Below are positions 1-64,000 of a stretch of DNA of 64,000 nt, piece by piece (the first letter of the stretch is position 1; every line of letters begins with the position of its first letter). Source of the DNA: Dehalococcoidia bacterium (GTDB taxonomy: Bacteria > Chloroflexota > Dehalococcoidia > Bin125). The position numbers were made by a program, and so were the translations under genes. The stretch is taken from the NCBI GenBank assembly GCA_022828105.1, contig JAJEJC010000001.1:362090-426089 (forward strand). The letters run 5' to 3'. A model generated the notes under the pieces. The model worked only from the letters and a program-made list of their open reading frames with translations, ran no database searches and was not told the origin of the DNA.

Positions 1-1
1 G

Positions 2-175
2 GACATCGTGATCAATGTCTTCATGCTCGACCGCAGCTACTACTTGAAGGAGTTCGTCGACCGGGTCGCGCGGATCAACGGCGGCCGCGTCTTCTACAGC
101 CAGCCGGACGAACTCGGCGAGTACGTCCTGCACGACTTCGTCACCCACCGCCGCAAGACGCTGAGCCGCTCCTGA
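2..175 (+). CDS. C-terminal end of a VWA-domain (CoxE/Mg-chelatase-like) protein, partial
   Basis: Only the last 57 codons are present; the gene starts outside the window. The readable tail (motifs FMLDRSYYL, NGGRVFYS, LGEYVLHDF and a basic end HRRKTLSRS) resembles the final strand and helix of von Willebrand A domains in bacterial proteins that pair with MoxR/BchI-type AAA ATPases. In that family the NxGR-x-F/Y segment followed by a P-x-x-LG-x-Y-V helix closes the domain. No MIDAS residues can be checked because they lie upstream. The frame is open from base 2 and ends in TGA. The next gene is on the other strand, so the two transcription units converge here. Confidence 0.6.
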   Translation, partial: DIVINVFMLDRSYYLKEFVDRVARINGGRVFYSQPDELGEYVLHDFVTHRRKTLSRS

Positions 176-209
176 GTCCTGGATCGGGGTTGCCGCCTGC
201 GCGGCAGTC

Positions 210-620
210 CTACGCCTCGGACAGCCCCAGCACCAGGTCGCGCACCGTAACCAGTCCCAGCGGCTCGCCCTGCGCGTCGACGACCAGCGTGCGGGACACG
301 CCGAACTGCACAAGCAGCCGCACCGCATAGCGCGCGAGCATGCTCGACTGCACCGTCAGCGCCGGCTTGGACATGACCTCGTAGACGTTGACTCGCTCCG
401 GCGCGCGATCGTGTGTGACTACTTCCCGCGCCAGGTCAGTCACCGTCAGCATCCCCAGTTCGTCGTCGTCGTGCCGCCGATTGACCACCAGCGAACTGAT
501 CCGCAGCCGTTTCATGGTGGCCATCGCCTCGGCGACCGTCGCCAGGCCATCGATTGTGTGCAGCTCGCCGCTCATCACGTCGCCAACGCGAAGCGTCGAT
601 TGGCCGCCATGGGTGGTCAT
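210..620 (-). CDS. CBS-domain pair protein
   Basis: 136-residue protein made of two CBS motifs (about residues 12-68 and 80-134), with the typical VGDVMSG...TIDGLATVAEAM opening and a second V-x-x-VMSKPALTV repeat followed by GLVTVRDLV. CBS pairs bind adenosine nucleotides and gate the activity of partner proteins. It is the last gene of a tightly coupled minus-strand operon; its ATG overlaps the stop of the PII-like gene by four bases (ATGA). With two DUF1538 membrane proteins and a PII-like protein upstream, it is probably an energy or nucleotide sensor for that membrane system. This role is inferred from context; the CBS assignment is secure. Confidence 0.85.
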   Translation of the reverse strand: MTTHGGQSTLRVGDVMSGELHTIDGLATVAEAMATMKRLRISSLVVNRRHDDDELGMLTVTDLAREVVTHDRAPERVNVYEVMSKPALTVQSSMLARYAVRLLVQFGVSRTLVVDAQGEPLGLVTVRDLVLGLSEA

Positions 621-967
621 TGCGCTTCTTCCAGTTCTTCCATCAGCCTGGGCAGTTGGGTCGAGAGACCGACTGCGTCCTCGATGGTGATCTGGAAGGC
701 GACGCCGTCGCCATGCTCACGGTCCATGCCGCCGGCCTCGGCAATGCGCTCGAGGATGTCCCGCGCCCGCTGCTCGGCCACGAGGAATAGCACCATGTCC
801 AGCCGCGAGGTCAAGTCCAGCCCCAGGAACGTCTTCTCCGGGCGCAGCCCCTCGCCGCGCGCGCCGCTGATGATCGTGTCGCCCGTCGCGCCGCCCGCTC
901 TCGCCGCGGCGATCACGTCGGTGGTCTTGTCGTCGCTCACCAGCGCGACGACCAGCGCCATCTTCAT
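617..967 (-). CDS. PII-like signalling protein
   Basis: 116 residues with the small ferredoxin-like alpha/beta layout of PII proteins. An N-terminal strand (ALVVALVSD) is followed by a helix, then the T-loop region ATGDTIISGARGEG, then MVLFLVAEQRA and a C-terminal segment rich in acidic residues. Proteins of this kind are encoded beside DUF1538 membrane proteins, so it probably binds a small molecule and docks onto them, as GlnB/GlnK does onto Amt. No Tyr51-type uridylylation site is visible. Start and stop both overlap their neighbours by four bases, which implies translational coupling. This is not the classical GlnB; that gene lies at 37.0 kb. Confidence 0.75.
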   Translation of the reverse strand: MKMALVVALVSDDKTTDVIAAARAGGATGDTIISGARGEGLRPEKTFLGLDLTSRLDMVLFLVAEQRARDILERIAEAGGMDREHGDGVAFQITIEDAVGLSTQLPRLMEELEEAQ

Positions 968-1746
968 TGCTCCACCTCCTGTTGCTCCTTCCGCCGGCGC
1001 CAGCGCTCCACCAGGTCCGCACTGATTGCATAGCCTAATACGGACATGATCGGGAAGACACTGGCGAAGGCGATCAGGCCAAAGCCGTCGATCAGCGGAC
1101 TGCGGCCCGGCACATTGGCGGCCAGTCCGAGTCCGAGCGCGGCGACTACCGGCACCGTCACGGTCGACGTGGTGACGCCGCCGCTGTCGTAGGCCAGCGG
1201 GACGATTGTTCGACTGGCCAGATACGTCTGTACGACGACGATGATGTACGCGCCCACGATGTACCAGGGCAGCGGCGTGCCCGTCACGATCCGGAAGCAG
1301 CCCAGCGACACGCCCGCAGCAACCCCGACTGCCACGGCGATGCGCAGTCCCCAGGCTCGCACCGCGCCGCCGGACACTTCCTCGGCCTTCAACCCCACTG
1401 CGATCAACGAGGGCTCGGCCACCGTCGTCGCGAAGCCGATGGCGGCGGCAAACACGTAGACCAGCCAGTAGTCTTCCCAGCGGACGACGCCGGCCACCGT
1501 TTGCGCCTCCTCAGTCAGTTGCCGCGCCATCGTCTCGCCGATTGGGAACAGCGCCTGGTCAAGTCCAATCAGGAACAGCGCCAGCCCCAGCAACACCATC
1601 ACTGACCCAGTGACGATGCCTCCAATATTGAGCGGCTTGCGCCGCAGCACCGCCACCTGGAAGAGCACAAGAATTGCAATGATCGGCGACACGTCGCGAA
1701 GCGTGTACAACAGGGTTTCCCCGAACAGCGCCAGTGAATCCAACAT
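964..1746 (-). CDS. DUF1538 integral membrane protein (second copy)
   Basis: 260 residues and about six or seven hydrophobic segments. It carries the two signatures shared with the upstream paralogue: FATTVAEPSLIAVG near residue 116 and [19 protein letters not shown] near residue 190. I place the start at the ATG that overlaps the TGA of the upstream gene (TGATG); a GTG one codon earlier is also possible. DUF1538 proteins are conserved, multi-spanning and without a proven substrate. The conserved polar motifs inside hydrophobic stretches (T-T-x-A-E-P and D-S-G-G-V-T-T-S) look like a transport or ion pathway. Co-transcription with PII-like and CBS proteins argues for a regulated transporter or channel. 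Substrate unknown. Confidence 0.8.
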   Translation of the reverse strand: MLDSLALFGETLLYTLRDVSPIIAILVLFQVAVLRRKPLNIGGIVTGSVMVLLGLALFLIGLDQALFPIGETMARQLTEEAQTVAGVVRWEDYWLVYVFAAAIGFATTVAEPSLIAVGLKAEEVSGGAVRAWGLRIAVAVGVAAGVSLGCFRIVTGTPLPWYIVGAYIIVVVQTYLASRTIVPLAYDSGGVTTSTVTVPVVAALGLGLAANVPGRSPLIDGFGLIAFASVFPIMSVLGYAISADLVERWRRRKEQQEVEQ

Positions 1747-2480
1747 CACGACACCATCCCGTAGGCCAACACGCAGATCATCGGGGTCAAACTGGCGAAC
1801 GCGATCAGTCCGAAGCCGTCAAGCATCGGATTCCGTCCCCGGATCGCGGACGCCAACCCGACGCCCAGCGCCGTGATCAGGGGCACGGTGATCGTGCTTG
1901 TCGTCACCCCGCCAGAGTCGTAGGCCACGCCCACGATCTCCTCGGGCGCGAACACGGTCATCACCATGACCAGGGCGTAACCGCCGATGATGAACCGGTG
2001 AATCGGCCAACCCTTGAGAATCCGCCACACTCCCAGGACGATGGCGAACCCGACGGCGACCGCGACGACGATGCGCAGCTCAAGCGCGTAGCGGTCCTGG
2101 GCGGCATCGCTGTGGCCGATGAACCTCGCTTCCGCCGCGACCTCAGCCGCCTCGGAGGCGACGGCGATCAGCGCCGGCTCCGCGACCGTCGTGCCGAAAC
2201 CGAGTGAGAAGGCAAGCGCAAGCAGCCAGAAGGTGCTGCCCTTCTGGGCCATGCCCTGAGCCAGCGCCTCGCCGAGCGGGAATAGCCCGCTCTCCAGTCC
2301 CTGAACGAACAGTGCCAGTCCCGCGACGACGCAGACGAGCCCAACCGCGACGCTGACCACATCGGGAAACGGCTCGCGGATGACCACCGCCTGGAAAATG
2401 ACGATCACGGCGAAGATCGGGAGCAGATCTCGAATGGCGCCCAGGACTCGCTTCGCCATGGTCAGCGCGAAACGCAGCAA
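1746..2480 (-). CDS. DUF1538 integral membrane protein (first copy)
   Basis: 244 residues, multi-spanning, with [14 protein letters not shown] and [19 protein letters not shown] matching the downstream paralogue. The start is TTG, chosen because a perfect GAGGAG lies six bases upstream (plus-strand 2487-2492); the first ATG would be seven codons inside. It heads the four-gene operon of DUF1538, DUF1538, PII-like and CBS. The two copies differ in the length of the central soluble segment, where this one has an inserted acidic/His-containing loop ([10 protein letters not shown]). They probably form a heteromeric pore or transporter. The function of the family is not established. Confidence 0.8.
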
Positions 2481-2614
2481 GTCTTACTCCTCGCGCGTGT
2501 CTACGCAGGTCGGAACGCCGGCGCAGCGCGAATGCACAATAGGCAGCGGACAAGGACAGGGCAAGCGCCGCCCGATGCCGCACGCCGCAGACTTTGGACG
2601 CAACAGACCGTCGG

Positions 2615-3151
2615 TCAGCCTGCGCTCCCGGATGACCCGCTTGATGCCCGCCACTCCGTCCATCGTCTTGCAAACATGCTCAGGCCGGCGCGGTATGCAT
2701 AGCCCTGGATTAGCACATTGCCGAAGAACACCCCGGCGAAGTATCCGCCCAACACCAGGAAAATGATTGCGAAGACCTTGGTCCAGCCGGGCAGCAACAG
2801 GATCATCAGGATAGACAGGCCTGTCGCCAGCAGAATCCCCGTCCAGGCGGCGAGGTGGACGTAGAGTCCCTCGCGCTTGCGCTTGGCGTGGTAAATCTGA
2901 GCCAGGTCTCGGTCGATCTTGTCGACCGCAGGCGTCCGTTCAGTGCGCTCACCGCAGACCGCGCAGGAGTCCGACTGACCAAGCGGCGCCGAACAGTATC
3001 CGCAAAAGCGGCCGATGTTGGGCGCGTTGCCGGCCCGGATCTCGGCGATCATCTCGTCCAGCTCGGCCGAGAACGGCACCTCGCGCGTGGGCACGAACTC
3101 GCCGTCGCGGTAGGTCGGCAGGGTGTCGGTGCTCGACAACGATGGCGACAT
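2615..3151 (-). CDS. Zinc-ribbon protein with two membrane segments
   Basis: 178 residues from the ATG at 3151, which lies five bases behind the stop of the VOC gene, so the two are co-transcribed. A C-x2-C-x10-C-x2-C zinc ribbon (FCGYC ... CAVCG) is followed by a basic helix (HAKRKREGLYVHLAA) and two transmembrane helices (about residues 105-150, ILLATGLSILMILLLPGW and FAIIFLVLGGYFAGVFFG). The zinc ribbon would face the cytoplasm. I do not recognise a specific family. The longer open frame upstream overlaps the VOC gene and is not needed. The C-terminal tail is Ser/Gly-rich. Confidence 0.65.
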   Translation of the reverse strand: MSPSLSSTDTLPTYRDGEFVPTREVPFSAELDEMIAEIRAGNAPNIGRFCGYCSAPLGQSDSCAVCGERTERTPAVDKIDRDLAQIYHAKRKREGLYVHLAAWTGILLATGLSILMILLLPGWTKVFAIIFLVLGGYFAGVFFGNVLIQGYAYRAGLSMFARRWTEWRASSGSSGSAG

Positions 3152-3156
3152 GGGAA

Positions 3157-3612
3157 TCACTGCGACCAGTCGGCGGGCCGCCGTCCCGGCAGCCAGGAAT
3201 AAATCTGGACGAGCACGCCGCCGGTGTCGCGCGGATGAATGAAGAACTGGCTCCACTCGAAGTCGGTGTACGGCTCGCTGAGCGGCTCGATGCCCATCTC
3301 CTCGCGAACGAACGCACAGGCGGCGTCGGCGTCTTCAACTTCGACCGTGATGTGGTGCATGCCGGGACCGCGCTCGTCGATGAACCTCTGCACGAACGAT
3401 GAATCGTCGAAGGGTCCGATGATCTCGACGCCGGCCTGTCGCCTGGGCAGATGAAATTGGGCGACGCGGAATCCGCCCTCATTCGACACCGTCCAGTGGT
3501 CGAGGTCCATGCCGAAGAGCTTGCCCCAGAACTGCGCCGAGGCCTTCGGATCCTGCGCCGCAATCGCGAAGTGATCCAGCCGCACCCAGCCGATTCCCTT
3601 CCGCTCGGCCAT
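3157..3612 (-). CDS. VOC-superfamily (glyoxalase/methylmalonyl-CoA epimerase-like) protein
   Basis: 151 residues with paired beta-alpha-beta-beta-beta modules typical of vicinal-oxygen-chelate enzymes. LDHFAIAAQD near the N-terminus supplies the first metal His, GMHHITVEVED in the middle supplies the second module's His, and the last strand reads GGVLVQIYSW, where many epimerases have Glu. A strong AGGAGGGCGG site precedes the ATG. The layout resembles methylmalonyl-CoA epimerase and 4-hydroxyphenylpyruvate-dioxygenase-like proteins, and the acyl-CoA-rich neighbourhood would fit an epimerase. The Gln at the usual fourth ligand leaves the reaction open. Confidence 0.75.
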   Translation of the reverse strand: MAERKGIGWVRLDHFAIAAQDPKASAQFWGKLFGMDLDHWTVSNEGGFRVAQFHLPRRQAGVEIIGPFDDSSFVQRFIDERGPGMHHITVEVEDADAACAFVREEMGIEPLSEPYTDFEWSQFFIHPRDTGGVLVQIYSWLPGRRPADWSQ

Positions 3613-3690
3613 TTCCGCCCTCCTGTCGCGATCAGCTTAGTCGACGCTTCGGCCGCCAATCTTGCCTCGCCCCATAGCCGGGATTGAACC

Positions 3691-3696
3691 TATCTT
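3691..3696 (+). promoter_or_regulatory. -10-like TATCTT, leaderless promoter of the DAGK gene
   Basis: TATCTT sits exactly six bases before the ATG at 3703, the same TANNNT-N6-start arrangement found at several other genes here. No Shine-Dalgarno and no convincing -35 are visible, so a leaderless transcript is likely. The spacing decides for the second of two adjacent ATGs. Confidence 0.45.
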
Positions 3697-3702
3697 GCGA
3701 TG

Positions 3703-4686
3703 ATGCAGATACAACCTGAAGAGATCGTCTTCGTCCTCAATCCCCACGCGGGCAACTCGCTGCATCCGAGGACGCTGACCGCCGTGTGTCACGCCGCCTG
3801 CGAACAGGCCGGCCGCCCGGCCCGCATGATTGCCACACGAGAGCCGAGCGAGGCGACCGAGGCCGCTCGTCAGGCCCACGACTCGGGCGCTGCGGCGATC
3901 TTCGGTTGCGGCGGTGACGGCACGCTCTCCGCTCTGCTCCAGGGCCTGCCCGTTGGCTCCGAGACCGCGCTGGGCGCAGTTCCCCTCGGTACCGCCAATG
4001 TCTGGGCCTATGAAACGCACTTGCCGTCAACGCCGATGGCGGCGATCTCCGCCCAGCTCGAGGCACTCGACGGCATCCGAGGCGAACCGCTCTGGGTGGA
4101 CACCGGCAAAGTCTGGTCGACGCGTGCAGACGGGTCGATTGCCGGACAGCGGTTCCTGCTCATGGCCAGCTGGGGACTCGACGCCGCCGCCGTGAGCGGA
4201 ATCGTCGGCAGCGAGCGTCGCGGCCGCCTCAAGCGAGTGTTGGGTGAACCCGCCTATTTCCTCTCCGCAGTGCAGGAAGCGATCGGTCGCAAGGCCTGGC
4301 CGATTGCGATGAGCGTCGACGGCGCGCCCTTTGTCGAGGTGGAGATTGGACTGCTGACGGTCGGCAACACGCGCATGCTGGGCACCTGGTTGGAAGTCAA
4401 TCCCCAGGCCACGGTCGTTGACGGCGAACTCGATCTGCTGATGGTCGAGGGCGCGCCCTGGCGGGCGCTGGCGCTCTCGCCGCTGGCGCGGCATAGCTGG
4501 TTGCCCAACGGTCCCGGCGTGACCAACCTCAGATTCCGCCGACTCGAACTCGCCTGCCTCAGCGAGCCGCCGCCAAATCAGATTGACGGAGACCCCGGCC
4601 CACCCAGCGCCTACGCGATTGATATCGAACCTGGCGCCTTGCGCGTCCTCTGCCCCAACCCGACCGCCGTCGTGCTCGGCGGCTAA
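3703..4686 (+). CDS. Diacylglycerol kinase-family lipid kinase
   Basis: 327 residues with the DAGK catalytic fold. The nucleotide loop region is FVLNPHAGNS, the signature is FGCGGDGTLSALLQGL (GGDGT), and PLGTANVWA corresponds to the conserved LGTxN-x-hA. The C-terminal beta-sandwich domain ends IEPGALRVLCPN. Family members phosphorylate diacylglycerol, sphingosine-type or undecaprenol-type lipids at the membrane. I use the second ATG because a -10-like TATCTT is exactly six bases upstream; the first ATG adds one Met. The next gene follows in the same direction 21 bases downstream. Lipid substrate cannot be told from sequence. Confidence 0.85.
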   Translation: MQIQPEEIVFVLNPHAGNSLHPRTLTAVCHAACEQAGRPARMIATREPSEATEAARQAHDSGAAAIFGCGGDGTLSALLQGLPVGSETALGAVPLGTANVWAYETHLPSTPMAAISAQLEALDGIRGEPLWVDTGKVWSTRADGSIAGQRFLLMASWGLDAAAVSGIVGSERRGRLKRVLGEPAYFLSAVQEAIGRKAWPIAMSVDGAPFVEVEIGLLTVGNTRMLGTWLEVNPQATVVDGELDLLMVEGAPWRALALSPLARHSWLPNGPGVTNLRFRRLELACLSEPPPNQIDGDPGPPSAYAIDIEPGALRVLCPNPTAVVLGG

Positions 4687-4707
4687 TGCTGGACAAGTGA
4701 GGCGCAA

Positions 4708-5163
4708 GTGAGTTGGTCAGAGTACGGCGTTGTGCTTGGATTGATCGGTCTGATTCTCGAACTCACTGGCCTGGTGGACATCATTCCGCCAAGAGTGAAT
4801 CTGTTGCTTGCAGGCATCCTGATCTTCCTTTTGGCTCTCGTGGTCTTCAGACGGATACGCCAGTGGATGCCGAGTAACTCAGAGAAGGCAGGTATCTCTC
4901 TGATTCCCGCTGAGTGTGACGGGATCAACCTCTGGAACGAATACACTAGCCATGCTCGAGACGCTAAAGCGACAACGAAGTGGTACAAGAGGTCTTGGCC
5001 AGAAACGTATGTTCGCGTTCGTCTCCATACTACCCCACCCTTTGAGAGCGATTACTACCGAGAAGATCTAGGCTATCCCTCCAACGGGGATGATCGAGAA
5101 TACGAGAGAGCCGCTGTTGCGCAGGCCCGTCGCGACTACGTTGCAACGATGATGGGCGACTAG
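4708..5163 (+). CDS. Small membrane protein of unknown function
   Basis: 151 residues starting at GTG with GAGG eight bases upstream. Two hydrophobic helices lie at residues 5-25 (YGVVLGLIGLILELTGLV) and 30-50 (VNLLLAGILIFLLALVVF), followed by a basic anchor (RRIRQW) and a soluble polar domain with several Tyr and charged residues. Codon use is clearly less GC-rich than in the neighbours (many A/T third positions), suggesting recent acquisition. No family recognised. It probably shares a transcript with the lipid-kinase gene. Confidence 0.5.
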   Translation: MSWSEYGVVLGLIGLILELTGLVDIIPPRVNLLLAGILIFLLALVVFRRIRQWMPSNSEKAGISLIPAECDGINLWNEYTSHARDAKATTKWYKRSWPETYVRVRLHTTPPFESDYYREDLGYPSNGDDREYERAAVAQARRDYVATMMGD

Positions 5164-5240
5164 CAGACTGGAAAACACTAGGGCACTCCCCATCTCGGCA
5201 CGTTCAGTCACCTAGAGGAGTAGCTGATGTCGAGCTTCGT

Positions 5241-6479
5241 TCAGTTCTGCGTGACCGCGCGAACTGCCACGACGCCACCCTCGAGCGGATCGACGATCTG
5301 ACCGGCGAGACCGGGGTGGACCGTGGGCCGGTCGAAGCTGACCGAAGCGAGATTCTCCAGGTAGTCGTCGTACTGGCGCTGGCGCAGCGACTTCAGCTTC
5401 TCAACGCCCGCCTGCAGGTTTTCGACACCACCGGCGAAGAGCACCACCAGCGCCTCTCGCTCGGTCGTCGACAGCCGCATTTCCTGGACCATCGCGGCCT
5501 CAGCGCGCAGGAATTGAATGCCCAGCCGCTTTTCGGACTCGGGCTTGTAGCGCTCGTACCACTCCAGGTGACCAAGGCCGTAGTCGAGGTGTCGGCGCGA
5601 GTCTGCAGCCAGGCGCTGGAAGATGTCGCGGTCGAAGTCGGAGTGGGCCCACTCGGTCGCCGCCTCAAACAGGGAGACCTCATAGCTCTTGTAGACCACG
5701 TTGAGCGCGATGATCATGTCGGTGAATGTCAGCCCCGAGTACCAGCCGCGATAGATCTGACCGAGCGGAGCCTTACCCAGACCGCCGCCATTGGCCAGCG
5801 CCCGCTTGCGCAGCACTTCGACCTTGCGCCCCGCGTCATACGCCTGCGTTGCCAGGAACAGCTTGACCTCGTGGAAGCCGTAGGAGATCTCCTCCAGCCA
5901 GCGGCCGATGATCTTCTGCTCGACCAGTCCGTTGTTCGAGTAGATCGTGCAGATCTGGTCGAGGGCCCGCTCGAGGTCTTCGGGCATCTCGTCCAGGCCG
6001 TGATCCCAGTCGAGATCCGTGGCCGGCGCCCAGCGATCCTTGATCGCGTCCTCGTACAGGTCGACGGCGTTCTCCGACCAGACCTCGGCCTTGTCGAAGA
6101 TGGAGTAGCCGGCGGCCATGATCAGCCCCGTCGACTCGGTGCCGCGCGGCGCGTCGTTGGGCAGGTCCCACTGATCCGGCACGACCCCGTAGCTGCCGAT
6201 GTTGATGTCCCGCAGCCGCAGGCCGTCTTCGCCTGGCGTCGCTGTGAGCCCGATCTCCGCCGGTGAGTTGAAGATGTTGAACGGCGCCTTGGCGAACGGG
6301 TTGTCGGGATGCTGCTCGAGGAAGTCGAGCCAGCCGTTGACCCGGTCCTCAGGCAACTCGCCGCGCGCGAGGTTCTCGACCTGGTTGTCGCTCGCGCTGG
6401 ACGCTTCGATGCGCTCCAGCAGTTCGTCCGACCAGCCGGCCCGCTTGGCTCGCGTCTTGGTCGTCGTGGACAATTCCAT
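5241..6479 (-). CDS. Ferritin-like R2-type paralogue with degraded di-iron site
   Basis: 412 residues, clearly homologous along its central part to the next gene upstream (VWSENAVDLYEDA, LFLATQAYD, LRKRALANGGGL, HLDYGLGHLEWY). Aligned against that protein, the first E-x-x-H becomes A216-G-R-K219, the second becomes S294-R-R-H297, and the helix-E Glu becomes Lys264; only the helix-B Glu (E187) and His297 survive. It should therefore not hold a normal di-iron centre. An N-terminal extension of about 70 residues and a C-terminal tail are unique to it. It probably acts as a structural or regulatory partner of the intact paralogue, comparable to the metal-free hydroxylase subunits of multicomponent monooxygenases. 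RBS GGGAGATC precedes the ATG. Confidence 0.75.
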   Translation of the reverse strand: MELSTTTKTRAKRAGWSDELLERIEASSASDNQVENLARGELPEDRVNGWLDFLEQHPDNPFAKAPFNIFNSPAEIGLTATPGEDGLRLRDINIGSYGVVPDQWDLPNDAPRGTESTGLIMAAGYSIFDKAEVWSENAVDLYEDAIKDRWAPATDLDWDHGLDEMPEDLERALDQICTIYSNNGLVEQKIIGRWLEEISYGFHEVKLFLATQAYDAGRKVEVLRKRALANGGGLGKAPLGQIYRGWYSGLTFTDMIIALNVVYKSYEVSLFEAATEWAHSDFDRDIFQRLAADSRRHLDYGLGHLEWYERYKPESEKRLGIQFLRAEAAMVQEMRLSTTEREALVVLFAGGVENLQAGVEKLKSLRQRQYDDYLENLASVSFDRPTVHPGLAGQIVDPLEGGVVAVRAVTQN

Positions 6480-6507
6480 CTTGATCTCCCGGTGTTCCTG
6501 CTAAACG

Positions 6508-6536
6508 ACACTCCCCCCGCAATGCGGGGGGAGTGT
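6508..6536. repeat. Single GC-rich hairpin of the dispersed repeat family
   Basis: A perfect 13-bp inverted repeat (ACTCCCCCCGC-type arm, loop AAT) sits between the two R2-like genes. It has the same CTCCCCCCGC/GCGGGGGGAG core as the large arrays at 13-22 kb, but alone. Being within the R2-like transcript it could act as an intercistronic stabiliser or attenuator. Confidence 0.8.
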
Positions 6537-6575
6537 GACGGACTGACAGAGGGGCACGCCCGCCGTCGATCTTCG

Positions 6576-7622
6576 CTAGTTGTCTTCGCCCACGAGCTCC
6601 AGGACCTCGGGCGCGAAGCGGTCGTGCCGGTCGAGTCCGATCACGTCCAGACGGTGGGCGTACTCGACGAACTGCTTCTTGCGCATCAGCATGACCATGT
6701 TGTAGCCCTCGTCGAGGTGCTCGATGCCGCCGCCGGAGAGAATGGCCAGCGCTTCACCGGTCAGCGGATTCGTGGTCAGCGACGTCTGCTGCGACTGGGT
6801 CAGCAGGGCTTCCTGCATGTCCAGGATGTGGTGCAGTTCTTCCTTGCGCCAGGGCTCGGTCTCGACGGTGTACTTGAGGTGCGTCACGCCGAAGGCGAGA
6901 TGCCGCGACTCGTCCTGCGCGGAGAGTCGGAACATCTTCTTCTCCGCTTCGTTCTGCGCGATCAGCTCGCCCATGCGGAAGAGTGTCTGCACGAAGCCCT
7001 CGCCGACGAGGTGCAGCAGCGCGGTCATCTCGGTGAAGTCGTCCGAACTGAGCAACTGCACCGCGCCCAGGCCCGCTCCGGACATTCCGCCGCCGTTGAT
7101 CAGCGTGCGCTTGCGGAACACGTCGAGGTGACGCGCCTCGTCCATGAGCTGCGTGCCGAGGAAGAGCTGGGACTCGAAGAACTCGGGGTGAATCTGCTCA
7201 AGGAAGCGGCCCGGCACGTCGCCGGCGATGAATTCGACCTGCGTCAGGAAGGTGCACAGCGTGCACATCGCGCGCTCGAGGTCGGGAGGCAGGTCGTCGA
7301 TCGTGTCCCAGGGAATGTCCCGCGCCGAAGACCACTGGCGCTGCAGAGCCTCTTCGTAGAGCAGCATCGCCGACTCGGTCCAGACGTCCGCCTTGTTCGT
7401 GTACTGGACGCTGCTCGAGGGCGAGCGCTGATCGGCTTCCGCGCCGCGCGGCGCCCACTGCCGCATCCGCGCCTCGTCGCGGTCGTCAACCCCGTAGGTC
7501 ATCTGGTTGATCGTCTCGAGCCGCAATCCCTTGCGACCCGTCTCGACCTCCAAGCCCTGTTCGGTATCAACGTTGAGCCAATCGAGGTTGATTCCGGGGA
7601 CCTCATGCTGAATCGTGGCCAT
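6576..7622 (-). CDS. Di-iron ferritin-like oxidoreductase (R2/AurF-like)
   Basis: 348 residues with a complete carboxylate-bridged di-iron set: E130 on helix B, E162-A-R-H165, E209 on helix E and E238-S-R-H241. Spacing matches the ribonucleotide-reductase R2/oxygenase superfamily. No R1 gene is nearby and the radical-transfer C-terminus of R2 is not evident, so an oxygenase or N-oxygenase role is more likely than dNTP synthesis. It is the upstream member of a two-gene minus-strand unit; the downstream paralogue at 5.2-6.5 kb has lost most ligands, suggesting a heteromer. RBS GGAGCG precedes the ATG. Substrate unknown. Confidence 0.8.
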   Translation of the reverse strand: MATIQHEVPGINLDWLNVDTEQGLEVETGRKGLRLETINQMTYGVDDRDEARMRQWAPRGAEADQRSPSSSVQYTNKADVWTESAMLLYEEALQRQWSSARDIPWDTIDDLPPDLERAMCTLCTFLTQVEFIAGDVPGRFLEQIHPEFFESQLFLGTQLMDEARHLDVFRKRTLINGGGMSGAGLGAVQLLSSDDFTEMTALLHLVGEGFVQTLFRMGELIAQNEAEKKMFRLSAQDESRHLAFGVTHLKYTVETEPWRKEELHHILDMQEALLTQSQQTSLTTNPLTGEALAILSGGGIEHLDEGYNMVMLMRKKQFVEYAHRLDVIGLDRHDRFAPEVLELVGEDN

Positions 7623-7731
7623 CTAAACGCTCCAGGGATTGGCGGGGAGTTCCGCGTACGGGTTTCGTGCATGATACAACAACGACAACTGCCACCAACT
7701 CGATCGCCGAAGTTCTGTGACCAGTCCGGCA

Positions 7732-7737
7732 TACACT
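7732..7737 (+). promoter_or_regulatory. -10-like TACACT before recF
   Basis: TACACT lies seven bases before the GTG start of recF, with no Shine-Dalgarno between. It matches the TANNNT-N6/7-start pattern seen repeatedly in this window. Confidence 0.45.
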
Positions 7738-7744
7738 CCAACGT

Positions 7745-8884
7745 GTGCACCTGACCCGCGTCCAACTCTCCAACTTCCGCTCTTGGGCTGAACTCTCACT
7801 TGACCTGGTTCCGGGCGTCTCCTTGGTCAGCGGCGCCAACGCCGCCGGCAAATCCAACCTGGTCGAAGCGATCTACCTGCTGGCCGCCCTGCGCTCGACA
7901 CGGGCCCAGACGGAAGGCGAGATGATCCGCTGGTCCGCCCCACAACCGCAGATCATGCGGGTCGCGGGAACCGCCTTGAGCGAGGGCGAACCGACCGAAG
8001 TTGAAGTCGCCGTCGCCGCCCGAGACGGCGCCGCCGGAGGCTCCGCCCGTCAGCGCAGCGGCGCGCCCTTGACTTCAAAGCGCATCCGGGTCAACGGCGT
8101 GGCGCGCCGCGCTGCCGACGCGCTCGGCGCGATCCGAGCCGTTCAGTTCACGACGCTCGACATTGAGCTGCTGACCGGATCGTCGGCGCTGCGCAGGCGA
8201 TTTCTCGATGTCGCCGTCGGCCAGCTCACGCCGTCTCACGCCGCCGCCCTGAGCCGATACCAGCGAGCCCTGACCCAACGCAACGCGCTGCTCAAGCGGA
8301 TCGCCGAGGGCAGCGCGCGCGAGTCGGAACTGGACCAGTGGGACGATCTGCTCAGCGCGGCCGCCGCGCCAATCTGGGAGGCTCGCTCCGCCGCCGCACA
8401 TGCGCTCTCGCCCCAGGTTGAGCAACAGCACCTCGCGCTGCGCGCGCCGAACGATCCGGCTGAGACGATTGCGCTCATCTACGTGCCTGCGAACGAGCCC
8501 GGGCTGCGGGAGTCGCGCCGCCGCGACCTGGCGCGCGGCTCAACCAGCGCCGGGCCGCATCGCGACGAACTGCTGATCGATCTCGACGGACGACCGGCGG
8601 CCAATTTCGCGTCGCGGGCGCAGCAGCGCGCAGCGGCGCTGAGTTTGCGCCTGGCCGAGGCGGACTACCTGCGTTCGCAAGCCGGCGATCCACCCGTCGT
8701 GCTGCTCGACGACATCTTCAGCGAACTCGACCCGCCGCGGCGCGAGCGAACCGCTGCGGCGGTGTCGGCGATGGAACAGGTCATCCTGACCAGCGCGGAT
8801 CCTGCCGCTGCGCCCTTCGCCCGGTCCGAGCTCGCCGCCTCCTGGCAGATTGACGATGGACGGATGCGCGCGGCGCAAGGTTGA
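7745..8884 (+). CDS. recF: DNA replication and repair protein RecF
   Basis: 379 residues with the RecF/SMC-like ABC layout. The N-terminal strand is HLTRVQLSNFRSW, the Walker A is SGANAAGKSN (G35-K36-S37), a signature-like segment lies near AALSLRLAEAD, the Walker B is VVLLDDIFSELDPPRR, and the D-loop and switch residues follow. RecF loads RecA at gaps with RecO/RecR. The start is GTG seven bases behind a TACACT -10 element. It is not next to dnaN or gyrB, so the classical replication-origin cluster is absent. The neighbour downstream is on the opposite strand. Confidence 0.9.
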   Translation: MHLTRVQLSNFRSWAELSLDLVPGVSLVSGANAAGKSNLVEAIYLLAALRSTRAQTEGEMIRWSAPQPQIMRVAGTALSEGEPTEVEVAVAARDGAAGGSARQRSGAPLTSKRIRVNGVARRAADALGAIRAVQFTTLDIELLTGSSALRRRFLDVAVGQLTPSHAAALSRYQRALTQRNALLKRIAEGSARESELDQWDDLLSAAAAPIWEARSAAAHALSPQVEQQHLALRAPNDPAETIALIYVPANEPGLRESRRRDLARGSTSAGPHRDELLIDLDGRPAANFASRAQQRAAALSLRLAEADYLRSQAGDPPVVLLDDIFSELDPPRRERTAAAVSAMEQVILTSADPAAAPFARSELAASWQIDDGRMRAAQG

Positions 8885-8889
8885 ACTCC

Positions 8890-9060
8890 TCACAGTTTGG
8901 GTAACGGCGTTCGTTGTCCCTGCTTGCAGCGCCGGCACTTCCAGACGATGACCACGTGGGTCGGATGCTCCTCGACCCGGCAGGCCAGCGACCCATGCTC
9001 GGCGTAGGTTCGACTCGGACACTGGGGATTCGTACAGCGGACTTCGTGAACTGAGCTCAC
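8890..9060 (-). CDS. Com-like small zinc-ribbon protein
   Basis: 56 residues from a GTG preceded by an excellent AGAAAGGAGGT (plus-strand 9065-9075). Two Cys pairs form a zinc ribbon: C-T-N-P-Q-C near residue 9 and K-C-R-R-C-K near residue 43, with a further Cys at the centre (LACRVEE). The size and Cys layout recall the phage Mu Com translational regulator and related phage zinc ribbons. It lies 33 bases behind the portal-like gene on the same strand and its very strong RBS suggests high expression from the shared transcript. The phage relationship is an inference from size, motif and neighbour. Confidence 0.7.
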   Translation of the reverse strand: MSSVHEVRCTNPQCPSRTYAEHGSLACRVEEHPTHVVIVWKCRRCKQGQRTPLPKL

Positions 9061-9093
9061 GGCCACCTCCTTTCTGTCTCTCTGTAGTTGCGC

Positions 9094-11130
9094 TTATGGG
9101 CTGGCGGTGCGATCGTCGTCAGGCGAGACGAGGTCGCCGAGCGGCGCGAGTTGGCCTCGGAAGCGACCTGAGACGGGCACGTCGTCAGGTCCAGCGGGCG
9201 ACGTCGCAACCTCGGACAGCTCGACTCCACGCGCCAATGCAAGCTCGCGTTCGAGCCGAGCCTGCTCGGCGCGCCACTGGCGATGCCTGGCCAGGACCTG
9301 TTCGGCGTGTTCCTCGCCGATGTATTCCTCCAGGTAGGCCCGTTGGTCGAGCGGATCGAGTGGATCGTTGAGCCGCGCTCGGCCGTGCTCCTGCACGGCG
9401 ATCCGCTGCGCCGCCGAATAGGGGTCGATCCAGACGTCGATGTCGAGCGATGGAATCTGCGACGGCTCGACGCAGACGGTCTCGCGGCGTTGCACCCGAC
9501 CGTTCTTGCCGCGGGCGAACACCCAGATCGGCGCGCCGAACCCGCCTTCGGACAGCGGCTTGGACATCACCAGCGCCATGTTGCGCAGCATCGTGCGTAC
9601 CGCGCGGCTCTGCGCGCGCTTGAGCTGCTGCACCTGCAAGTTGCGCGATCCCAACAGCAGATTCAGCGTGTGCGGCTGCGTGTTCGGTCCAATCTCGCCT
9701 CGGTCGACCGTTCCGGCGTCCGGCGCCGCATTAAGCAGCTCCTCGTGCGACATGCGCAGGAACTCAACGAATGCCGGATCGACCCGGAACTCGACCCGAT
9801 GCAGCGACGCTCCCGCAGGCAGCGTGACCGCGGCCGCGCTGTCGGGCGTGAGCTCAATGCGACTGCCGTCGCTGTCGGTTTGCCACGACCCGTCCGCCAA
9901 TTGCACCCAGTACAACGGCGTCGCCGTCTGTTCGGCAAGGAAGCGCCCCAGCGAGCGTTCGAAGTCGTAACCGGGCTTGACCCGATAGAGACCTTCCAGC
10001 GTCGGCTCCCAGCGATGCACCATGTCCGGATGATCGTTGGTGTCGGCCTCGGCGATCGCGAACGGCGGCATCTCGTATGGATGTGGATGCGATTTGATCA
10101 GAGTCCACTCCTGACGCGGTTGCTGGTTCGAGCGGTCAGGCGACGACACGGAACGCTCCAGCGCGGCGAGCTCGTAGTATTCGTCGCGGGTCCAGACGCA
10201 GGCGATCCGCAGCCGCTCGCCCCAGCCCGCGCCCGACGGCTCCTCCGGCAGCGGCGCGTCGACCGCTTTCGCAATGCGAAGCGACGCCTCGCCGGACACG
10301 GCGCTCATCTGCAGGTCCAGCCGGTCCTGATCTCGCAGGCGGCTGCGGTATTCGAACAATCCCACTTCGCGCAGCACCACGGCCAGTCCGATGCCGTTGC
10401 CCGAACCGTGGTCCTCGACGAATGCGAACTGGTCGGGCCGAATCACTTCGATGTCCCAAGGGAATCCCGCCGCGGCCTGCCGCCGACGATCGCGATCGCG
10501 GCGGCTCTCCTCCGTCTCAATCCAAGGCAGCGAGGGACCGTCCTCGGAGCGGGCGCGGCGAAAGCGTCGGCGTTCCTCGGCATCCTCGGGGCGCGCGCCG
10601 CGTTGTTCCCGCGCGGGAAAGACCGGCATCCGCTGCTGCGCCTGTTGCCAGTGCAGGACGCCGAAGCAAAGACAGACCTGTCCGTAGCCCAGGTCGGCCT
10701 GCAACGACAGGTGCGTCCGATCCTCGACATGCCGCAAGCCTTGCTCCAGCACGTGCTCCAGGTTGTCGGCCGCCTGCCGCGCCGCCGGCGAGTCGTCGGG
10801 AGGCTCGACGTGCACGCGCAACGGATGCTCGGTGAGCCGCTGCCGCAGCTGCGACCAGGTGCGGCGCAGCAGATCCGTCTGCCACGGCTCGGCCTTCAGG
10901 TACGGAGCAGTGAACCTGGGATCGACCTGTCGCGAGTTATAGAGGTGCATCTCGCGATTGCGTATCCGTTCGTGCAGAGCCGAGAACCGGCTCAGGGCCC
11001 CGTGCGGAGCGGAGCGTCCCCCGCCGAGCTGTCCAAGTACGTGATTCAGGTCCGCTTCGCTGAGCGTTCGGGCGGCGACTCGACCGTTCTCTTCCCCGGC
11101 CGGCGCCGTCTCCATCGTCATCGTCGTCAT
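9094..11130 (-). CDS. Phage portal-like protein, isolated
   Basis: 678 residues, soluble, charged. The overall pattern resembles P22-type portal/head-to-tail connector proteins: an early segment placing a polypeptide against DNA packaging machinery (SRFSALHERIRNREM), a long mixed central region (AEPWQTDLLRRTWSQLRQRL), and a C-terminal wing typical of portals with YSAAQRIAVQEHGR, RAYLEEYIGEEHAEQV and an Arg/Glu-rich helix. No terminase, capsid or tail gene is nearby, so this is either a domesticated portal or a remnant. Codon use is like the host, favouring long residence. RBS GAGGAAGAA precedes the ATG. The portal call is moderate; an unknown chromosomal protein is the alternative. Confidence 0.5.
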   Translation of the reverse strand: MTTMTMETAPAGEENGRVAARTLSEADLNHVLGQLGGGRSAPHGALSRFSALHERIRNREMHLYNSRQVDPRFTAPYLKAEPWQTDLLRRTWSQLRQRLTEHPLRVHVEPPDDSPAARQAADNLEHVLEQGLRHVEDRTHLSLQADLGYGQVCLCFGVLHWQQAQQRMPVFPAREQRGARPEDAEERRRFRRARSEDGPSLPWIETEESRRDRDRRRQAAAGFPWDIEVIRPDQFAFVEDHGSGNGIGLAVVLREVGLFEYRSRLRDQDRLDLQMSAVSGEASLRIAKAVDAPLPEEPSGAGWGERLRIACVWTRDEYYELAALERSVSSPDRSNQQPRQEWTLIKSHPHPYEMPPFAIAEADTNDHPDMVHRWEPTLEGLYRVKPGYDFERSLGRFLAEQTATPLYWVQLADGSWQTDSDGSRIELTPDSAAAVTLPAGASLHRVEFRVDPAFVEFLRMSHEELLNAAPDAGTVDRGEIGPNTQPHTLNLLLGSRNLQVQQLKRAQSRAVRTMLRNMALVMSKPLSEGGFGAPIWVFARGKNGRVQRRETVCVEPSQIPSLDIDVWIDPYSAAQRIAVQEHGRARLNDPLDPLDQRAYLEEYIGEEHAEQVLARHRQWRAEQARLERELALARGVELSEVATSPAGPDDVPVSGRFRGQLAPLGDLVSPDDDRTASP

Positions 11131-11442
11131 GGGTTCTTCCTCTCTATCTCGGCATGTGCAGCATGCGAGTCTGCGATGTCGGTAGACTCTATCAGAATGT
11201 GTGTTCTATAAGATCGGTCGCGGCGAGGCTGCTTCCACATCCTGCACTGCCTGTGTGGATGAAGTGTGGAACGAGTGGACTGTTCGCCCGCCTCGATCCG
11301 AGCAACCGATTCCTGAGCTGGTCGGATACCGGAGCGATCGCTCCGCGACCGATCAGCCGCAATTCCTGAGGCTCAGGCAAGCGCGCCACATACACTCGCA
11401 CAGACGCCATTCTTCCGACGCGACCACCTGACGGGATGCAGC
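11131..11442. other. Divergent intergenic region
   Basis: 312 bases between the portal-like gene and the DUF885 gene. It contains an imperfect inverted sequence AGAATGTGTGTTCT (11194-11207) resembling half-matched SOS boxes, and a TACACT at 11391 that may be the -10 of the DUF885 gene. A minus-strand frame of about 72 residues starts at 11410, but its RBS spacing is poor and I do not call it. Nothing else is seen. Confidence 0.4.
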
Positions 11443-13107
11443 ATGACCACTGAACTCGACTCCGTTCCCGCAATCTCCGACTGGTACGTGGAGGCGCTCG
11501 CGGCGGCGAGTCCGAATCTGGCCACGTCCCTCGGCATCCCCGGCCGCGAGACCGAACTGACCGACTACTCGCCCGACGGACACGAGGAGCGTTCGTCAAT
11601 CCGCCGCCAAGCCGAGGCGGCCCTGCGGCGGCTCAACGTCGAGACCGAGCGCGACCGCGTCGCCCGCGACGTGATGCTGGAGCGCCTCGCCTATGAGGCC
11701 GAGCTGGAGTCGCAGCAGGAGCACCTGCGCTCGCTCAACATCCTCGCCTCGCCGCTGCAGAACACGCGCCAGGTCTTCGACCTGATGCCCCGCGAGACCG
11801 AGCAGGACCAGGCCCGCCTCGTCGAGCGCATGGGCGCGGTGCCCGAGGCGCTGGAGCAGTACCGCGCTTCGCTGGCGGCCGGCATGGATCAGGGCATCGT
11901 CGTCGCCCAGCGCCAGGTCCGCGGCGGCATCGAGCAATGCCGCGTCTGGTCAGGCGCCGGCGGGAGCTCATCCTTCTTCCAACAGCTCTGCGACTCGCTC
12001 GGCATTGACGGCGGCGATCACGCGACCGCCGCCGAACGGGGCTACGCCGCGATGGCCGACTGGCTGGAGCGGGAGTATCTGCCCCGGGCCAACCCTCGCG
12101 ACCCGGTCGGCCGCGACCGCTACCAGGCCGCTTCACGGGGATTCAACGGGATCGAGTTGGACCTCGACGAGACCTATCAATGGGGCTGGGAGGAGGTCTG
12201 GCGCATCCAGTCCGAGATGGCCGAGACCGCCGAGCGCATCTCGCCCGGAGCGACCGTCGCCGAGGCGATCGCCATTCTCGAGGCCGACGACGACCGCGCG
12301 ATCGAGGGCGAGGACGCCTTCCGCGACTGGATGCAGCAGACCCAGGACGAGACGATGCAGGCGCTGCTCGGCACGCACTTCGATATCGCCGACCCCGTCC
12401 AGCGGATCGAGGCGATGATCGCGCCGCCCGGCGGCGCGCTGGCGATGTACTACACGGGACCCTCCGAGGACTTCTCGCGTCCCGGCCGGACCTGGTATCC
12501 GACGGGCGGCGCGACCCGATTCCCGCTCTGGCGCGAGCTCTCCGTCTGCTATCACGAGGGCGTGCCCGGACACCACCTGCAGATCGGCACGACCCGCTAC
12601 CTCGGCGAGCAGCTCACCCGATATCAGCGACTGCTCGCCGGGACCTCCGGCTACGTCGAGGGCTGGGCGCTCTACGCCGAGCGGCTGATGGCTGAACTCG
12701 GCTACCTCGAAGATCCCGCCTACTACATGGGGCTGCTCAGCAGCCAGGCGCTGCGAGCCGTGCGCGTCGTGATCGATATCGGCATGCACCTGGAGCTGCC
12801 GATTCCCGAGCGCGAGCCCTACCACGGCGGCGAGACCTGGACGCCCGAGCTCGCCCTGCCCTTCCTGATCGAGCGCTCGTTCTTCCCCGAGCAGATGCTC
12901 GCCAGCGAGGTCGACCGCTACCTCGGCTGGCCCGGACAGGCGATCTCCTACAAGGTCGGCGAGCGTGAATGGCTCGCCGCCCGCGAGGCCGCCCGCGACT
13001 CCCTCGGCGACGCCTTCGATCTGAAGAGCTTCCACAAGGCCGCCCTCGACCTCGGCCCCATGGGCCTCCAACAACTCCGCGACGAAATGTCCCGACTGCG
13101 CGGCTAA
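11443..13107 (+). CDS. DUF885 zinc metallopeptidase-like protein
   Basis: 554 residues of the DUF885 family, which contains a gluzincin-like catalytic core. The signature is CYHEGVPGHHLQIGT with H371-E372 and H377/H378, and the downstream Glu is in GYVEGWALYAE (E406). Other family landmarks are FPLWRELSV and ISYKVGEREW. No signal peptide is present, so it is cytoplasmic, probably an oligopeptidase or aminoacyl hydrolase. The ATG has a weak GGGATG-type site; the upstream TACACT would give a leader of about 45 bases. A composite repeat begins four bases behind the stop. Confidence 0.85.
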   Translation: MTTELDSVPAISDWYVEALAAASPNLATSLGIPGRETELTDYSPDGHEERSSIRRQAEAALRRLNVETERDRVARDVMLERLAYEAELESQQEHLRSLNILASPLQNTRQVFDLMPRETEQDQARLVERMGAVPEALEQYRASLAAGMDQGIVVAQRQVRGGIEQCRVWSGAGGSSSFFQQLCDSLGIDGGDHATAAERGYAAMADWLEREYLPRANPRDPVGRDRYQAASRGFNGIELDLDETYQWGWEEVWRIQSEMAETAERISPGATVAEAIAILEADDDRAIEGEDAFRDWMQQTQDETMQALLGTHFDIADPVQRIEAMIAPPGGALAMYYTGPSEDFSRPGRTWYPTGGATRFPLWRELSVCYHEGVPGHHLQIGTTRYLGEQLTRYQRLLAGTSGYVEGWALYAERLMAELGYLEDPAYYMGLLSSQALRAVRVVIDIGMHLELPIPEREPYHGGETWTPELALPFLIERSFFPEQMLASEVDRYLGWPGQAISYKVGEREWLAAREAARDSLGDAFDLKSFHKAALDLGPMGLQQLRDEMSRLRG

Positions 13108-13110
13108 AGT

Positions 13111-13318
13111 CATCTCCCCCTGCTCGCGCGGGGGGAGATGCCGTAAGGCGCACTTCCCTTCTCCCCCCGCTCGCGCGGGGGGAGGGCGCACTTCCCTTCT
13201 CCCCCCGCCTGATGGCGGGGGGAGATGCCGAAGGCAGAGGGGGGGGCGTTCGCACGACGAGGGGAGTGCCCCCCTCTGTCCCTTCGGGACATCTCCCCCC
13301 GCTGGCGCGGGGGGAGAG
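13111..13318. repeat. GC-rich composite palindromic repeat, about 1.5 units
   Basis: Three CTCCCCCCGC/GCGGGGGGAG hairpins with loops GCTCGC, CTGATG and TGGC, plus the short stems TGCC/GGCA and TGTCCC/GGGACA (loop TTC) in reverse orientation relative to the array at 15.8 kb. It fills the gap between the DUF885 stop and the promoter of the first selenoprotein gene. The stems are conserved while loops vary. Confidence 0.85.
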
Positions 13319-13331
13319 AGCGCGCGCGCGA

Positions 13332-13337
13332 TACGCT
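13332..13337 (+). promoter_or_regulatory. -10-like TACGCT of the first Sec-DsbA gene
   Basis: TACGCT ends six bases before the ATG at 13344. The next selenoprotein gene has the identical hexamer at the identical distance. No Shine-Dalgarno is present, so leaderless translation is likely. Confidence 0.5.
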
Positions 13338-13343
13338 GGCCTC

Positions 13344-14090
13344 ATGCGACTGCTGACCGCCGCGCTCGTGCTGCTGGCCGCCCTGGCGGTTGCCTGCGGG
13401 GCCGGCGACGACTCGCCGCCGCCGACCGCGACGCAGACCTCCCAGCGCGCCGAGCGCGAGGCGACCGTCGTTCAGCAGCAGACCCAGGCGCAGCCGCAGA
13501 CCGAGGCGCAGCCCGAGATCCAGGACGACGCCCAGACCGACGCGCTGCCCGCCGACGCCGTCGGCGAGCACAAGGGGCTGCGCAGCCAACGCAACCTGCT
13601 CGGCGAGCCCGATGCGCCCGTGTTGATCGAGTACTACGGCGACTTCACTTGACCGTTCTGCCAGCAATTCTCGGTTCAGGTTGAGCCGCACATCCTCGAG
13701 CAGTTCGTCGCCACCGGCATCGCCCGCTACGAGTTCCGCCACATGCCCGTGCTCGGCGAGAACGCCGTCTTCGCGGCCGTCGTCGTCGAGTGCGCCGCCG
13801 AGCAGGGCGCGTTCTGGCCCTTCCACGACCGCTTCATGGCCGGCGACGAGACGCTCTTCACCGAGCGCGGCCTCAACCGACAGGCCACGTTCGAGGGACT
13901 CGACGTCGACCGCTTCTGGGCCTGCATCGAGAACGGCGAGACCTTCCCCATCGTCAGCGCCTCCTACGAGGAAGGCGGCCAGCGAGGCGTCCAGTCCACG
14001 CCCACCGTCTTCGTCAACGACCAGCAAATCGACCCCACCCTCGAAGCCATCCAGTCCGCCGTCGAATCCGCCCTGGACACCACGCCCTAG
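13344..14090 (+). CDS. DsbA-like selenoprotein lipoprotein 1 (U-x-x-C)
   Basis: Read through the in-frame TGA at 13650-13652, this is a 248-residue protein with Sec103 and Cys106 (U-P-F-C). It begins with a hydrophobic signal ending LAVAC (lipobox-like), continues with a Gln/Ala/Glu-rich linker, then the thioredoxin fold: PVLIEYYGDFT before Sec, a helical insert with RYEFRHMPVLG and FWPFHDRFM, and the cis-Pro loop STPTVFVN. Without the read-through both halves would be orphan fragments, each lacking half of the active site. A perfect hairpin 20 bases after TGA fits a bacterial SECIS. It would be an extracytoplasmic, membrane-tethered thiol or selenol oxidoreductase. It heads a series of three paralogues. 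Confidence 0.85.
13672..13688 (+). promoter_or_regulatory. SECIS hairpin of Sec-DsbA 1
   Basis: Seven-base-pair stem CGGTTCA / TGAGCCG around the loop GGT. The loop begins 27 bases after the TGA, exactly as in the two paralogues. One pair is a U-G wobble where the others have C-G, so pairing is kept despite sequence change. Confidence 0.75.
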
Positions 14091-14104
14091 CGGGCTACCG
14101 AACA

Positions 14105-14150
14105 CTCTCCCCCCGCTCTGCGGGGGGAGATGCCGAAGGCAGAGGGGGGC
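14105..14150. repeat. Half unit of the GC-rich composite repeat
   Basis: One CTCTCCCCCCGC/GCGGGGGGAGA hairpin (loop TCT) plus TGCC-GAA-GGCA and the AGAGGGGGGC arm, placed between the first and second selenoprotein genes, just before the second gene's promoter. Confidence 0.8.
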
Positions 14151-14172
14151 CGCTCCCTCCCCTCCGCTGGGG

Positions 14173-14178
14173 TACGCT
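14173..14178 (+). promoter_or_regulatory. -10-like TACGCT of the second Sec-DsbA gene
   Basis: TACGCT followed by exactly six bases and the ATG at 14185, identical in sequence and spacing to the element before the first selenoprotein gene. It indicates a separate leaderless transcript start inside the cluster. Confidence 0.5.
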
Positions 14179-14184
14179 CGACTC

Positions 14185-14919
14185 ATGACCTCCCTGACCC
14201 GCTGGATCCTCCCGCTGATGATTGGCGCGCTGATCGCCGCCTGCGGATCCGGCGGCGCGCCGGACTCCTCCGAGACCGGCACCGTGCGCAGCGAGCGGGA
14301 CGCCCGCGACGCCTCGATCATGCAGCAAGAGCGCCAGATCGCGGCTTCGGCAGCCGGCGTCATCGACTTCGGACACCGCGAGGGACTGCCCTTCACCCGC
14401 AACGTCGTCGGCGACCCCGACGCGCCCGTCCTGATCGTCGAGTACTCCGACTTCCAGTGACCGAGCTGCCGCACGTTTGCGGCTCAGGCTGAGCCGCTGA
14501 TTATCGAGGAAGCCATCCGCACCGGACTCGCCCGCTACGAGTACCGTCACTTCATCATCTTCGGCGCCGCCTCGCAGTTCGCCGCGATGGCTACCGAGTG
14601 CGCCGGCGACCAGGGCGCGTGGTGGCAGTTCCACGACGCCTACCTGCTCGACGCCCGCGCGCGCAGCTTCACCCGCGCCGGCGCCCTCGACCTCGCCCGC
14701 CAGCACCAGCTCGACGTCGCCCGCTTCAGCCAGTGCCTCGAAGACGAGGAGCACGCCGACCGCATCCTGCAGATGCAGCAGCTCGGCATCGCCGAGGGCG
14801 TCAACGGCACGCCCACCTTCCGCATCAACGGACGACCCGGCGGACGCTCCGTCAACGCCATGCTCGACCAGGTCCGCGCCGCCGCCGAGGCCGCCAACAC
14901 CGAGGAGGACGGATCATGA
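14185..14919 (+). CDS. DsbA-like selenoprotein lipoprotein 2 (U-x-x-C)
   Basis: 244 residues when the TGA at 14458-14460 is read as Sec92, followed by P-S-C (Cys95). The signal peptide ends in the lipobox LIAAC, followed by a short linker. The thioredoxin landmarks are PVLIVEYSDFQ before Sec, EYRHFIIFG, ATECAGDQGAWWQFHD and the cis-Pro loop NGTPTFRIN. The two frames joined by TGA are collinear with the paralogues on both sides. A perfect 8-bp hairpin follows at the fixed distance. Its stop overlaps the start of the third gene (ATGA), so those two are translationally coupled. The product should sit on the outer face of the membrane. Confidence 0.87.
14479..14497 (+). promoter_or_regulatory. 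SECIS hairpin of Sec-DsbA 2
   Basis: Perfect 8-bp stem GCGGCTCA / TGAGCCGC with loop GGC. The loop starts 27 bases after the TGA, the same position as in genes 1 and 3. Confidence 0.8.
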
Positions 14920-15761
14920 TCCGCAGACTCACCGCAGCCGCATCGCTCCTTGCCGCAACGGCGCTGCTCCTTGCCGCCTGCGGCTCCGACGAACCGCAAC
15001 CCGCCGACGATCCGCAGCCGGCCGCCTACCAGGCCGGACAGAGCGAGTCGCGGCAGGCGCAGGCACAACCAGAAGCCGAGGCCGAGCAAGCAGAGCCCGA
15101 GCGGGTCCCTGAGCAAGTCAGGGACAGGGATGATGAAGCTTCGCAAGCGGAGACCGAGCCGGTTGAGCAAGTCAGCGACGCGGAGGTTGAGCAGGAAGCG
15201 ATGGTCGGCAGGATCATCGAGTCCGGGCATCGCGCCGGGCTCTTTGCCGACCGCAACTCGCTCGGCGCGCCCGACGCGCCGATCGTGATTACGGAGTACT
15301 CCGACTTCCTTTGAGGCAACTGCCGCCGATTCGCGGCTCAGGTTGAGCCGCGCCTGGTTGACGAACTCGTTCGCACCGGACTCGTCCGCTTCGAGTACTC
15401 GCACATTCTCAATCACGGCCCGCCCTCCGTCGCCGCCGCCCTCGCCACCGAGTGCGCCGGCGACCAGGGCCGATGGTGGGACTTCCACGACCACTACATG
15501 ACCACCCAGGACTTCTCACGAGACGGAGCGCTCGCTCTCGCCGCCCGCCACAACCTCGACCCCGACCAGTTCGCCCAATGCTTCGACAGCCAAACCCACC
15601 TCGACCGGGTCGAGTCGCAACACCGCACCGCCGCCCAGAACGGAATCACCAGAACCCCCACCGTCCACCTCAACGGCCAGGGAGCCGCCACCATCGGAGA
15701 CGCCCTGATCGAGCAAGTGCGAGCCCTCGCCGATGAGCTGGGCATCGATCTGAGCAACTAG
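14916..15761 (+). CDS. DsbA-like selenoprotein lipoprotein 3 (U-x-x-C)
   Basis: 281 residues with Sec133 (TGA at 15312-15314) and Cys136 in U-G-N-C. The signal peptide ends in a good lipobox (LLAAC). A long Gln/Glu/Ala-rich linker of about 60 residues follows, the longest of the three, which would hold the redox domain away from the membrane. Thioredoxin features are IVITEYSDFL, EYSHILNHG, CAGDQGRWWDFHDHYM and the cis-Pro loop TRTPTVHLN. Its ATG overlaps the stop of gene 2. A 9-bp perfect hairpin follows at the fixed distance. A large repeat array begins a dozen bases after the stop. Sec in this position should give a low-pKa, fast-reacting nucleophile. Confidence 0.87.
15332..15352 (+). promoter_or_regulatory. 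SECIS hairpin of Sec-DsbA 3
   Basis: Perfect 9-bp stem with arms CGCGGCTCA and TGAGCCGCG around the loop GGT. The loop begins 27 bases after the TGA. This is the longest and most stable of the three. Confidence 0.82.
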
Positions 15762-15772
15762 CCGGCCCAGTC

Positions 15773-16401
15773 CCCTCTCCCCCCGCTAGCGCGGGGGTAT
15801 ATGTCCCTTTGTGACAGTGGGGGGCACTCCCCTCGTAACGCGCACGGAGCCCCCCTCTGCCTAACGGCATCTCCCCCCGCCTGACGGCGGGGGGAGAAGG
15901 GATGTGGGTGCGCCATCTCGCCTTCTCCCTCTCCCCCCGCTAGCGCGGGGGGAGATGTCACGTAGTGACAGAGGGGGGCACTCCCCTCGTACCGCGCACG
16001 GAGCCCCCCTCTGCCTGACGGCATCTCCCCCCGCCTGACGGCGGGGGGAGAAGGGAAGTGGGTGCGGCGGGCGTTCTCCCCTCTCCCCCCGCGCAAGCGG
16101 GGGGAGATGTCACGTTGTGACAGAGGGGGGCACTCCCCTCGTACCGCGCACGGAGCCCCCCTCTGCCTGACGGCATCTCCCCCCGCCTTGCGGCGGGGGG
16201 AGAGGGGAAGTGGGTGCGGCGGGCGTTCTCCCCTCTCCCCCCTCCAGGGGGGAGATGTCACGTAGTGACAGAGGGGGGCACGCCCCTCGTACCGCGCACG
16301 GAGCCCCCCTCTGCCTTCGGCATCTCCCCCCGCCTGACGGCGGGGGGAGAAGGGAAGTGTGTGCGGCATCTCCCCCCGCCTAGCGGCGGGGGGGAGAGGG
16401 G
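15773..16401. repeat. Tandem array of four composite palindromic repeat units
   Basis: Four units of about 150 bases in direct repeat. Each unit contains, in order, a CTCCCCCCGC hairpin, a TGTCAC/GTGACA stem with loop GTA (or GTT), a long stem GAGGGGGGC/GCCCCCCTC enclosing about 20 variable bases, a TGCC/GGCA stem and a second CTCCCCCCGCC hairpin. The units end with a GTGGGTGCG-type spacer. The first unit is partly degraded (TATATGTCCCTTTGTGACA). Apparent reading frames inside are by-products of the repeats, not genes. Confidence 0.9.
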
Positions 16402-16409
16402 AAGCGCGA

Positions 16410-16415
16410 TACCAT
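16410..16415 (+). promoter_or_regulatory. -10-like TACCAT of the DUF559 gene
   Basis: TACCAT ends six bases before the ATG at 16422 and directly follows the last hairpin of the repeat array. Same arrangement as at other leaderless genes in the window. Confidence 0.45.
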
Positions 16416-16421
16416 CCCCTC

Positions 16422-16775
16422 ATGGCACGTACCCCTCGACGCCTGGTCGGATTCTCTCGCGAGATGCGGCGCAATCCGACCGAGGCCGAGCGGGTGCTCT
16501 GGCCCTACCTCCGCAACCGACGCCTCAACGGCTACCGCTTCCGACGACAACACACCGTCGGCCAGTACATCGTCGACTTCGCCTGCCTCGACCCCAAGCT
16601 CGCCATTGAACTCGACGGCTCCCAACACCTCGAACACCCACAACGAGACCACCGCCGAGACGCCGACCTCGCAGCAAGTGGCTTCAAGACCCTCCACTTC
16701 ACCAACCACGAAGTCCTCAGCGACACCCAAACAGTCCTCGAAGTCATCCTCCGAGAGCTGGAAGCCCTCCGTTAA
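16422..16775 (+). CDS. DUF559 (Vsr-like) nuclease-fold protein
   Basis: 117 residues of the DUF559 family, which shares the very-short-patch-repair/PD-(D/E)XK endonuclease fold. Visible motifs are ERVLWPYLRNRRLNGYRFRRQ, IVDFACLDPKLAIELDG (D...E-x-D core), a following SQHLEHPQRDHRRD and the strand FKTLHFTNHEV. The gene lies between two arrays of the same repeat: it starts about 20 bases after one array and its stop codon is followed directly by the next. That is the layout expected of a nuclease carried with, or acting on, the repeats. Function in this family is unproven. Codon use matches neighbours. Confidence 0.85.
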   Translation: MARTPRRLVGFSREMRRNPTEAERVLWPYLRNRRLNGYRFRRQHTVGQYIVDFACLDPKLAIELDGSQHLEHPQRDHRRDADLAASGFKTLHFTNHEVLSDTQTVLEVILRELEALR

Positions 16776-17156
16776 CCCTCTCCCCCCGCGCAAGCGGTGA
16801 TCGCCTCTCCCCCCGCTTGCGCGGGGGGAGATGTCACGTAGTGACAGAGGGGGGCACGCCCACGCAGCGCCGGAAGGCCCCCCTCTGCCTTCGGCATCTC
16901 CCCCCGCCTTGCGGCGGGGGGAGAAGGGAAGTGGGTGCGGCATCTCCCGCCTGGCGGCATTCCCCTCTCCCCCCGCGCGAGCGGGGGGAGATGTCACGTA
17001 GTGACAGAGGGGGGCACTCCCCACAACGCGCGAGCGTGCCCCCCACTGCCTTCGGCATCTCCCCCCCCTGACGGCGGGGGGAGAGGGGAAGTGTCTGCCT
17101 CTCCCCCCGCGCCAGCGGGGGGAGATGTCCCGTAGGGACAGAGGGGGGCACTCCCC
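16776..17156. repeat. Array of about 2.5 composite repeat units
   Basis: Begins on the base after the DUF559 stop codon. It contains two full units and a truncated third. The TGTCACGTAGTGACA stem of the first units becomes TGTCCCGTAGGGACA in the last, a double change that keeps the stem paired. The variable central parts differ from those in the 15.8 kb array. Confidence 0.88.
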
Positions 17157-17166
17157 TTAAACGCCG

Positions 17167-17196
17167 AGAGGCGGCCCCCGATTGGGGGCCGCCTCT
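17167..17196 (-). terminator. Strong hairpin, likely terminator of the surface-protein gene
   Basis: Perfect 13-bp stem AGAGGCGGCCCCC with loop GATT, 30 bases beyond the stop of the minus-strand gene. In that direction it is followed by a short GTTT, so it is a weakly U-tailed factor-independent terminator. It is unrelated in sequence to the CTCCCCCCGC repeats. Confidence 0.6.
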
Positions 17197-17225
17197 GGCG
17201 GGGCGTGATTCCTGACTTGCAGGAA

Positions 17226-17816
17226 CTACGCTCGGTTGCGGACTCTGCGCAGGCTGAGGCCGGTGACTGCGACCGCGCCGAGCGCGATCAGCAGGCCGAT
17301 CAGGCCGGCGGAGATGCCGCCGCTGTCGGCGAGGCCACCGCTACCCGTGTCCGGGAAGCCGTTCGAGTCCTCGTCGAGCGACAGCTCTTCGCCTTCGCCC
17401 ATGGCGTCCTCGCCCATGGCGTCTTCGCCCATGGACTCTTCGCCCTCACCCATGGCGTCTTCGCCCATGGAGTCTTCGCCCATCGCGTCCTCAGAGGCGG
17501 CGACGGTCAGGGAGACTTCGCTGGCGCCTTCGCCGGCGCTGGCGATGTCAGCCGTGGCGGCTTCGCCGTTGACGGTGAAGGAGGCGTCGGCCGGGTCGAC
17601 GTCGGCCTGGATGGACCAGCCGCCGTTGGCGTCGACCGTGGCGCTTTCGACCATGGCGCCATCGGCATGCAGGGCGATCGTGTCGCCGGCCGTGGCACCG
17701 GTGCCGTAGTAGTAGTGCGGCGGTCCGCCTTGGGCGGAGACCGAGATCAGGGTGGCCACTGCCAGGGTCAGACCCAGCACGACCGCGATGGCTCTCGACA
17801 TTCCGTTTGTAAGCAT
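17226..17816 (-). CDS. Secreted repeat protein with sorting-signal-like C-terminus
   Basis: 196 residues. A signal peptide (AIAVVLGLTLAVATLISVSA) is followed by a domain with Ala/Thr-rich beta strands (GATAGDTIALHADG, GGWSIQADVDPADASF), then an acidic Met-Gly-Glu-Asp repeat region. The end has FPDTGSGG, a hydrophobic helix (GLIGLLIALGAVAVTGLSL) and a basic tail RRVRNRA. That last arrangement is the architecture of LPxTG-type sortase substrates or of analogous C-terminal anchors. No sortase is in the window. RBS AAAGGAC precedes the ATG. It lies downstream of the Ig-like surface protein on the same strand, separated by one repeat hairpin. Confidence 0.7.
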   Translation of the reverse strand: MLTNGMSRAIAVVLGLTLAVATLISVSAQGGPPHYYYGTGATAGDTIALHADGAMVESATVDANGGWSIQADVDPADASFTVNGEAATADIASAGEGASEVSLTVAASEDAMGEDSMGEDAMGEGEESMGEDAMGEDAMGEGEELSLDEDSNGFPDTGSGGLADSGGISAGLIGLLIALGAVAVTGLSLRRVRNRA

Positions 17817-17860
17817 TTCAGCGTCCTTTCCCAGGTGCTGTGCTCATCAGCGGTCCCCCG

Positions 17861-17884
17861 CTCCCCCCGCCGCAGCGGGGGGAG
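17861..17884. repeat. Single core hairpin of the repeat family
   Basis: CTCCCCCCGC and GCGGGGGGAG around the loop CGCA, a perfect 10-bp stem between the two surface-protein genes on the minus strand. It may serve as the end of the upstream transcript or as an intercistronic hairpin. Confidence 0.75.
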
Positions 17885-17905
17885 GGAGGGGGATCCCAGC
17901 TTGCG

Positions 17906-19639
17906 CTAGTTGCTGATGTACAGGTTGTCGTACTGCGCAATCGCGAAGTCGGTCGAACCCGGGAGTTCGGCGCCGTCGCGGACCGCGTAGCGGACCCAGG
18001 CCGAGCCGTTGTGCAGCCACAGCGCCGAGGCGCCGCGCGATGCCAGGTCAGCGAAGACCTCGGACGCGGTGCTGCCGGTCGCGCACTTCCAGGTCGAGTG
18101 ACCCGCAAGGTTGCTCAGGCAGTCAATGCCAACATCCGCAGTCGCGGCGGCGTCAGCGCCGGCGACGATCACGTCAACGCCGGAGATCATGTTCGCCGTA
18201 GCAACGACGGTGATGACACCGGTGCCGGTGACGACACCTGTGCGGGTCGCGACACCGTCCTTGGTGTTCGGGTTGGCGCCAACGAGGGTCAGCGGGGAGT
18301 TACCCACGCCGAACTCCACGGCCGTCGGCGCGACAAGTTCGCCGTTGGTGTCGGTCACAGTCGCGGTGATGGTCAACTGCGCTCCGAGGCCGGTGCCGTC
18401 GGGTGCGTCAATCATGACGTCAACGTTGGCGGCCGGGCCCGTGACTGTGAGCGTCCCTGTTGACTTCGACGTGCCGAGACTTGCTTCCACGGTGTATTCA
18501 CCGGGAGCCGTGTCAGCAGGTAGGGTCACCACGATGCCGGACTGGTTACCGGTCATGGTGGTATTGGTGTCCAACACGTATCGAGCAACAACCACGCCGG
18601 TGATGGCGTTGTCTGTCACGTCGGCGTCAGAGGCGTTCTTAACCGTGGCGGTAATCACAGTGGCTTCCGCAAGCGTGGCTGTGTTGCCATCAGTATCCGT
18701 AGCGGAGACCGGGAGAATCCCCCGGGTCGCATCGACTGCAGGGTCGATGGCGGAGTCGTCGTCGCCCATTGCGAGTGAAGTTCCGCCCTGCTCCGCTCTC
18801 GCGCCGTCATCGATGCTCACAATCGCAGGGTCTCCCGCGACAACCGTGAACGTCAGCATCAGAGACTCGGAGCGAACAGACGTGGAGCCAATGGTCGCGA
18901 CAGCGAAGACCTCAACCGTGCCAGCGCCGGATCGCGACACCGCGAAGCCAACATTGTTGTCAGCGGTGTCTGTGTCAGAGTCGGATCCACCCGGGGTGCC
19001 AGAGGTTGCGTCATCGCCGCCGGTAGCGTCGACAACTACGCCGCCCACGGCAAAGACGGTCACGGAGAGTTGAGTCGTTGCAGCGTTACCGACGTTCGAC
19101 GCGTTACCGAGACTGTTCAGCGCCTCGACCTCGATGAAGATGTTGGTGCCGGCGTTGGAAGTTTCGGTCTCCGGCTTTGCGCCTTCGGCCGTTGCCGCGG
19201 CGCGAGCGGTGCCGGCTGGATCCGTGGTTCCGAGCTTCACGTTGACAGTCGCGAGGTTCGTACCCGGCTCGCCGATGGTCAGGGTCTTGGTCACTGCGGG
19301 CAGCGTGGCGTGCGTCGCCCGTACCGTGAAGTCACCCGTCGGTGCGCCGGCTTGGTGCGTGTACCTCGCGTTACCGCCGGTGTAGGCGGTAGTGGCGCTA
19401 CCGCTAGCGGTCAACGCGAAGCCGAAGATCGGCTGGAATGTCCATTCCGCGGCGGTGGCGTTTTCGACCGTGACGTCAATGTTCCCACCGTCACCGATGA
19501 TGAAGTCGGTGTCGCTTGGACTGCCGATTGCAGGAGACGCCTGCGAAGAGATCGTCGCAGCGAACAGGGCGACCGCCAGTGCGGCGAGTACCGCCAGGGC
19601 TCCCAGTTGCGTGCGCTTTCGCGCAAGGGTTCCAATCAT
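17906..19639 (-). CDS. Large secreted Ig-like-fold surface protein
   Basis: 577 residues with a clear signal peptide (LGALAVLAALAVALFAATISSQA) and a mature part dominated by Thr/Val/Ala/Gly-rich beta strands arranged as bacterial Ig-like repeats, for example ITATVTDTNGELVAPTAVEF and ITATVKNASDADVTDN. Asp/Ser/Gly-rich loops (GGDDATSGTPGG, AMGDDDSAIDP) look like calcium or surface loops. A C-terminal module with two Cys (IDCLSNLAGH, TWKCATGS) and aromatic residues (ALWLHNGSAWVRY) may bind the cell envelope. No membrane anchor is visible. It is a candidate S-layer or major surface protein. RBS GAAAGGGC precedes the ATG. Exact family not recognised. Confidence 0.7.
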   Translation of the reverse strand: MIGTLARKRTQLGALAVLAALAVALFAATISSQASPAIGSPSDTDFIIGDGGNIDVTVENATAAEWTFQPIFGFALTASGSATTAYTGGNARYTHQAGAPTGDFTVRATHATLPAVTKTLTIGEPGTNLATVNVKLGTTDPAGTARAAATAEGAKPETETSNAGTNIFIEVEALNSLGNASNVGNAATTQLSVTVFAVGGVVVDATGGDDATSGTPGGSDSDTDTADNNVGFAVSRSGAGTVEVFAVATIGSTSVRSESLMLTFTVVAGDPAIVSIDDGARAEQGGTSLAMGDDDSAIDPAVDATRGILPVSATDTDGNTATLAEATVITATVKNASDADVTDNAITGVVVARYVLDTNTTMTGNQSGIVVTLPADTAPGEYTVEASLGTSKSTGTLTVTGPAANVDVMIDAPDGTGLGAQLTITATVTDTNGELVAPTAVEFGVGNSPLTLVGANPNTKDGVATRTGVVTGTGVITVVATANMISGVDVIVAGADAAATADVGIDCLSNLAGHSTWKCATGSTASEVFADLASRGASALWLHNGSAWVRYAVRDGAELPGSTDFAIAQYDNLYISN

Positions 19640-19898
19640 TGTGTGCCCTTTCGTTGGGCTGTCCCCGCCTGAACGGGGATGGCGGTGGTCGGAGCCTGTT
19701 TCCTACCACCTATTGCCTGCCAGCGTGTTGTCGCCGATGGCGCCTCCTAGTCCATGCTGCGGAGCCAGCGAGGGCCCCGCCCGCGCATGGTTGTCCTCAG
19801 TCGTGCAGTTTCCACGTCGTGATCATCGCCCATTGACCCCCTCGCAATCAACCATCCCCGCCAGCAACCGCGCCCAAAATTACATCCATGTAACAGTC
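19640..19898. other. Leader/promoter region of the surface-protein gene
   Basis: About 260 bases upstream of the Ig-like gene. There is a RBS next to the start but I see no convincing promoter hexamers, no riboswitch and no gene. A palindromic TTACATCCATGTAA lies at 19880-19893 (stem TTACAT/ATGTAA) and could be an operator. Confidence 0.35.
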
Positions 19899-20130
19899 GC
19901 CCCCCTCTGCCTTGCGGCATCTCCCCCCGCTCGCGCGGGGGGAGAGGGGATGTGCGCCTTGCGGCATCTTCCGCCGCCTGTCGGCGGGGGGAGAGGGGAT
20001 TCGTCTGCCTCTCCCCCCTCCAGGGGGGAGATGTCCCGTAGGGACAGAGGGGGGCACTCCCCTCGTCGCGCGTACGGAGCCCCCCTCTGCCTTCGGCATC
20101 TCCCCCCGCCTGTCGGCGGGGGGAGAGGGG
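19899..20130. repeat. Composite repeat, about 1.5 units
   Basis: Contains a half unit followed by one full unit. Here the short stem has the TGTCCC/GGGACA form and the first hairpin the compact variant CTCCCCCC-TCCA-GGGGGGAG. It lies between the surface-protein promoter and the coiled-coil membrane protein. Confidence 0.85.
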
Positions 20131-20197
20131 ACGGGAGGCGGGATATTTTTGTTGGGGCGGGATGCTGAGAAAAACAAGGGATGTGCGGTGTTTTGCT

Positions 20198-20225
20198 GGG
20201 TGTGCGGGTGGTTGGGGTGGTTGGG
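20198..20225 (+). other. Predicted G-quadruplex motif
   Basis: Four G tracts of 3, 3, 4 and 3 separated by loops TGTGC, TGGTT and TGGTT, fitting the canonical G3+N1-7 rule. It lies just past the 3' end of the minus-strand gene, within an unusual G/T-rich stretch (20145-20240) that differs in composition from everything around it. Confidence 0.5.
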
Positions 20226-20240
20226 TTTGGTTGGCGGGCA

Positions 20241-20597
20241 TCAGAGTTTGCTGAGGATTGCGCCCATCAGTGCGGCGAGGATGCCGAAACCGATGGTCAT
20301 GGTGAAGATCAGGTATCGGCCGCGGATCCCCATCTCGCGGCGGAGGTCGTCGCGCAGTTGGGCGATGTCGCGGTGGAGCTCGTTGCGGAGGTCGTCAATC
20401 GACTTCTGGAGTTCCTGCTTGGTCAGGAGCAGTTCCTCTTTGGTGGCCATGACGGAGAGGACGCGCGCCATGCCGAGCTCGAAGGCTCGCGCATAGGCTT
20501 TGGCCTGCGGCGGCTCCATGCCGGCCTCGACGAGCTCCTCTTCGAGGTCGTCGGACCAGTCGTGGATGATCGGGTCGGGCGCGGTTTCGGTGGTCAT
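20241..20597 (-). CDS. Coiled-coil membrane-anchored protein (DUF1640-like)
   Basis: 118 residues. The N-terminal half is acidic (IIHDWSDDLEEELVEAG), the middle is an amphipathic heptad coiled coil (KEELLLTKQELQKSIDDLRNEL), and the end is a transmembrane helix (YLIFTMTIGFGILAALMGAI). This resembles bacterial DUF1640/CCDC90-type proteins. Function unknown. A TATACT element seven bases before the ATG suggests a leaderless transcript. Repeat arrays lie on both sides. Confidence 0.65.
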   Translation of the reverse strand: MTTETAPDPIIHDWSDDLEEELVEAGMEPPQAKAYARAFELGMARVLSVMATKEELLLTKQELQKSIDDLRNELHRDIAQLRDDLRREMGIRGRYLIFTMTIGFGILAALMGAILSKL

Positions 20598-20604
20598 GGT
20601 GGTC

Positions 20605-20610
20605 AGTATA
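20605..20610 (-). promoter_or_regulatory. -10-like TATACT of the coiled-coil gene
   Basis: On the minus strand TATACT is followed by seven bases and then ATG. This is the closest match to the TATAAT consensus among the start-proximal elements in the window. No Shine-Dalgarno is present. Confidence 0.5.
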
Positions 20611-20622
20611 GGTGCGTTTCAC

Positions 20623-20985
20623 CCTCTCCCCCCTCCAGGGGGGAGATGTCCCGTAGGGACATAGGGGGGCACGCCCCTCGTCGCGTGGGCGGAGCCCCCC
20701 TCTGCCTTCGGCATCTCCCCCCGCTCGCGCGGGGGGAGAGGGGAGGTGCGCCTGTCGGCATTTTCGCCCGCGCCAGCCGCATTCGCCTCTCCCCCCTCCA
20801 GGGGGGAGATGTCCCGTAGGGACAGAGGGGGGCACGCCCCTCGTCGCGTTGGCGGAGCCCCCCTCTGCCTTCGGCATCTCCCCCCGCCTTGCGGCGGGGG
20901 GAGGGGGGATGTGCGCCTGTCGGCATCTCCCCCCGCCTGTCGGCGGTGGGAGATGTCCCGTAGGGACAGAGGGGGGCACGCCCCC
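20623..20985. repeat. Array of about 2.5 composite repeat units
   Basis: Two units and a truncated third, all with TGTCCCGTAGGGACA and mostly with the compact CTCCCCCC-TCCA hairpin. The array ends about 40 bases before the crotonase gene. The variable core reads CGTCGCGTGGGCGG in one copy and CGTCGCGTTGGCGG in the next. Confidence 0.87.
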
Positions 20986-21026
20986 GCACCACTACCATGT
21001 CCGACAACGCGTGAAGGGCGGCTTCT

Positions 21027-21839
21027 ATGACCTACCTCGACCTCAACCTGGACATCGGGGATGGCGTGGCGATGGTGACTCTGAACCGGCCGGAGAAGAT
21101 GAATGCGATGGGGCCTCGGCTGGTGCATGAGTTGTTGGCGGTGTTGGAGACAACGCGGCATGACGACTCGGTCAAGGCGATGGTGATTACGGGGGCGGGG
21201 CGGGGGTTCTGCGCGGGGGCGGATGTGTCGGGCGGGGCGGAGGCTCAGCGGCTGACGGCGGAGTTGGTCGAGGCGGACTCGTACCGGCGGCATACGGAGG
21301 CGCCGATCGGGCATTACGGGGTGCTGTTCTCGGCGTTGAACGACTATCCGAAGCCGATTGTGGCGGCGGTCAACGGCGCGGCGGCGGGCGCGGGCATGTC
21401 GCTGGCGCTGGCCTGCGACATCCGGCTGGCGTCGACGAATGCGCGGTTTATCTCGGCGTTTGTGCATCGGGCGATCGTGCCGGACACGGGCAGCACGTAC
21501 TACCTGCCGCAGATGCTCGGCAAGGGCCGCGCGCTGGAGCTGATGTACACCGGCGAGCCGCTCAGCGCCGCCGACGCCGAGCGCTACGGCCTGGTCAATC
21601 GCACGCTGGACCCGGAGACGTTGGTGGACGAGGCGCTCGCGCTCGCAGAAAAGATCGCGCGAGGCCCGTCGTTGGCGATCGAGCTGACCAAGCGCCTGGT
21701 CAACAACCAGGCCCCGTCCTTCGACATGCAAGTCGAGCGAGAAGCGTGGGGTTTGAGCGTCACGGGCGCATCGGAGGATCGGCAGGAGGGCATCGACAGC
21801 TTCCTGGAGAAGCGGCCTGCGGAGTTTCGGGGTCGGTAA
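21027..21839 (+). CDS. Enoyl-CoA hydratase/isomerase (crotonase) family protein
   Basis: 270 residues with the crotonase fold: MVTLNRPEKMNAMG near the N-terminus, oxyanion-hole loop ITGAGRGFCAGADVSGG, AAVNGAAAGAGMSLALACD and VPDTGSTYYLPQMLG. In the last motif Asp takes the place of one catalytic Glu of classical hydratases, a pattern also seen in PaaG-type isomerases. It probably acts in beta-oxidation or aromatic/branched acyl-CoA breakdown. The start has AAGGGCGG at suitable distance. It lies between two repeat blocks and has no operon partner. Confidence 0.85.
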   Translation: MTYLDLNLDIGDGVAMVTLNRPEKMNAMGPRLVHELLAVLETTRHDDSVKAMVITGAGRGFCAGADVSGGAEAQRLTAELVEADSYRRHTEAPIGHYGVLFSALNDYPKPIVAAVNGAAAGAGMSLALACDIRLASTNARFISAFVHRAIVPDTGSTYYLPQMLGKGRALELMYTGEPLSAADAERYGLVNRTLDPETLVDEALALAEKIARGPSLAIELTKRLVNNQAPSFDMQVEREAWGLSVTGASEDRQEGIDSFLEKRPAEFRGR

Positions 21840-21841
21840 GT

Positions 21842-21965
21842 CCCTCTCTCCCCGCGCGAGCGGGGGGAGATGTCACGTAGTGACAGAGGGGGGCACTCCC
21901 CTCGTCGCGCGAGCATGCCCCCCTCTGCCTTCGGCATCTCCCCCCGCCTAACGGCGGGGGGAGAG
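21842..21965. repeat. One composite repeat unit
   Basis: Starts two bases after the crotonase stop. It contains the TGTCACGTAGTGACA form, TGCC-TTC-GGCA and CTCCCCCCGCC-TAAC-GGCGGGGGGAG. It is followed by about 150 bases (21966-22116) in which I see no gene. Confidence 0.87.
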
Positions 21966-22116
21966 ATGGGAAGCGCCAATGTCGCCAGTAAGCTCGGGCA
22001 AGCGCGGGTTAGCGGCCCGCGCCGGACGATCGTTGCGCGCCACTTGTCCCCCGCACACAACGAGCGCCTGCCCTGAGTAGATTGTATGCGGGCCTGCGGG
22101 AGCCCCCTCTTCCTTC

Positions 22117-22239
22117 CCCTCTCCCCCCTCCAGGGGGGAGATGTCCCGTAGGGACAGAGGGGGTTCCCCCCTCGCAGCGCGTACGGAGCCCCCCTCTGCC
22201 TTCGGCATCTCCCCCCGCCTAACGGCGGGGGGAGAGGGG
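22117..22239. repeat. One composite repeat unit
   Basis: Uses TGTCCCGTAGGGACA and the compact first hairpin, with core GGTTCCCCCCTCGCAGCGCG. It ends about 60 bases before the enolase-superfamily gene. Confidence 0.87.
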
Positions 22240-22299
22240 AAGGGCGCACGGCATCTGCCCCCGTCGGCGGCGGCGGAGGGGACAAGAAAGGAACCGGCA

Positions 22300-23391
22300 A
22301 TGGCCACGATTACGGACTTGAAGATTGATGTGTTCGACTGGGAGACGCCGAACTGGCGGGTTGGGTCGGGGATGCGGTTTGGGGGGGCGAACCAGTTGTC
22401 GGTGTTGAGCGTGGAGACGGATGCGGGGGTGACGGGTCATGCGTTCCTGTCGCGGCCGCAGCATCATGCGCAGGTGCTGATCGACGTGCTCAAGCCACGC
22501 GTGCTGGGCAAGAACGCGCAGGACATCGGGCGCATCTGGGCGGATTGCTACAAGCAGAACCGGACGGTCTCGACTGCGGCGATTGGGGCGGTCGACATCG
22601 CGCTGTGGGACATCAACGGGAAGCTGGCGGGTCAGCCGATCCACCGGCTGCTGGGCACGTGCAAGGACGAGGTTCCGGTCTACTCGTCGACGGCGTGGTG
22701 GGAGTCGCCGCAGGAGTACGTGGAGGAGGCGTTGCAGTTCCAGTCGGACGGCTGGATCGCGCACAAGATTCATCCGCACGGGATTCCCAGGAATGACATC
22801 GAGATCTGCCGCGCCGTGCGCGAGGCGGTCGGCGGCGAGATGATCCTGATGCTGGACTCGATGTGGTCGTACGGCTACGAGGACGCGGTGCGGGTGGGTC
22901 GGGCGATCGAGGAGCTGGACTACTACTGGTACGAGGATCCGTTGCGCGACGAGGACCTGTACAGCTACGTGAAGCTGCATCAGAAGCTGGACATTCCGAT
23001 CATGTCGACGGAGTACGCGCCGGGCCGCTACTACGGGATGACGCAGTGGATCACGCAGTACGCGACGGACATCCTGCGCGGCGACGTCGCGGTGACGGGC
23101 GGGATCACGCCGCTGGTGCGTCTGTGTCACCTGGCGGAGGGGTTCGGGATGAAGTGCGAGATTCACCACGGCGGCAACAGCCTGAACAACGTGGCCAATC
23201 TGCACGTGACGATGGCGGCGCCGAACTGCGAGTTCTTCGAGTACTTCCCGAGTACGGGCGGCTTCCTCTACGGGCTGGTTGAGGACATCGACATGTCGGG
23301 CGGCACGGTCTCAGCGCCGACGGAGCCGGGTCTGGGCTACGAGATCGACTGGGAGCTGGTCAAGCGCAAGCACGTGGCGACGCTGACCTAG
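22300..23391 (+). CDS. Enolase-superfamily (mandelate racemase/muconate-lactonizing-like) enzyme
   Basis: 363 residues. The N-terminal capping domain (VSTAAIGAVDIALWDINGKLAG) precedes the TIM-barrel with metal ligands in MLDSMWSY (Asp), WYEDPLRDE (Glu) and MSTEYAPG (Glu). The lysine-containing motif is AHKIHPHG (K-x-H rather than K-x-K), and EIHHGGNSL supplies the His of a His-Asp dyad with RGDVAVTGG. This set is typical of the acid-sugar dehydratase side of the superfamily; substrate unknown. RBS AAGAAAGGA precedes the ATG. It ends seven bases before the convergent alcohol dehydrogenase gene. Confidence 0.85.
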   Translation: MATITDLKIDVFDWETPNWRVGSGMRFGGANQLSVLSVETDAGVTGHAFLSRPQHHAQVLIDVLKPRVLGKNAQDIGRIWADCYKQNRTVSTAAIGAVDIALWDINGKLAGQPIHRLLGTCKDEVPVYSSTAWWESPQEYVEEALQFQSDGWIAHKIHPHGIPRNDIEICRAVREAVGGEMILMLDSMWSYGYEDAVRVGRAIEELDYYWYEDPLRDEDLYSYVKLHQKLDIPIMSTEYAPGRYYGMTQWITQYATDILRGDVAVTGGITPLVRLCHLAEGFGMKCEIHHGGNSLNNVANLHVTMAAPNCEFFEYFPSTGGFLYGLVEDIDMSGGTVSAPTEPGLGYEIDWELVKRKHVATLT

Positions 23392-23398
23392 ATGAGGC

Positions 23399-24493
23399 CT
23401 AGTCGTAGACGATCACGCCGCGGCCGTCTTCGCCTCGCTCGAGGGCGGCGAAGGCTTCGTTGATCTCGTCGAGCGGGTAGCGGCGCTGGACGATGTGGTC
23501 GATCTCGATTCGGCCGGTCACGTACATGTCGATCAGCTTCTGGAAGGTGCGGTGCGGCGAGGCGGAGCCGTAGTAGGAGCCGACCATCGTCTTCTGCTTG
23601 CGGACCATGTCGACGAGGTCGAAGGAGCCGACGGCTTCGGTCGGGGCGAGTCCGACGATCACGCCGGTGCCGCCCTTGCCGAGCGACTCGAAGACCTGGT
23701 TGGCGGTGACGTCGGAGCCGAAGGTGTCGAAGGCGAAGTCGACGCCGCCGTTGGTCAGCTCGCGGATGGCGGCGCCGACGTTGACGTTGCGCGCGTTGAC
23801 GGTGTCGGTCGCGCCGAAACGTCGGGCGAACTCCAGCTTGTGCTCGTGGATGTCGACGGCGATGATCCGCGAGGCGTTGAGCATCTTCGCGCCCTGGATC
23901 GCGTTGAGTCCGACGCCGCCCGCGCCGATCACGGCGATCGTCATGCCGGCCTCGGCGGTGGGCTGGTTGATCACTGCGCCGACGCCGGTCGTGACCGAGC
24001 AGCCGATCAGCGCGGCGACTTCCATCGGCACCTGGTCGGGAATCGGGTAGCAGGCCTGTTGGGCGGTGACTACGCGCTCGCCGAAGACGCCCAGCTTGCC
24101 CATCTGGAAGACCTCCGTGCCGTCCTGGTCGTGGAGCCGCACGCTGCCGTCGAGCAGCCGCGATCCGGTCGCCTGGTGCAAGTCGCAGAGCTGCGGCGAT
24201 CCTTTGCGGCAGGTCGGGCACTGTCCGCAGGGCGTGACGAAGGAGAGGATGCAGCGGTCGCCGGGCTTGAGCTCGGTGACGCCGGGTCCGACCGACTCGA
24301 TCGTGCCTGCGCCTTCGTGTCCGAGCACCGAGGGCAGCGGAAACGCCGCCGAGCCGTCCATGACGTGGTGATCGGAGGCACAAATCCCGGCCGCGCCCAT
24401 CTTGACTCGCACTTCGCCGTGTCGCGGCTCGTCCTGGATCAGGTCCTGGATGGTCAGCGGAGTGTTCGGAGCATTGAGTACGGCAGCGCGCAT
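23399..24493 (-). CDS. Zinc-dependent alcohol dehydrogenase
   Basis: 364 residues of the MDR family. Catalytic zinc ligands lie in GICASDHHVMDG and GHEGAGTIESVG, and the structural zinc lobe is CGQCPTCRKGSPQLC (C-x2-C-x2-C-x7-C). The Rossmann motif is AVIGAGGVGLNAIQGA. The layout resembles class III-type and NDMA-type dehydrogenases (SYYGSASPHRTF, HIVQRRYPLDEINEAF), so it probably oxidises an alcohol or aldehyde adduct with NAD. RBS GGGAGGGAC precedes the ATG. It is followed in convergent orientation by the enolase-superfamily gene. Confidence 0.9.
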   Translation of the reverse strand: MRAAVLNAPNTPLTIQDLIQDEPRHGEVRVKMGAAGICASDHHVMDGSAAFPLPSVLGHEGAGTIESVGPGVTELKPGDRCILSFVTPCGQCPTCRKGSPQLCDLHQATGSRLLDGSVRLHDQDGTEVFQMGKLGVFGERVVTAQQACYPIPDQVPMEVAALIGCSVTTGVGAVINQPTAEAGMTIAVIGAGGVGLNAIQGAKMLNASRIIAVDIHEHKLEFARRFGATDTVNARNVNVGAAIRELTNGGVDFAFDTFGSDVTANQVFESLGKGGTGVIVGLAPTEAVGSFDLVDMVRKQKTMVGSYYGSASPHRTFQKLIDMYVTGRIEIDHIVQRRYPLDEINEAFAALERGEDGRGVIVYD

Positions 24494-24549
24494 GGCAGTC
24501 CCTCCCAGGGTCTTGACTGGCCAAAAGGGTAACGCAGCGGTGCGCAGAC

Positions 24550-25755
24550 TCAGGTCACCGAAATCGGATGCGGCAGCGGCTGGTTGAAGAGGTAGCCCTT
24601 GGCGTTGAACGGCGCGAGATCGGGCTGGGTGTTGCCCGCAGCGTCGGTCGCGCTGGTCGTGATCGTGTGCTCGCCGGGCGTCGCCGTCCAGTCGAAGTCA
24701 AACCGCACCCAGGAGGAGTCCCGCTGGCGGCCGAGACTGGCGGGTTGCCACGACTCCCCGCCGTCGTCGCTCCACTCGACCTGCGCAATCGGTCCGTGCG
24801 GCGAGTGCGCGAATCCGTGCAGCGGATGGCGTCCTCGCTCAAGCGTCGCCGGCCAGGGCAGCGCCAGCGCGCTCTTGATCGATTGCGTCGTGACGATTTC
24901 GCCATCGAAGTCGTCGCCGAGCATGACGTAGGAGGTGGTGTTGTTGCGAGTCCAAAGCGGCTCGTCGGAGACGACGATCCGGCTCAGCCACTTGATTTGC
25001 GACGCGCCGACCCAGCCGGGCACGATCGCGCGCAGGGGATAGCCGTGATCGGGCGGCAGCGGCGCGCCGTTCATCGCATAGGCGAGCAGCGTGTCCGGAT
25101 GCCGCGCCTGTTCGATCGGCAGGAAGCGGCGGAATCCGCGCTCCGGCGATCCCACATCGAGCCCGATCAGCAGCACGCCGGCCGTCGCAGGCGAGATGCC
25201 GGCCAGCGAGAGCACATCGGCCAGCGCGACGCCTTGCCATTCGGCGTTGCCGACCGCGCCGGGACCCCACTGCGTGCCGTCCGTCGAGCGTCCCTGCAAC
25301 CGCTCGAACATCACCCGCTGATTGCCGGCGCACTCGACGTACGACACGAGCGTGCGGGTCGGCAAGGCGAACAGATCGTCGAGCTTGAGGTCGGACGGCC
25401 GGTCGACCGCGCCTTCGATCCGCAGCGACCAGTCCCTGGCCGCGACATCGACACTGCGCGAGTTGTTGCGTACGAAGAACAGCTCCCTCGGTGTCAGCCA
25501 CTCGTCCAGCAGTTCCATCCGAGTCTCGAGGCCGGCCCGGCCATGATCGAAGTACGGCGACGTGTCTTTGAAAACCAAGGGCGCCACTCGGATGCCCTCG
25601 CTGGAATGCTCCGGAATGACATCGCGACAAGCCGCCAGCACGGCCGCTGCTCCGCCCGCGACCAACAGCGACAGGAACCGCCGGCGGCTCATGCCGCAGT
25701 CGTAGGCCAGCTGCCACAGCGTGTCGTGCGAGCCGTCTGCTATCTGGTCGGACAT
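24550..25755 (-). CDS. Tat-exported molybdenum oxidoreductase, sulfite-oxidase family
   Basis: 401 residues from the ATG at 25755, chosen for its GGAGAG site and because a twin-arginine signal SRRRFLSLLVAGG starts soon after. The signal ends in LAAC, so the protein may be lipid-anchored. The molybdopterin domain has the Mo-ligating Cys in VECAGNQR (C142), GVALADVLSLAG and PGWVGASQIKWLSRI. The C-terminal Mo-co dimerisation domain follows (IAQVEWSDDGGESW, EHTITTSATDAAGN). SoxC/SorA-like enzymes oxidise sulfite or related sulfur compounds outside the membrane. No haem partner is adjacent. The longer in-frame extension upstream is unlikely. Confidence 0.85.
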   Translation of the reverse strand: MSDQIADGSHDTLWQLAYDCGMSRRRFLSLLVAGGAAAVLAACRDVIPEHSSEGIRVAPLVFKDTSPYFDHGRAGLETRMELLDEWLTPRELFFVRNNSRSVDVAARDWSLRIEGAVDRPSDLKLDDLFALPTRTLVSYVECAGNQRVMFERLQGRSTDGTQWGPGAVGNAEWQGVALADVLSLAGISPATAGVLLIGLDVGSPERGFRRFLPIEQARHPDTLLAYAMNGAPLPPDHGYPLRAIVPGWVGASQIKWLSRIVVSDEPLWTRNNTTSYVMLGDDFDGEIVTTQSIKSALALPWPATLERGRHPLHGFAHSPHGPIAQVEWSDDGGESWQPASLGRQRDSSWVRFDFDWTATPGEHTITTSATDAAGNTQPDLAPFNAKGYLFNQPLPHPISVT

Positions 25756-25873
25756 CGCACGCTCTCCACGCGAGGTCTCGGGGCCGACAGGATAGAACGG
25801 CGCGGCGCGTGATCCGCTTCGCCTCGCTAGCCTGCGGGAAAGCCCCGCGCGTGCGGACCCATTGAGGAGCCTC

Positions 25874-27262
25874 ATGGACCGAGGAGACTTCGAAGCCATC
25901 ACCCGAGCCGCCGGCGTAGAACCGAGCGCGTCCGAGATCCGATTCGTCGGCGACGGCGATCCGTTTTATCCCTCGCCACTGCGACTGGCTGCGGGCACCG
26001 CCTCGATCCTGGGCAACATCGCCGGCGTCGTCGACGACATCCGCTGCCTCCAGACCGGGAAGCGACAGTCTGCAGAAATCAACCTGGGGCAGGCCGCCGT
26101 CGGCATATCTTCGATGTGGGTGCTGAAGGTTGACGGCCAGCTGGCGGTCGACACGTTGATGGACGTTAACGCGGCCGGACAGGGCATCTATCCGACCCGC
26201 GATGGACGCCTCCTCTACCTGCTCTGCGGATTTCCGCACATCGTCGAACGGACGCTGGAAGTGCTGGACTGCACGGCGGACGAGCTTGCCGACCATATCG
26301 CCGCGCAGGACTCGACGGACCTGGAATCGAAGATGGTCGATGCCCAGCTCACCGCCGTCACGATCCGCTCGCCCGAGGAATGGAACTCCCATCCCCAGGG
26401 CAAACTGTTGGCCGATTCGCCCGCGGTGATCATCGAGAAGATCGGCGACGCCCCGCCGAAACCCGTCCCCGTCGGCTCGCTGCCGCTCAACGGCGTGCGG
26501 GTGATCGACAACACGAAGGTGCTCGCCGGACCGACCATCTCACGCACGCTCGCGGCGCTCGGCGCGGACGTGCTGCACATCGGCGCGCCCGATGCCGCCG
26601 ACTTGCAGGCCGCCCAGGCCGACACCGGACACGGCAAGCGCCGCGCCCACGTCGACTTCGACACGGCGGACGGGCGCGATACGCTCTGTAATCTGCTTGA
26701 GGACGCGGACATCTTCAGCCAGTCATACCGAGCCAGGTCGCTGGCTCGCCGCGGCCTCAGTCCCGAAGCGCTGGCCGAGCGCCACCCAGGAATCATCTAC
26801 ATCTCCGAGAACGCCTACGGACAGTTCGGACCCTGGCAGGAGAAGCGCGGCTTCGACGGCAACGTCCAGGCCGCATCGGGCATTCACCACATCCAACAGA
26901 AGGACCCGTCCGTCCTCGGCGGACCGGGCCCGGCCATCGCCCTCAACGACTACGGCACGGGCAACTGGGGCGCCTATGGAGCGCTCGAAGCCCTGCGCCG
27001 ACGAGCGGTCGAAGGCGGGACTTGGCACGTCAAGGTCTCGCTCGGGCAGACCGCCGCCTGGTTCCTGAGGCTGGGCACGCCCCACCAGATTGAAGACGCC
27101 GACCCCGACGAGGGATTCCGACTGGCCGAGAAGTACAGCGAAGACGTCGAGTCAGAGTACGGAACTCTCACCCGCCTCAAGTTCCCGATCCACTTCAGCG
27201 ATATCGAGCCGACGTGGGGTCGGACGGTGAAGCCAGGGTCGCATGAGGCGGTTTGGAGCTAA
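25874..27262 (+). CDS. CaiB/BaiF class III CoA-transferase with reordered halves
   Basis: 462 residues from the ATG behind GAGGAG; a TTG four codons upstream is possible. It has an unusual order. The first about 190 residues look like the C-terminal half of CaiB proteins (GKRQSAEINLGQAA, YPTRDGRLLYLLC, EEWNSHPQGKLL). They are followed by a complete Rossmann opening LNGVRVIDNTKVLAGP, GADVLHIGAP and the catalytic Asp328 in RGFDGNVQAASG. A second VKVSLGQTAAW segment follows. The enzyme moves CoA between carboxylic acids. Reordered or partially duplicated arrangement is seen directly; its effect is unknown. It is divergent from the Mo-enzyme gene. Confidence 0.8.
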   Translation: MDRGDFEAITRAAGVEPSASEIRFVGDGDPFYPSPLRLAAGTASILGNIAGVVDDIRCLQTGKRQSAEINLGQAAVGISSMWVLKVDGQLAVDTLMDVNAAGQGIYPTRDGRLLYLLCGFPHIVERTLEVLDCTADELADHIAAQDSTDLESKMVDAQLTAVTIRSPEEWNSHPQGKLLADSPAVIIEKIGDAPPKPVPVGSLPLNGVRVIDNTKVLAGPTISRTLAALGADVLHIGAPDAADLQAAQADTGHGKRRAHVDFDTADGRDTLCNLLEDADIFSQSYRARSLARRGLSPEALAERHPGIIYISENAYGQFGPWQEKRGFDGNVQAASGIHHIQQKDPSVLGGPGPAIALNDYGTGNWGAYGALEALRRRAVEGGTWHVKVSLGQTAAWFLRLGTPHQIEDADPDEGFRLAEKYSEDVESEYGTLTRLKFPIHFSDIEPTWGRTVKPGSHEAVWS

Positions 27263-27265
27263 GCC

Positions 27266-28348
27266 CTAGTCAATCCGCCACAACTGCCTGAGAAAGTCCA
27301 CCGTGAACTGCCATTGCTCCGTCTTCGGTCGTGCGACCGTGTTCTGATTCGCGAATAGGCCCGGCTCAAAGACTGCATTCCTCACACCGACAGTCTTTTG
27401 CCACTTAATGCCGACGAAGTACTGATCATAACCCACGTCGAAGGGGTTTAGAGCCTTCGTCACGGCTTCAGTAATCGGCAAGTCTTCGCCATTCACCGTA
27501 ACTTTGAACTCGCTGAAATGTACAGCCTCAGATACCACGCGCCCCATACCAACATAGCCAGCCTTGGGCACGTACGCCCATACCACTTGTCCAATCCTAA
27601 GCCTCTCCATGAAGCTCTGGAAACGTGGACCTCCGCCTGCGCTAACGAAACCATACTCCCTCGCGTCTGCCCAGTTGCGATGTTCGCCCTCCTCGAAGTT
27701 CACGTAGAACTCGCCATTCCAGCTACGTGCTTCCGGCCCACCTCGTTTTGCTTCAACATCCAGATGTTCTGACTCTGTCATCCACGCACGAGTCAAGTAC
27801 AGCTTGTTTTCGTCTTCGAATGCTCTGAATAGCGCTACATTGATGTCCATGTCGTATTCTTCACGTAGGTACTCAACTATTCGCTCCGTAGCAGAGTCGA
27901 GCGACCCAGCGACTATAATCATTTGAAGAGAAGAGTTTAGTTCTGTTGGAGGCTTCCCGAACGCCCTTCGCATGGCTTGAGTGACACCCTCTGGCGGATC
28001 CTTCACATTAAACCGACTCTGGTAATCCACAAACGTCCTCTGAATATCCTCCGCCTCCAACCCACGAACCCATGATGCATAATCTAACACCTGCGCCACG
28101 ATGTCTCGCGGTGTGCGATCGCGTTTCAGCTCAATGACTACGAGATTGCCGAACGCGTTGATTGCCAATAGGTCGATCCGCCCATCCCAAGGGGTTACGA
28201 CCTCGCGACCAATGACAAGCAAATCCTTGCCAACCAGCGAAATGTCATCCGCCAAGATTTCCTGCAACCGCTTCTCAAGATCCATGCCAGCAAGCTGCAC
28301 CGGCTTTAGCTCCTCGTCGATACGCCAGATTCCCACTTCGATGGACAT
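27266..28348 (-). CDS. NucS/DUF91-like PD-(D/E)XK nuclease with C-terminal reader-like domain
   Basis: 360 residues. The N-terminal part has GRIDLLAINAFGNLVVIELK, a D...E-x-K nuclease core typical of NucS/DUF91-like endonucleases, followed by RDIVAQVLDYASWV. The C-terminal part (REYGFVSAGGGP, GQVVWAYVPKAGYVGMGRV) looks like an EVE/PUA-type base-reading domain. Together they suggest a nuclease recognising unusual DNA, perhaps anti-phage or mismatch related. Codon use is distinctly A/T-richer than the neighbourhood, indicating recent transfer. RBS GGGAGAT precedes the ATG. It ends three bases from the CoA-transferase stop. The second domain call is tentative. Confidence 0.65.
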   Translation of the reverse strand: MSIEVGIWRIDEELKPVQLAGMDLEKRLQEILADDISLVGKDLLVIGREVVTPWDGRIDLLAINAFGNLVVIELKRDRTPRDIVAQVLDYASWVRGLEAEDIQRTFVDYQSRFNVKDPPEGVTQAMRRAFGKPPTELNSSLQMIIVAGSLDSATERIVEYLREEYDMDINVALFRAFEDENKLYLTRAWMTESEHLDVEAKRGGPEARSWNGEFYVNFEEGEHRNWADAREYGFVSAGGGPRFQSFMERLRIGQVVWAYVPKAGYVGMGRVVSEAVHFSEFKVTVNGEDLPITEAVTKALNPFDVGYDQYFVGIKWQKTVGVRNAVFEPGLFANQNTVARPKTEQWQFTVDFLRQLWRID

Positions 28349-28358
28349 GGTGATCTCC

Positions 28359-29360
28359 CTACCGCATCGCGACTTCGGGGTCTGTTGGGCGGGGGATCTC
28401 GTACCAGGGCTGATCGCAGAACTCGAGGTCGTCTTTGGTCAGCTCGATCTCCGCGTACTTGAGCGAGTCCTCGATCTGCTCGGCCCTCGATGCTCCGACG
28501 ATGGCGGAGGTGATGCCTTCCTGGGCCAGCACCCAGGCGATGGCGGCGTGGGTGATGCTGACCTCGCGTTCGGCGAAGTAGCGCTGTAGATTGGCGACCT
28601 GCTCGAACTGGAACTCGTCCCAGTAGCGATTTCGATAGCGCGGGCCCGCGTTGCCGAGGGTGAAGCGCGTGTTCTCCTGCAAGTCGGCGGTGTTGCGGTA
28701 CTTGCCGGTCAGGAACCCGCCCGCGAGCGGGTTGTAGGCGATGATCCCGACGCCCTGGTCGCGGCAGAGCGGGAGCAAGTCCGACTCAATGTCGCGCCAG
28801 AGGATGTTGTAGCGCGGCTGGTCGCAGTCGAAGCGCGCGATGCCCGCCTTGTCCGACGCGGCCAGGGCCAGCGCCAGTTGCCAGGCGCGGTAGTTCGAGG
28901 CGCCCACGTAGCGCACCTTGCCCCAGCGAACGAGGTCGTCCAACGCCTGCATGGTCTCCTCGATCGGCGTGCGCGGATCGGGGCCGTGCAACTGGTAGAG
29001 GTCGATGTAGTCCGTTCCCAGCCGGCGCAGCGACTCGTCGACCGCTGAGAGAATGTGCTGCCGCGACGCGCCGCGCTGGTTCGGCGACGGTCCCATCGCG
29101 CCCACGCACTTGGTCGCCAGCACGACCTGATCGCGCGGACGACCGGCCAGCCAACGACCAACGATCGACTCCGTGGTTCCAACCTCGTCGGTGCCGATCG
29201 GATAGACATCGGCCGTGTCGATGAAATTGACTCCGCCGTCGAAGGCTGCGTCCATGATTTCGAACGCGTCCTCGGCCTCGGTTTGGAATCCGAACGTCAT
29301 CGTGCCCAGACAGATCTCCGAAACGCGAAGTCCGGTTCGCCCCATTTGTCGAAACTTCAT
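28359..29360 (-). CDS. Aldo/keto reductase
   Basis: 333 residues with the AKR barrel: NFIDTADVYPIG (Asp and Tyr of the tetrad), VVLATKCVGAMG (Lys) and LYQLHGPDPRTP (His). The cofactor region VGASRAEQIEDSL near the C-terminus binds NADPH. It resembles YghZ/AKR14-like and bacterial L-glyceraldehyde reductase-type members. RBS GAGGAG precedes the ATG. It lies 28 bases downstream of the F420 LLM gene on the same strand and probably shares its transcript, giving a two-enzyme carbonyl/alcohol reduction unit. Confidence 0.9.
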   Translation of the reverse strand: MKFRQMGRTGLRVSEICLGTMTFGFQTEAEDAFEIMDAAFDGGVNFIDTADVYPIGTDEVGTTESIVGRWLAGRPRDQVVLATKCVGAMGPSPNQRGASRQHILSAVDESLRRLGTDYIDLYQLHGPDPRTPIEETMQALDDLVRWGKVRYVGASNYRAWQLALALAASDKAGIARFDCDQPRYNILWRDIESDLLPLCRDQGVGIIAYNPLAGGFLTGKYRNTADLQENTRFTLGNAGPRYRNRYWDEFQFEQVANLQRYFAEREVSITHAAIAWVLAQEGITSAIVGASRAEQIEDSLKYAEIELTKDDLEFCDQPWYEIPRPTDPEVAMR

Positions 29361-29388
29361 ACTGTTGCTCCTCTACTGTTCGTAGCGC

Positions 29389-30321
29389 TTAGCGGAACTG
29401 AGCGATCACTTCGTCGTCGAGACGCTGGAAGTACTCCGGATCGTTGTCGCCGCGGCGGCCGAACATGATCTCGTCGATGCCGTACTCCACGAACTCGCCG
29501 ATTCGCTGTACGATCTTGTCCGCCGACCCGTTCAACGTGCCCGGACCGATACGATCTTCCCATTCCTTCGCCTCAGCCTCGTCATTGGTCAGCAAGCACG
29601 GCATCAGCGCGGTGATCCTGATCTCCGACGGGTCGCGGGCCACGTCCTCGCAATGGGCATGGAGAATGTCAACTTTCTCCTTCAGTAGTTCGACGGACAT
29701 CCCTCTCCCCGCCCAACCGTCCAGGTTCATGATGTCGCCGTACATCGCGAGCGTCCGCAACGTTCGTTTCGGCCCGGTCCCGCCGACCAGGATTGGTATC
29801 GGTTGATTGTAACTTCCCGGCGACAGCGGCGCGTCGTCCAGAGAGTAGTACTGCCCGTTGAACGTCACGCGCGCCCCGTCGTTGTGAATGATGCTGCGCA
29901 GCATCTTGCACGCTTCCTCGAATCGATCCTGCCGCTCCTTCATCGGCGGGAAGTCCCAACCGTACGCCGAGTGCTCGCGGCGAAACCACGACGCGCCGAT
30001 GCCCAGCGTGAAGCGTCCGTGCGAGATATGGTCCACCGACCCCGCGATCTTCGCCACCAGGCCCGGATTGCGGTACGTGTTGCCCAGCACCAGGTGGCCG
30101 ATCCGCAGCGTCTCGGTCGCCACGGCGACCGCCGCCGCCAGCGAGAACGCCTCGAACGCCTCACGGCCCTCGACCTCCTTGCCGCGATTGGGCGGCACGA
30201 AGTGGTCTGCGAACCAGATCGAGTCGTAGCGGCCGGCGTCCATCGTTTGCGCGACCACGCGAATCTCGTCCCACGACGTGAGGTACGCCGAAACCTGCGC
30301 TCCGAACTGCACGTCCGCCAT
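29389..30321 (-). CDS. LLM-class F420-dependent oxidoreductase
   Basis: 310 residues from the ATG at 30321 behind AGGAGG; a longer frame adds 20 unlikely residues. Luciferase-like TIM barrel: FGAQVSAYLTSWDE, YDSIWFADHFVPP, LRIGHLVLGNTYRNP, HGRFTLGIGASWFRREH and ILVGGTGPKRTLR. F420-dependent enzymes of this class oxidise alcohols or transfer hydride to unsaturated or carbonyl substrates. Together with the Ddn-like gene at 35 kb it implies the organism makes coenzyme F420. FMN-dependent monooxygenase activity cannot be excluded from sequence alone. Confidence 0.85.
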   Translation of the reverse strand: MADVQFGAQVSAYLTSWDEIRVVAQTMDAGRYDSIWFADHFVPPNRGKEVEGREAFEAFSLAAAVAVATETLRIGHLVLGNTYRNPGLVAKIAGSVDHISHGRFTLGIGASWFRREHSAYGWDFPPMKERQDRFEEACKMLRSIIHNDGARVTFNGQYYSLDDAPLSPGSYNQPIPILVGGTGPKRTLRTLAMYGDIMNLDGWAGRGMSVELLKEKVDILHAHCEDVARDPSEIRITALMPCLLTNDEAEAKEWEDRIGPGTLNGSADKIVQRIGEFVEYGIDEIMFGRRGDNDPEYFQRLDDEVIAQFR

Positions 30322-30452
30322 GGTTCGCCTCCTGCTGCTGAGTCCAGACCCGCGAGTCAGTCTAGGGCGGCAGGCGCTCACTCCCTCGGTGGTACTCTGA
30401 CCGCTGGCGCCCGGCGGACGGGCCTCACCTGAGCATTGGAGACACAGAGATC

Positions 30453-31421
30453 ATGCGCGTACTGGTGATGCCCGGACTCACCCTGCCCGAAGTCTCCGAG
30501 GAGCAGCTCGACGCCATCCGCACCGCCGCCGGAGCAGACGCCGAGGTGGTGGTCGCCAACAACCGCGAAGACGCGATGGAGATGATCGCCGACGCCGAAG
30601 TGCTGCTCGGCTACCTGACGCCCGACCTGTTCGCCGAGGCCAAGCAGCTCAAGTGGGTCCACGCGACGGCATCGGGCGTCGACGGCTACCTGTTCGACGA
30701 GTTCAAGAACGCCGACATCCCCTTGACCGGCGAAAAGGGGCTGGTCGGTCCGCATCTGGCCGATCACGCCTTCGCCCTGCTGCTGGCGCTGGCGCGGTCG
30801 CTCAAGCCGGCGCTGACGCTCAAGGGCGAGGCCTGGGGCTCGCGCGTGCCAATGCGCCGTGCGGCCTTCGAACTCTCCGGGTTGACGATGGGCATCGTCG
30901 GATTCGGCGGCACCGGACGCGCCATCTCCGAGCGAGCAAACGGATTCGGCATGAGCGTCCGCGCGGTCGACGCCGTCGCCGTGCGCGGCACCCCGATCGT
31001 CCCGGTCGTCGGACACATGAATCAGCTCGACACCCTGCTGGAAAAGTCGGATGTCGTCGCCGTCTGCACTCCCTTGACCGAGGAGACGCACCATCTGTTC
31101 AACGCCGAGACGTTCGCCAAGATGAAGCCCGGTTCGGTGATCGTCAACGTCACGCGCGGCGAGATCATCGAACTCGACGCGCTGATCGAGGCCGTCGAGT
31201 CGGGACACCTGCGAGGCGCCGCGCTCGACGTGGTCGAGGGCGAGCCGCTGCCTGCCGACCACCGCGTCTTCGAAGTCGACAACATCGTCATGACCCCGCA
31301 CACCGCCGGCGCTTCCCAGCTTCGAGCCGGCCGCAACCTGGAGCGTTTCTGCGAGAACCTGCGCCGCTACCGAGGCAGCCGCGAACTCGTAGGCGAAGTC
31401 GATAAACAGGCCGGCTTCTGA
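30453..31421 (+). CDS. D-isomer-specific 2-hydroxyacid dehydrogenase family protein
   Basis: 322 residues. The substrate-binding part contains WVHATASGVDGYL. The NAD domain has MGIVGFGGTGRAISERA (G-x-G-x-x-G), VAVCTPLTEETHHLFN, VIVNVTRGEIIELDAL with the catalytic Arg, a Glu in VVEGEPLPADH and the catalytic His in MTPHTAGAS. It resembles glyoxylate/hydroxypyruvate reductase-type members. RBS GGAGA precedes the ATG. A half repeat and the phosphatase gene follow in the same direction. Confidence 0.88.
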   Translation: MRVLVMPGLTLPEVSEEQLDAIRTAAGADAEVVVANNREDAMEMIADAEVLLGYLTPDLFAEAKQLKWVHATASGVDGYLFDEFKNADIPLTGEKGLVGPHLADHAFALLLALARSLKPALTLKGEAWGSRVPMRRAAFELSGLTMGIVGFGGTGRAISERANGFGMSVRAVDAVAVRGTPIVPVVGHMNQLDTLLEKSDVVAVCTPLTEETHHLFNAETFAKMKPGSVIVNVTRGEIIELDALIEAVESGHLRGAALDVVEGEPLPADHRVFEVDNIVMTPHTAGASQLRAGRNLERFCENLRRYRGSRELVGEVDKQAGF

Positions 31422-31470
31422 TCCCCACGTCCGTGCTCCTTCCTTCCAGAGAGAAGGCCCCAAGGAATTC

Positions 31471-31518
31471 CTCTCCCCCCGCTGAGCGGGGGGAGATGCC
31501 GCAGGCAGAGGGGGGCAC
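31471..31518. repeat. Half unit of the composite repeat supplying an RBS
   Basis: CTCTCCCCCCGC-TGA-GCGGGGGGAGA hairpin, TGCC-GCA-GGCA stem and AGAGGGGGGCAC. The last base of the repeat is directly followed by the TTG start of the phosphatase gene, so the repeat's GAGGGGGG tract serves as its Shine-Dalgarno. Confidence 0.85.
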
Positions 31519-32322
31519 TTGACCTACCACGCCGAGCTGGAAGCCGCCCAGGAGGCTGCCCATCGAGGCGGCGCCATTCTGCAGCGCTACCGAGAGTCCG
31601 GAGCGCGGTACGGCTGGAAACACGGCGACCCCTTGCAGGGACGCGCCTACGAGATCGTCTCGGAAGCCGACGTCGAGGTCGACCAGGTCCTGCAAGAAAC
31701 CCTGCTCGGCGCGTTTCCCGACGACGCCTGGCTCTCCGAGGAGGCCCACGACGACCGCGAGCGGCTGTTGCATCGCCGGGTCTGGATTGTCGATCCGCTG
31801 GACGGCACGCGCGAGTTCCTCCAGGGGGTCCCCGAGTACGCCGTTTCCATCGCGCTGGCACTCAATGGACAGCCGGTGCTCGGCGTCGTCTACAACCCCG
31901 ACGCGGACGAGATGTACGCGGCGACCGTGGATTCGCAGGACGAGCGCTTCGATCTCGAAGATGCCGCGTCGCTCGCGGACAGCTTCATGCTGGTCGGACG
32001 CGGCGAATGGCACTACCGCGAGCTGCCGCCCGTGCCCGACGGCACCAGGGTGATGCCGGTCGGTTCAATCGCCTACCGCATGGCCTTGCTCGCCACCGGG
32101 CAGGGCTGCCTCGTCTTCACCCCGGGCCGACGCAGCGAGTGGGACATCGCAGCCGGGGCGGCCCTGCTCACGGCCGCCGGCGCCACCGTCACCGACATCG
32201 ATGGCGACCCGCTCCAGTTCAACCAGGCCGAGCCCTCAGTAAAGGGCCTGATCGCCGCGCGGTCCGACATACACGCGGCCGCCCGCGAATTGTGGCGGCG
32301 TTCGGGTTGGCGCATCCCCTGA
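31519..32322 (+). CDS. Inositol-monophosphatase-family phosphatase (CysQ-like)
   Basis: 267 residues from TTG. Metal and phosphate motifs are AYEIVSEADVEVD (first metal segment), WLSEEAHDD (Glu), VWIVDPLDGTREFLQG (D-P-L-D-G-T) and SEWDIAAGAALLTAAG. The extra residues and the downstream signature fit 3'(2'),5'-bisphosphate nucleotidase (CysQ) or histidinol/inositol phosphatases. The only credible ribosome-binding sequence is the G-rich end of a repeat. It probably follows the hydroxyacid dehydrogenase on one transcript. Substrate not determined. Confidence 0.85.
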   Translation: MTYHAELEAAQEAAHRGGAILQRYRESGARYGWKHGDPLQGRAYEIVSEADVEVDQVLQETLLGAFPDDAWLSEEAHDDRERLLHRRVWIVDPLDGTREFLQGVPEYAVSIALALNGQPVLGVVYNPDADEMYAATVDSQDERFDLEDAASLADSFMLVGRGEWHYRELPPVPDGTRVMPVGSIAYRMALLATGQGCLVFTPGRRSEWDIAAGAALLTAAGATVTDIDGDPLQFNQAEPSVKGLIAARSDIHAAARELWRRSGWRIP

Positions 32323-32400
32323 ATGGCCGAGCCGACGCAGCGTCGCCTAGTCTGCCGGTGCGTGCTGACGGAATCCTGAGATCCTGAAAGGCGGCGAGCG

Positions 32401-33180
32401 ATGCCCAGTCTCGAGAATCGGACGGCGGTCGTAACCGGCGGCGGGCGAGGGATCGGCCGCGCGATCGCGCTCGAATTGGCGCGGCACGGCGCCGACGTCG
32501 TCGTCTCCTCACGCACCAGCGAGCAGCTTGACACGGTCGTCGCCGAGATCGAGGCGCTGGGTCGATCAGGACTGGCCGTGATCGCCGACGCGCTGGACCG
32601 TGAACAGGCGAAAGACCCGGTACGCCGGGCGGTGGAGCGGTTCGGAGCATGCGACATCCTGATCAACAACGTTGGCGGCGGCGCGCCATTGCGCGGCTCG
32701 CAGGAAGCGTTCACGCATGACGACGACGTGTTCGAGGCGAACCTGGCGCTCAACCTGACGTCCGCCTACTGGACGACGCGCGAGGCGCTGCCCCACATGC
32801 GCGACGCCGGCTACGGACGAATCATCAACATCGGCTCGGGTTACGCCAAGCGTTCCGGCGGAGCGCTGGCCTACACCGCGGCCAAGCACGGATTGATCGG
32901 GTTCACCCGCGCCCTGGCCCACGACATCGCGGCGCACGGGATCACCGTCAACTGCCTCTGTCCCGGCTGGACCAACACGGCGTTGGTCGACTGGGCGGCA
33001 ATGGGCCGCGTCGCCGGTATCTCGGCCGACGAAGCGCACGCCTTGCGCGCCTCGGAGAACCTGCAGAACCGCGTCCTCGAGCCCGAGGAGCTGGGTCCGA
33101 TGGCCGCCCTGCTGGCCGCGCCGGAGTCGGCCGGTATCACCGGCCAGGTGATCAGCGTCGACGGCGGGTACAAGGTGTGA
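32401..33180 (+). CDS. Short-chain dehydrogenase/reductase
   Basis: 259 residues of the classical SDR type: TAVVTGGGRGIGRAIALEL (T-G-x3-G-x-G), ILINNVGGGAPLRG (N-N-x-G), the catalytic Ser in IINIGSGYAKRSGG and the Y-x3-K in ALAYTAAKHGLIGF. The Thr after Pro-Gly (LCPGWTNTALVD) completes the cofactor site. It ends with TGQVISVDGGYKV, the usual SDR C-terminus. RBS AAAGGCGGCGAG precedes the ATG. It is convergent with the DEAD-box helicase gene. Substrate unknown. Confidence 0.9.
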   Translation: MPSLENRTAVVTGGGRGIGRAIALELARHGADVVVSSRTSEQLDTVVAEIEALGRSGLAVIADALDREQAKDPVRRAVERFGACDILINNVGGGAPLRGSQEAFTHDDDVFEANLALNLTSAYWTTREALPHMRDAGYGRIINIGSGYAKRSGGALAYTAAKHGLIGFTRALAHDIAAHGITVNCLCPGWTNTALVDWAAMGRVAGISADEAHALRASENLQNRVLEPEELGPMAALLAAPESAGITGQVISVDGGYKV

Positions 33181-33202
33181 GGGTCGCTTCCCGCTTCCCT
33201 CG

Positions 33203-34720
33203 TTAGTTCCCGTACAGGCCCAGCTCGCCCCGCTGCAACTCATCGCCCACGAGCTTGAGTACCTTCTCGAGCTGGTCGAAGTCCCACTCGCCGACAAACG
33301 AGATCGCCGATCCTTCCGCGCCGGCGCGGCCGGTGCGGCCGACTCGGTGGACATAGTCCTCCGGCGTCTGCGGCAGGTCAAAGTTGACCACGTGCTGCAC
33401 ATCGGGGATGTCGAGTCCTCGCGCCGCCACATCAGTGGCGACCAGGAACTGTAGATCACCGGCTCGGAACTGGCCCATCACGCGGTCGCGCTTGCGTTGA
33501 TCGCGGTCGCCGTGAATCGCGTCCGCGTTGAGGCCGCGGTCTTGCAGCCGCCTGACCAGGCGGTCAACGGTCACCTTCATGTTGCAGAAGACCAGCGTCC
33601 GGCCCGAGAGCTCGGGCAGCAGCTCTTCCACCGCGCGGACCTTGTCGCGATCGGCGACCTCGTAGTATCGCTGGTTGATGCCCTCCGCCGTCGCCACCTC
33701 AGGCGCGATGTGAATGTGCTCTGGGTCCTGCATGAACTGGTGAATCAGCGACTTGATCGGTGTCGGCACGGTCGCCGAGAAGAGCGCGGTCTGACGATCG
33801 TCGGGGCAGCGGCGCAAGATCCGCCGCATATCGGGATAGAAACCGATGTCCAGCATCCGGTCGGCCTCGTCGAGCACGGCCATGCGCACCCGATTGAGGC
33901 GCAGGGTGCGACGCTCAAGATGGTCAATCACCCGCCCCGGCGTGCCGACCACAATCTGCGGCCGACGCTCGAGGTTGGCGAAGTCGTCCGAGAGCCTGCG
34001 GCCGCCCATCAGCACCGTCGCTTCCAGACCCTTCGCGCGAGCGAAGAAGTCGAGTACCGATCCGACTTGTTGGGCGAGCTCGCGGGTGGGAGTGAGGATG
34101 ATCGCCTGGCACTCGCCCAGATCGCGATCGCAGCACTCGACCGCCGGCAGCCCGAACGCGACGGTCTTGCCTGTGCCGGTCTGTGCCTGACCGACCACAT
34201 CGTGACCATCCAGCAGCAGCGGGATCGATTGCTCCTGGATCGGCGTCGGTTCCTCGAACTTGAGCGCGGTTAAGGCCGAGAGCATGCGCTCGGACAGGCC
34301 CAGATCGCCGAACGCGCCCGGCCAGTCGTTGGGCGAGACTCGGTCGAGTTCCTCCAGCGCGGGCAGCTTGTAGCCGCCTGACAGCAACGCCTTCTGCGTC
34401 GCGCTTTGCGGCGCAGGCGGAGCGCCGCCGGAGCGTCGCTTGCGATTGCGGCTGCGGCCCGCTCGCGCCGGTTGCCGATCCGCGTCCGAGGAGGAACGGG
34501 ATTGAGCCGATGTCTGAGTCGGCGAATGGGAACGGGCCGAACGCGGCTTGCGCTTGCGCCGACGGCGCTTCGCGCGTCCGTCAACCGGCGCCGCGCCGTT
34601 GGAACCATTGGCAGGTGCAGTAGCTGCAGGAGGTATCGAAGGGGACGGAGGAGGAGGGGGAGTGGTGTTAGAGCTTGCTGGTTCAGGAGTCTTGGTCAGG
34701 AGCCGCCGAAGAATACTCAA
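33203..34720 (-). CDS. DEAD-box RNA helicase
   Basis: 505 residues. An N-terminal low-complexity extension of about 100 residues is rich in Pro, Ser and basic residues (KRRRRKRKPRSARSH) and likely binds RNA. The helicase core follows with the Q motif FEEPTPIQEQSIPLLL, AQTGTGKTVAFGLP, LTPTRELAQQ, VLDEADRMLD, LFSATVP, LVATDVAARGLD and HRVGRTGRAG. The start is TTG behind GGAACGA. RhlE-like enzymes assist ribosome assembly and RNA decay. The unusually long basic tail is at the N-terminus rather than the C-terminus. Confidence 0.92.
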   Translation of the reverse strand: MSILRRLLTKTPEPASSNTTPPPPPSPSIPPAATAPANGSNGAAPVDGRAKRRRRKRKPRSARSHSPTQTSAQSRSSSDADRQPARAGRSRNRKRRSGGAPPAPQSATQKALLSGGYKLPALEELDRVSPNDWPGAFGDLGLSERMLSALTALKFEEPTPIQEQSIPLLLDGHDVVGQAQTGTGKTVAFGLPAVECCDRDLGECQAIILTPTRELAQQVGSVLDFFARAKGLEATVLMGGRRLSDDFANLERRPQIVVGTPGRVIDHLERRTLRLNRVRMAVLDEADRMLDIGFYPDMRRILRRCPDDRQTALFSATVPTPIKSLIHQFMQDPEHIHIAPEVATAEGINQRYYEVADRDKVRAVEELLPELSGRTLVFCNMKVTVDRLVRRLQDRGLNADAIHGDRDQRKRDRVMGQFRAGDLQFLVATDVAARGLDIPDVQHVVNFDLPQTPEDYVHRVGRTGRAGAEGSAISFVGEWDFDQLEKVLKLVGDELQRGELGLYGN

Positions 34721-34811
34721 TCGTTCCGCCGCACTATGCGCATCTCGGTGCGCAGTTGAAGGCGCATCTCGCGCCGGTCATCTCGCTTATGCCAATCAGC
34801 TTATCAGTACA

Positions 34812-35231
34812 TCAATCCGACTCACGAGGCGACAACGCCACCAACGGTATCCGACGTGACGTTTTCTCCTGGTAGCCCGCGTACGGCGAGTACATCGATG
34901 TCAGCCGTTCCCAGACCGCCTCGCGTTCCTCCCCCTCCAGCTCCGACGCCGCCATCTCCTCCGCGCCCCGCGCCGCCGACCAGATGCGGCAGTTCGGCTC
35001 CGCCAACAGGTTCTTCCACCATTCGGGGTGCTCGGAGTGTCCACCGTAGGAAGCGACCACGACCACGCGCGGACCGTCATCGAGGTAGAGCAACAACACG
35101 GCCCGTTCGAGCCCCGACTTCCGACCCGTCGTCCACAGCCGTAGCGTCGGCGGCCTCTGCATCCGACCGCGCATCAGCGTGAAGATCGGATTCTGCAACC
35201 GGGTCAGCGCCCTGATCAGTCGTGGTCCCAT
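34812..35231 (-). CDS. Deazaflavin (F420)-dependent nitroreductase-like protein
   Basis: 139 residues of the Ddn/split-barrel family: RPPTLRLWTTGRKSG, RAVLLLYLDDGPRVVVVASYGG, HPEWWKNLLAEPNC and MYSPYAGYQEKTSRRIPLV. Family members use F420H2 to reduce quinones or nitro compounds at the membrane. The start is the ATG at 35231, six bases after a TAGCAT -10 element and without a Shine-Dalgarno, so leaderless. With the LLM-class gene it is the second indication of F420 use. Confidence 0.85.
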   Translation of the reverse strand: MGPRLIRALTRLQNPIFTLMRGRMQRPPTLRLWTTGRKSGLERAVLLLYLDDGPRVVVVASYGGHSEHPEWWKNLLAEPNCRIWSAARGAEEMAASELEGEEREAVWERLTSMYSPYAGYQEKTSRRIPLVALSPRESD

Positions 35232-35237
35232 GGCCCC

Positions 35238-35243
35238 ATGCTA
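35238..35243 (-). promoter_or_regulatory. -10-like TAGCAT of the Ddn-like gene
   Basis: On the minus strand TAGCAT is followed by exactly six bases and the ATG. It belongs to the recurring TANNNT-N6-start class. Confidence 0.45.
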
Positions 35244-35277
35244 GCCGTTCCGTCGAGCCCTCCCGGCGCATCGCCGG

Positions 35278-35384
35278 GGGGCAGAGCGAAACACCACCGA
35301 AATATCCGACATCTGGCTGAAATGTACGCGCAATCGAAACGACATCTGAGCGCAACGCTTGTGAAACCACTCACGCTCTGCCCC
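35278..35384 (+). promoter_or_regulatory. Structured leader candidate upstream of amt
   Basis: GGGGCAGAGCG (35278-35288) and CGCTCTGCCCC (35374-35384) form an 11-bp perfect closing stem around 85 bases that contain smaller stems, for example AGCG-CAA-CGCT. The structure ends 45 bases before the amt start and would lie in its 5' leader. It does not resemble the known glnA or glutamine-II RNAs. It could be a nitrogen-related regulatory RNA. Confidence 0.45.
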
Positions 35385-35429
35385 TCCATAGGTTGCGGAG
35401 CAGACCGGAACTCGGGAAGGGAGGCTTCT

Positions 35430-36920
35430 ATGACAGTTGCCCGATTGGTCAGGACTCCGTCGCTCTCACTTGGCGCGGTCCGAAAACCTGGACTGGGGTT
35501 GTTCCTCGGCATCCTCACCGGCCTCTTGGCCACCTTCGGCATCGCCTATGGGCAAACCGTCGAAGAAAATGCTGCGGCCCTCGCAGACATCATCCTCGCC
35601 GTCGACACGATCTGGTTCGTGATCGCCGGCATCCTGGTGTTCTTCATGCAGGCGGGATTCGGCCTCCTTGAGGCCGGTTTCGTGCGCGTCAAGAACACCG
35701 CCAACATCCTGATGAAAAACGTGCTCGACGCCTCGCTCGGCGCAGTCGTCTGGTGGGCGGTCGGTTTCGGCTTCGCCTTCGGCGGCTCGCAGGGCAGCTT
35801 CATCGGCGGCGACTCGTTCTTCCCCGCGCTCGGTGGGCTGACCGAGACCGACGGCGTCTCAGAGGCGGCCGTCTTCTTCTTCCAGTGGGCGTTCGCCGCG
35901 ACCGCCGCGACGATCGTTTCCGGCGCGCTGGCCGAGCGGACCAAGTTCTCGGCCTACCTCTTCTACACGGTGTTCGTGACCGGGATCATCTACCCAATCG
36001 TGATTCACTGGGGCTGGGGCGGCGGCTGGCTCGGCGACCGCGGCTTTATGGACTACGCCGGATCGACGCTGGTCCACTCCGTCGGCGCATGGGCCGGACT
36101 GATGGGCGCCATCCTCGTCGGACCGCGAATCGGCAAGTACGTCGGCTCCGAAATCCGCGCCATCCCCGGCCACAACATGACCCTCGCCACGCTGGGCATG
36201 TTCATCCTCTGGTTCGGCTGGTACGGATTCAACCCCGGCTCGACCCTGGGACTCTCGGGCGGACTTGCGACTGAGGCTGCCTGGATCGCGATCAACACCA
36301 CTCTCTCCGCCGGCGCAGGCGCGATCGTCGCCGTGGCTGTGGCCAAGCTGCGCTACGGCAAGGCCGACCTCGGCCTGACCCTCAACGGCGCGCTGGCCGG
36401 ACTCGTCTCGATCACGGCCGGTTGCGGCTTCGTTGAGCCGTGGGCGGCCCTGATCATCGGCTCGATCGGCGGCGGGCTGGTGGTCCTCTCGGTCGAGATG
36501 TTTGACAGGATCCGGGTCGACGACCCCGTCGGCGCAATCTCCGTGCACGGCACCTGCGGTGTCTGGGGCACGCTTGCGGTCGGCCTGTTCGCGACCGCCG
36601 GCGCGGCCGAGGCCTGGGGCGCTCCCGGACACGGCCTGTTCATGGGCGGCGGCTTCCGCGCCCTGCTTGAGCAGCTAATCGGCGTGCTGGCGATCCTCGG
36701 CTGGGTCACCGTGACGGCCGGTATCCTGTTCTTCGTCATCAAGAACACCATCGGTCTCCGCGTCCCGGAGAACGAGGAACTCGCCGGACTCGACGTGCAG
36801 GAGCACGGCATCGGCGCCTACCCCGAGTTCCCCACGGTCGCCCCTGGTGTGGCGGTCGAGGTCTCGGCAGGCGAAGAGCTGCCTGCGGCCGGCTCGGCTG
36901 CCGGCGGCGGAGGCGACTGA
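35430..36920 (+). CDS. amt: Ammonium transporter Amt
   Basis: 496 residues with 11 or more membrane segments. The N-terminus is signal-like (GLGLFLGILTGLLATFGIAYG). Amt landmarks are QAGFGLLEAGFVRVKN, FAFGG, DYAGSTLVHSVGAWAG with His216, GFNPGSTLG and ISVHGTCGVWGTLAVG with His373, the twin His of the conduction pore. The C-terminal region (RVPENEELAGLDVQEHG) is the normal cytoplasmic PII-binding tail, extended by an Ala/Gly-rich end. RBS GGGAAGGGAGG precedes the ATG. The glnB gene follows after a repeat half unit, the classical Amt-PII pairing for ammonium control. Confidence 0.93.
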   Translation: MTVARLVRTPSLSLGAVRKPGLGLFLGILTGLLATFGIAYGQTVEENAAALADIILAVDTIWFVIAGILVFFMQAGFGLLEAGFVRVKNTANILMKNVLDASLGAVVWWAVGFGFAFGGSQGSFIGGDSFFPALGGLTETDGVSEAAVFFFQWAFAATAATIVSGALAERTKFSAYLFYTVFVTGIIYPIVIHWGWGGGWLGDRGFMDYAGSTLVHSVGAWAGLMGAILVGPRIGKYVGSEIRAIPGHNMTLATLGMFILWFGWYGFNPGSTLGLSGGLATEAAWIAINTTLSAGAGAIVAVAVAKLRYGKADLGLTLNGALAGLVSITAGCGFVEPWAALIIGSIGGGLVVLSVEMFDRIRVDDPVGAISVHGTCGVWGTLAVGLFATAGAAEAWGAPGHGLFMGGGFRALLEQLIGVLAILGWVTVTAGILFFVIKNTIGLRVPENEELAGLDVQEHGIGAYPEFPTVAPGVAVEVSAGEELPAAGSAAGGGGD

Positions 36921-36934
36921 GCCAACGTCGATGT

Positions 36935-36984
36935 GCCCCCCTCTGTCACTCCGTGACATCTCCCCCCGCTCGCGCGGGGGGAGA
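36935..36984. repeat. Half unit of the composite repeat between amt and glnB
   Basis: Reverse orientation: GCCCCCCTC arm, TGTCAC-TCC-GTGACA stem, then CTCCCCCCGC-TCGC-GCGGGGGGAG. The TCC loop differs from the usual GTA. It may uncouple amt from glnB expression. Confidence 0.83.
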
Positions 36985-37032
36985 TGGGGAATCGGCACAA
37001 TGGAGAGAACCAGTTGAGGAAGGAACACGATC

Positions 37033-37371
37033 ATGAAAATGGTGATCGCCATCATCCGCCCCGAGCGACTCTCCGTCGTTCGTACGGCGCTCGAGGCCAT
37101 CGGCATCGTCTCGATGACCATCTCGGAAGTTCGCGGACGCGGCGCGCAGAAGGGCGTCGTCCAGGAGTTCCGCGGACAGCAGGTGCAGGTCGACTACCTG
37201 CCCAAGATCAAGATCGAAATCGTGATCAACACGACGCCTGTCGACGACGTGATTGACGCGATTGTCGACAACGCGGCCAGCGGCCAGATCGGCGACGGCA
37301 AGATCTTCGTGCTGGACGTCGAGGACGCCGTCCGCGTGCGCACCCGCGAACGGGGACCGGCTGCCGTCTGA
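37033..37371 (+). CDS. glnB: PII nitrogen-regulatory protein GlnB/GlnK
   Basis: 112 residues with the full PII fold: MKMVIAIIRPERLSVVRTAL, VRGRGAQKGVVQEFRG (T-loop base), VDYLPKIKIEIVI and GKIFVLDVEDAVRVRT (C-terminal signature). Where E. coli GlnB has the uridylylated Tyr51, this protein has Val51 (RGQQVQVD), so covalent control by GlnD is impossible at that site. It should sense ATP/ADP and 2-oxoglutarate and dock onto the Amt encoded just upstream. RBS GAGGAAGGA precedes the ATG. Confidence 0.92.
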   Translation: MKMVIAIIRPERLSVVRTALEAIGIVSMTISEVRGRGAQKGVVQEFRGQQVQVDYLPKIKIEIVINTTPVDDVIDAIVDNAASGQIGDGKIFVLDVEDAVRVRTRERGPAAV

Positions 37372-37444
37372 CGACCTGCCCCTGCTCACGCAGTGGGCAG
37401 GCGGTCGACCGACGGCCGCTCCCCCTCCGCGGGGACCGGTTGGG

Positions 37445-37474
37445 GCGGGGGCAGCTCTGCGGAGCAGCCCCCGC
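37445..37474 (+). terminator. Hairpin downstream of glnB
   Basis: GCGGGGGC / GCCCCCGC outer stem (8 bp) with an inner GCTC-TGCG-GAGC stem, 74 bases after the glnB stop. There is no U-tract, so it is a possible terminator or pause rather than a canonical one. Confidence 0.5.
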
Positions 37475-37518
37475 TTCACGCGTTTCAGATTGGGTGAGAG
37501 GTCTACCCTGACCTCCTT

Positions 37519-40500
37519 ATGTCCCTCACGATTGAGCTGCTCCCCGACCCGGCCGCCAACGACCTGCGCCTGCGTCAGCTCGCGGCCGAGCGTTCATCTC
37601 CGCTCGATCGCCTGAACATCCTGCATGGGTCCGGCTTGCAACGGCTCGCCGTCCAGCGCATGCTGGCCGAGTCCGCCGGCGGCGGACTGGCCGCCGTCTA
37701 CGGCTTCACGCCTGTCGACCTGGCCGAGGCCGCAGCCCGCCTGGGACGCCCGCCCCAGCGCGTCGCCTGGCCGCCCGGCGCCGACCTCACCGTGCTCCGG
37801 CGCATGCTCGATTCGCTCGAACTCGGCCGTCTCGATCCGCACGCGCCGGGACTCGCGCACGCCTTGCTGCGCACGCTCACCGACCTGCGCGAAGCCGCCC
37901 TCTCGCCCGAACATCTGCCGCACGGCGATCTGCGCACCGTCTTCGGCGCCTGGCGCGACGCGACGGCGACCGCCGCCGACCGCAGCTCGCGATACGAAGA
38001 CGCGACGAGCGCAGCAACGCCCGACGCCGCCTTCCGCGAGGCGCTCGGCGGCGCGCCGCTCGTCGTCTCAGGCATCTATGACCTCACACGCATCCAACGC
38101 CTCCTGCTCGCGCGCGCTGCCCGGGTGACGGACGTCCGGATGCTGCTCGTCGCGCCCAACGACGATCCCCGTTCGCCGCCGTTGAGGACGCTGGAGACGC
38201 TCCGGCGGGAGACCGCCGCCCGGGTCGTGCATTCTTCGATCTCCCCCGCGACGCCCGCGACCGAGCACTACTTCAGCAGCGGCGATCCGTCCGCCGAGTC
38301 CGACGAGATTGCGCGACGCATCCTTCGGCTCGGAGGCGAGGGCGTACCGTTCAACCGGATTGCGATCATGCACCAGCAAGGCGCGGCCGGCGACGAGCGC
38401 CTCGCCGCCTCGTTGACCCGAGCCGAGATTCCCGTCTGGCGTGTCGGCGGGCAGCAAGTCATCGCAACGCCCCTCGGACACGCCTCGCGGTCGTTGTGCC
38501 GCCTGCTGCTGGCGCCGACGGAAGTACAGCGCTCCGCGCTGATCGACTGGCTCTCTCATCGCTCGCTGCGTGAACGCCCGTTGGGCGTCACTCGCCGGCC
38601 GGGCGCTTGGGACCGGCTCGCGGTAGAAGCCGGGCTCAATCGCGACCTGCACGCGATCGCGGATGGACTGCAAGACTGGATCGAGACGACCCGCAGCGAA
38701 GACGATCGGGACCTGCACAAGGTCATCGCCGATCTGTCCGAGCGCAGCCGCGCGCTCAGTTCTGCCGATTCCTGGGAGCAGGCAGCGCGAATCCTGCTCG
38801 ACGCCCTGGACGACTACATCGATGAACGGCCGGAGACCGAGGCGCTGCTCGACGCGGTTCGCTCAACGATCAGCCAACTCGCGGCCAACGACGCCCTCGG
38901 GGCGTCCTGGACGATGCGGGACGGACTCGCCTGCATCGAGCGGGCGTTCGAGTCGCAGGTCGTTCGCGATCCCCGCCGCCTGGTCGGCGGGGTCAACATC
39001 GGAGCCGCGACCGGTCCCGCACGCGGGATCCGCTATGCCGCAATCTTCGCGGCCGGAGTCGCCGAGCGGGTCTTTCCTGCTGCGGGCCGCCCGGATCCTC
39101 TGTTGAGCGACGATCAGCGCGACGCGATCAACGCCCGTTGCCCTGCGGCGCTCGCCCTGCAAGGCGAGCGCAGCGACAGCGATCGGCACGCCTGGACGCT
39201 AATGCGCCGCGCCGCCGAGCGCCGCTTCACGGCGAGCTGGAGCCGTCGCAGCAGCGCGGTCGGCGGACCCGCCAGGGCGTCGGCGCTGATTCTTGAGAGC
39301 GCCTCGACCGCGCTGCCTCCCGAGCAGCGCTACTCCGAACGAGCGCTGTACGACGCCGGCCGCATCGAGCGCATCGACTCCCCCGGTGTCGCCGACGCCA
39401 CAGGCGGGCTTGATTCCGTCGACGCGATCGATCGATCCGGCTTCGACCTCGCCATGCTCCGGCTTCCCGACGCCGACACCGGCGCGCTGCTGCCCGAACT
39501 CTGGCCGCAGGCCGATACGTCGCTGCATGCCCGCGCGCGGCGCAGCGCGCGAGCGTTCACCGAGTACGACGGTCAGCTCAATCCCGAGGTCATCGAAGAG
39601 TGGCAGCCGCTCGGACAGTCCTGGTCGGCGGCGGCGCTGGAGACCTTCGTGACCTGTCCCTATCGCTTCTACCTTTGCTTCGTGATCGGCGCACGCGGCG
39701 ACGCGGCCCCGGAGCAGGTCGACCGGCGATCGCGACAGACACGAAATCAGCTGGTCCGGCGGATTCTCTCGAGCTGGGTGCGCGAGTACGAACACTTCAA
39801 GGCCGACCGCACCTGGTTCGAGTACGCCGACAGCGCCGCCTATCTCAACACCGTCGCCCGCCGCATCCTCGATTCCGGCGCAGGCACGGCCGCGCTCGGC
39901 CCGCCGGCCGGCGCCGCTGCGACGCGCACCGAACTCATGCGAACGCTCGACCAGGCGCGGCGTCTCGACGCAATCAACGCCCGCGACGGCTGGCGGCCGC
40001 TCGACGTTCATGTCGCATTCGACGGCGCGCCGGTCCGCGTGCAGGGCGGCCGCGAACTGCGCGTTCGAGGCATGATCGACCGGATTGACATCCACGCCGG
40101 AGGCAAGCATCGCGCGATCAGCCTGTTCGCCGAGCCGGATCCGCCGGATGTGCGCGGCTTCGTCAATGGCTCGTCCTTCCTCTCGGTGGCTCATCTCAGC
40201 GCGCTCCGACAGCGAGGCATCGCGATGCGCGAGGCCGAGGTCGAACTCCGCTCCATCGGCGCGGACGGGTGCGTGTCGCAGGTGCTGGCGGGCGAGTCGT
40301 TGACGACCCGCGGCGGCGCTGGCGCGCCCAGCGACGGCGAACGCCTGCGCCGCACCCTCGCCGTGGTCGCCGATCAGCTTGAGGCCGCGAGCTTCATCCC
40401 CAATCCCGGCGCGCCGCCCCGCGATCGTCCCAACTGCGCGCGCTGCGCTTTCGAGCCCGCCTGCACGCCCGACCTGGGGCGGAGATACCAGTTCAAGGCT

Positions 40501-40557
40501 AGACACGACCCCGAGCGCGTGCGCGACCTGGAATCCCTGAGGCGCCTGCGCATATGA
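37519..40557 (+). CDS. addB: AddB/RecB-like exonuclease subunit with degenerate active sites
   Basis: 1012 residues. The C-terminal region carries the AddB iron-sulfur cysteines C713, C973, C976 and C982 (C ... C-x2-C-x5-C), a hallmark of AddB-type nucleases. The Walker A position reads ILHGSGLQRLAV without G-K-T, and after the D854-R-I-D857 of the nuclease site the expected D-Y-K is replaced by SLFAE. Neither ATPase nor nuclease in this subunit looks active, so it is probably a structural and DNA-scanning partner of AddA. The ATG is nine bases behind TACCCT with no Shine-Dalgarno. The stop overlaps the addA start (ATGA). Confidence 0.8.
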   Translation: MSLTIELLPDPAANDLRLRQLAAERSSPLDRLNILHGSGLQRLAVQRMLAESAGGGLAAVYGFTPVDLAEAAARLGRPPQRVAWPPGADLTVLRRMLDSLELGRLDPHAPGLAHALLRTLTDLREAALSPEHLPHGDLRTVFGAWRDATATAADRSSRYEDATSAATPDAAFREALGGAPLVVSGIYDLTRIQRLLLARAARVTDVRMLLVAPNDDPRSPPLRTLETLRRETAARVVHSSISPATPATEHYFSSGDPSAESDEIARRILRLGGEGVPFNRIAIMHQQGAAGDERLAASLTRAEIPVWRVGGQQVIATPLGHASRSLCRLLLAPTEVQRSALIDWLSHRSLRERPLGVTRRPGAWDRLAVEAGLNRDLHAIADGLQDWIETTRSEDDRDLHKVIADLSERSRALSSADSWEQAARILLDALDDYIDERPETEALLDAVRSTISQLAANDALGASWTMRDGLACIERAFESQVVRDPRRLVGGVNIGAATGPARGIRYAAIFAAGVAERVFPAAGRPDPLLSDDQRDAINARCPAALALQGERSDSDRHAWTLMRRAAERRFTASWSRRSSAVGGPARASALILESASTALPPEQRYSERALYDAGRIERIDSPGVADATGGLDSVDAIDRSGFDLAMLRLPDADTGALLPELWPQADTSLHARARRSARAFTEYDGQLNPEVIEEWQPLGQSWSAAALETFVTCPYRFYLCFVIGARGDAAPEQVDRRSRQTRNQLVRRILSSWVREYEHFKADRTWFEYADSAAYLNTVARRILDSGAGTAALGPPAGAAATRTELMRTLDQARRLDAINARDGWRPLDVHVAFDGAPVRVQGGRELRVRGMIDRIDIHAGGKHRAISLFAEPDPPDVRGFVNGSSFLSVAHLSALRQRGIAMREAEVELRSIGADGCVSQVLAGESLTTRGGAGAPSDGERLRRTLAVVADQLEAASFIPNPGAPPRDRPNCARCAFEPACTPDLGRRYQFKARHDPERVRDLESLRRLRI

Positions 40558-43529
40558 CCAAGCCCGAGCAGCCGGCCGATCACGAAGTCCGCGAGCGGTT
40601 CGTCAACGAGCTTGACACCTCGTTCTTCCTCGAGGCCGGAGCGGGCTCGGGCAAGACCTCGGTCATCGTCTCGCGGGTCGTCAACCTGATCCGCAGCGGG
40701 CTCGCCCCGTCGCAGATTGTCGCCATTACGTTTACCGAGAAGGCAGCGGGCGAGTTACGCGACCGCATCCGCAGCGAGTTGGCGGCGGCCGGCGAACTAA
40801 CCGCCTTGCGCGACCTGGACCTGGCCCCGTTCCAGACCATCCACGCCTTCGCCGCCGCCATCCTTCGCGACTGCGCGCTCGATGCCGGACTCGACCCCGA
40901 CTTTCGCGTCCTCGATCAGCTCCAGGAAGACCTTCGCTTCGCACAGTCCTGGCGGTCCTGGCTGTGGAGCGTCGACGCGCCGCAGGACGCCCTGCAGCGC
41001 GCGCTCGAACTGGGACTGTCGCTCGCCGACCTGCAGATCGCGGCGCAACAGTTTTCTCGGAATCGAGACCTGGCCGGGGTCGACCTTGACCACGCATTCC
41101 CGGAAGACACGCCCGAAGACCAACGCGCTCACGATTCGGCGCTCGCCCAACTCTCCGCAGCCGTGCGCGCGTTCGTCGCGCAGGACGCCGCGCAACGCCG
41201 CCGAGCCGGATTGCTCTCCTACGACGATCTGCTGCTCGAAGCCCGAGACCTGCTGGTCCGCTCGGCCGAAGCGCGCGACCAGCTGCGCCGACGCTATCGG
41301 ACCATCCTGGTCGACGAGTTTCAGGACACCGACCCGCTCCAGGCACAGATCGCGCTGTTGCTCTGCGCTGATCCCGACACCAACGACTGGACTCAAGCGA
41401 TTCCCGGTCCCGGCCGGCTCGTGCTCGCCGGCGATCCGAAGCAATCGATCTACCGCTTCCGTCGAGCCGACATCGACGTCTACGAGCAGGTGCGCGACAT
41501 CTTCCTGCGCTCACCACAGCATTGCGCCGTCGCCGGCCTCACGGTCAGTTTCCGCTCGAGGCCCAGGCTCTGCGAGTGGCAGAATCGGGTCCTGCCGGGC
41601 ATTCTCAAGCCGGATGCCGACTTCCCTCGAGCACAGACCCGATGGTCGGCGTCCACGCCGCATCGCCGCGATCGCGGCGTCGGCGTGGCCGTCATCCCGA
41701 GCAATCGTCAGTTCGACCGCGCCGCCGAGGCGCGAGAGTCCGAGGCTCGGATGATTGCCAGCCTGATCACTCACATGCGCGACGCGCCGTCGACCCTGGG
41801 TCAACTTCCCTCCGCCGGAGCAGAGCGGGCGCCCCAGTTTCGCGACATCGCAGTCCTGATCCGTACACGCCCGGGAGCGGACCTCTACACCGCCGCGCTC
41901 GACGCAGCCGGAATTCCTTATCACTTCGACAGCGGACAGGGCTTCTATCAACGGCCCGAAATTCGCAACATCGCTCACCTGCTCCAGGCGCTCGACGATC
42001 CGGAAGACGAAATCGCCGCCATCGCAGTGCTCAAGTCCCCCTTGATCGCTGCGTCCGATCAGGAACTGTTCGAGTTGCGGGCAACACTCGGCGCCGCGCC
42101 GCTGCTGCTGCATCCGGCCGCGTTGCCAGAGGACTACGAGGGCAGACTCAGGGCCCCGATTGAGCAACTCGCGGCGCTTCGACACGAGCTCCCACGACTC
42201 GCATTACCCGAACTGGTCGAGCACGTGATCCGAAGCTCCAACCTGCTCTTCGCGCAGGCGGTCGGCGTCAACGCGGCGCAGATGAGGCAGCGCCAGGGCA
42301 ACCTGCGCATGCTCGTCCAACGGGCGTCGCACTTCGCCGACAGCCACGACCACGCGCTGCGTCCCTTCGTCCGCTGGCTCAACCAGCGTGGCGTGCGCAA
42401 TCTGCCCGAGTCGGAGTCGCCGACCACCGAGGCGGACGACGATGCCGTGCGGATGCTCACCATCCACCAGGCCAAGGGGCTTGAGTTCCCGATCGTCATC
42501 CTCCCGAAGCTGCAGGACTGGGTCGGCTCGGGCGTGGATTTCATCGTCGATCGTGTCAACGAGCGGGTCGAATTCAAGCTGGGAGATGATCGAGCGCCGT
42601 TCCGCAGCCCCGGCTATCTCGCCGCCCTGCGGCGCGACCGCGCATATGCCGACGCCGAGGCCCGGCGAATGTTCTACGTGGCTGCAACCCGCGCCCGCGA
42701 CTGGCTGATCTTGCCTTCGTTCCCGGCCGACAGTCTCAGCGGACGCGACTCGTTCCACACCTTTCTCGACGACGCGGCGCCGCAGTGGATCGTTCGCGAC
42801 GCCGACCCCGATGTGACGGTGCTCTCGCCGCGCGCATTCGACGCACCGCCGCCACCTCCAGTCGAGCGTTCAATGCCGCCGCACGACTCACTGCGCGAAG
42901 CGTGGACTCAGTGGCGCAACGACGCGCTCCGCGCCGGCGCTTCCGCGGTCGAGACCGTCACTCCTTCGAGCATCGGCAGTCATGCAGCCCGGGACCCCGA
43001 CGACGTCGACGACGAACATGACGAACAGCGGCTCGGTGAAGACTCGCTCGATCCGCTCAGTTTCGGTAGCGCGGTGCATGATGTGCTGGAAGTCGCCGAT
43101 CTCGACGATCCCGACGCGACGCGCGAGCGCGCGATCCGCATCTGCCGTTCGCGTGGGGGGGTGCCCGAGGCGCAAGTGCTCGCGCACCTCCAGCGCGCGA
43201 TGGAGTCGCCGCTGATCCACCGAGCGCGCGGGGCGGAAGTGGTGCACCGCGAGTTGCCTCTGGCTACCATCGCGCACGACGACGACCGAACCAGGATCAC
43301 CGAGGGCGTCGCCGATCTCGTGTTCCGCGAACACGGCCGCTGGATTCTGATCGACTACAAGTCTGACGCATCCATCCCCGTCGAGCGCCTCGAGTCGTAT
43401 CACCGGCAGGTGCAACGCTACGCCGACATGCTCGCCGCAACCGGCGTCAGCGTCCACGAGGCCTACATCCTGCTGACCGCAACCGGCGAAGCGCTGCCGG
43501 TCCCGCTCGATCGCCCCGCTGCCTCCTAG
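40554..43529 (+). CDS. addA: AddA-like UvrD-family helicase-nuclease
   Basis: 991 residues with superfamily 1 helicase motifs: EAGAGSGKTSVIVSRVV (K34-T35), ITFTEKAAGEL, LVDEFQDTDPLQ, LVLAGDPKQSIYRFR, HQAKGLEFPIVILPK and FYVAATRARDWL. The C-terminal RecB-type nuclease has EGVADLVF and ILIDYKSDAS (D934-Y-K936), so it is intact. With AddB it would process double-strand breaks for RecA loading. As AddB is degenerate, AddA supplies the only evident ATPase and nuclease. Translation is coupled to addB by a four-base overlap. Confidence 0.9.
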   Translation: MTKPEQPADHEVRERFVNELDTSFFLEAGAGSGKTSVIVSRVVNLIRSGLAPSQIVAITFTEKAAGELRDRIRSELAAAGELTALRDLDLAPFQTIHAFAAAILRDCALDAGLDPDFRVLDQLQEDLRFAQSWRSWLWSVDAPQDALQRALELGLSLADLQIAAQQFSRNRDLAGVDLDHAFPEDTPEDQRAHDSALAQLSAAVRAFVAQDAAQRRRAGLLSYDDLLLEARDLLVRSAEARDQLRRRYRTILVDEFQDTDPLQAQIALLLCADPDTNDWTQAIPGPGRLVLAGDPKQSIYRFRRADIDVYEQVRDIFLRSPQHCAVAGLTVSFRSRPRLCEWQNRVLPGILKPDADFPRAQTRWSASTPHRRDRGVGVAVIPSNRQFDRAAEARESEARMIASLITHMRDAPSTLGQLPSAGAERAPQFRDIAVLIRTRPGADLYTAALDAAGIPYHFDSGQGFYQRPEIRNIAHLLQALDDPEDEIAAIAVLKSPLIAASDQELFELRATLGAAPLLLHPAALPEDYEGRLRAPIEQLAALRHELPRLALPELVEHVIRSSNLLFAQAVGVNAAQMRQRQGNLRMLVQRASHFADSHDHALRPFVRWLNQRGVRNLPESESPTTEADDDAVRMLTIHQAKGLEFPIVILPKLQDWVGSGVDFIVDRVNERVEFKLGDDRAPFRSPGYLAALRRDRAYADAEARRMFYVAATRARDWLILPSFPADSLSGRDSFHTFLDDAAPQWIVRDADPDVTVLSPRAFDAPPPPPVERSMPPHDSLREAWTQWRNDALRAGASAVETVTPSSIGSHAARDPDDVDDEHDEQRLGEDSLDPLSFGSAVHDVLEVADLDDPDATRERAIRICRSRGGVPEAQVLAHLQRAMESPLIHRARGAEVVHRELPLATIAHDDDRTRITEGVADLVFREHGRWILIDYKSDASIPVERLESYHRQVQRYADMLAATGVSVHEAYILLTATGEALPVPLDRPAAS

Positions 43530-43583
43530 TTCGCCCAGCCGATATCGTCAGACCCGTTCACCTGCCAATCTGAGGAGCCGCGC

Positions 43584-45146
43584 ATGGCCGCCAATCCGCC
43601 TACCCCGCAGCAGATCCGCGATGATCTCGCCCTGCGGCGACAGAAGGTTGTCTCCGAGATGGGCTCGCCCGAGCGCATCGATCGCCAGCACGCGCGGGGC
43701 AGGCTGACGATCCGCGAGCGGCTCGATCGGCTCTTCGATCCGGGCAGCTTCCGTGAGATCGGCACCTTCGCCGTGTCCGAAGTCCCCGAGGTCCGCGACC
43801 GCACACCGGGCGACGGCAAGATCGGCGGCTGGGGCGCGATTGACGGTCGTCCGGCCGCAGCCGCCGGCGACGACGTGACCGTGCTGCACGGCTCTTCTTC
43901 AGTGGTCGGCGGCAAGCGGATGAAGCGCATCTACGAGCAGGCCCTGCGCCAGGGCGTGCCCTACATCTACTTTGGCGAGACCGGCGGCGCGCGCCTGCCC
44001 GACGCGCTCGGATCCGAAGGATTCAGCAAGATTCCGCCCGGACTCGAAATGGGTCGTCGCCGCCGGCGCATTCCTCTGGCCACCGCAATCGTCGGCGAAT
44101 CCTTCGGCGGCTCCAGCTTCCACAGCGCCTTCTCCGACTTCACCGTCCAGGTCCGCGGCTCCGCCCTCAACGTCTCCTCCCCTCGCGTGATCGAGATTGC
44201 CACGGGCGAGAAGATCTCGTTGCAAGACCTGGGCGGCGTCGACATCCACCTCGACCTCACCGGCCAGATCGATCAAGCCGCCGACGACGAAGACGACGCC
44301 ATCGATCAGATGAAGCAGTTTCTCTCGTACCTGCCCTCAAACTGCTGGGAGACGCCGCCGATCCGAGCCGGCTACGACCAGGCCGACCCCGATCCGGCAC
44401 TGGCCGATCTCGTGCCCTCGCGCCGCCAGCGCGCCTACGACATGCACCGTGTGATCCGGCGGATCGTTGACGATGGCGAGATGTTGGAGCTGAAGCCACG
44501 CTTCGGACGCTCGCTGATCACCGCATTGGCCCGCATCGGCGGGCACAGCGTCGGCATCCTGGCCAGTAACCCGATGTTCAACGCCGGCGCGCTCGACCCC
44601 AACACCTGCGACAAGGCGACCCAATTCGTCTGCATGTGCGAGGCCTTCAACATCCCCACGATCTGGTTGCAGGACGTACCCGGATTCATCGTCGGCTCCC
44701 AGCCCGAGCACGCCCGACTCCTGCACAAGGCGATCATGTTCCTCGAAGCGCTGGCGCTGATGACCGTCCCGCGCATCACTGTCGTCATGCGCAAGGCGTT
44801 CGGACTGGCCTACTTTTCGCTCTCCGGCGCAAGCATGGACAACGCCCTCGTCACTGCCTGGCCGGGCGCGGAAATCTCGTTCATGGACCCCGGCGTCGGC
44901 GTCAATGTCGTTCACGCCCGCGACATCACCGAGGCCGCCGATTCCGACGCGGAGCGCCAGCACTTGATCGACCAATGGACGCTTGGCCACGAGCCCTGGG
45001 GCGCAGCCGGGATCATGAACCTGGACGAGATCATCGACCCCGCCGACACCCGCCGCTGGCTGCTCGAAGCCGTCCAGCGCTTCCCCATCACACCGCCCAG
45101 AAGAGGCGAGACGAAAGAACTCGCCTCATGGCCGACCTGCGTTTGA
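43584..45146 (+). CDS. Biotin-dependent acyl-CoA carboxylase, carboxyltransferase (beta) subunit
   Basis: 520 residues of the propionyl/methylcrotonyl/acetyl-CoA carboxylase carboxyltransferase family. Features are RGRLTIRERLDRLFDPGSF near the N-terminus, the GETGGARLPDA oxyanion region, a second crotonase-like half with ILASNPMFNAGALDP, WLQDVPGFIVG and MRKAFGLAYFSLSG. The enzyme transfers the biotin-bound carboxyl group to an acyl-CoA. No biotin carboxylase or carrier gene is adjacent. The isovaleryl-type dehydrogenase at 51 kb would make a methylcrotonyl-CoA substrate plausible. RBS GAGGAG precedes the ATG. Confidence 0.88.
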   Translation: MAANPPTPQQIRDDLALRRQKVVSEMGSPERIDRQHARGRLTIRERLDRLFDPGSFREIGTFAVSEVPEVRDRTPGDGKIGGWGAIDGRPAAAAGDDVTVLHGSSSVVGGKRMKRIYEQALRQGVPYIYFGETGGARLPDALGSEGFSKIPPGLEMGRRRRRIPLATAIVGESFGGSSFHSAFSDFTVQVRGSALNVSSPRVIEIATGEKISLQDLGGVDIHLDLTGQIDQAADDEDDAIDQMKQFLSYLPSNCWETPPIRAGYDQADPDPALADLVPSRRQRAYDMHRVIRRIVDDGEMLELKPRFGRSLITALARIGGHSVGILASNPMFNAGALDPNTCDKATQFVCMCEAFNIPTIWLQDVPGFIVGSQPEHARLLHKAIMFLEALALMTVPRITVVMRKAFGLAYFSLSGASMDNALVTAWPGAEISFMDPGVGVNVVHARDITEAADSDAERQHLIDQWTLGHEPWGAAGIMNLDEIIDPADTRRWLLEAVQRFPITPPRRGETKELASWPTCV

Positions 45147-45156
45147 CGCCTCACGC

Positions 45157-45894
45157 TCAGTTCGCCCGCCGCTCCCGCATCCGACGTTGCATCGCCTCCG
45201 ACGGCTTGGCCTGCTTGTGTCCGGTCTCCAGCTTGTTGCGGACCTCGCGCAGAATCCTGGGAGCCAACCGATCTTCACGATCGATGATGTACTCAATCAC
45301 GGCATCAGGGTCTCGGATCGCCAACTCCCTCAGCGCCCAGCTCAACGCCTTGACATGCAGGTCGGCGCGATCGTCAACGAACAACTCGCAGATCTCCAGC
45401 GTGCGGGCGGCGTCGCCTTTGCCCAGGTGTCGCTCGTTCAGTGCAATCGTCGAGACCAGACCGGTCCGACGCCACCAGAAGTCCGACGATGTCGCCCACT
45501 TGCGGACTCGAGCGTCGGTGATCTGACCTTGCTGCCAGGCCGGTCCGCTCAGCTTGCGCGCAAAGTGATCGACCGAAGCCCAGCCGTCCATCGTCCGTCC
45601 CAGGCGCTCAAGCTCACGCCAGTTCAGCAGCGCGAAGGCCGGCTTGTGCATCCAGGCCAGGTCGAACGCAACCATTCGCGACTCGTATGCCGGACCATGC
45701 TCGGCGCGCCGCACGCGGCCGCGGCCGCCATGTTCGATCAGCAGGTTGCACAACTCCAGCACGTCTTCGCCCGGCGCCGACTTCAGGGCCTTCGCCTCGC
45801 GCCGCGCGATCTTGCGCAGTTGAGGCGTCATCAACACTTCGGGCGAATCGAGAATCTCCCGCAAGAGCGACTCGCCGCGTTCAGCGATCGTCAC
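45157..45894 (-). CDS. AlkD-like DNA alkylation repair protein
   Basis: 245 residues made of helical HEAT-like repeats, for example LNWRELERLGRTMDGW, DHFARKLSGPAW and WATSSDFWWRRTGLVSTIAL. The WxxS-x-x-x-WxRR pattern and the repeat spacing fit the AlkC/AlkD family of 3- and 7-methylpurine glycosylases, which hold DNA without base flipping. The C-terminus is basic (RRMRERRAN). The start is GTG behind GGGGAGGAG, inside the end of the flavoprotein gene (14-base overlap), so it is co-transcribed with it. Confidence 0.8.
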   Translation of the reverse strand: MTIAERGESLLREILDSPEVLMTPQLRKIARREAKALKSAPGEDVLELCNLLIEHGGRGRVRRAEHGPAYESRMVAFDLAWMHKPAFALLNWRELERLGRTMDGWASVDHFARKLSGPAWQQGQITDARVRKWATSSDFWWRRTGLVSTIALNERHLGKGDAARTLEICELFVDDRADLHVKALSWALRELAIRDPDAVIEYIIDREDRLAPRILREVRNKLETGHKQAKPSEAMQRRMRERRAN

Positions 45895-47362
45895 GGGCCG
45901 CGCTCCTCCCCGCGATTCGTCCGAAGACGCTGCCCGCCATCAGGCCCGAGCCTCCGGCGTAGTTGTTGTAAAACAACCCGCCGACCAGTTCGCCGGCCGC
46001 ATAGAGCCCCGCCATCGGCCGATCCTCGGTGTCCAGCACCTGTCCGCTGCGCGGGTCGATCTTCAGTCCGCCGAACGTAAACGTGATCCCGCAGGTCACC
46101 GCATAGCCCAGGTAAGGCGGCGAGTCGAACGGCAGCGCCCAGTTGGACTTGGGCGGCCAGACGCTGTCGTCGGTGCGCACGCCGTCCAGCTCCGATGGAT
46201 TGAAGCGCTCGATCACGTCCCACTGAATTCCCGCGTTGTACTCGTCAATCGTCTCCGCGAGCAGTTGCGGATCGATGCCGAGCGATTCCGCAAGCTCCTC
46301 CACCGTGTCCGCCTGCGCCATCGTCGCCTGGCGCACGTGGTACTCGTCGCGAAGCAGACCCACCGTGCGCTGATCGAACAATTGGAACGCCACCCGCTGC
46401 GGCTGTTCCAGGATCTCGCGTCCGTACTTCGCGTAGGTGTAGTTGCGGATGTCGGCGCCTTCGTCGACGAAGCGTTGGCCGTCGAAGTTGACGATCAGCC
46501 CGTACGGATACGAGTGCTTCTGATAGAGATCGGCGACAATCCGATTGCCCGTCGGCGGGGCGTTGAGGTCCCAGGCGACCGCGTGCGCGCCCGACCAGTT
46601 ACCGAACGGCTGCGCGCCCGCATCGATCGCCGCCTGGATCGCGTCTCCCGTATTGAACCGCGAGCCACGCACCCTGGCCATATCCCAACCCGGACCCAGG
46701 TAGCGAGTTCGCATTTCGATGTTCGCCTCAAAGCCGCCTGCCGCCAGGACCACCGCGTCCGCCTCCAGCTCCTCGACGTCGTCATCGGTCCACAGTTCGA
46801 CGCCGCGGATTCGACGGCCATCTCGCAGCAGATTGACCACCTTGCTGCCGTAGCGCACCGCGCATCCCGAGCGCTCCGCCGCCTCGAACTCCTGGTCCGA
46901 CAGCCCCTTGCCCGCTCCCACCGCCTCGACCGTCAGCCCGCCGTAGAAGACCAGCTTGCCGCCGACCTCGTTCGCCTGACGGCCGGTCATCAGCGTGAAC
47001 TTGACGCCCTGCGCATGCAGCCACTCCATCGTCGGCGCCGCCTCGCGCACCAGCGTCGACGCCATGCCGTCGTCGATCAGCCCGTCCGTCACTCGCGCCA
47101 GGTCGTCGCGAAACTTCGCAGACGTATAGGAACCAACGTCCACCCGCTCAATCTCCGCCTCGCTGAGGTCTGGAATGACCCGCAGGATGTCAGTGATCCC
47201 TTCGTAGGGGAATCGAAACCCGCCGCCGGTGAAGTAGGTGTTGCCGCCGCGTTCGCCCTCCGGCGCTTTCTCCAGCACGGTCACCTCCGCGCCGTGTTCC
47301 CTCGCGGACATGGCAGCGCAGAGCGCTGCGTTCCCGGCTCCCACCACGATCACGTGCGTCAC
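45881..47362 (-). CDS. FAD-dependent fumarate-reductase/TcuA-like oxidoreductase
   Basis: 493 residues with VIVVGAGNAALCAAMSARE (FAD dinucleotide-binding fold), an ERGGNTYFTGGGFRF capping segment, VVLAAGGFEAN, and the C-terminal active-site region GGLKIDPRSGQVLDTEDR and NYAGGSGLMAGSVFGRIAG. This layout fits the soluble fumarate reductase family, in particular tricarballylate dehydrogenase (TcuA)-type proteins acting on dicarboxylates or tricarboxylates. The start is GTG with AAGGAG six bases upstream and overlaps the MFS stop (GTGA). It sits in a three-gene unit with the transporter upstream, so it may oxidise the imported acid. Confidence 0.82.
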   Translation of the reverse strand: MTHVIVVGAGNAALCAAMSAREHGAEVTVLEKAPEGERGGNTYFTGGGFRFPYEGITDILRVIPDLSEAEIERVDVGSYTSAKFRDDLARVTDGLIDDGMASTLVREAAPTMEWLHAQGVKFTLMTGRQANEVGGKLVFYGGLTVEAVGAGKGLSDQEFEAAERSGCAVRYGSKVVNLLRDGRRIRGVELWTDDDVEELEADAVVLAAGGFEANIEMRTRYLGPGWDMARVRGSRFNTGDAIQAAIDAGAQPFGNWSGAHAVAWDLNAPPTGNRIVADLYQKHSYPYGLIVNFDGQRFVDEGADIRNYTYAKYGREILEQPQRVAFQLFDQRTVGLLRDEYHVRQATMAQADTVEELAESLGIDPQLLAETIDEYNAGIQWDVIERFNPSELDGVRTDDSVWPPKSNWALPFDSPPYLGYAVTCGITFTFGGLKIDPRSGQVLDTEDRPMAGLYAAGELVGGLFYNNYAGGSGLMAGSVFGRIAGRSAARDDR

Positions 47363-49032
47363 GTCAGCTCCTTCCGCGCTTCGCCGACCTGCGACGCTGG
47401 CTCGCCGTCGGCTCCATTGCGTCCGTTCCTCGGTTGCATGGTCGCTTTCTGACCTCTGAACAACGGCACCATTGCCGAAATCTCGCCCTCGATCGCGACT
47501 CGCACGACTTTGACGCCTTCCACGGCCTTGCCGGCCGCCCGCTCTGCGGCCACCCGCACGCCGCGCTGTCCGCCGAACAGCGAGAACAGGATTGCCGGCG
47601 ACGCGGCAATTGCCGCCACCACCAGCGCCGCGCGGAAGCCATGCATCACGGCCTCGCCGCTCTCCGCTGGGATCCCGTTGTCCAGCGCAAAGCTGGCCGC
47701 CACCGACGCCATCACCGCCACGCCCACCGACGTGCCGAAGGCGTTGCCAAACGTCCGCGCCGTCGTCTGCGAGGCCGAGGCCGTGCCCAGCCGCTCCGGA
47801 GGCACCGCCGACATGATCACCGACGTGTTCGGCGAACTGAACGTCGAGGTGCCGATGCCCAGCAGAAGCATCCGCATGGCGAAGTCGACCGGCGACGTGT
47901 CGGCGGTCGTGCGCGAGAGCAGGAACAGCGAGAGGCAGACGATCACCATTCCGGCGGTGGTCAGCGGACGAGAGCCGAAGCGGTCCGACAGGCGACCCGA
48001 GATAGGCGACCAGAGCAGCATCATCAACGAGAGCGGGATCATCATGAGCGCTGTCTCGGTCGGGGTGAAGCCACGACCAGCCTGCAGCACGATCGGCACC
48101 AGGTAGAAGGTGAAGCTCAAACCGAAGAATTGCAAGATCGCGGCCAGGATGCCGAACGAGAACCCGCGTCCCTTGAACAGCCCAAGGTCGACCACCGGCG
48201 AGGGCGATCGCCGCTCGACGATGATGAACCAGACCATGAAGACCAGGCCCGCGGCGATCACGACAGAGACCATCGTTGATGTGAGCCCGAGGTCTCGCGC
48301 GCGGTTGATGCCGAAGGTCAGACAGGCCAGCATCCCGAACAGCAGGATCGCCCCGGGCACGTCCAGGCCCTTGGGCCGCTGCTCGCTCGGCGCATCTCTG
48401 AGCAAGCGCCAGGCGAGTACTGCCGCGATCAGGCCAAACGGCACCCGCGTCCAGAAGATCGCGCGCCAGTCCAACAGGTCGATCAACACCCCGCCGAGAA
48501 TCGGCCCGGCCGCCGCCCCTGCGCCGACCGTTGAGACGATTAGTCCCAATCCCGTGCCCCGCTTCGAGGGCGGAAACGCGGCCGTGATGATCGCCGCGCC
48601 GTTGGACATCGTCATCGCTGCGCCAACCGCCTGCAGCACCCGCGAGGCGACCAGTTCCTCGAGCGAACCGGAGATTGACGACAGCAGCGTCGCCACGGTG
48701 AAGACGACATAGCCCCAGGCGTAGAGCTTCTTGCGCCCGTACAGATCGCCCAGCCGGCCCATGGTCAGCGAGAGACCTGTGCTGACCACGATGAACGCCA
48801 GCGCCACCCAGATCACGTCGTCCAGCGGCCGCTCGAACTCCTTCGTCAACGTGTCCAGGGCAATGTTCGTGATCGTGTTGTCCATGACACCGAGAAAGGT
48901 GCCCACACAGACCACGATCGCTGCGACCCAGTGATAGGGAATCGATCCCAGCGACGGTCCCGTGACCAGGGGTCGGTCGTCATCCGCCGGACCTCCTGCG
49001 CCGCGAGGGATCGACCCGTTCCTCTGCGCCAT
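47359..49032 (-). CDS. MFS transporter, DHA2 (14-TM) family
   Basis: 557 residues from the ATG at 49032. About 14 membrane helices; the DHA2 signature lies in the first half (LGVMDNTITNIALDTLTKEF, GRLGDLYGRKKLYAWG, RVLQAVGAAMTMSNGA) and GPILGGVLIDLLDWRAIFWTR is the typical helix 5 region. The end has a cytoplasmic tail of about 70 residues with basic stretches. It is followed by the TcuA-like flavoprotein and AlkD genes with overlapping codons. It probably exports a drug-like compound or moves an organic acid; the operon context favours the latter. Confidence 0.88.
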   Translation of the reverse strand: MAQRNGSIPRGAGGPADDDRPLVTGPSLGSIPYHWVAAIVVCVGTFLGVMDNTITNIALDTLTKEFERPLDDVIWVALAFIVVSTGLSLTMGRLGDLYGRKKLYAWGYVVFTVATLLSSISGSLEELVASRVLQAVGAAMTMSNGAAIITAAFPPSKRGTGLGLIVSTVGAGAAAGPILGGVLIDLLDWRAIFWTRVPFGLIAAVLAWRLLRDAPSEQRPKGLDVPGAILLFGMLACLTFGINRARDLGLTSTMVSVVIAAGLVFMVWFIIVERRSPSPVVDLGLFKGRGFSFGILAAILQFFGLSFTFYLVPIVLQAGRGFTPTETALMMIPLSLMMLLWSPISGRLSDRFGSRPLTTAGMVIVCLSLFLLSRTTADTSPVDFAMRMLLLGIGTSTFSSPNTSVIMSAVPPERLGTASASQTTARTFGNAFGTSVGVAVMASVAASFALDNGIPAESGEAVMHGFRAALVVAAIAASPAILFSLFGGQRGVRVAAERAAGKAVEGVKVVRVAIEGEISAMVPLFRGQKATMQPRNGRNGADGEPASQVGEARKELT

Positions 49033-49187
49033 TGCCACCCCTGCAACGCATCCTCTGCGGCTCCCGGAACGCACCCGGGAGCGCTGCTGGTGTCAGTCTA
49101 GATTGTCACTTCGTCCGGCCGAACTAACCTCGTCAAGTCTCACCCTCGCGCATCGCTCGAACTTGCAGGAGCGGATTGCGTTGCGCG

Positions 49188-49193
49188 TACACT
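49188..49193 (+). promoter_or_regulatory. -10-like TACACT of the UGSC-linked gene
   Basis: TACACT is followed by six bases and the ATG at 49200. A TTGCAG lies 19 bases further upstream and may be a -35. The gene would be leaderless. Confidence 0.5.
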
Positions 49194-49199
49194 CCACAC

Positions 49200-50261
49200 A
49201 TGACCACCGACACCCACACCCTCTCGGATGAACTCTCCGCCATCGATTACTGCTACGAGCAGGGCTGGACCGACGGTCTGCCTGTCGTCCCGCCGGCTCG
49301 GGAGCGGGTCGAGCGCTTCCTCATGGCCGCGGGACGGCCGCCCGAGGAGGTTGTGGCCCGGCACCCGGCTACCGGGCGCGAATGCAACGTGCAGTCGGCA
49401 GCGATCAACGCCGTCATGGCCGGCTGCATGCCGCAGTACTTCCCGACCCTGCTCGCCGCGCTCGAGGCGATGAACGAGGACGCCTACAACTTCCACGGAT
49501 CGACGGCCAGCACCGGCGGCTCGTCCCCGGTCGTAGTCGTCTCCGGCGAGATCCGCGACGAGATCGGGATGAACGCGAGCGTCAACGTCTTCGGACCCGG
49601 CAATCGCGCCAACGCGACCATCGGCCGCGCGATCCGTCTGATCATCATGAACGTCTTCCAGATGATCCCAGGCGTCTCCGACCGCTCGACCACCGGTTGG
49701 CCCGGCAAGTACGCCTGCTGCATCGCCGAGAACATCCTCAACAGCCCCTGGGAACCGCTGCACGAGTCGCTGGGCTTCCCACCCGAGGTCTCGACCGCCA
49801 CCGTCTTCGCCGCTTCGGGCTTCTACAACATCGAGAATCACTACACGTCTGAGCCTGAGGCGCTGCTCGACACCTTTGCCGACGCCATGGCCTCGCTCGG
49901 CGCGCTCACCGACGGGCAATCGCTCGTCGTGATGTCGCCCGAACACGCCGAGATCGCTGCCTCGGGCGGGATGTCGAAACAGGATGTGCGGTCCTACCTG
50001 TTTGAGCACGCCAGCCGCTCGTCGGAAGAGATGTTGAGCCGGGGCAAGTGGCCCGCAGGCGCTGCACAGGACGGACTCGCCGAGGGCGCCGACCAGCGCA
50101 GCGACAACGGCCGCTTCCATCGAGGCCGCAGCCCGGAGGACATCCTCCTGGTCGTCGCAGGCGGCGAGGCCGGCGGACACTCCGCCTTCCTGCCCTCCTG
50201 GAGCCGCGGCCGCAACTCGATCTACCAGACCAAAGCGATCGGCGTCTGCCTTGATTGCTGA
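49200..50261 (+). CDS. Conserved protein of unknown function, partner of UGSC selenoprotein
   Basis: 353 residues, soluble. Motifs seen are YCYEQGWTDGLPVVPP near the start, RHPATGRECNVQSAAINAVMAGC, NFHGSTASTGGSSPVVVVSG, GNRANATIGRAIRLIIMNVF and YTSEPEALLDTFADAM. It has two adjacent Cys in YACCIAEN and a Cys in VMAGCMPQ. I do not recognise a named family. It is followed after 21 bases by the UGSC selenoprotein gene, and the two probably share a transcript and function. No RBS is visible; a -10 element is six bases before the ATG. Confidence 0.6.
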   Translation: MTTDTHTLSDELSAIDYCYEQGWTDGLPVVPPARERVERFLMAAGRPPEEVVARHPATGRECNVQSAAINAVMAGCMPQYFPTLLAALEAMNEDAYNFHGSTASTGGSSPVVVVSGEIRDEIGMNASVNVFGPGNRANATIGRAIRLIIMNVFQMIPGVSDRSTTGWPGKYACCIAENILNSPWEPLHESLGFPPEVSTATVFAASGFYNIENHYTSEPEALLDTFADAMASLGALTDGQSLVVMSPEHAEIAASGGMSKQDVRSYLFEHASRSSEEMLSRGKWPAGAAQDGLAEGADQRSDNGRFHRGRSPEDILLVVAGGEAGGHSAFLPSWSRGRNSIYQTKAIGVCLDC

Positions 50262-50282
50262 TCGCCTCGCGTGGAGCCCGTC

Positions 50283-50840
50283 ATGACCCTCGAACTGCTC
50301 GATCCGACCGGAGAGCCCGCGCCGACCGGCTTCTGCGCCGCGCCACGATTGACCACGATCGAGGGCCTGCGCATCGGACTGTTCTCAAACGGCAAGGTCA
50401 ACGCGGATCGGCTGCTGCGCTACACAGCCGAGGTCTTCGAGCGCGAGGCCGGATGCCGCGTCGTGATCGACTCGGGCAAGCCAAACGCCAGCCGCATCGC
50501 CGAGCCGCAGGTATTGGAGCGGATCGCCAACGATGTCGACTTCCTGATCACCGCCGTCGGCGATTGAGGCTCCTGCTCAACGTGCAGTGTGCACGACGGG
50601 ATCAGCTTCGAGCAGACCGGCAAGCCCGGACTCGTGCTCTGTACCCACCCCTTCGACCCCACCGGCCGGATGATCGCCAAGACCCTCGGCATGCCCGATT
50701 TCCAGTATGCCCTCGTCGATCACCCCATCGGCAGCGCGAGCAGCGAAGAGCTGCAGGCCAGAGCGCTCGACGCCTACCATCAAGGCCGCCGCATCCTGCT
50801 GGGACGGCCATCCAGGAACTCGCTCTCGGGCAGCGCTTAA
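50283..50840 (+). CDS. UGSC-family selenoprotein
   Basis: 185 residues when the TGA at 50565-50567 is read as Sec95; it is followed by G-S-C (U-G-S-C), then CSVHDGISFEQTG and GLVLCTHPFDPTG. Upstream the frame reads LTTIEGLRIGLFSNGKV and DFLITAVGD and runs into the TGA; downstream it continues without a break. This matches UGSC-motif selenoproteins, a family described from sequence surveys and of unknown function. A perfect hairpin starts 14 bases after the TGA. GTGGAG seven bases upstream supports the ATG. Cys-containing homologues should have C-G-S-C. It ends one base before the convergent acyl-CoA dehydrogenase gene. Confidence 0.85.
50581..50595 (+). promoter_or_regulatory. SECIS hairpin candidate of the UGSC gene
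   Basis: Stem CGTGCA / TGCACG with loop GTG, starting 14 bases and with loop 20 bases after the TGA. It is shorter and closer than the hairpins of the DsbA trio, so it is a separate element of the same type. Confidence 0.55.
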
Positions 50841-50841
50841 C

Positions 50842-52014
50842 TCATTCGGGACCGACCAGCTCCCGACCGATCAGCATCCGCCGGACTTCCGACGTGCCCG
50901 CGCCGATTTCCAGCAGCTTTGCGTCGCGCACGTAGCGGGCGACGCGGCTTTCATTCATGTAGCCGTAGCCGCCGTGGATCTGGACTGCCTTGTCCGCCAC
51001 CCGGCTGGACATCTCGGCCGAGTAGAGGATCGCCGCGGCCGCCTCCTTGTTGCTGCGGACGCCTCGCGCCGCCGACTCCTCGACCACGTGCGCGGTCCGA
51101 TAGACCAGCCAGCGCGCCGCCTCAAGTTCGGTGTACATGTCGGCCAGCATTGCCTGGACGAGTTGGAAGTCGCCGATCCGATGACCGAACTGACGCCGGT
51201 TGCGGGCATACTCAACTGCTTCGTCCAGTGCCGCCTGCGCGATGCCCAGCGGCTCGCCGGCCAGGAACGCCCGCTCGACCGCCAGGCCCTGCATCATGAC
51301 CCCTGCACCCTCGCCCTGGCCGCGCAACACGTTCGAGGCCGGCACGATGCAGTCTTCGAGGATCAACTCCGCCGTCGGCGATCCGCGGTGGCCGACCTTG
51401 TCCAGCACCTGCCCGACGCTGAATCCCTCGAAGCCCGATTCAACGATGAACGCCGTCACGCCGCGCGAGCCCGCCTCGGGATCCGTCTTCGCGTACAGCA
51501 CCAGCGTGTCGGCGACCGAACCGTTGGTGATAAACATCTTCGAGCCGTTGAGACGGTAAACATCGCCGTCGCGCACGGCCGTCGTGCGGATGCCCATCGC
51601 GTCCGAGCCGGCCTCCGGCTCGGTCAGCGCCAGCGCCCCAATCTGAGTGCCGTCGCAGAGGCCGGGAAGATACTGTTGCTTCTGCGCCTTGCTGCCGTTC
51701 GCCGCCAGATTGTTCGCGCACAGGTTGGCGTGCGCTCCGTATGACAGTGCAACCGACGCGCTCGCCCGCGCAATCTCCTCGGTCGCGATCACCCCGGCCA
51801 ACAGGCCCGCATTGGATCCACCGTACTGTTCATCAATCGTGACGCCCAGAAGTCCCAACTCGCCCAACATCGGCCAGAGGTGTTCGGGAAACCAATCGTC
51901 GCGATCAATGTCATCGGCAATCGGATCGATCTCCGCGCGTACAAAGTCTCGCACGCTCTGTTGTACTAATCGTTCCGCCTCCGCCAATTCAATCATCTTC
52001 GCCGCATCCTTCAC
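50842..52014 (-). CDS. Acyl-CoA dehydrogenase (isovaleryl-type)
   Basis: 390 residues with an ACAD architecture: FVRAEIDPIADDIDRD at the start, IGALALTEPEAGSDAMGI (FAD contact), KMFITNGSVADTLVLYAK, and the C-terminal IHGGYGYMNESRVARYVRDAK. The catalytic base seems to be the Glu in GLAVERAFLAGEPLG, located as in isovaleryl-CoA dehydrogenase rather than the C-terminal Glu of short-chain enzymes. It would start leucine-derived acyl-CoA breakdown; the carboxyltransferase at 43.6 kb could follow. The start may be the GTG at 52014 or an ATG six codons inside (51996). Confidence 0.9.
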   Translation of the reverse strand: MKDAAKMIELAEAERLVQQSVRDFVRAEIDPIADDIDRDDWFPEHLWPMLGELGLLGVTIDEQYGGSNAGLLAGVIATEEIARASASVALSYGAHANLCANNLAANGSKAQKQQYLPGLCDGTQIGALALTEPEAGSDAMGIRTTAVRDGDVYRLNGSKMFITNGSVADTLVLYAKTDPEAGSRGVTAFIVESGFEGFSVGQVLDKVGHRGSPTAELILEDCIVPASNVLRGQGEGAGVMMQGLAVERAFLAGEPLGIAQAALDEAVEYARNRRQFGHRIGDFQLVQAMLADMYTELEAARWLVYRTAHVVEESAARGVRSNKEAAAAILYSAEMSSRVADKAVQIHGGYGYMNESRVARYVRDAKLLEIGAGTSEVRRMLIGRELVGPE

Positions 52015-52082
52015 CCGGCGTCACTGCCTGATCGCACGTCGAGGATACATCCGCACCGTCCGGCGCCCCGCCGCTCCGCTGG

Positions 52083-52088
52083 TAGAAT
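52083..52088 (+). promoter_or_regulatory. -10-like TAGAAT of the lutC gene
   Basis: TAGAAT followed by exactly six bases and the ATG at 52095, with no Shine-Dalgarno. It is another case of the start-proximal -10 element. Confidence 0.5.
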
Positions 52089-52094
52089 CGGCCC

Positions 52095-52604
52095 ATGATC
52101 ACGGCCAGCGACCGCGGCACGCAGTTTGCCGAGGCCTTGCACGCCGCGCAGGGCGAGATCGCCTGGTTCGACTCCTGGGACGAACTGTGGGACTTTGCCG
52201 ATTCGCTCTCGGATGATGTTCCGGTTGTTTCCCCGGCCGCCCATCAGTTCCTGCAGCGCGGCGACCTTCCCGACGCTATCGAGCCGCTCCGATCCATCGC
52301 CGACCGTGCGGTCGGCATCACCGTCGCCACCCTCGGCGTCGCCGAGACCGGCTCGTTGTTGTTGGTCGAGCGCGCACCGATCGATCGCGCCGTTTCCTTG
52401 CTGACCCGACACCTGATTGTCGCGGTCGGTGAGGATGACCTCGTCGACGAACTCACCGACGGCTTCCGTTGGCTCGCCGAGCAACCGCGCGCCGCCGCCT
52501 ACGCGACATTCGTGACCGGACCGTCGCGCACTGCCGACATCGAGCGCTCGCTCACCATCGGCGTACAGGGTCCGAGCCGGCTCACGGCGGCGGTACTGAC
52601 ATGA
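52095..52604 (+). CDS. lutC: LUD-domain protein (LutC)
   Basis: 169 residues of the LUD family. Landmarks are SDDVPVVSPAAHQFLQRGDL, VGITVATLGVAETGSLLLVER (conserved E-T-G-S/T) and FVTGPSRTADIERSLTIGVQGP (the T-G-P-S-R-T-x-D-I-E signature). LutC is part of the LutABC complex for L-lactate oxidation. The stop overlaps the start of the fused LutB-LutA gene (ATGA), so all three activities are encoded by two genes. Leaderless start as judged by TAGAAT. Confidence 0.88.
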   Translation: MITASDRGTQFAEALHAAQGEIAWFDSWDELWDFADSLSDDVPVVSPAAHQFLQRGDLPDAIEPLRSIADRAVGITVATLGVAETGSLLLVERAPIDRAVSLLTRHLIVAVGEDDLVDELTDGFRWLAEQPRAAAYATFVTGPSRTADIERSLTIGVQGPSRLTAAVLT

Positions 52605-54766
52605 TCACGGACTTCAAGCAGCGTTACGAGCACGCGGTTGCCGATCCCGATCTGCGGCCCCGTCTGCTCGCATTCCAACGCTCCTGGCGCGAGAGCCGCG
52701 ACGCGCAGGTCTCCCGCCTGGAGCAGCGCACCGAGCGCTCGTTCGACGAACTCCGCCGCGACTTCGCCTCAGTCAAGGACGCCACACTCGAACGAATCGA
52801 CGACTACATCGCCGAGTTCCGCGCCAACGCCGAGGCAACCGGCGCAGTCGTCATCGAACTCTCGACCGCCGAAGATGCGGTCGAGTACATCGCCGGCGTC
52901 TGCAAGGCCCGCGGCATCGATCTCGTCGTCAAGAGCAAGTCGATGGTCTCGGAAGAGATCGAACTCAACGACGAACTCGCCGAGCGCGGCATTACTGCAA
53001 TCGAAACCGACCTCGGCGAATGGCTGCTGCAACTGGCCGAGCAGCGGCCGTCCCACCTGGTCATGCCCGCGATTCACCAGAAACGCCAGTACGTCGCCGA
53101 AATCCTGGGCGAAGAGCTGGGGCGCGAGTTCGACCCCGACGACATCCCGGCGATGGTCGCCAGCGCCCGGCAGGGACTGCGCCGCCACTATCTCGCCGCC
53201 GGCGCCGGACTGACCGGCGCCAACGCGCTCGTCGCCGAGACGGGCAGCATCATGGTCGTGACCAACGAGGGCAACATGCGCCTCGCCACCTCGCTGCCCG
53301 ATGTCCACTTCGTCACCGCCGGGATCGAGAAGCTAATCCCGACCTGGTCCGATGCCGAGCGCCAACTCCAGCTCCTGCCTCGCTCGGCCACGGCGCAGAC
53401 GCTGAGTACCTACACCACGTGCATCACCGGCGCCCAACCTGGCAAGGAGATGCACATCATCCTGCTCGACAACGGACGCCGCGAGATGCGCGAGGACAGC
53501 GCAATAGGAGCCGCGCTGCGCTGCATCCGCTGCGGCGCGTGCGCCAACGTCTGCCCGCCCTACCAGATCGTGGGCGGGCACACTTTCGGTCACATCTACA
53601 CCGGCGCAATCGGCCTCGTGAACACCTCCTTCCACCACGACATCGAAGACGCGGCCGGTCCGCAAGGGCTTTGCGTGTCCTGCGGCGCGTGCGAGACCGT
53701 CTGTCCCGTCGCCATCCCGCTGCCCAGACAGATTCTCAGCATCCGCCGCAAGGCGACCGAGTCGGGTCACGCGCCCCGCTGGGAGCGCTGGCTGCTGCGG
53801 GCCTGGTCGATGCCGCAAGTCTTCCGCGCCGTGATGAAGCTGGGCTCGGTAGCCTCCAGCGTGGCCCGCGCCCTGGGATTGGTGCGCCGCGACCACATTC
53901 GCTTGCCGTTGCCCAGGCGCTTGAGTTGGCGCTCCATTCCTGCGATACCTGCGCAGACCGGCAGCCGTCTGATTGCAAAACGAACGCCGCAGCCGACGCT
54001 AGCGCCTTCGCCCGCCGCCGGTTCCACGGTTGATCTGTTCGCGCAGTGCCTCGCCGATCGGCTCATGCCGGTCACGGTCGATGCTTCCGCTCTCCTGATC
54101 GAAGCAGGCGGAGCGAGCGTCAACGTTCCCTCGGATCAACAATGCTGCGGACTGCCCGCTTTCGACGCCGGCGACTGGGAGACCGCGCGTCGGATGGCAC
54201 GCGCCACTATCGCGGTCCTCAGCCGCACGGACCATCAGATCGTCACCCCGGCCACCAGCTGCGTGATCTCGATGCGCGACCACTGGCCGCAGCTCTTCCG
54301 GGACGAGCCCGAAACGTTGGCTCGCGCTGACGCAATCGCGGATCGCGTCCACGACCTCGCTGCCTGGCTGGACGGTCCGGGCCGCCTGCCGGACGGCTGC
54401 CTGGAGCGCGAAGGGGCGAGTTCCTGGACCGCGCACCGCTTTTGTCAGTCATCCAATCGCGGCGAACCAGGCGCGCGCATCGCCCTGCTCGTCGAGCGCC
54501 TGACCGGCGAAACAGCGGCGCCGCTGGAAGAACCGGAGGTCTGCTGCGGCTTCGGCGGCCTCACCTCGATCGCCGCGCCCGAGGTCGGCGAAGGCATCCT
54601 CGACCGCAAACTCGACTGCGTCGCCGCGAGCGGCTGCGAAACCCTGCTGACCAACAATCCCGGCTGCGCCTTGCACCTGCGCGCCGGCGCCGTCGCCCGA
54701 GGCGCGGCGCACGACACCCTGCACTACGCCGATTATCTCGCCGCCCGATTGCCCGACGACTCCTGA
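52601..54766 (+). CDS. Fused LutB-LutA iron-sulfur lactate utilisation protein
   Basis: 721 residues. The N-terminal LUD domain (about 50-290; AVVIELSTAEDAVEYIAG, ITAIETDLGEWLLQL, GANALVAETGSIMVV) is followed by two 4Fe-4S motifs, CIRCGACANVCP from residue 308 and CVSCGACETVCP from 358, as in LutB. The remainder is a LutA/GlpC-type region with paired Cys-rich repeats, CCGLP at 515 and CCGFGG at 648. In most bacteria these are separate proteins. Together with LutC it would oxidise L-lactate and pass electrons to the membrane. No lactate permease is adjacent. Confidence 0.88.
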   Translation: MITDFKQRYEHAVADPDLRPRLLAFQRSWRESRDAQVSRLEQRTERSFDELRRDFASVKDATLERIDDYIAEFRANAEATGAVVIELSTAEDAVEYIAGVCKARGIDLVVKSKSMVSEEIELNDELAERGITAIETDLGEWLLQLAEQRPSHLVMPAIHQKRQYVAEILGEELGREFDPDDIPAMVASARQGLRRHYLAAGAGLTGANALVAETGSIMVVTNEGNMRLATSLPDVHFVTAGIEKLIPTWSDAERQLQLLPRSATAQTLSTYTTCITGAQPGKEMHIILLDNGRREMREDSAIGAALRCIRCGACANVCPPYQIVGGHTFGHIYTGAIGLVNTSFHHDIEDAAGPQGLCVSCGACETVCPVAIPLPRQILSIRRKATESGHAPRWERWLLRAWSMPQVFRAVMKLGSVASSVARALGLVRRDHIRLPLPRRLSWRSIPAIPAQTGSRLIAKRTPQPTLAPSPAAGSTVDLFAQCLADRLMPVTVDASALLIEAGGASVNVPSDQQCCGLPAFDAGDWETARRMARATIAVLSRTDHQIVTPATSCVISMRDHWPQLFRDEPETLARADAIADRVHDLAAWLDGPGRLPDGCLEREGASSWTAHRFCQSSNRGEPGARIALLVERLTGETAAPLEEPEVCCGFGGLTSIAAPEVGEGILDRKLDCVAASGCETLLTNNPGCALHLRAGAVARGAAHDTLHYADYLAARLPDDS

Positions 54767-54775
54767 GGAACCGCC

Positions 54776-55690
54776 ATGCCCGCCGTGATCGATGTTCATG
54801 TCCACCTCTGCCGCAACGCCCGGCAGGAGGCGATCGTCTTCCCTCGCCCGGGTCTGCCGCTCGAGTGGCGCTGGGCCAACGGCGACGCCTGCGGCGAGTA
54901 CATGACCCGCAACGACATCGAAGCGATCGTCGGGCTCAACTACATGGTCGTGCCCGAGATGTCCGAGCAACAGCGGGTACGCCGGCCTGACGCATCGAAC
55001 GACGAAATCTCCGAACTGCTGCGTCAGCGCGTACGCGACTTCAACAGCTGGACACTGGAACGGCAGGCCGAGGATTCGCGCATCCGCACGTTCCTGTGCT
55101 GCGACATCGGCACCTGGGGCGAGACCGAGCTGTTAATGGAGGAACTCGAGCGGGGTGTCGCGCTGGGCGCGCGCGGAGTCAAGATGCATCCCGGCCTGGG
55201 CCGCTACTTCCCCGCCGACGAGCGGATGATGCCGCTCTACGCGCGATTGGAAGAGCTGGGCCTGCCGATCCTCAGCGACACCGGCGCGCTGTGCGGCGGT
55301 CCCGGCGACGATATCTACGGCATGCCCGATCACTTCATCCCCGTCTTCGAGCGATTCCCCCGCCTCCAGTTCATCATGGCCCACATGCCGGGCGCGTACT
55401 GGGACCAGCGCATCCGCATCGCCGACCGGTTTCCGCAAGTCATCTTCGATACCGCCGGCGGCTTTAACGACGGCCGGTTCACCTGCCGCGACGGCCGCCG
55501 CGCCTGCGCCCTCGAAGACGCCGCCCGGTTGATTCGCCGCCTGGGAGTCGAACGCGTGCTCTTCGGCTCCGACGCGCCGGGCGCCGATCAGCGTCCCCAG
55601 GTCCTGCAACTGCTCAGAAGCGGACTGACCGACGGCGAGCTGGACAAGGTACTGGTCGAGAACGCCCGGCCGGTGTTGGGTCTGACCTGA
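54776..55690 (+). CDS. Amidohydrolase-family (TIM-barrel) hydrolase
   Basis: 304 residues of the amidohydrolase-2/ACMSD-like group: VIDVHVHLCRNARQE (H-x-H metal site), GARGVKMHPGLGRYFPADERM (His/Lys region), LPILSDTGALCGG, FIMAHMPGAYWD (metal His) and VLFGSDAPGADQRPQ (Asp). Typical activities are decarboxylation or hydrolysis of acyl compounds. RBS GAGGA precedes the ATG, nine bases behind the lutB-lutA stop, so it belongs to the same operon. Its stop abuts the stop of the convergent MFS gene. Confidence 0.85.
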   Translation: MPAVIDVHVHLCRNARQEAIVFPRPGLPLEWRWANGDACGEYMTRNDIEAIVGLNYMVVPEMSEQQRVRRPDASNDEISELLRQRVRDFNSWTLERQAEDSRIRTFLCCDIGTWGETELLMEELERGVALGARGVKMHPGLGRYFPADERMMPLYARLEELGLPILSDTGALCGGPGDDIYGMPDHFIPVFERFPRLQFIMAHMPGAYWDQRIRIADRFPQVIFDTAGGFNDGRFTCRDGRRACALEDAARLIRRLGVERVLFGSDAPGADQRPQVLQLLRSGLTDGELDKVLVENARPVLGLT

Positions 55691-57442
55691 CTACAACGAC
55701 AGCCGTTCGTCATACCCGGCATGCGACCGCTGCGGGCGGATTCGGGCGACCGGCGCGGGGTTGTTGGTCCAGCCGCTGCTGTTCGCGCCGTTGCCGTTGG
55801 TTCCGTTTGAGGTTGCGGCGACGGTTGTTCCCCGCTCGCTCGGTTGCGGACCCAGCGCGCCTTCCGGAACCTCGGGTAAATCTTCCTCACCCGTGCGCAG
55901 GCGTTTCTCGCGCAGCGTGAGGACGGCGAAGAATGCGACCACTCCCACGCCCGCGGAGAGCCAGAAATTGCTCGTGATTGCGACCGCCAGCGCTTCCGGC
56001 AGGGCCTCGATGATCTGCAGGAACCCGGCTTCGCCGATCTCGGCCAGCAAGCCGCTGCTCGCCTCTTCGCTGAGTAGCTGGGTCGGGTCCGCGCGTTCGG
56101 CAAGATCGGCCGGCAATCGCGCCGCGAGTTCGCTGGTCAGCCGGCCGGTCACGAGCGCGCCGACCAGCGTCACGCCGATAATCGCGCCCATTTCTTCGAA
56201 GAACTGCGTCGCTCCCGAGACCGTGCCCAGCATGCTCTGCGGAAGCGCGTTCTGCGCCGCCGTCAACAGCGCCGGATAGAGAGTCCCCAGACCGACGCCA
56301 AACAGGACCAGCCGCCAGACCACATCGACCGCACCGCTCTCCGTACCCAACTGCGTCATCAGCCAGCCGCTGATCACGATGATCACCGTCGCTACAACGG
56401 ACATCGCCTTGTAGCGACCGGTGCGCGACACGATCTGCCCACCGATTGTCGCGGCGATCACAAGCGAAACGATCTCGGTGCTGAGCAGCAGGCCCGACTC
56501 GGTCGGCGAATAGCCCAACACCCCCTGCATGAAGTAGGCGAGGAAGAACGACACGCCGAACAGCCCGCCGCCAATCACGGCCATGACCAGCGCCGCCACG
56601 CGGAAGGTGTTGTCGCGGAATAGCGCGCCGGGCAAAATCGGTTCCTTGGCCGCACGTTCGGCCCCGGCAAAGGCCACGACCCCGATCGCCGAGACCGCAA
56701 ACAGGGCCAGCGTCTTGATGTCCAGCCAGGCCGTGCCGGTCGAAACCAGACCCAGCGCCAGCATCGCCGGCATCAACGCCAGCAACATGGCGCCGATGCC
56801 CAGCCAGTCGATCACTACCTTGCGCGGCGGCGGCCTCAGCCAGGGCATGATGATCGCAATCGACGCGAAGGCCAGGGCCGCCAGCGGCAGGATCGACCAG
56901 AACACCCAGCGCCAGCTCAGCGCGTCGACGATCAGTCCGCCCAGCAGCGGTCCTACCAGTCCGCCGACGCCAAACACCGCAGCGAAGATGCCCATGTACT
57001 TGGCCCGCTCTGAGGGCGGAAACAGGTCGCCAGAGATGGCAAAGGTGTTACCCATCAAGATGCCGCCGCCAATGCCCTGGAGCGCGCGGAACCCGATCAG
57101 CATCTCCATCGAAGTGGCGAAGCCGGCCAGCGCCGTTGCTCCGGCGAAGATCACGAGCCCGATCAGCAGGAACGGTTTGCGGCCGTAGACATCGGACATC
57201 CGACCGGCAATCGCCACCGCCGGAACGGAGGTCGCCATGAAGGCTGACTCCATGAACGCAATCAGGTCGATCCGACCGAGGTCGGCCGCCAGCACCGGCG
57301 TCGCCGTGGCGACGATCGAGTGCTGCACCGCCGACAGGAACATCGCCACGACGGCGCTGCCCAGAATCAGCATCTTGGTCCGATGCGGCAGGGCGAACCC
57401 GACGGTCGCGGCGGTCGGCGTCGAAGGTGCGGCGTGGCTCAT
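55691..57442 (-). CDS. MFS transporter, DHA2/EmrB type
   Basis: 583 residues, about 14 membrane helices. Typical segments are MFLSAVQHSIVATATPVLAA at the start, GRMSDVYGRKPFLLIG, RALQGIGGGILMGNTFA and GPLLGGLIVDALSWRWVFW. The C-terminal about 80 residues form a cytoplasmic tail rich in Asn/Gly (SNGTNGNGANSSG). It has the profile of a multidrug or toxin exporter. It is divergent from the thiolase-like gene, and I see no regulator gene beside it. Confidence 0.88.
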   Translation of the reverse strand: MSHAAPSTPTAATVGFALPHRTKMLILGSAVVAMFLSAVQHSIVATATPVLAADLGRIDLIAFMESAFMATSVPAVAIAGRMSDVYGRKPFLLIGLVIFAGATALAGFATSMEMLIGFRALQGIGGGILMGNTFAISGDLFPPSERAKYMGIFAAVFGVGGLVGPLLGGLIVDALSWRWVFWSILPLAALAFASIAIIMPWLRPPPRKVVIDWLGIGAMLLALMPAMLALGLVSTGTAWLDIKTLALFAVSAIGVVAFAGAERAAKEPILPGALFRDNTFRVAALVMAVIGGGLFGVSFFLAYFMQGVLGYSPTESGLLLSTEIVSLVIAATIGGQIVSRTGRYKAMSVVATVIIVISGWLMTQLGTESGAVDVVWRLVLFGVGLGTLYPALLTAAQNALPQSMLGTVSGATQFFEEMGAIIGVTLVGALVTGRLTSELAARLPADLAERADPTQLLSEEASSGLLAEIGEAGFLQIIEALPEALAVAITSNFWLSAGVGVVAFFAVLTLREKRLRTGEEDLPEVPEGALGPQPSERGTTVAATSNGTNGNGANSSGWTNNPAPVARIRPQRSHAGYDERLSL

Positions 57443-57543
57443 CGGGCGTCCATCGGCAGGGTCCGGGCGGGACCCGAGGCAGACCCGACGATACCATTAC
57501 TCTTCGTGAATCCGAAGCAAAATCGCTGCAGATCGCGGAGTCC

Positions 57544-57549
57544 TAGACT
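57544..57549 (+). promoter_or_regulatory. -10-like TAGACT of the thiolase-like gene
   Basis: TAGACT followed by six bases and the ATG at 57556, without Shine-Dalgarno. It belongs to the same start-proximal class as the others. Confidence 0.5.
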
Positions 57550-57555
57550 CGCGGC

Positions 57556-58731
57556 ATGAGCAACCAACCCGACCGCAGCGCCCTGCGCAATCTCCAGGAC
57601 AAGACCGCCATCGTGGGCGTCGGCACCACCGAGTTCGGCGCCATCTACCGCGACCTCGATCCGGAGCGTTCGGCCTATGAACTCGGCCTGATTGCCTTCC
57701 GCGAGGCGCTCAGGGATGCCGGGCTCAAACGCACCGAAGTGGACGGCGTGATCGTCTCCCGACTCCCGCACTACGGCCGCATGTGCGAGATGATCGGCTT
57801 GCGCCACCCCCGATTCGTCAACGTGCTGCCGGGCGAAGGCCGGCAGTCGGGCATCGCCTTGCAGTACGCGGCGCTGGCCGTGGCCAACGGCATGGCCGAT
57901 GTCGTCGCCTGCATCTACGGCAACAACGGTCGCTCGGCCGGCGCGAGATATGGAGGCGAGAGCCGCGGCATCTCGACCCAGGCGATGTTCGAGGCGCCGT
58001 ATGGGATGACCTCGCCCGGCGCAGTGACGTCGATGATGTTTCGGCGACATCAGTACCGCTACGGCACCACAACCGAGCCGCTCGGACACCTGGCAATCTC
58101 TAATCGCTCGAACGCGGCGCTCAATCCCAACGCCGTCATGCAGCGTCCGATCACGATGGACGACTATCACGGCGCGCGATTCATCGCCGAGCCGCTCTGC
58201 CTGCTCGACTACTGCCTGATCAACGACGGCGGCGTCTGCTTCATTGTCACCTCGGCCGAACGCGCCCGAGACCTCAAGCACACGCCGGTGCTGATCCACG
58301 CGACCTCGCAGGCCTCGGACATCACGCCCGTCTATGTCGCCGACGACTTCTGGCACGAGCCGATGTCGCAGATTGCCGACGACCTGTTCACGTACTCGGA
58401 CGTGCAGCGCGACGACCTGGCCTTCGCTCAGCTTTACGACAACTTCACGCCGACGATGTTGTTCACGCTCGAGGGCATGGGCTTCTGCGAACCGGGCGAA
58501 GGCGGCGACTGGATCACGCCCGACCGCATCGGGTTGCATGGCGAAATGCCGCTCAACACCGGCGGCGGACACACCAGCGAGTCCTACATGCAAGGCTGGG
58601 CACTGCATGTCGAGGCCGTGCGCCAGTTGCGCCAGGAATGCGGCGAGCGCCAGGTCGACGACGCGCAGTACGGCCTCTACGCCTGCGCCGCGCCGCTGGC
58701 CACCGGACACGTCCTGAAGCGAGATAACTGA
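57556..58731 (+). CDS. Thiolase-like protein lacking the nucleophilic Cys (Ltp2-like)
   Basis: 391 residues with the SCPx-type thiolase layout: TAIVGVGTTEFG, GIALQYAALAVANGMADVV, FAQLYDNFTPTML and NTGGGHTSESYMQGW. At the position of the catalytic Cys (usual C-A-S-G) it has R96-Q-S-G99. Thiolase-like proteins without Cys that pair with a DUF35 protein include steroid retro-aldolases such as Ltp2. The next gene is such a DUF35 protein and overlaps this stop by one base. So this pair more likely cleaves a beta-hydroxyacyl-CoA than thiolyses a ketoacyl-CoA. Substrate not known. Confidence 0.82.
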   Translation: MSNQPDRSALRNLQDKTAIVGVGTTEFGAIYRDLDPERSAYELGLIAFREALRDAGLKRTEVDGVIVSRLPHYGRMCEMIGLRHPRFVNVLPGEGRQSGIALQYAALAVANGMADVVACIYGNNGRSAGARYGGESRGISTQAMFEAPYGMTSPGAVTSMMFRRHQYRYGTTTEPLGHLAISNRSNAALNPNAVMQRPITMDDYHGARFIAEPLCLLDYCLINDGGVCFIVTSAERARDLKHTPVLIHATSQASDITPVYVADDFWHEPMSQIADDLFTYSDVQRDDLAFAQLYDNFTPTMLFTLEGMGFCEPGEGGDWITPDRIGLHGEMPLNTGGGHTSESYMQGWALHVEAVRQLRQECGERQVDDAQYGLYACAAPLATGHVLKRDN

Positions 58732-59171
58732 TGACAGCGGAATCGCAACCTGCGGAACTCAGCTACGAGAAGCCGCTGCCGCCGGTGCTCGAGTTGACGA
58801 AGCCCTTCTGGGAGGGTTGCCGCGAGGGCGTCCTGCAGATCCAGTTCTGCAACATCTGCGATCTGCCCTGGTTCCCGCCCGCCGAGGCCTGCCCTCGTTG
58901 CCTGCAGGACGAATGGGAGTGGCGGCCCATCTCCGGTCACGGCACGGTCTGGTCATGGATCCGCATGTGGCAGAAGTACTTCCCCGGCTGGTCGCCCGAC
59001 GAGTACCCCTACACCGTCGCCCTGATCAAACTCGAAGAAGGCCCGTACATGTACTCAACCCTCGTCGATATCGACGACCAGGATGTCAGTTGCGACCTCC
59101 CCGTCGAGGTCGATTTCCGCCAGGTCAACGACGAGATCACGCTTCCCGTCTTCCGGCCCATGAGCGCGTAG
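58731..59171 (+). CDS. DUF35 zinc-ribbon/OB-fold protein
   Basis: 146 residues with a rubredoxin-like zinc ribbon FCNICDLPWFPPAEACPRC (C-x2-C-x10-C-x2-C) followed by an OB-fold (EWRPISGHGTVWSWIRMW, VALIKLEEGPYMYS, VDFRQVNDEITLPVFRP). DUF35 proteins are partners of thiolase-like aldolases and of acetoacetyl-CoA thiolase/HMG-CoA synthase complexes, where they channel acyl-CoA. The one-base overlap (TGATG) with the thiolase-like gene indicates translational coupling. It ends against the convergent CoA-transferase gene. Confidence 0.9.
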   Translation: MTAESQPAELSYEKPLPPVLELTKPFWEGCREGVLQIQFCNICDLPWFPPAEACPRCLQDEWEWRPISGHGTVWSWIRMWQKYFPGWSPDEYPYTVALIKLEEGPYMYSTLVDIDDQDVSCDLPVEVDFRQVNDEITLPVFRPMSA

Positions 59172-60341
59172 CTACGTCCGCGCAGCCAACTCTGCGATCA
59201 CTTCATTCTGGTGCTGGCCGAGATCCGGGGCCGGACGCATGGTCGTTGAGACCGGCGTCTCTTCGAAGTCCCATGGCGGCGCGACCTGTTGCATCAGCGA
59301 ACCATCTGCCTGTGCTACGTCGATGATCGCTCCTACTGCCGCCACCTGCGGATCCCGGCTCAGCCGCTCGTAGTCGTGCATCGGAAACGCCCAGCCGCCG
59401 TGACGCTGGACGATCTCGATGACCTGCTCGGCGTCGAAGCGGGCGAAGCCCCGCTCCCAGAGCGGCTTGAGTTCGGCCGCATAGCGTCCCGCGCTGCCGG
59501 CGCCGTCCGTGCGCAACTTCTCGTAGTCCGCGTGCTCCCGAGCCCAATCCATCCCCAGTTCGTCTATCAGTGACTCAAATGCGTCGCCGCGGATCCTGGC
59601 GAGTGAGAAGTAGATCGGCAGTTCGCGGCACTGGTAGCCGTGATCGGGCGGCTTGACGTAGCTGTCGAGGTGGAAGCCCCACCACTCGTCCGGATTGGAC
59701 AGCGCCACCCAGAGCGTCGAGCGCATCGCAATCAGGCTGCCGAACAAGGACACTTCAATCCGCTGCCCGCCTGCAGGGTTTGCTGGGTCACGGTCGTCTC
59801 TGGCATAGAGCGCCGCACAGATCGCCTGGATCGCGTGGTTCGCCGCAAACACCGAGCCGATGTCGCTGCCGTGACGCACCGGCGCTTCGCCGATGCGGCC
59901 CAGCGACGATGTCGCTTCGCTCGCCATCTGCGCCGCAAGCTCGGACGCCGGTCGGTCGGCCCATGGACCCTTCGGTCCAAAGCCAGAGATCGCGCAGTAG
60001 GTCAGGCCCGGTTCGTCGAGCGCTTCCCAGCGCAGCTCCGCAGGCAGACCAAACTTGTCCACCACGGCGACGTCGGCCTGCGAAAGCAGCCGCCGCGCCG
60101 TCTCCAGATCCGCTTCCGATGACCAGTCCAGCACGATCCCGCGCTTGTTGCGGTTGAGCGCCTGGAACAGTGGTGCATCGCCTCCGTTGGTCGACGGCGC
60201 CCAGCCGCGCGACCGATCGCCTGACGGCGGTTCAATCTTGACCACATCGGCGCCCGCGTCGGCTAGCGACATCGCCGTGTAGGGACCCGCCACGCCCTCG
60301 GCGATCTCGACGACCCGGTACCCCTCCAGCGGACCCGGCAT
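59172..60341 (-). CDS. CaiB/BaiF CoA-transferase with Glu at the catalytic position
   Basis: 389 residues: PLEGYRVVEIAEGVAGPYTA, ALNRNKRGIVLDWSS, GLTYCAISGFGPKGP and QRIEVSLFGSLIAMR. In family members an Asp forms the mixed anhydride; here RPASELAAQ puts Glu134 at that position, a conservative but notable change. It lies one base downstream of a second CoA-transferase gene, so the two are probably co-translated and may form a heterodimer. It ends at the stop of the convergent DUF35 gene. Likely activates a carboxylic acid to its CoA ester for the thiolase-like pair. Confidence 0.85.
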   Translation of the reverse strand: MPGPLEGYRVVEIAEGVAGPYTAMSLADAGADVVKIEPPSGDRSRGWAPSTNGGDAPLFQALNRNKRGIVLDWSSEADLETARRLLSQADVAVVDKFGLPAELRWEALDEPGLTYCAISGFGPKGPWADRPASELAAQMASEATSSLGRIGEAPVRHGSDIGSVFAANHAIQAICAALYARDDRDPANPAGGQRIEVSLFGSLIAMRSTLWVALSNPDEWWGFHLDSYVKPPDHGYQCRELPIYFSLARIRGDAFESLIDELGMDWAREHADYEKLRTDGAGSAGRYAAELKPLWERGFARFDAEQVIEIVQRHGGWAFPMHDYERLSRDPQVAAVGAIIDVAQADGSLMQQVAPPWDFEETPVSTTMRPAPDLGQHQNEVIAELAART

Positions 60342-60342
60342 G

Positions 60343-61560
60343 TTAGTCGCCTGTCACGGGGGACGGCATGTCCGCGGCCGCTCGTCTTGTCGACAGTTCG
60401 TCCAGTATCTCGCCGGTATGCTCGCCCGGCAGACATGCGCCGAACCAGCGAGCCGGCGTGTGGGAGAACTCCCAGGGCGCGCCGCCTGTCCAGACCGGGC
60501 CCCAGTCTGAAGTCTCCACTTCCCGCAGGTACTGGTTCTCGATCGCCTGCGCGTGATGTTGCAGTGTTTCAAAGGAAATCGGATAGCCGCACGGGACCCC
60601 GGCCTCGCTCAGTCGCAGCATCCAATACTGCCGCGGCCGCTGGATGAATGCCGTCTGCAGCAATGCAGCCAGTTCGGATCGGCGCGCTACCCGTTCGCGG
60701 TTGCTGTTCCAGCGCCGATCGGTCGCTAGTTCGTCGATCCCGTCAGCCTTGGCTTCCGATGCGCGCATCGCCTCAGCGAATCGCTGCCACTCGTCATCAC
60801 TGGTCACCGCGACGCCGATCCAATCGCCCCATTGACACTGGAACGCCTGATCGGGCGCGGTCGCGAACGCAGCTGAACCCTGCGGTTGGTGCAGTTGGCC
60901 CGTGTGGAGATACTCGGCGATGCGACCGCTCTGCAACGCCATGCCCGCTCGCAGCATGCCGACGTGAATTCGCTGTCCGTTACCCGTCCGTTTGCGCGCC
61001 AGCAGACCCATCAGCACCGCTTGCGCGGCAACATTCCCGGTCGTTGCGTCGATCTGGGACAGGTGACGATAGACCTCTGGTCGCCCGCCCTCGGCGCCGC
61101 TGACCGACCAGAAGCCGGTGAAGTACTGCGCCTGCACATCCGCGCCCGGTTTGTCCCGCATCGGTCCGATCTCACCCCATCCGGTGATGGCCGTGTAGAT
61201 GATGTCCGGATTGACCGCCTTGACCTGCTCGTAGCCCACGCCCATCCGATCCGCCGCGCCCGGACGCATGTTGATCAGGAATACGTCGCATGTTTGCAAC
61301 AGCTCATAAGCGGTTTGTCGATCGGCCGGCGACTTGAGGTCGAGAAAGAGCCCGCGCTTGTTCTGATTCCAGGTCATGTAGCCAATCGAGGTGCCGTTGA
61401 TCGTCGGCGGCACGCCCGCGCCCAGCGTGCGCGGATCGACCGAGGGCTGCTCGATGTGGATCACGTCCGCGCCGAGCGCTCCGAGCTGCGTCGACGCCCA
61501 TGGCCCGACCATCCACAACGTCAGGTCGAAGACCCGAACCCCATCGAGCGGTCCCGGCAT
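60343..61560 (-). CDS. CaiB/BaiF class III CoA-transferase
   Basis: 405 residues: PLDGVRVFDLTLWMVGPW, MTWNQNKRGLFLDLKSPAD, IYTAITGWGEIGPMR, and catalytic Asp141 in KPGADVQAQY. The C-terminal region with WEFSHTPARWFG and GEHTGEIL is the usual CaiB ending. It is the upstream member of a tandem pair; the downstream copy has Glu instead of Asp. A GAGAGG site lies before the ATG. Pair formation and complementary roles are an inference from adjacency. Confidence 0.88.
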   Translation of the reverse strand: MPGPLDGVRVFDLTLWMVGPWASTQLGALGADVIHIEQPSVDPRTLGAGVPPTINGTSIGYMTWNQNKRGLFLDLKSPADRQTAYELLQTCDVFLINMRPGAADRMGVGYEQVKAVNPDIIYTAITGWGEIGPMRDKPGADVQAQYFTGFWSVSGAEGGRPEVYRHLSQIDATTGNVAAQAVLMGLLARKRTGNGQRIHVGMLRAGMALQSGRIAEYLHTGQLHQPQGSAAFATAPDQAFQCQWGDWIGVAVTSDDEWQRFAEAMRASEAKADGIDELATDRRWNSNRERVARRSELAALLQTAFIQRPRQYWMLRLSEAGVPCGYPISFETLQHHAQAIENQYLREVETSDWGPVWTGGAPWEFSHTPARWFGACLPGEHTGEILDELSTRRAAADMPSPVTGD

Positions 61561-61629
61561 GTCAGCCTCTCGATCCAGTCGGCCTGGCAGGTCGCGGCAG
61601 GTCGAATGCCGCCATGATAGGTCCGCCGC

Positions 61630-61947
61630 TCATCCGCCGCCGCGCTGGGCCTTGAGCATGAACCGTTCGATCAGCGAATCCAACTCGGCTTCCGAGCCGG
61701 CCGTGAAGACGAAGTAGTGTTCGTCGATCCTGGTCGGCAGCCTGGGGTGGATCGGCTGCTGCTCGGTTCTCCAGAGCACGGTCCAGCCCTCGCCCGACAT
61801 CGCAGCGTCGGGGCGGACCACGCCGTCCGGATCGGTCGCGCCGGGAGGAGGCAGATCGATGCTGCTTGCGCCGAGCTGTTCCAGGTACTGACGCAGCAGC
61901 CAGATCGGCACGCCGCGCAGCGTGATCTCCTTCACCGCCTGGACCAC
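61630..61947 (-). CDS. Small conserved protein of unknown function
   Basis: 105 residues from the GTG at 61947, chosen because AAGGAG lies six bases before it; a TTG two codons upstream would have no spacing. Sequence features are VKEITLRGVPIWLLRQYLEQLG at the start, a Pro-rich PPPGATDP segment, GWTVLWRTEQQPIHPRLPTR and a helix SEAELDSLIERFMLKAQ. No membrane segment or signal. The alternating strand-helix pattern suggests a small ferredoxin-like fold. I do not recognise the family. Confidence 0.5.
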   Translation of the reverse strand: MVQAVKEITLRGVPIWLLRQYLEQLGASSIDLPPPGATDPDGVVRPDAAMSGEGWTVLWRTEQQPIHPRLPTRIDEHYFVFTAGSEAELDSLIERFMLKAQRGGG

Positions 61948-62062
61948 AGACAACTCCTTCGAGTTCGCGTGATAACTGCATCACCGTACTGCCACACTCG
62001 TGTATCTTTGCGCGATACGAGTGAATCCGTCGGCGGGGCGGAGGCTCGATGAGGAGGACACG

Positions 62063-64000
62063 ATGAGCGAGCGTTCCTATTGGCAACGCATGAGCCGCAA
62101 GCGAATGAGCCGCCGCGGCATTTTGCGAGCGTCAGCACGTGCCGGCGTCGGCGCTGCCGGACTTGCTCTGGTCGGCTGCGGTGACGATGACGACGACCAG
62201 GCGGTCGCCCAGGTCCAGCAGTCGCAGCAGCAGGACCAGGCCCAGGCTCAGCAGCAGGCGATGCAGCAGCAACAGCAGCAAGCCATGTCGCAGGACCAGG
62301 CCGAGCAGCAGGCTCAGCAGCAGGCCGCCCAACAGCAGGCCCAGGAGCAGACTGCGCAAGAGCAGGCCGAACAACAGGCCGCGCAACAGCAGGCGATGGT
62401 CTCCGACAAGAAGTACGGCGGCTACCTAATCGAGCAGTCGGCCAACGTGTACGAGACCTATGACGCGCAGCGCACCGTCGCTTCGCCGGTGCTCCAGGTT
62501 CTCGCGCGGGTGCAGTCCAAGATCCTGCGCTTCGCCAACCCTGACCTCGGCACCCTCGAAGGAGACCTCGCTGAGGCCTGGGAGCTGCCCGACTCAACCA
62601 CGATTGTGCTGCATCTGCGTGACGGCGTGAACTGGCATGCCGACGGCCCCGGCGCCAACCACCCGGCCGCCGCCGCCGGACGCGCTCTGACCACCCAGGA
62701 CATCGTTTGGAACATCGACCGCCAGCGCAACAAGCTGCTCGAAAGCGGCGAAGAGGCCGGCAACTTCGGCCGCTCCGCCTACTGGGGCGGCGTCGCCACG
62801 ATCGACCAGGGGGACAACAGCGTCACCCTGAACCTGGTCGAGCCCGACGCCACGTTCGTTCAGGGCTTCGCCAATGAGTTCAACCTGATCAACCAGCCCG
62901 AACTCGTCGGCGGCACCGAGGACCAGTACACCGAGGTCGACGCCTCCAAGGTGATCGGCACCGGACCCAACATCCTCACCCGCTGGGATCCGGGCGAGGG
63001 CATCTCGGCCGTGCAAAACCCCAACTTCTACGGCCTGCCCAACAAGCCGTATCTCGACGGTTGGGTCTGGGTCCAGACCTTCCAGGACCCCAACGCCTAT
63101 CGCATCGCGTTCGAGCAGAAGCAGGTCGATTCGATGACCGACCCTGACCCGAACACGATCCTCGCGATCCACGACGACCTGATTGACGAGACCTACCTCA
63201 CCTTCCAGGGCGTCGCCAACACCGTGGCGATCTTCACGCCTTCGAACAAGGCGCCCTGGAACGACCTGCGCCTGACCCGCGCCATCGACCTGGCGACGAA
63301 CCGCCGGCAGCTCATCCAGCAGTTGCACAACGGCCTCGGCAAGGTCTCCGGTCCGGTCTCCTGGATGCAGGAAGCCTGGGCGATTCCCCAGGAGGATCTC
63401 GAGACGATTCCCGGCTATCGCGTCGACAAGGAAGCCGACCTCGAGGAAGCGCGCGCCCTCTGGGACGCCGCCGGCGGGCCCGACCTCGGTCAGATCGACT
63501 GGGTCACCTCCGAGCTCTGGGCTTCCCGAGCCGCCTGGTCGGCGACGCCGGGCATCATCGCCGAGATGTTCAACCAGGCGTTCAACACCGACCAGTTCAA
63601 CGGCATCACCAAGCCGTACTTGGAGATCATCCCGTCCTGGATCGCCAAGGACTTCGACCCGTTCTTCAGCTGGATCCCGAACATCGAGATCCCCGACGCA
63701 CGGGCCGACATGATCGGCGCCTTCACCACCGGCGCTGGCTCCAACTACTGGGACGTCTCCGACCCCTACATCGACGAGACGCTGATCGCGGCCAAGCAGG
63801 AACTCGACTACGAGACCGCGAATCAGATGATTCGCGACGTGCAGGACTACGTGATGGAACGCGGGCAGTTCGGTCGCAGCATCTGCTACAACTACATCTA
63901 CCCGTGGATCGGCTACAACTACAACAAGATCGAGAAGAAGTCAGACGAGGAAGGATGGAACTTCCTCGCCGTCAGCCTCCAGGCGATGGAGCACTACCTC
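62063..64000 (+). CDS. ABC-transporter solute-binding lipoprotein (family 5), partial
   Basis: 646 codons are open to the end of the window, so the C-terminus is missing. The start lies behind GAGGAGGACACG. A Tat-like signal (SRRGILRASARAGVG) ends in the lipobox LVGC. A Gln/Ala-rich linker of about 75 residues (QQQAMQQQQQQ) follows, much longer than usual. The mature domain resembles peptide/nickel solute-binding proteins: LEGDLAEAWELPDSTTIVLHL, NWHADGPGANHPAAAAG (here with a Met-free variant of the usual D-G-x-P motif) and NYNKIEKKSDEEGW. The permease genes should follow outside the window. The similar Q-rich linkers of the DsbA selenoproteins suggest a common surface-tethering solution. Confidence 0.85.
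   Translation, partial: MSERSYWQRMSRKRMSRRGILRASARAGVGAAGLALVGCGDDDDDQAVAQVQQSQQQDQAQAQQQAMQQQQQQAMSQDQAEQQAQQQAAQQQAQEQTAQEQAEQQAAQQQAMVSDKKYGGYLIEQSANVYETYDAQRTVASPVLQVLARVQSKILRFANPDLGTLEGDLAEAWELPDSTTIVLHLRDGVNWHADGPGANHPAAAAGRALTTQDIVWNIDRQRNKLLESGEEAGNFGRSAYWGGVATIDQGDNSVTLNLVEPDATFVQGFANEFNLINQPELVGGTEDQYTEVDASKVIGTGPNILTRWDPGEGISAVQNPNFYGLPNKPYLDGWVWVQTFQDPNAYRIAFEQKQVDSMTDPDPNTILAIHDDLIDETYLTFQGVANTVAIFTPSNKAPWNDLRLTRAIDLATNRRQLIQQLHNGLGKVSGPVSWMQEAWAIPQEDLETIPGYRVDKEADLEEARALWDAAGGPDLGQIDWVTSELWASRAAWSATPGIIAEMFNQAFNTDQFNGITKPYLEIIPSWIAKDFDPFFSWIPNIEIPDARADMIGAFTTGAGSNYWDVSDPYIDETLIAAKQELDYETANQMIRDVQDYVMERGQFGRSICYNYIYPWIGYNYNKIEKKSDEEGWNFLAVSLQAMEHYL

Follow-up and report, generated by a model that had tools for sequence, protein, structure and literature searches.

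The array and its surroundings

The window analysed here is a 64,000-nucleotide stretch from the genome of a Dehalococcoidia bacterium (2.74 Mb, 97% complete) and contains three adjacent genes, named A, B and C in this study, each with an in-frame TGA codon. When TGA is translated as U, gene A (13344..14090, + strand) encodes a putative selenocysteine (Sec) lipoprotein of 248 aa with the motif U103-P-F-C and the cis-Pro loop STPT, gene B (14185..14919, + strand) one of 244 aa with U92-P-S-C and GTPT, and gene C (14916..15761, + strand) one of 281 aa with U133-G-N-C and RTPT. The predicted Sec codons (13650..13652, 14458..14460 and 15312..15314, all + strand) occupy the first position of the CxxC motif, and the frame remains open beyond them for 145 (A), 152 (B) and 148 aa (C). 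An earlier note on this DNA had placed TGA codons at these points of the motif, followed by x-x-Cys and by a continuous thioredoxin frame with its cis-Pro loop, and both observations were borne out. Its expectation that conventional annotation would truncate the genes was also correct: standard ORF calling splits all three genes at their TGAs.

The three proteins share a layout of putative signal peptide, lipobox-like cysteine, Q/E-rich linker and a single Thioredoxin_4 domain, which runs across the TGA and scores 100.9 (A), 96.4 (B) and 84.9 bits (C) against a Pfam cut-off of 23.2. Our fold test combined the PF13462 / PF01323 gathering cut-off with the presence of U/CxxC and a cis-Pro, and A, B and C have all of these. 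Lipobox candidates, assigned by pattern only, are IAAC and LAAC in B and C and the loose AVAC in A; the Q-rich linkers of the earlier description are present, and its putative lipoprotein signals fit the pattern in B and C and less closely in A.

The terminal stop codon of gene B is itself TGA (14917-14919) and lies within an ATGA overlap with the start of gene C, so that TGA would act as both sense and stop inside a single gene. Together with a Shine-Dalgarno-like GAGGAGGA (14902..14909, + strand), this overlap agrees with the suggestion that the second and third genes are translationally coupled. Genes A and B each have a -10-like TACGCT (13332..13337 and 14173..14178, + strand) 12 nt 5' of the ATG, which would constitute a leaderless promoter. 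These promoters had been described as identical; the TACGCT is indeed shared, but the upstream elements of A and B match at only 11 of 14 bases. Most A and B orthologs carry TANNNT at 12 nt (once 13 nt) 5' of the ATG, a placement found for 1.6% of random ATGs in the window and one that fits leaderless A and B transcripts. Many orthologs of C, and of a fourth gene (D) present in relatives, also have GGAGG-type stretches upstream.

Conserved neighbours of the array comprise a DUF885 protein, a RecF-like protein and one of 680 aa that has no Pfam match. In the window, the DUF885 gene (11443-13107) lies directly upstream of the array, an adjacency kept in related loci, and a 678-aa protein without a Pfam match is encoded at 9094-11130 (- strand). 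In many relatives the opposite flank of the array carries a protein of similar size, also without a Pfam match, which may reflect local rearrangement. We know of no link between DUF885 and selenium, and the neighbours were rejected as a guide to function as none of the three points to a redox pathway. Dispersed intergenic C-/G-rich inverted repeats (CTCCCCCCGC ... GCGGGGGGAG), with 56 core copies over the 64 kb of the window, border the array (for example at 13110-13320 and 15770-16400) as well as many other genes. Between repeat clusters at 16427-16775 there is a small frame that, judged by eye, resembles a DUF559-type endonuclease.

Conservation and predicted decoding of the in-frame TGA

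A scan of named genomes yielded 66 loci. In the array copies (the window plus L051-L062) the column that aligns with the predicted Sec codon is TGA in 43 of 43 cases, including all orthologs of gene A, whereas 45 more distant homologues have TGC or TGT there, the cysteine alignment that the earlier note had proposed as a check. Sec forms outside the array were also identified (L070, L087, L089, L096, L099, L107 and L110). Of 20 genomes of the taxonomic family, 18 gave a match, G017 and G018 only weak partial ones without TGA, and TGA copies are present in 14 of the 15 genomes of the genus. Only in G011 were they not found, and its assembly is a draft of 89% completeness split into 470 contigs. 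In most of the 14 genomes three or four genes stand in tandem, and most also have one further copy elsewhere. The three-gene cassette originally described is accurate for this window, but several relatives have four genes and this genome also carries an unlinked Sec paralog (L117, around 5849; motif UPEC), which forms a long branch. All four Thioredoxin_4 genes found in the host genome contain a TGA. TGA copies resembling the L117 paralog sit apart from the array in other members of the genus as well.

Groups A (14 rows), B, C and D separate in the tree with SH-aLRT values of 99, 99, 97 and 100, respectively, indicating that the duplications predate the spread of the genus. Sec and Cys forms of DsbA-like proteins often replace each other; no Sec-to-Cys change was seen among the A-D ortholog groups of the tree. 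From the TGA to the stop codon the array copies measure 142-154 aa, and 12 ortholog pairs gave dN/dS values of 0.03-0.36 for this part: the frame beyond the TGA is under purifying selection. Retention of Sec by three to four paralogs through the divergence of a genus offers a natural test of the benefit of Sec in a surface thiol enzyme.

Each TGA is followed by a candidate SECIS hairpin, for which the consensus is GCGGCTCA-GGY-TGAGCCGC. This structure starts 18-19 nt past the TGA, with the apical loop beginning after 26 nt, and has an 8-bp stem and a loop of GGU, GGC or GTT. Gene C has the most stable version (15333..15351, + strand; GCGGCTCA-GGT-TGAGCCGC; 8 pairs, or 9 with a flanking C-G; -15.6 kcal/mol), followed by gene B (14479..14497, + strand; GCGGCTCA-GGC-TGAGCCGC; 8 pairs; -13.2 kcal/mol). 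The gene A hairpin (13671..13689, + strand; TCGGTTCAGGTTGAGCCGC; loop GGU) is the weakest of the three, with 7 pairs including one G-U, and the gene D copies have one internal mismatch. Published bSECIS limits are a loop of 3-9 nt with G in the first two positions, a stem of 4-16 bp and a position 16-37 nt after the UGA (PMC13188914). Taken alone these limits are unspecific, as about 12% of TGAs pass in this GC-rich window. A strict, gap-free version of them with energy <= -7.5 was passed by 38 of 59 Sec copies and 1 of 45 Cys homologues, compared with a rate of 11.9% over every TGA of the window; gene A fails this gap-free model, although its 48-nt fold reaches -7.9. The array thus has the SECIS element expected of bacterial selenoproteins, with gene A marginal on energy. 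No Rfam family matched anywhere in the window.

Covariation provides further evidence for the hairpin. Over 52 distinct sequences, 94.7% of cells pair, compared with 29-39% when the structure is slid along the alignment, and in three pairs both partners have changed. None of 500 shuffles attained the covariation score; since these shuffles ignore relatedness, the individual compensatory changes weigh more. Such changes include G-C to A-T in gene A of L059 and L060, A-T to G-C in gene B of L052, L057 and L062, T-A to G-C in gene C of L059 and L060, where E becomes A (QVEP to QSAP), and T-A to C-G in gene D, where E becomes G (ATQVG; QVEP to QVGP). Two of these stem changes therefore alter the protein, and this joint change of protein and hairpin illustrates the coding cost of Sec. 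The SECIS element that the earlier note had expected after each TGA is accordingly present, if weak in gene A.

These data bear on whether the genes are simply broken. In principle, TGC or TGT codons could have mutated to TGA, or been misread in sequencing, to leave truncated pseudogenes; standard ORF calling, which cuts the genes at their TGAs, gives the result expected in that case. However, the codon is TGA in all 43 copies, which come from many genomes that were assembled separately, the frame past it is open and selected as described above, and the hairpin covaries. The probability of this explanation is negligible, and it was ruled out by conservation.

The host genome encodes the machinery for Sec synthesis and insertion. 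Specifically, we found SelB, SelA (526 bits), SelD (353 bits; L171 3349-4629) and a tRNA-Sec with anticodon TCA (70.3 bits; also called as tRNA-Sec by ARAGORN), which is the full set that had been proposed as a genomic check. SelD commonly carries an in-frame TGA, and the host SelD has one within the stretch CGGUGSK and is therefore probably a selenoprotein too. An open frame with an internal TGA would also arise if TGA were a sense codon for Trp, Cys or another residue and selenium were not involved. Against this, TGA is a real stop in 23 of 43 array genes, gene B included, its column aligns with Cys only, and the complete Sec machinery is present. The Trp code raised in the earlier note is thus not in use here; we give a reassigned TGA next to no credence, and it was ruled out by the TGA stops of the same genes.

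Based on the column, the machinery, the hairpin, the selection on the frame and the stop usage, all of which favour Sec, we predict with high confidence that genes A-C are decoded with Sec and encode proteins of the DsbA type. Each check from the earlier note that sequence data allowed favoured its Sec reading, and no outcome that it had named as refuting was observed. The UGA at the first CxxC position would be decoded by SelB and tRNA-Sec, directed by the 8-bp SECIS hairpin with its GGU-type loop 18-19 nt downstream. The array probably represents old duplications that became fixed, in which A and B would be transcribed from their own leaderless promoters and gene C (and gene D in relatives) would be translated by coupling to B.

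Known relatives and comparison systems

The only NCBIfam match of A, B and C is NF041057 (Rcas_1661 family thioredoxin-like (seleno)lipoprotein). Their scores of 122.1, 128.2 and 157.5 bits fall below the curated cut-off of 190, so they are relatives and not formal members of that family. The resemblance extends to the putative lipoprotein character, the thioredoxin fold with UxxC or CxxC and the mixture of Sec and Cys forms in Chloroflexota. At an E-value of 1e-20 the model matches proteins with and without TGA in 180 of 400 sampled Chloroflexota genomes. Among the matches listed, members above the cut-off occur singly or in pairs, the tandem Sec pairs of this sample being in G264 and G299, whereas the array consists of three to four tandem paralogs throughout a genus. 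A 2026 review lists NF041057 as a selenoprotein family under the name 'DsbG-like protein' (PMC13188914); Rcas_1661 was not found by name in the open-licence papers searched.

DsbA-like selenoproteins of the UxxC type are described in the Sargasso Sea and GOS surveys (PMC1088965, PMC2398784) and likewise carry Sec in place of the first cysteine of the DsbA CxxC motif. An earlier count puts the DsbA-like Sec genes at 45 in 41 organisms, or about one each (PMC5029168). The array differs from these in copy number, as surveyed genomes had about one gene each, and the passages searched mention no tandem arrays. The SAO and Tso operons also place several Sec genes side by side, but they combine mixed families in one pathway (PMC13188914), while the array is made up of paralogs of one family. 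As this kind of protein is already listed as a selenoprotein family, only the conserved tandem array of paralogs looks new. In the open-licence papers searched we came across no description of tandemly arrayed Sec paralogs of the Rcas_1661 type, in keeping with the earlier remark that such a cassette is unusual, and a conserved tandem family of such Sec genes appears to be undescribed.

Predicted fold, redox role and hosts

An AlphaFold2 model of the gene B protein (pLDDT 86.9) has its best PDB matches with TsdA of Corynebacterium diphtheriae (7unn) and BdbD of Bacillus subtilis (3eu3), and other DsbA proteins are matched too. The model shares its fold with BdbD and TsdA (Foldseek E-values of 1e-10 and 2e-11), but these are CxxC proteins without selenium and have sequence identities of 23-26%. 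The array proteins would accordingly be lipid-anchored thiol-disulfide oxidoreductases with the DsbA/BdbD/TsdA fold, exported to the outside of the membrane. There the Sec selenolate is predicted to attack disulfides or other oxidised substrates, and the resolving Cys would free the product.

The dipeptide between Sec and Cys tunes redox potential. In the array this dipeptide differs among groups (PF, GG or GI in A; PS or PH in B; GN, PN or SN in C; GG in D), and such variation suggests a set of paralogs with graded reactivity.

The direction in which these enzymes act can be considered in terms of their partners. Several DsbA proteins are oxidases, and since BdbD, TsdA and other DsbA proteins are the nearest relatives in both fold and sequence, the array proteins might likewise put disulfides into exported proteins. 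However, DsbB was not found in the host genome and VKOR was not found in the 20 genomes of the family, so no quinone-linked partner of the kind that marks a DsbA-type oxidase was identified, and oxidase action is unsupported. Furthermore, low-potential selenolate chemistry favours reduction or isomerisation. We consider an oxidase role rather unlikely, although remote oxidases could escape the DsbB and VKOR searches. Of the earlier designation as DsbA-like, the fold holds, but the oxidase action that the name suggests is unsupported.

A CcdA-type protein, in contrast to DsbB, is encoded once in the host genome. With DsbB and VKOR not found and CcdA present, a reductase or isomerase role is favoured, and we see about an even chance that the array proteins act in this way and are regenerated by reduction through CcdA, although CcdA may serve another partner instead. 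A broader proposal, which we advance more tentatively, is that the whole Thioredoxin_4-type extracytoplasmic thiol-disulfide system of this genus of sponge-associated Dehalococcoidia depends on Sec, with four to five graded paralogs acting as surface reductases with no Cys backup and without DsbB or VKOR.

Alternatively, the proteins might act at the cell surface on metals, metalloids or peroxides and not on protein disulfides, as has been proposed for the multi-selenoprotein SAO and Tso operons. Such operons comprise three to six selenoprotein genes (PMC13188914), and the export signals and Q/E-rich linkers of the paralogs would suit such a role. This appears improbable, since no transporter, methyltransferase or metal gene is conserved beside the array.

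Routine gene calling would probably split all the array genes, so that part of the surface biology of an abundant group of sponge symbionts would go unnoticed. Caribbean Ircinia sponges are the source of several of the genomes with the array (jk18x bins; PMC9531527), and selA and selB have been reported as enriched in sponge symbionts (PMC5649159).
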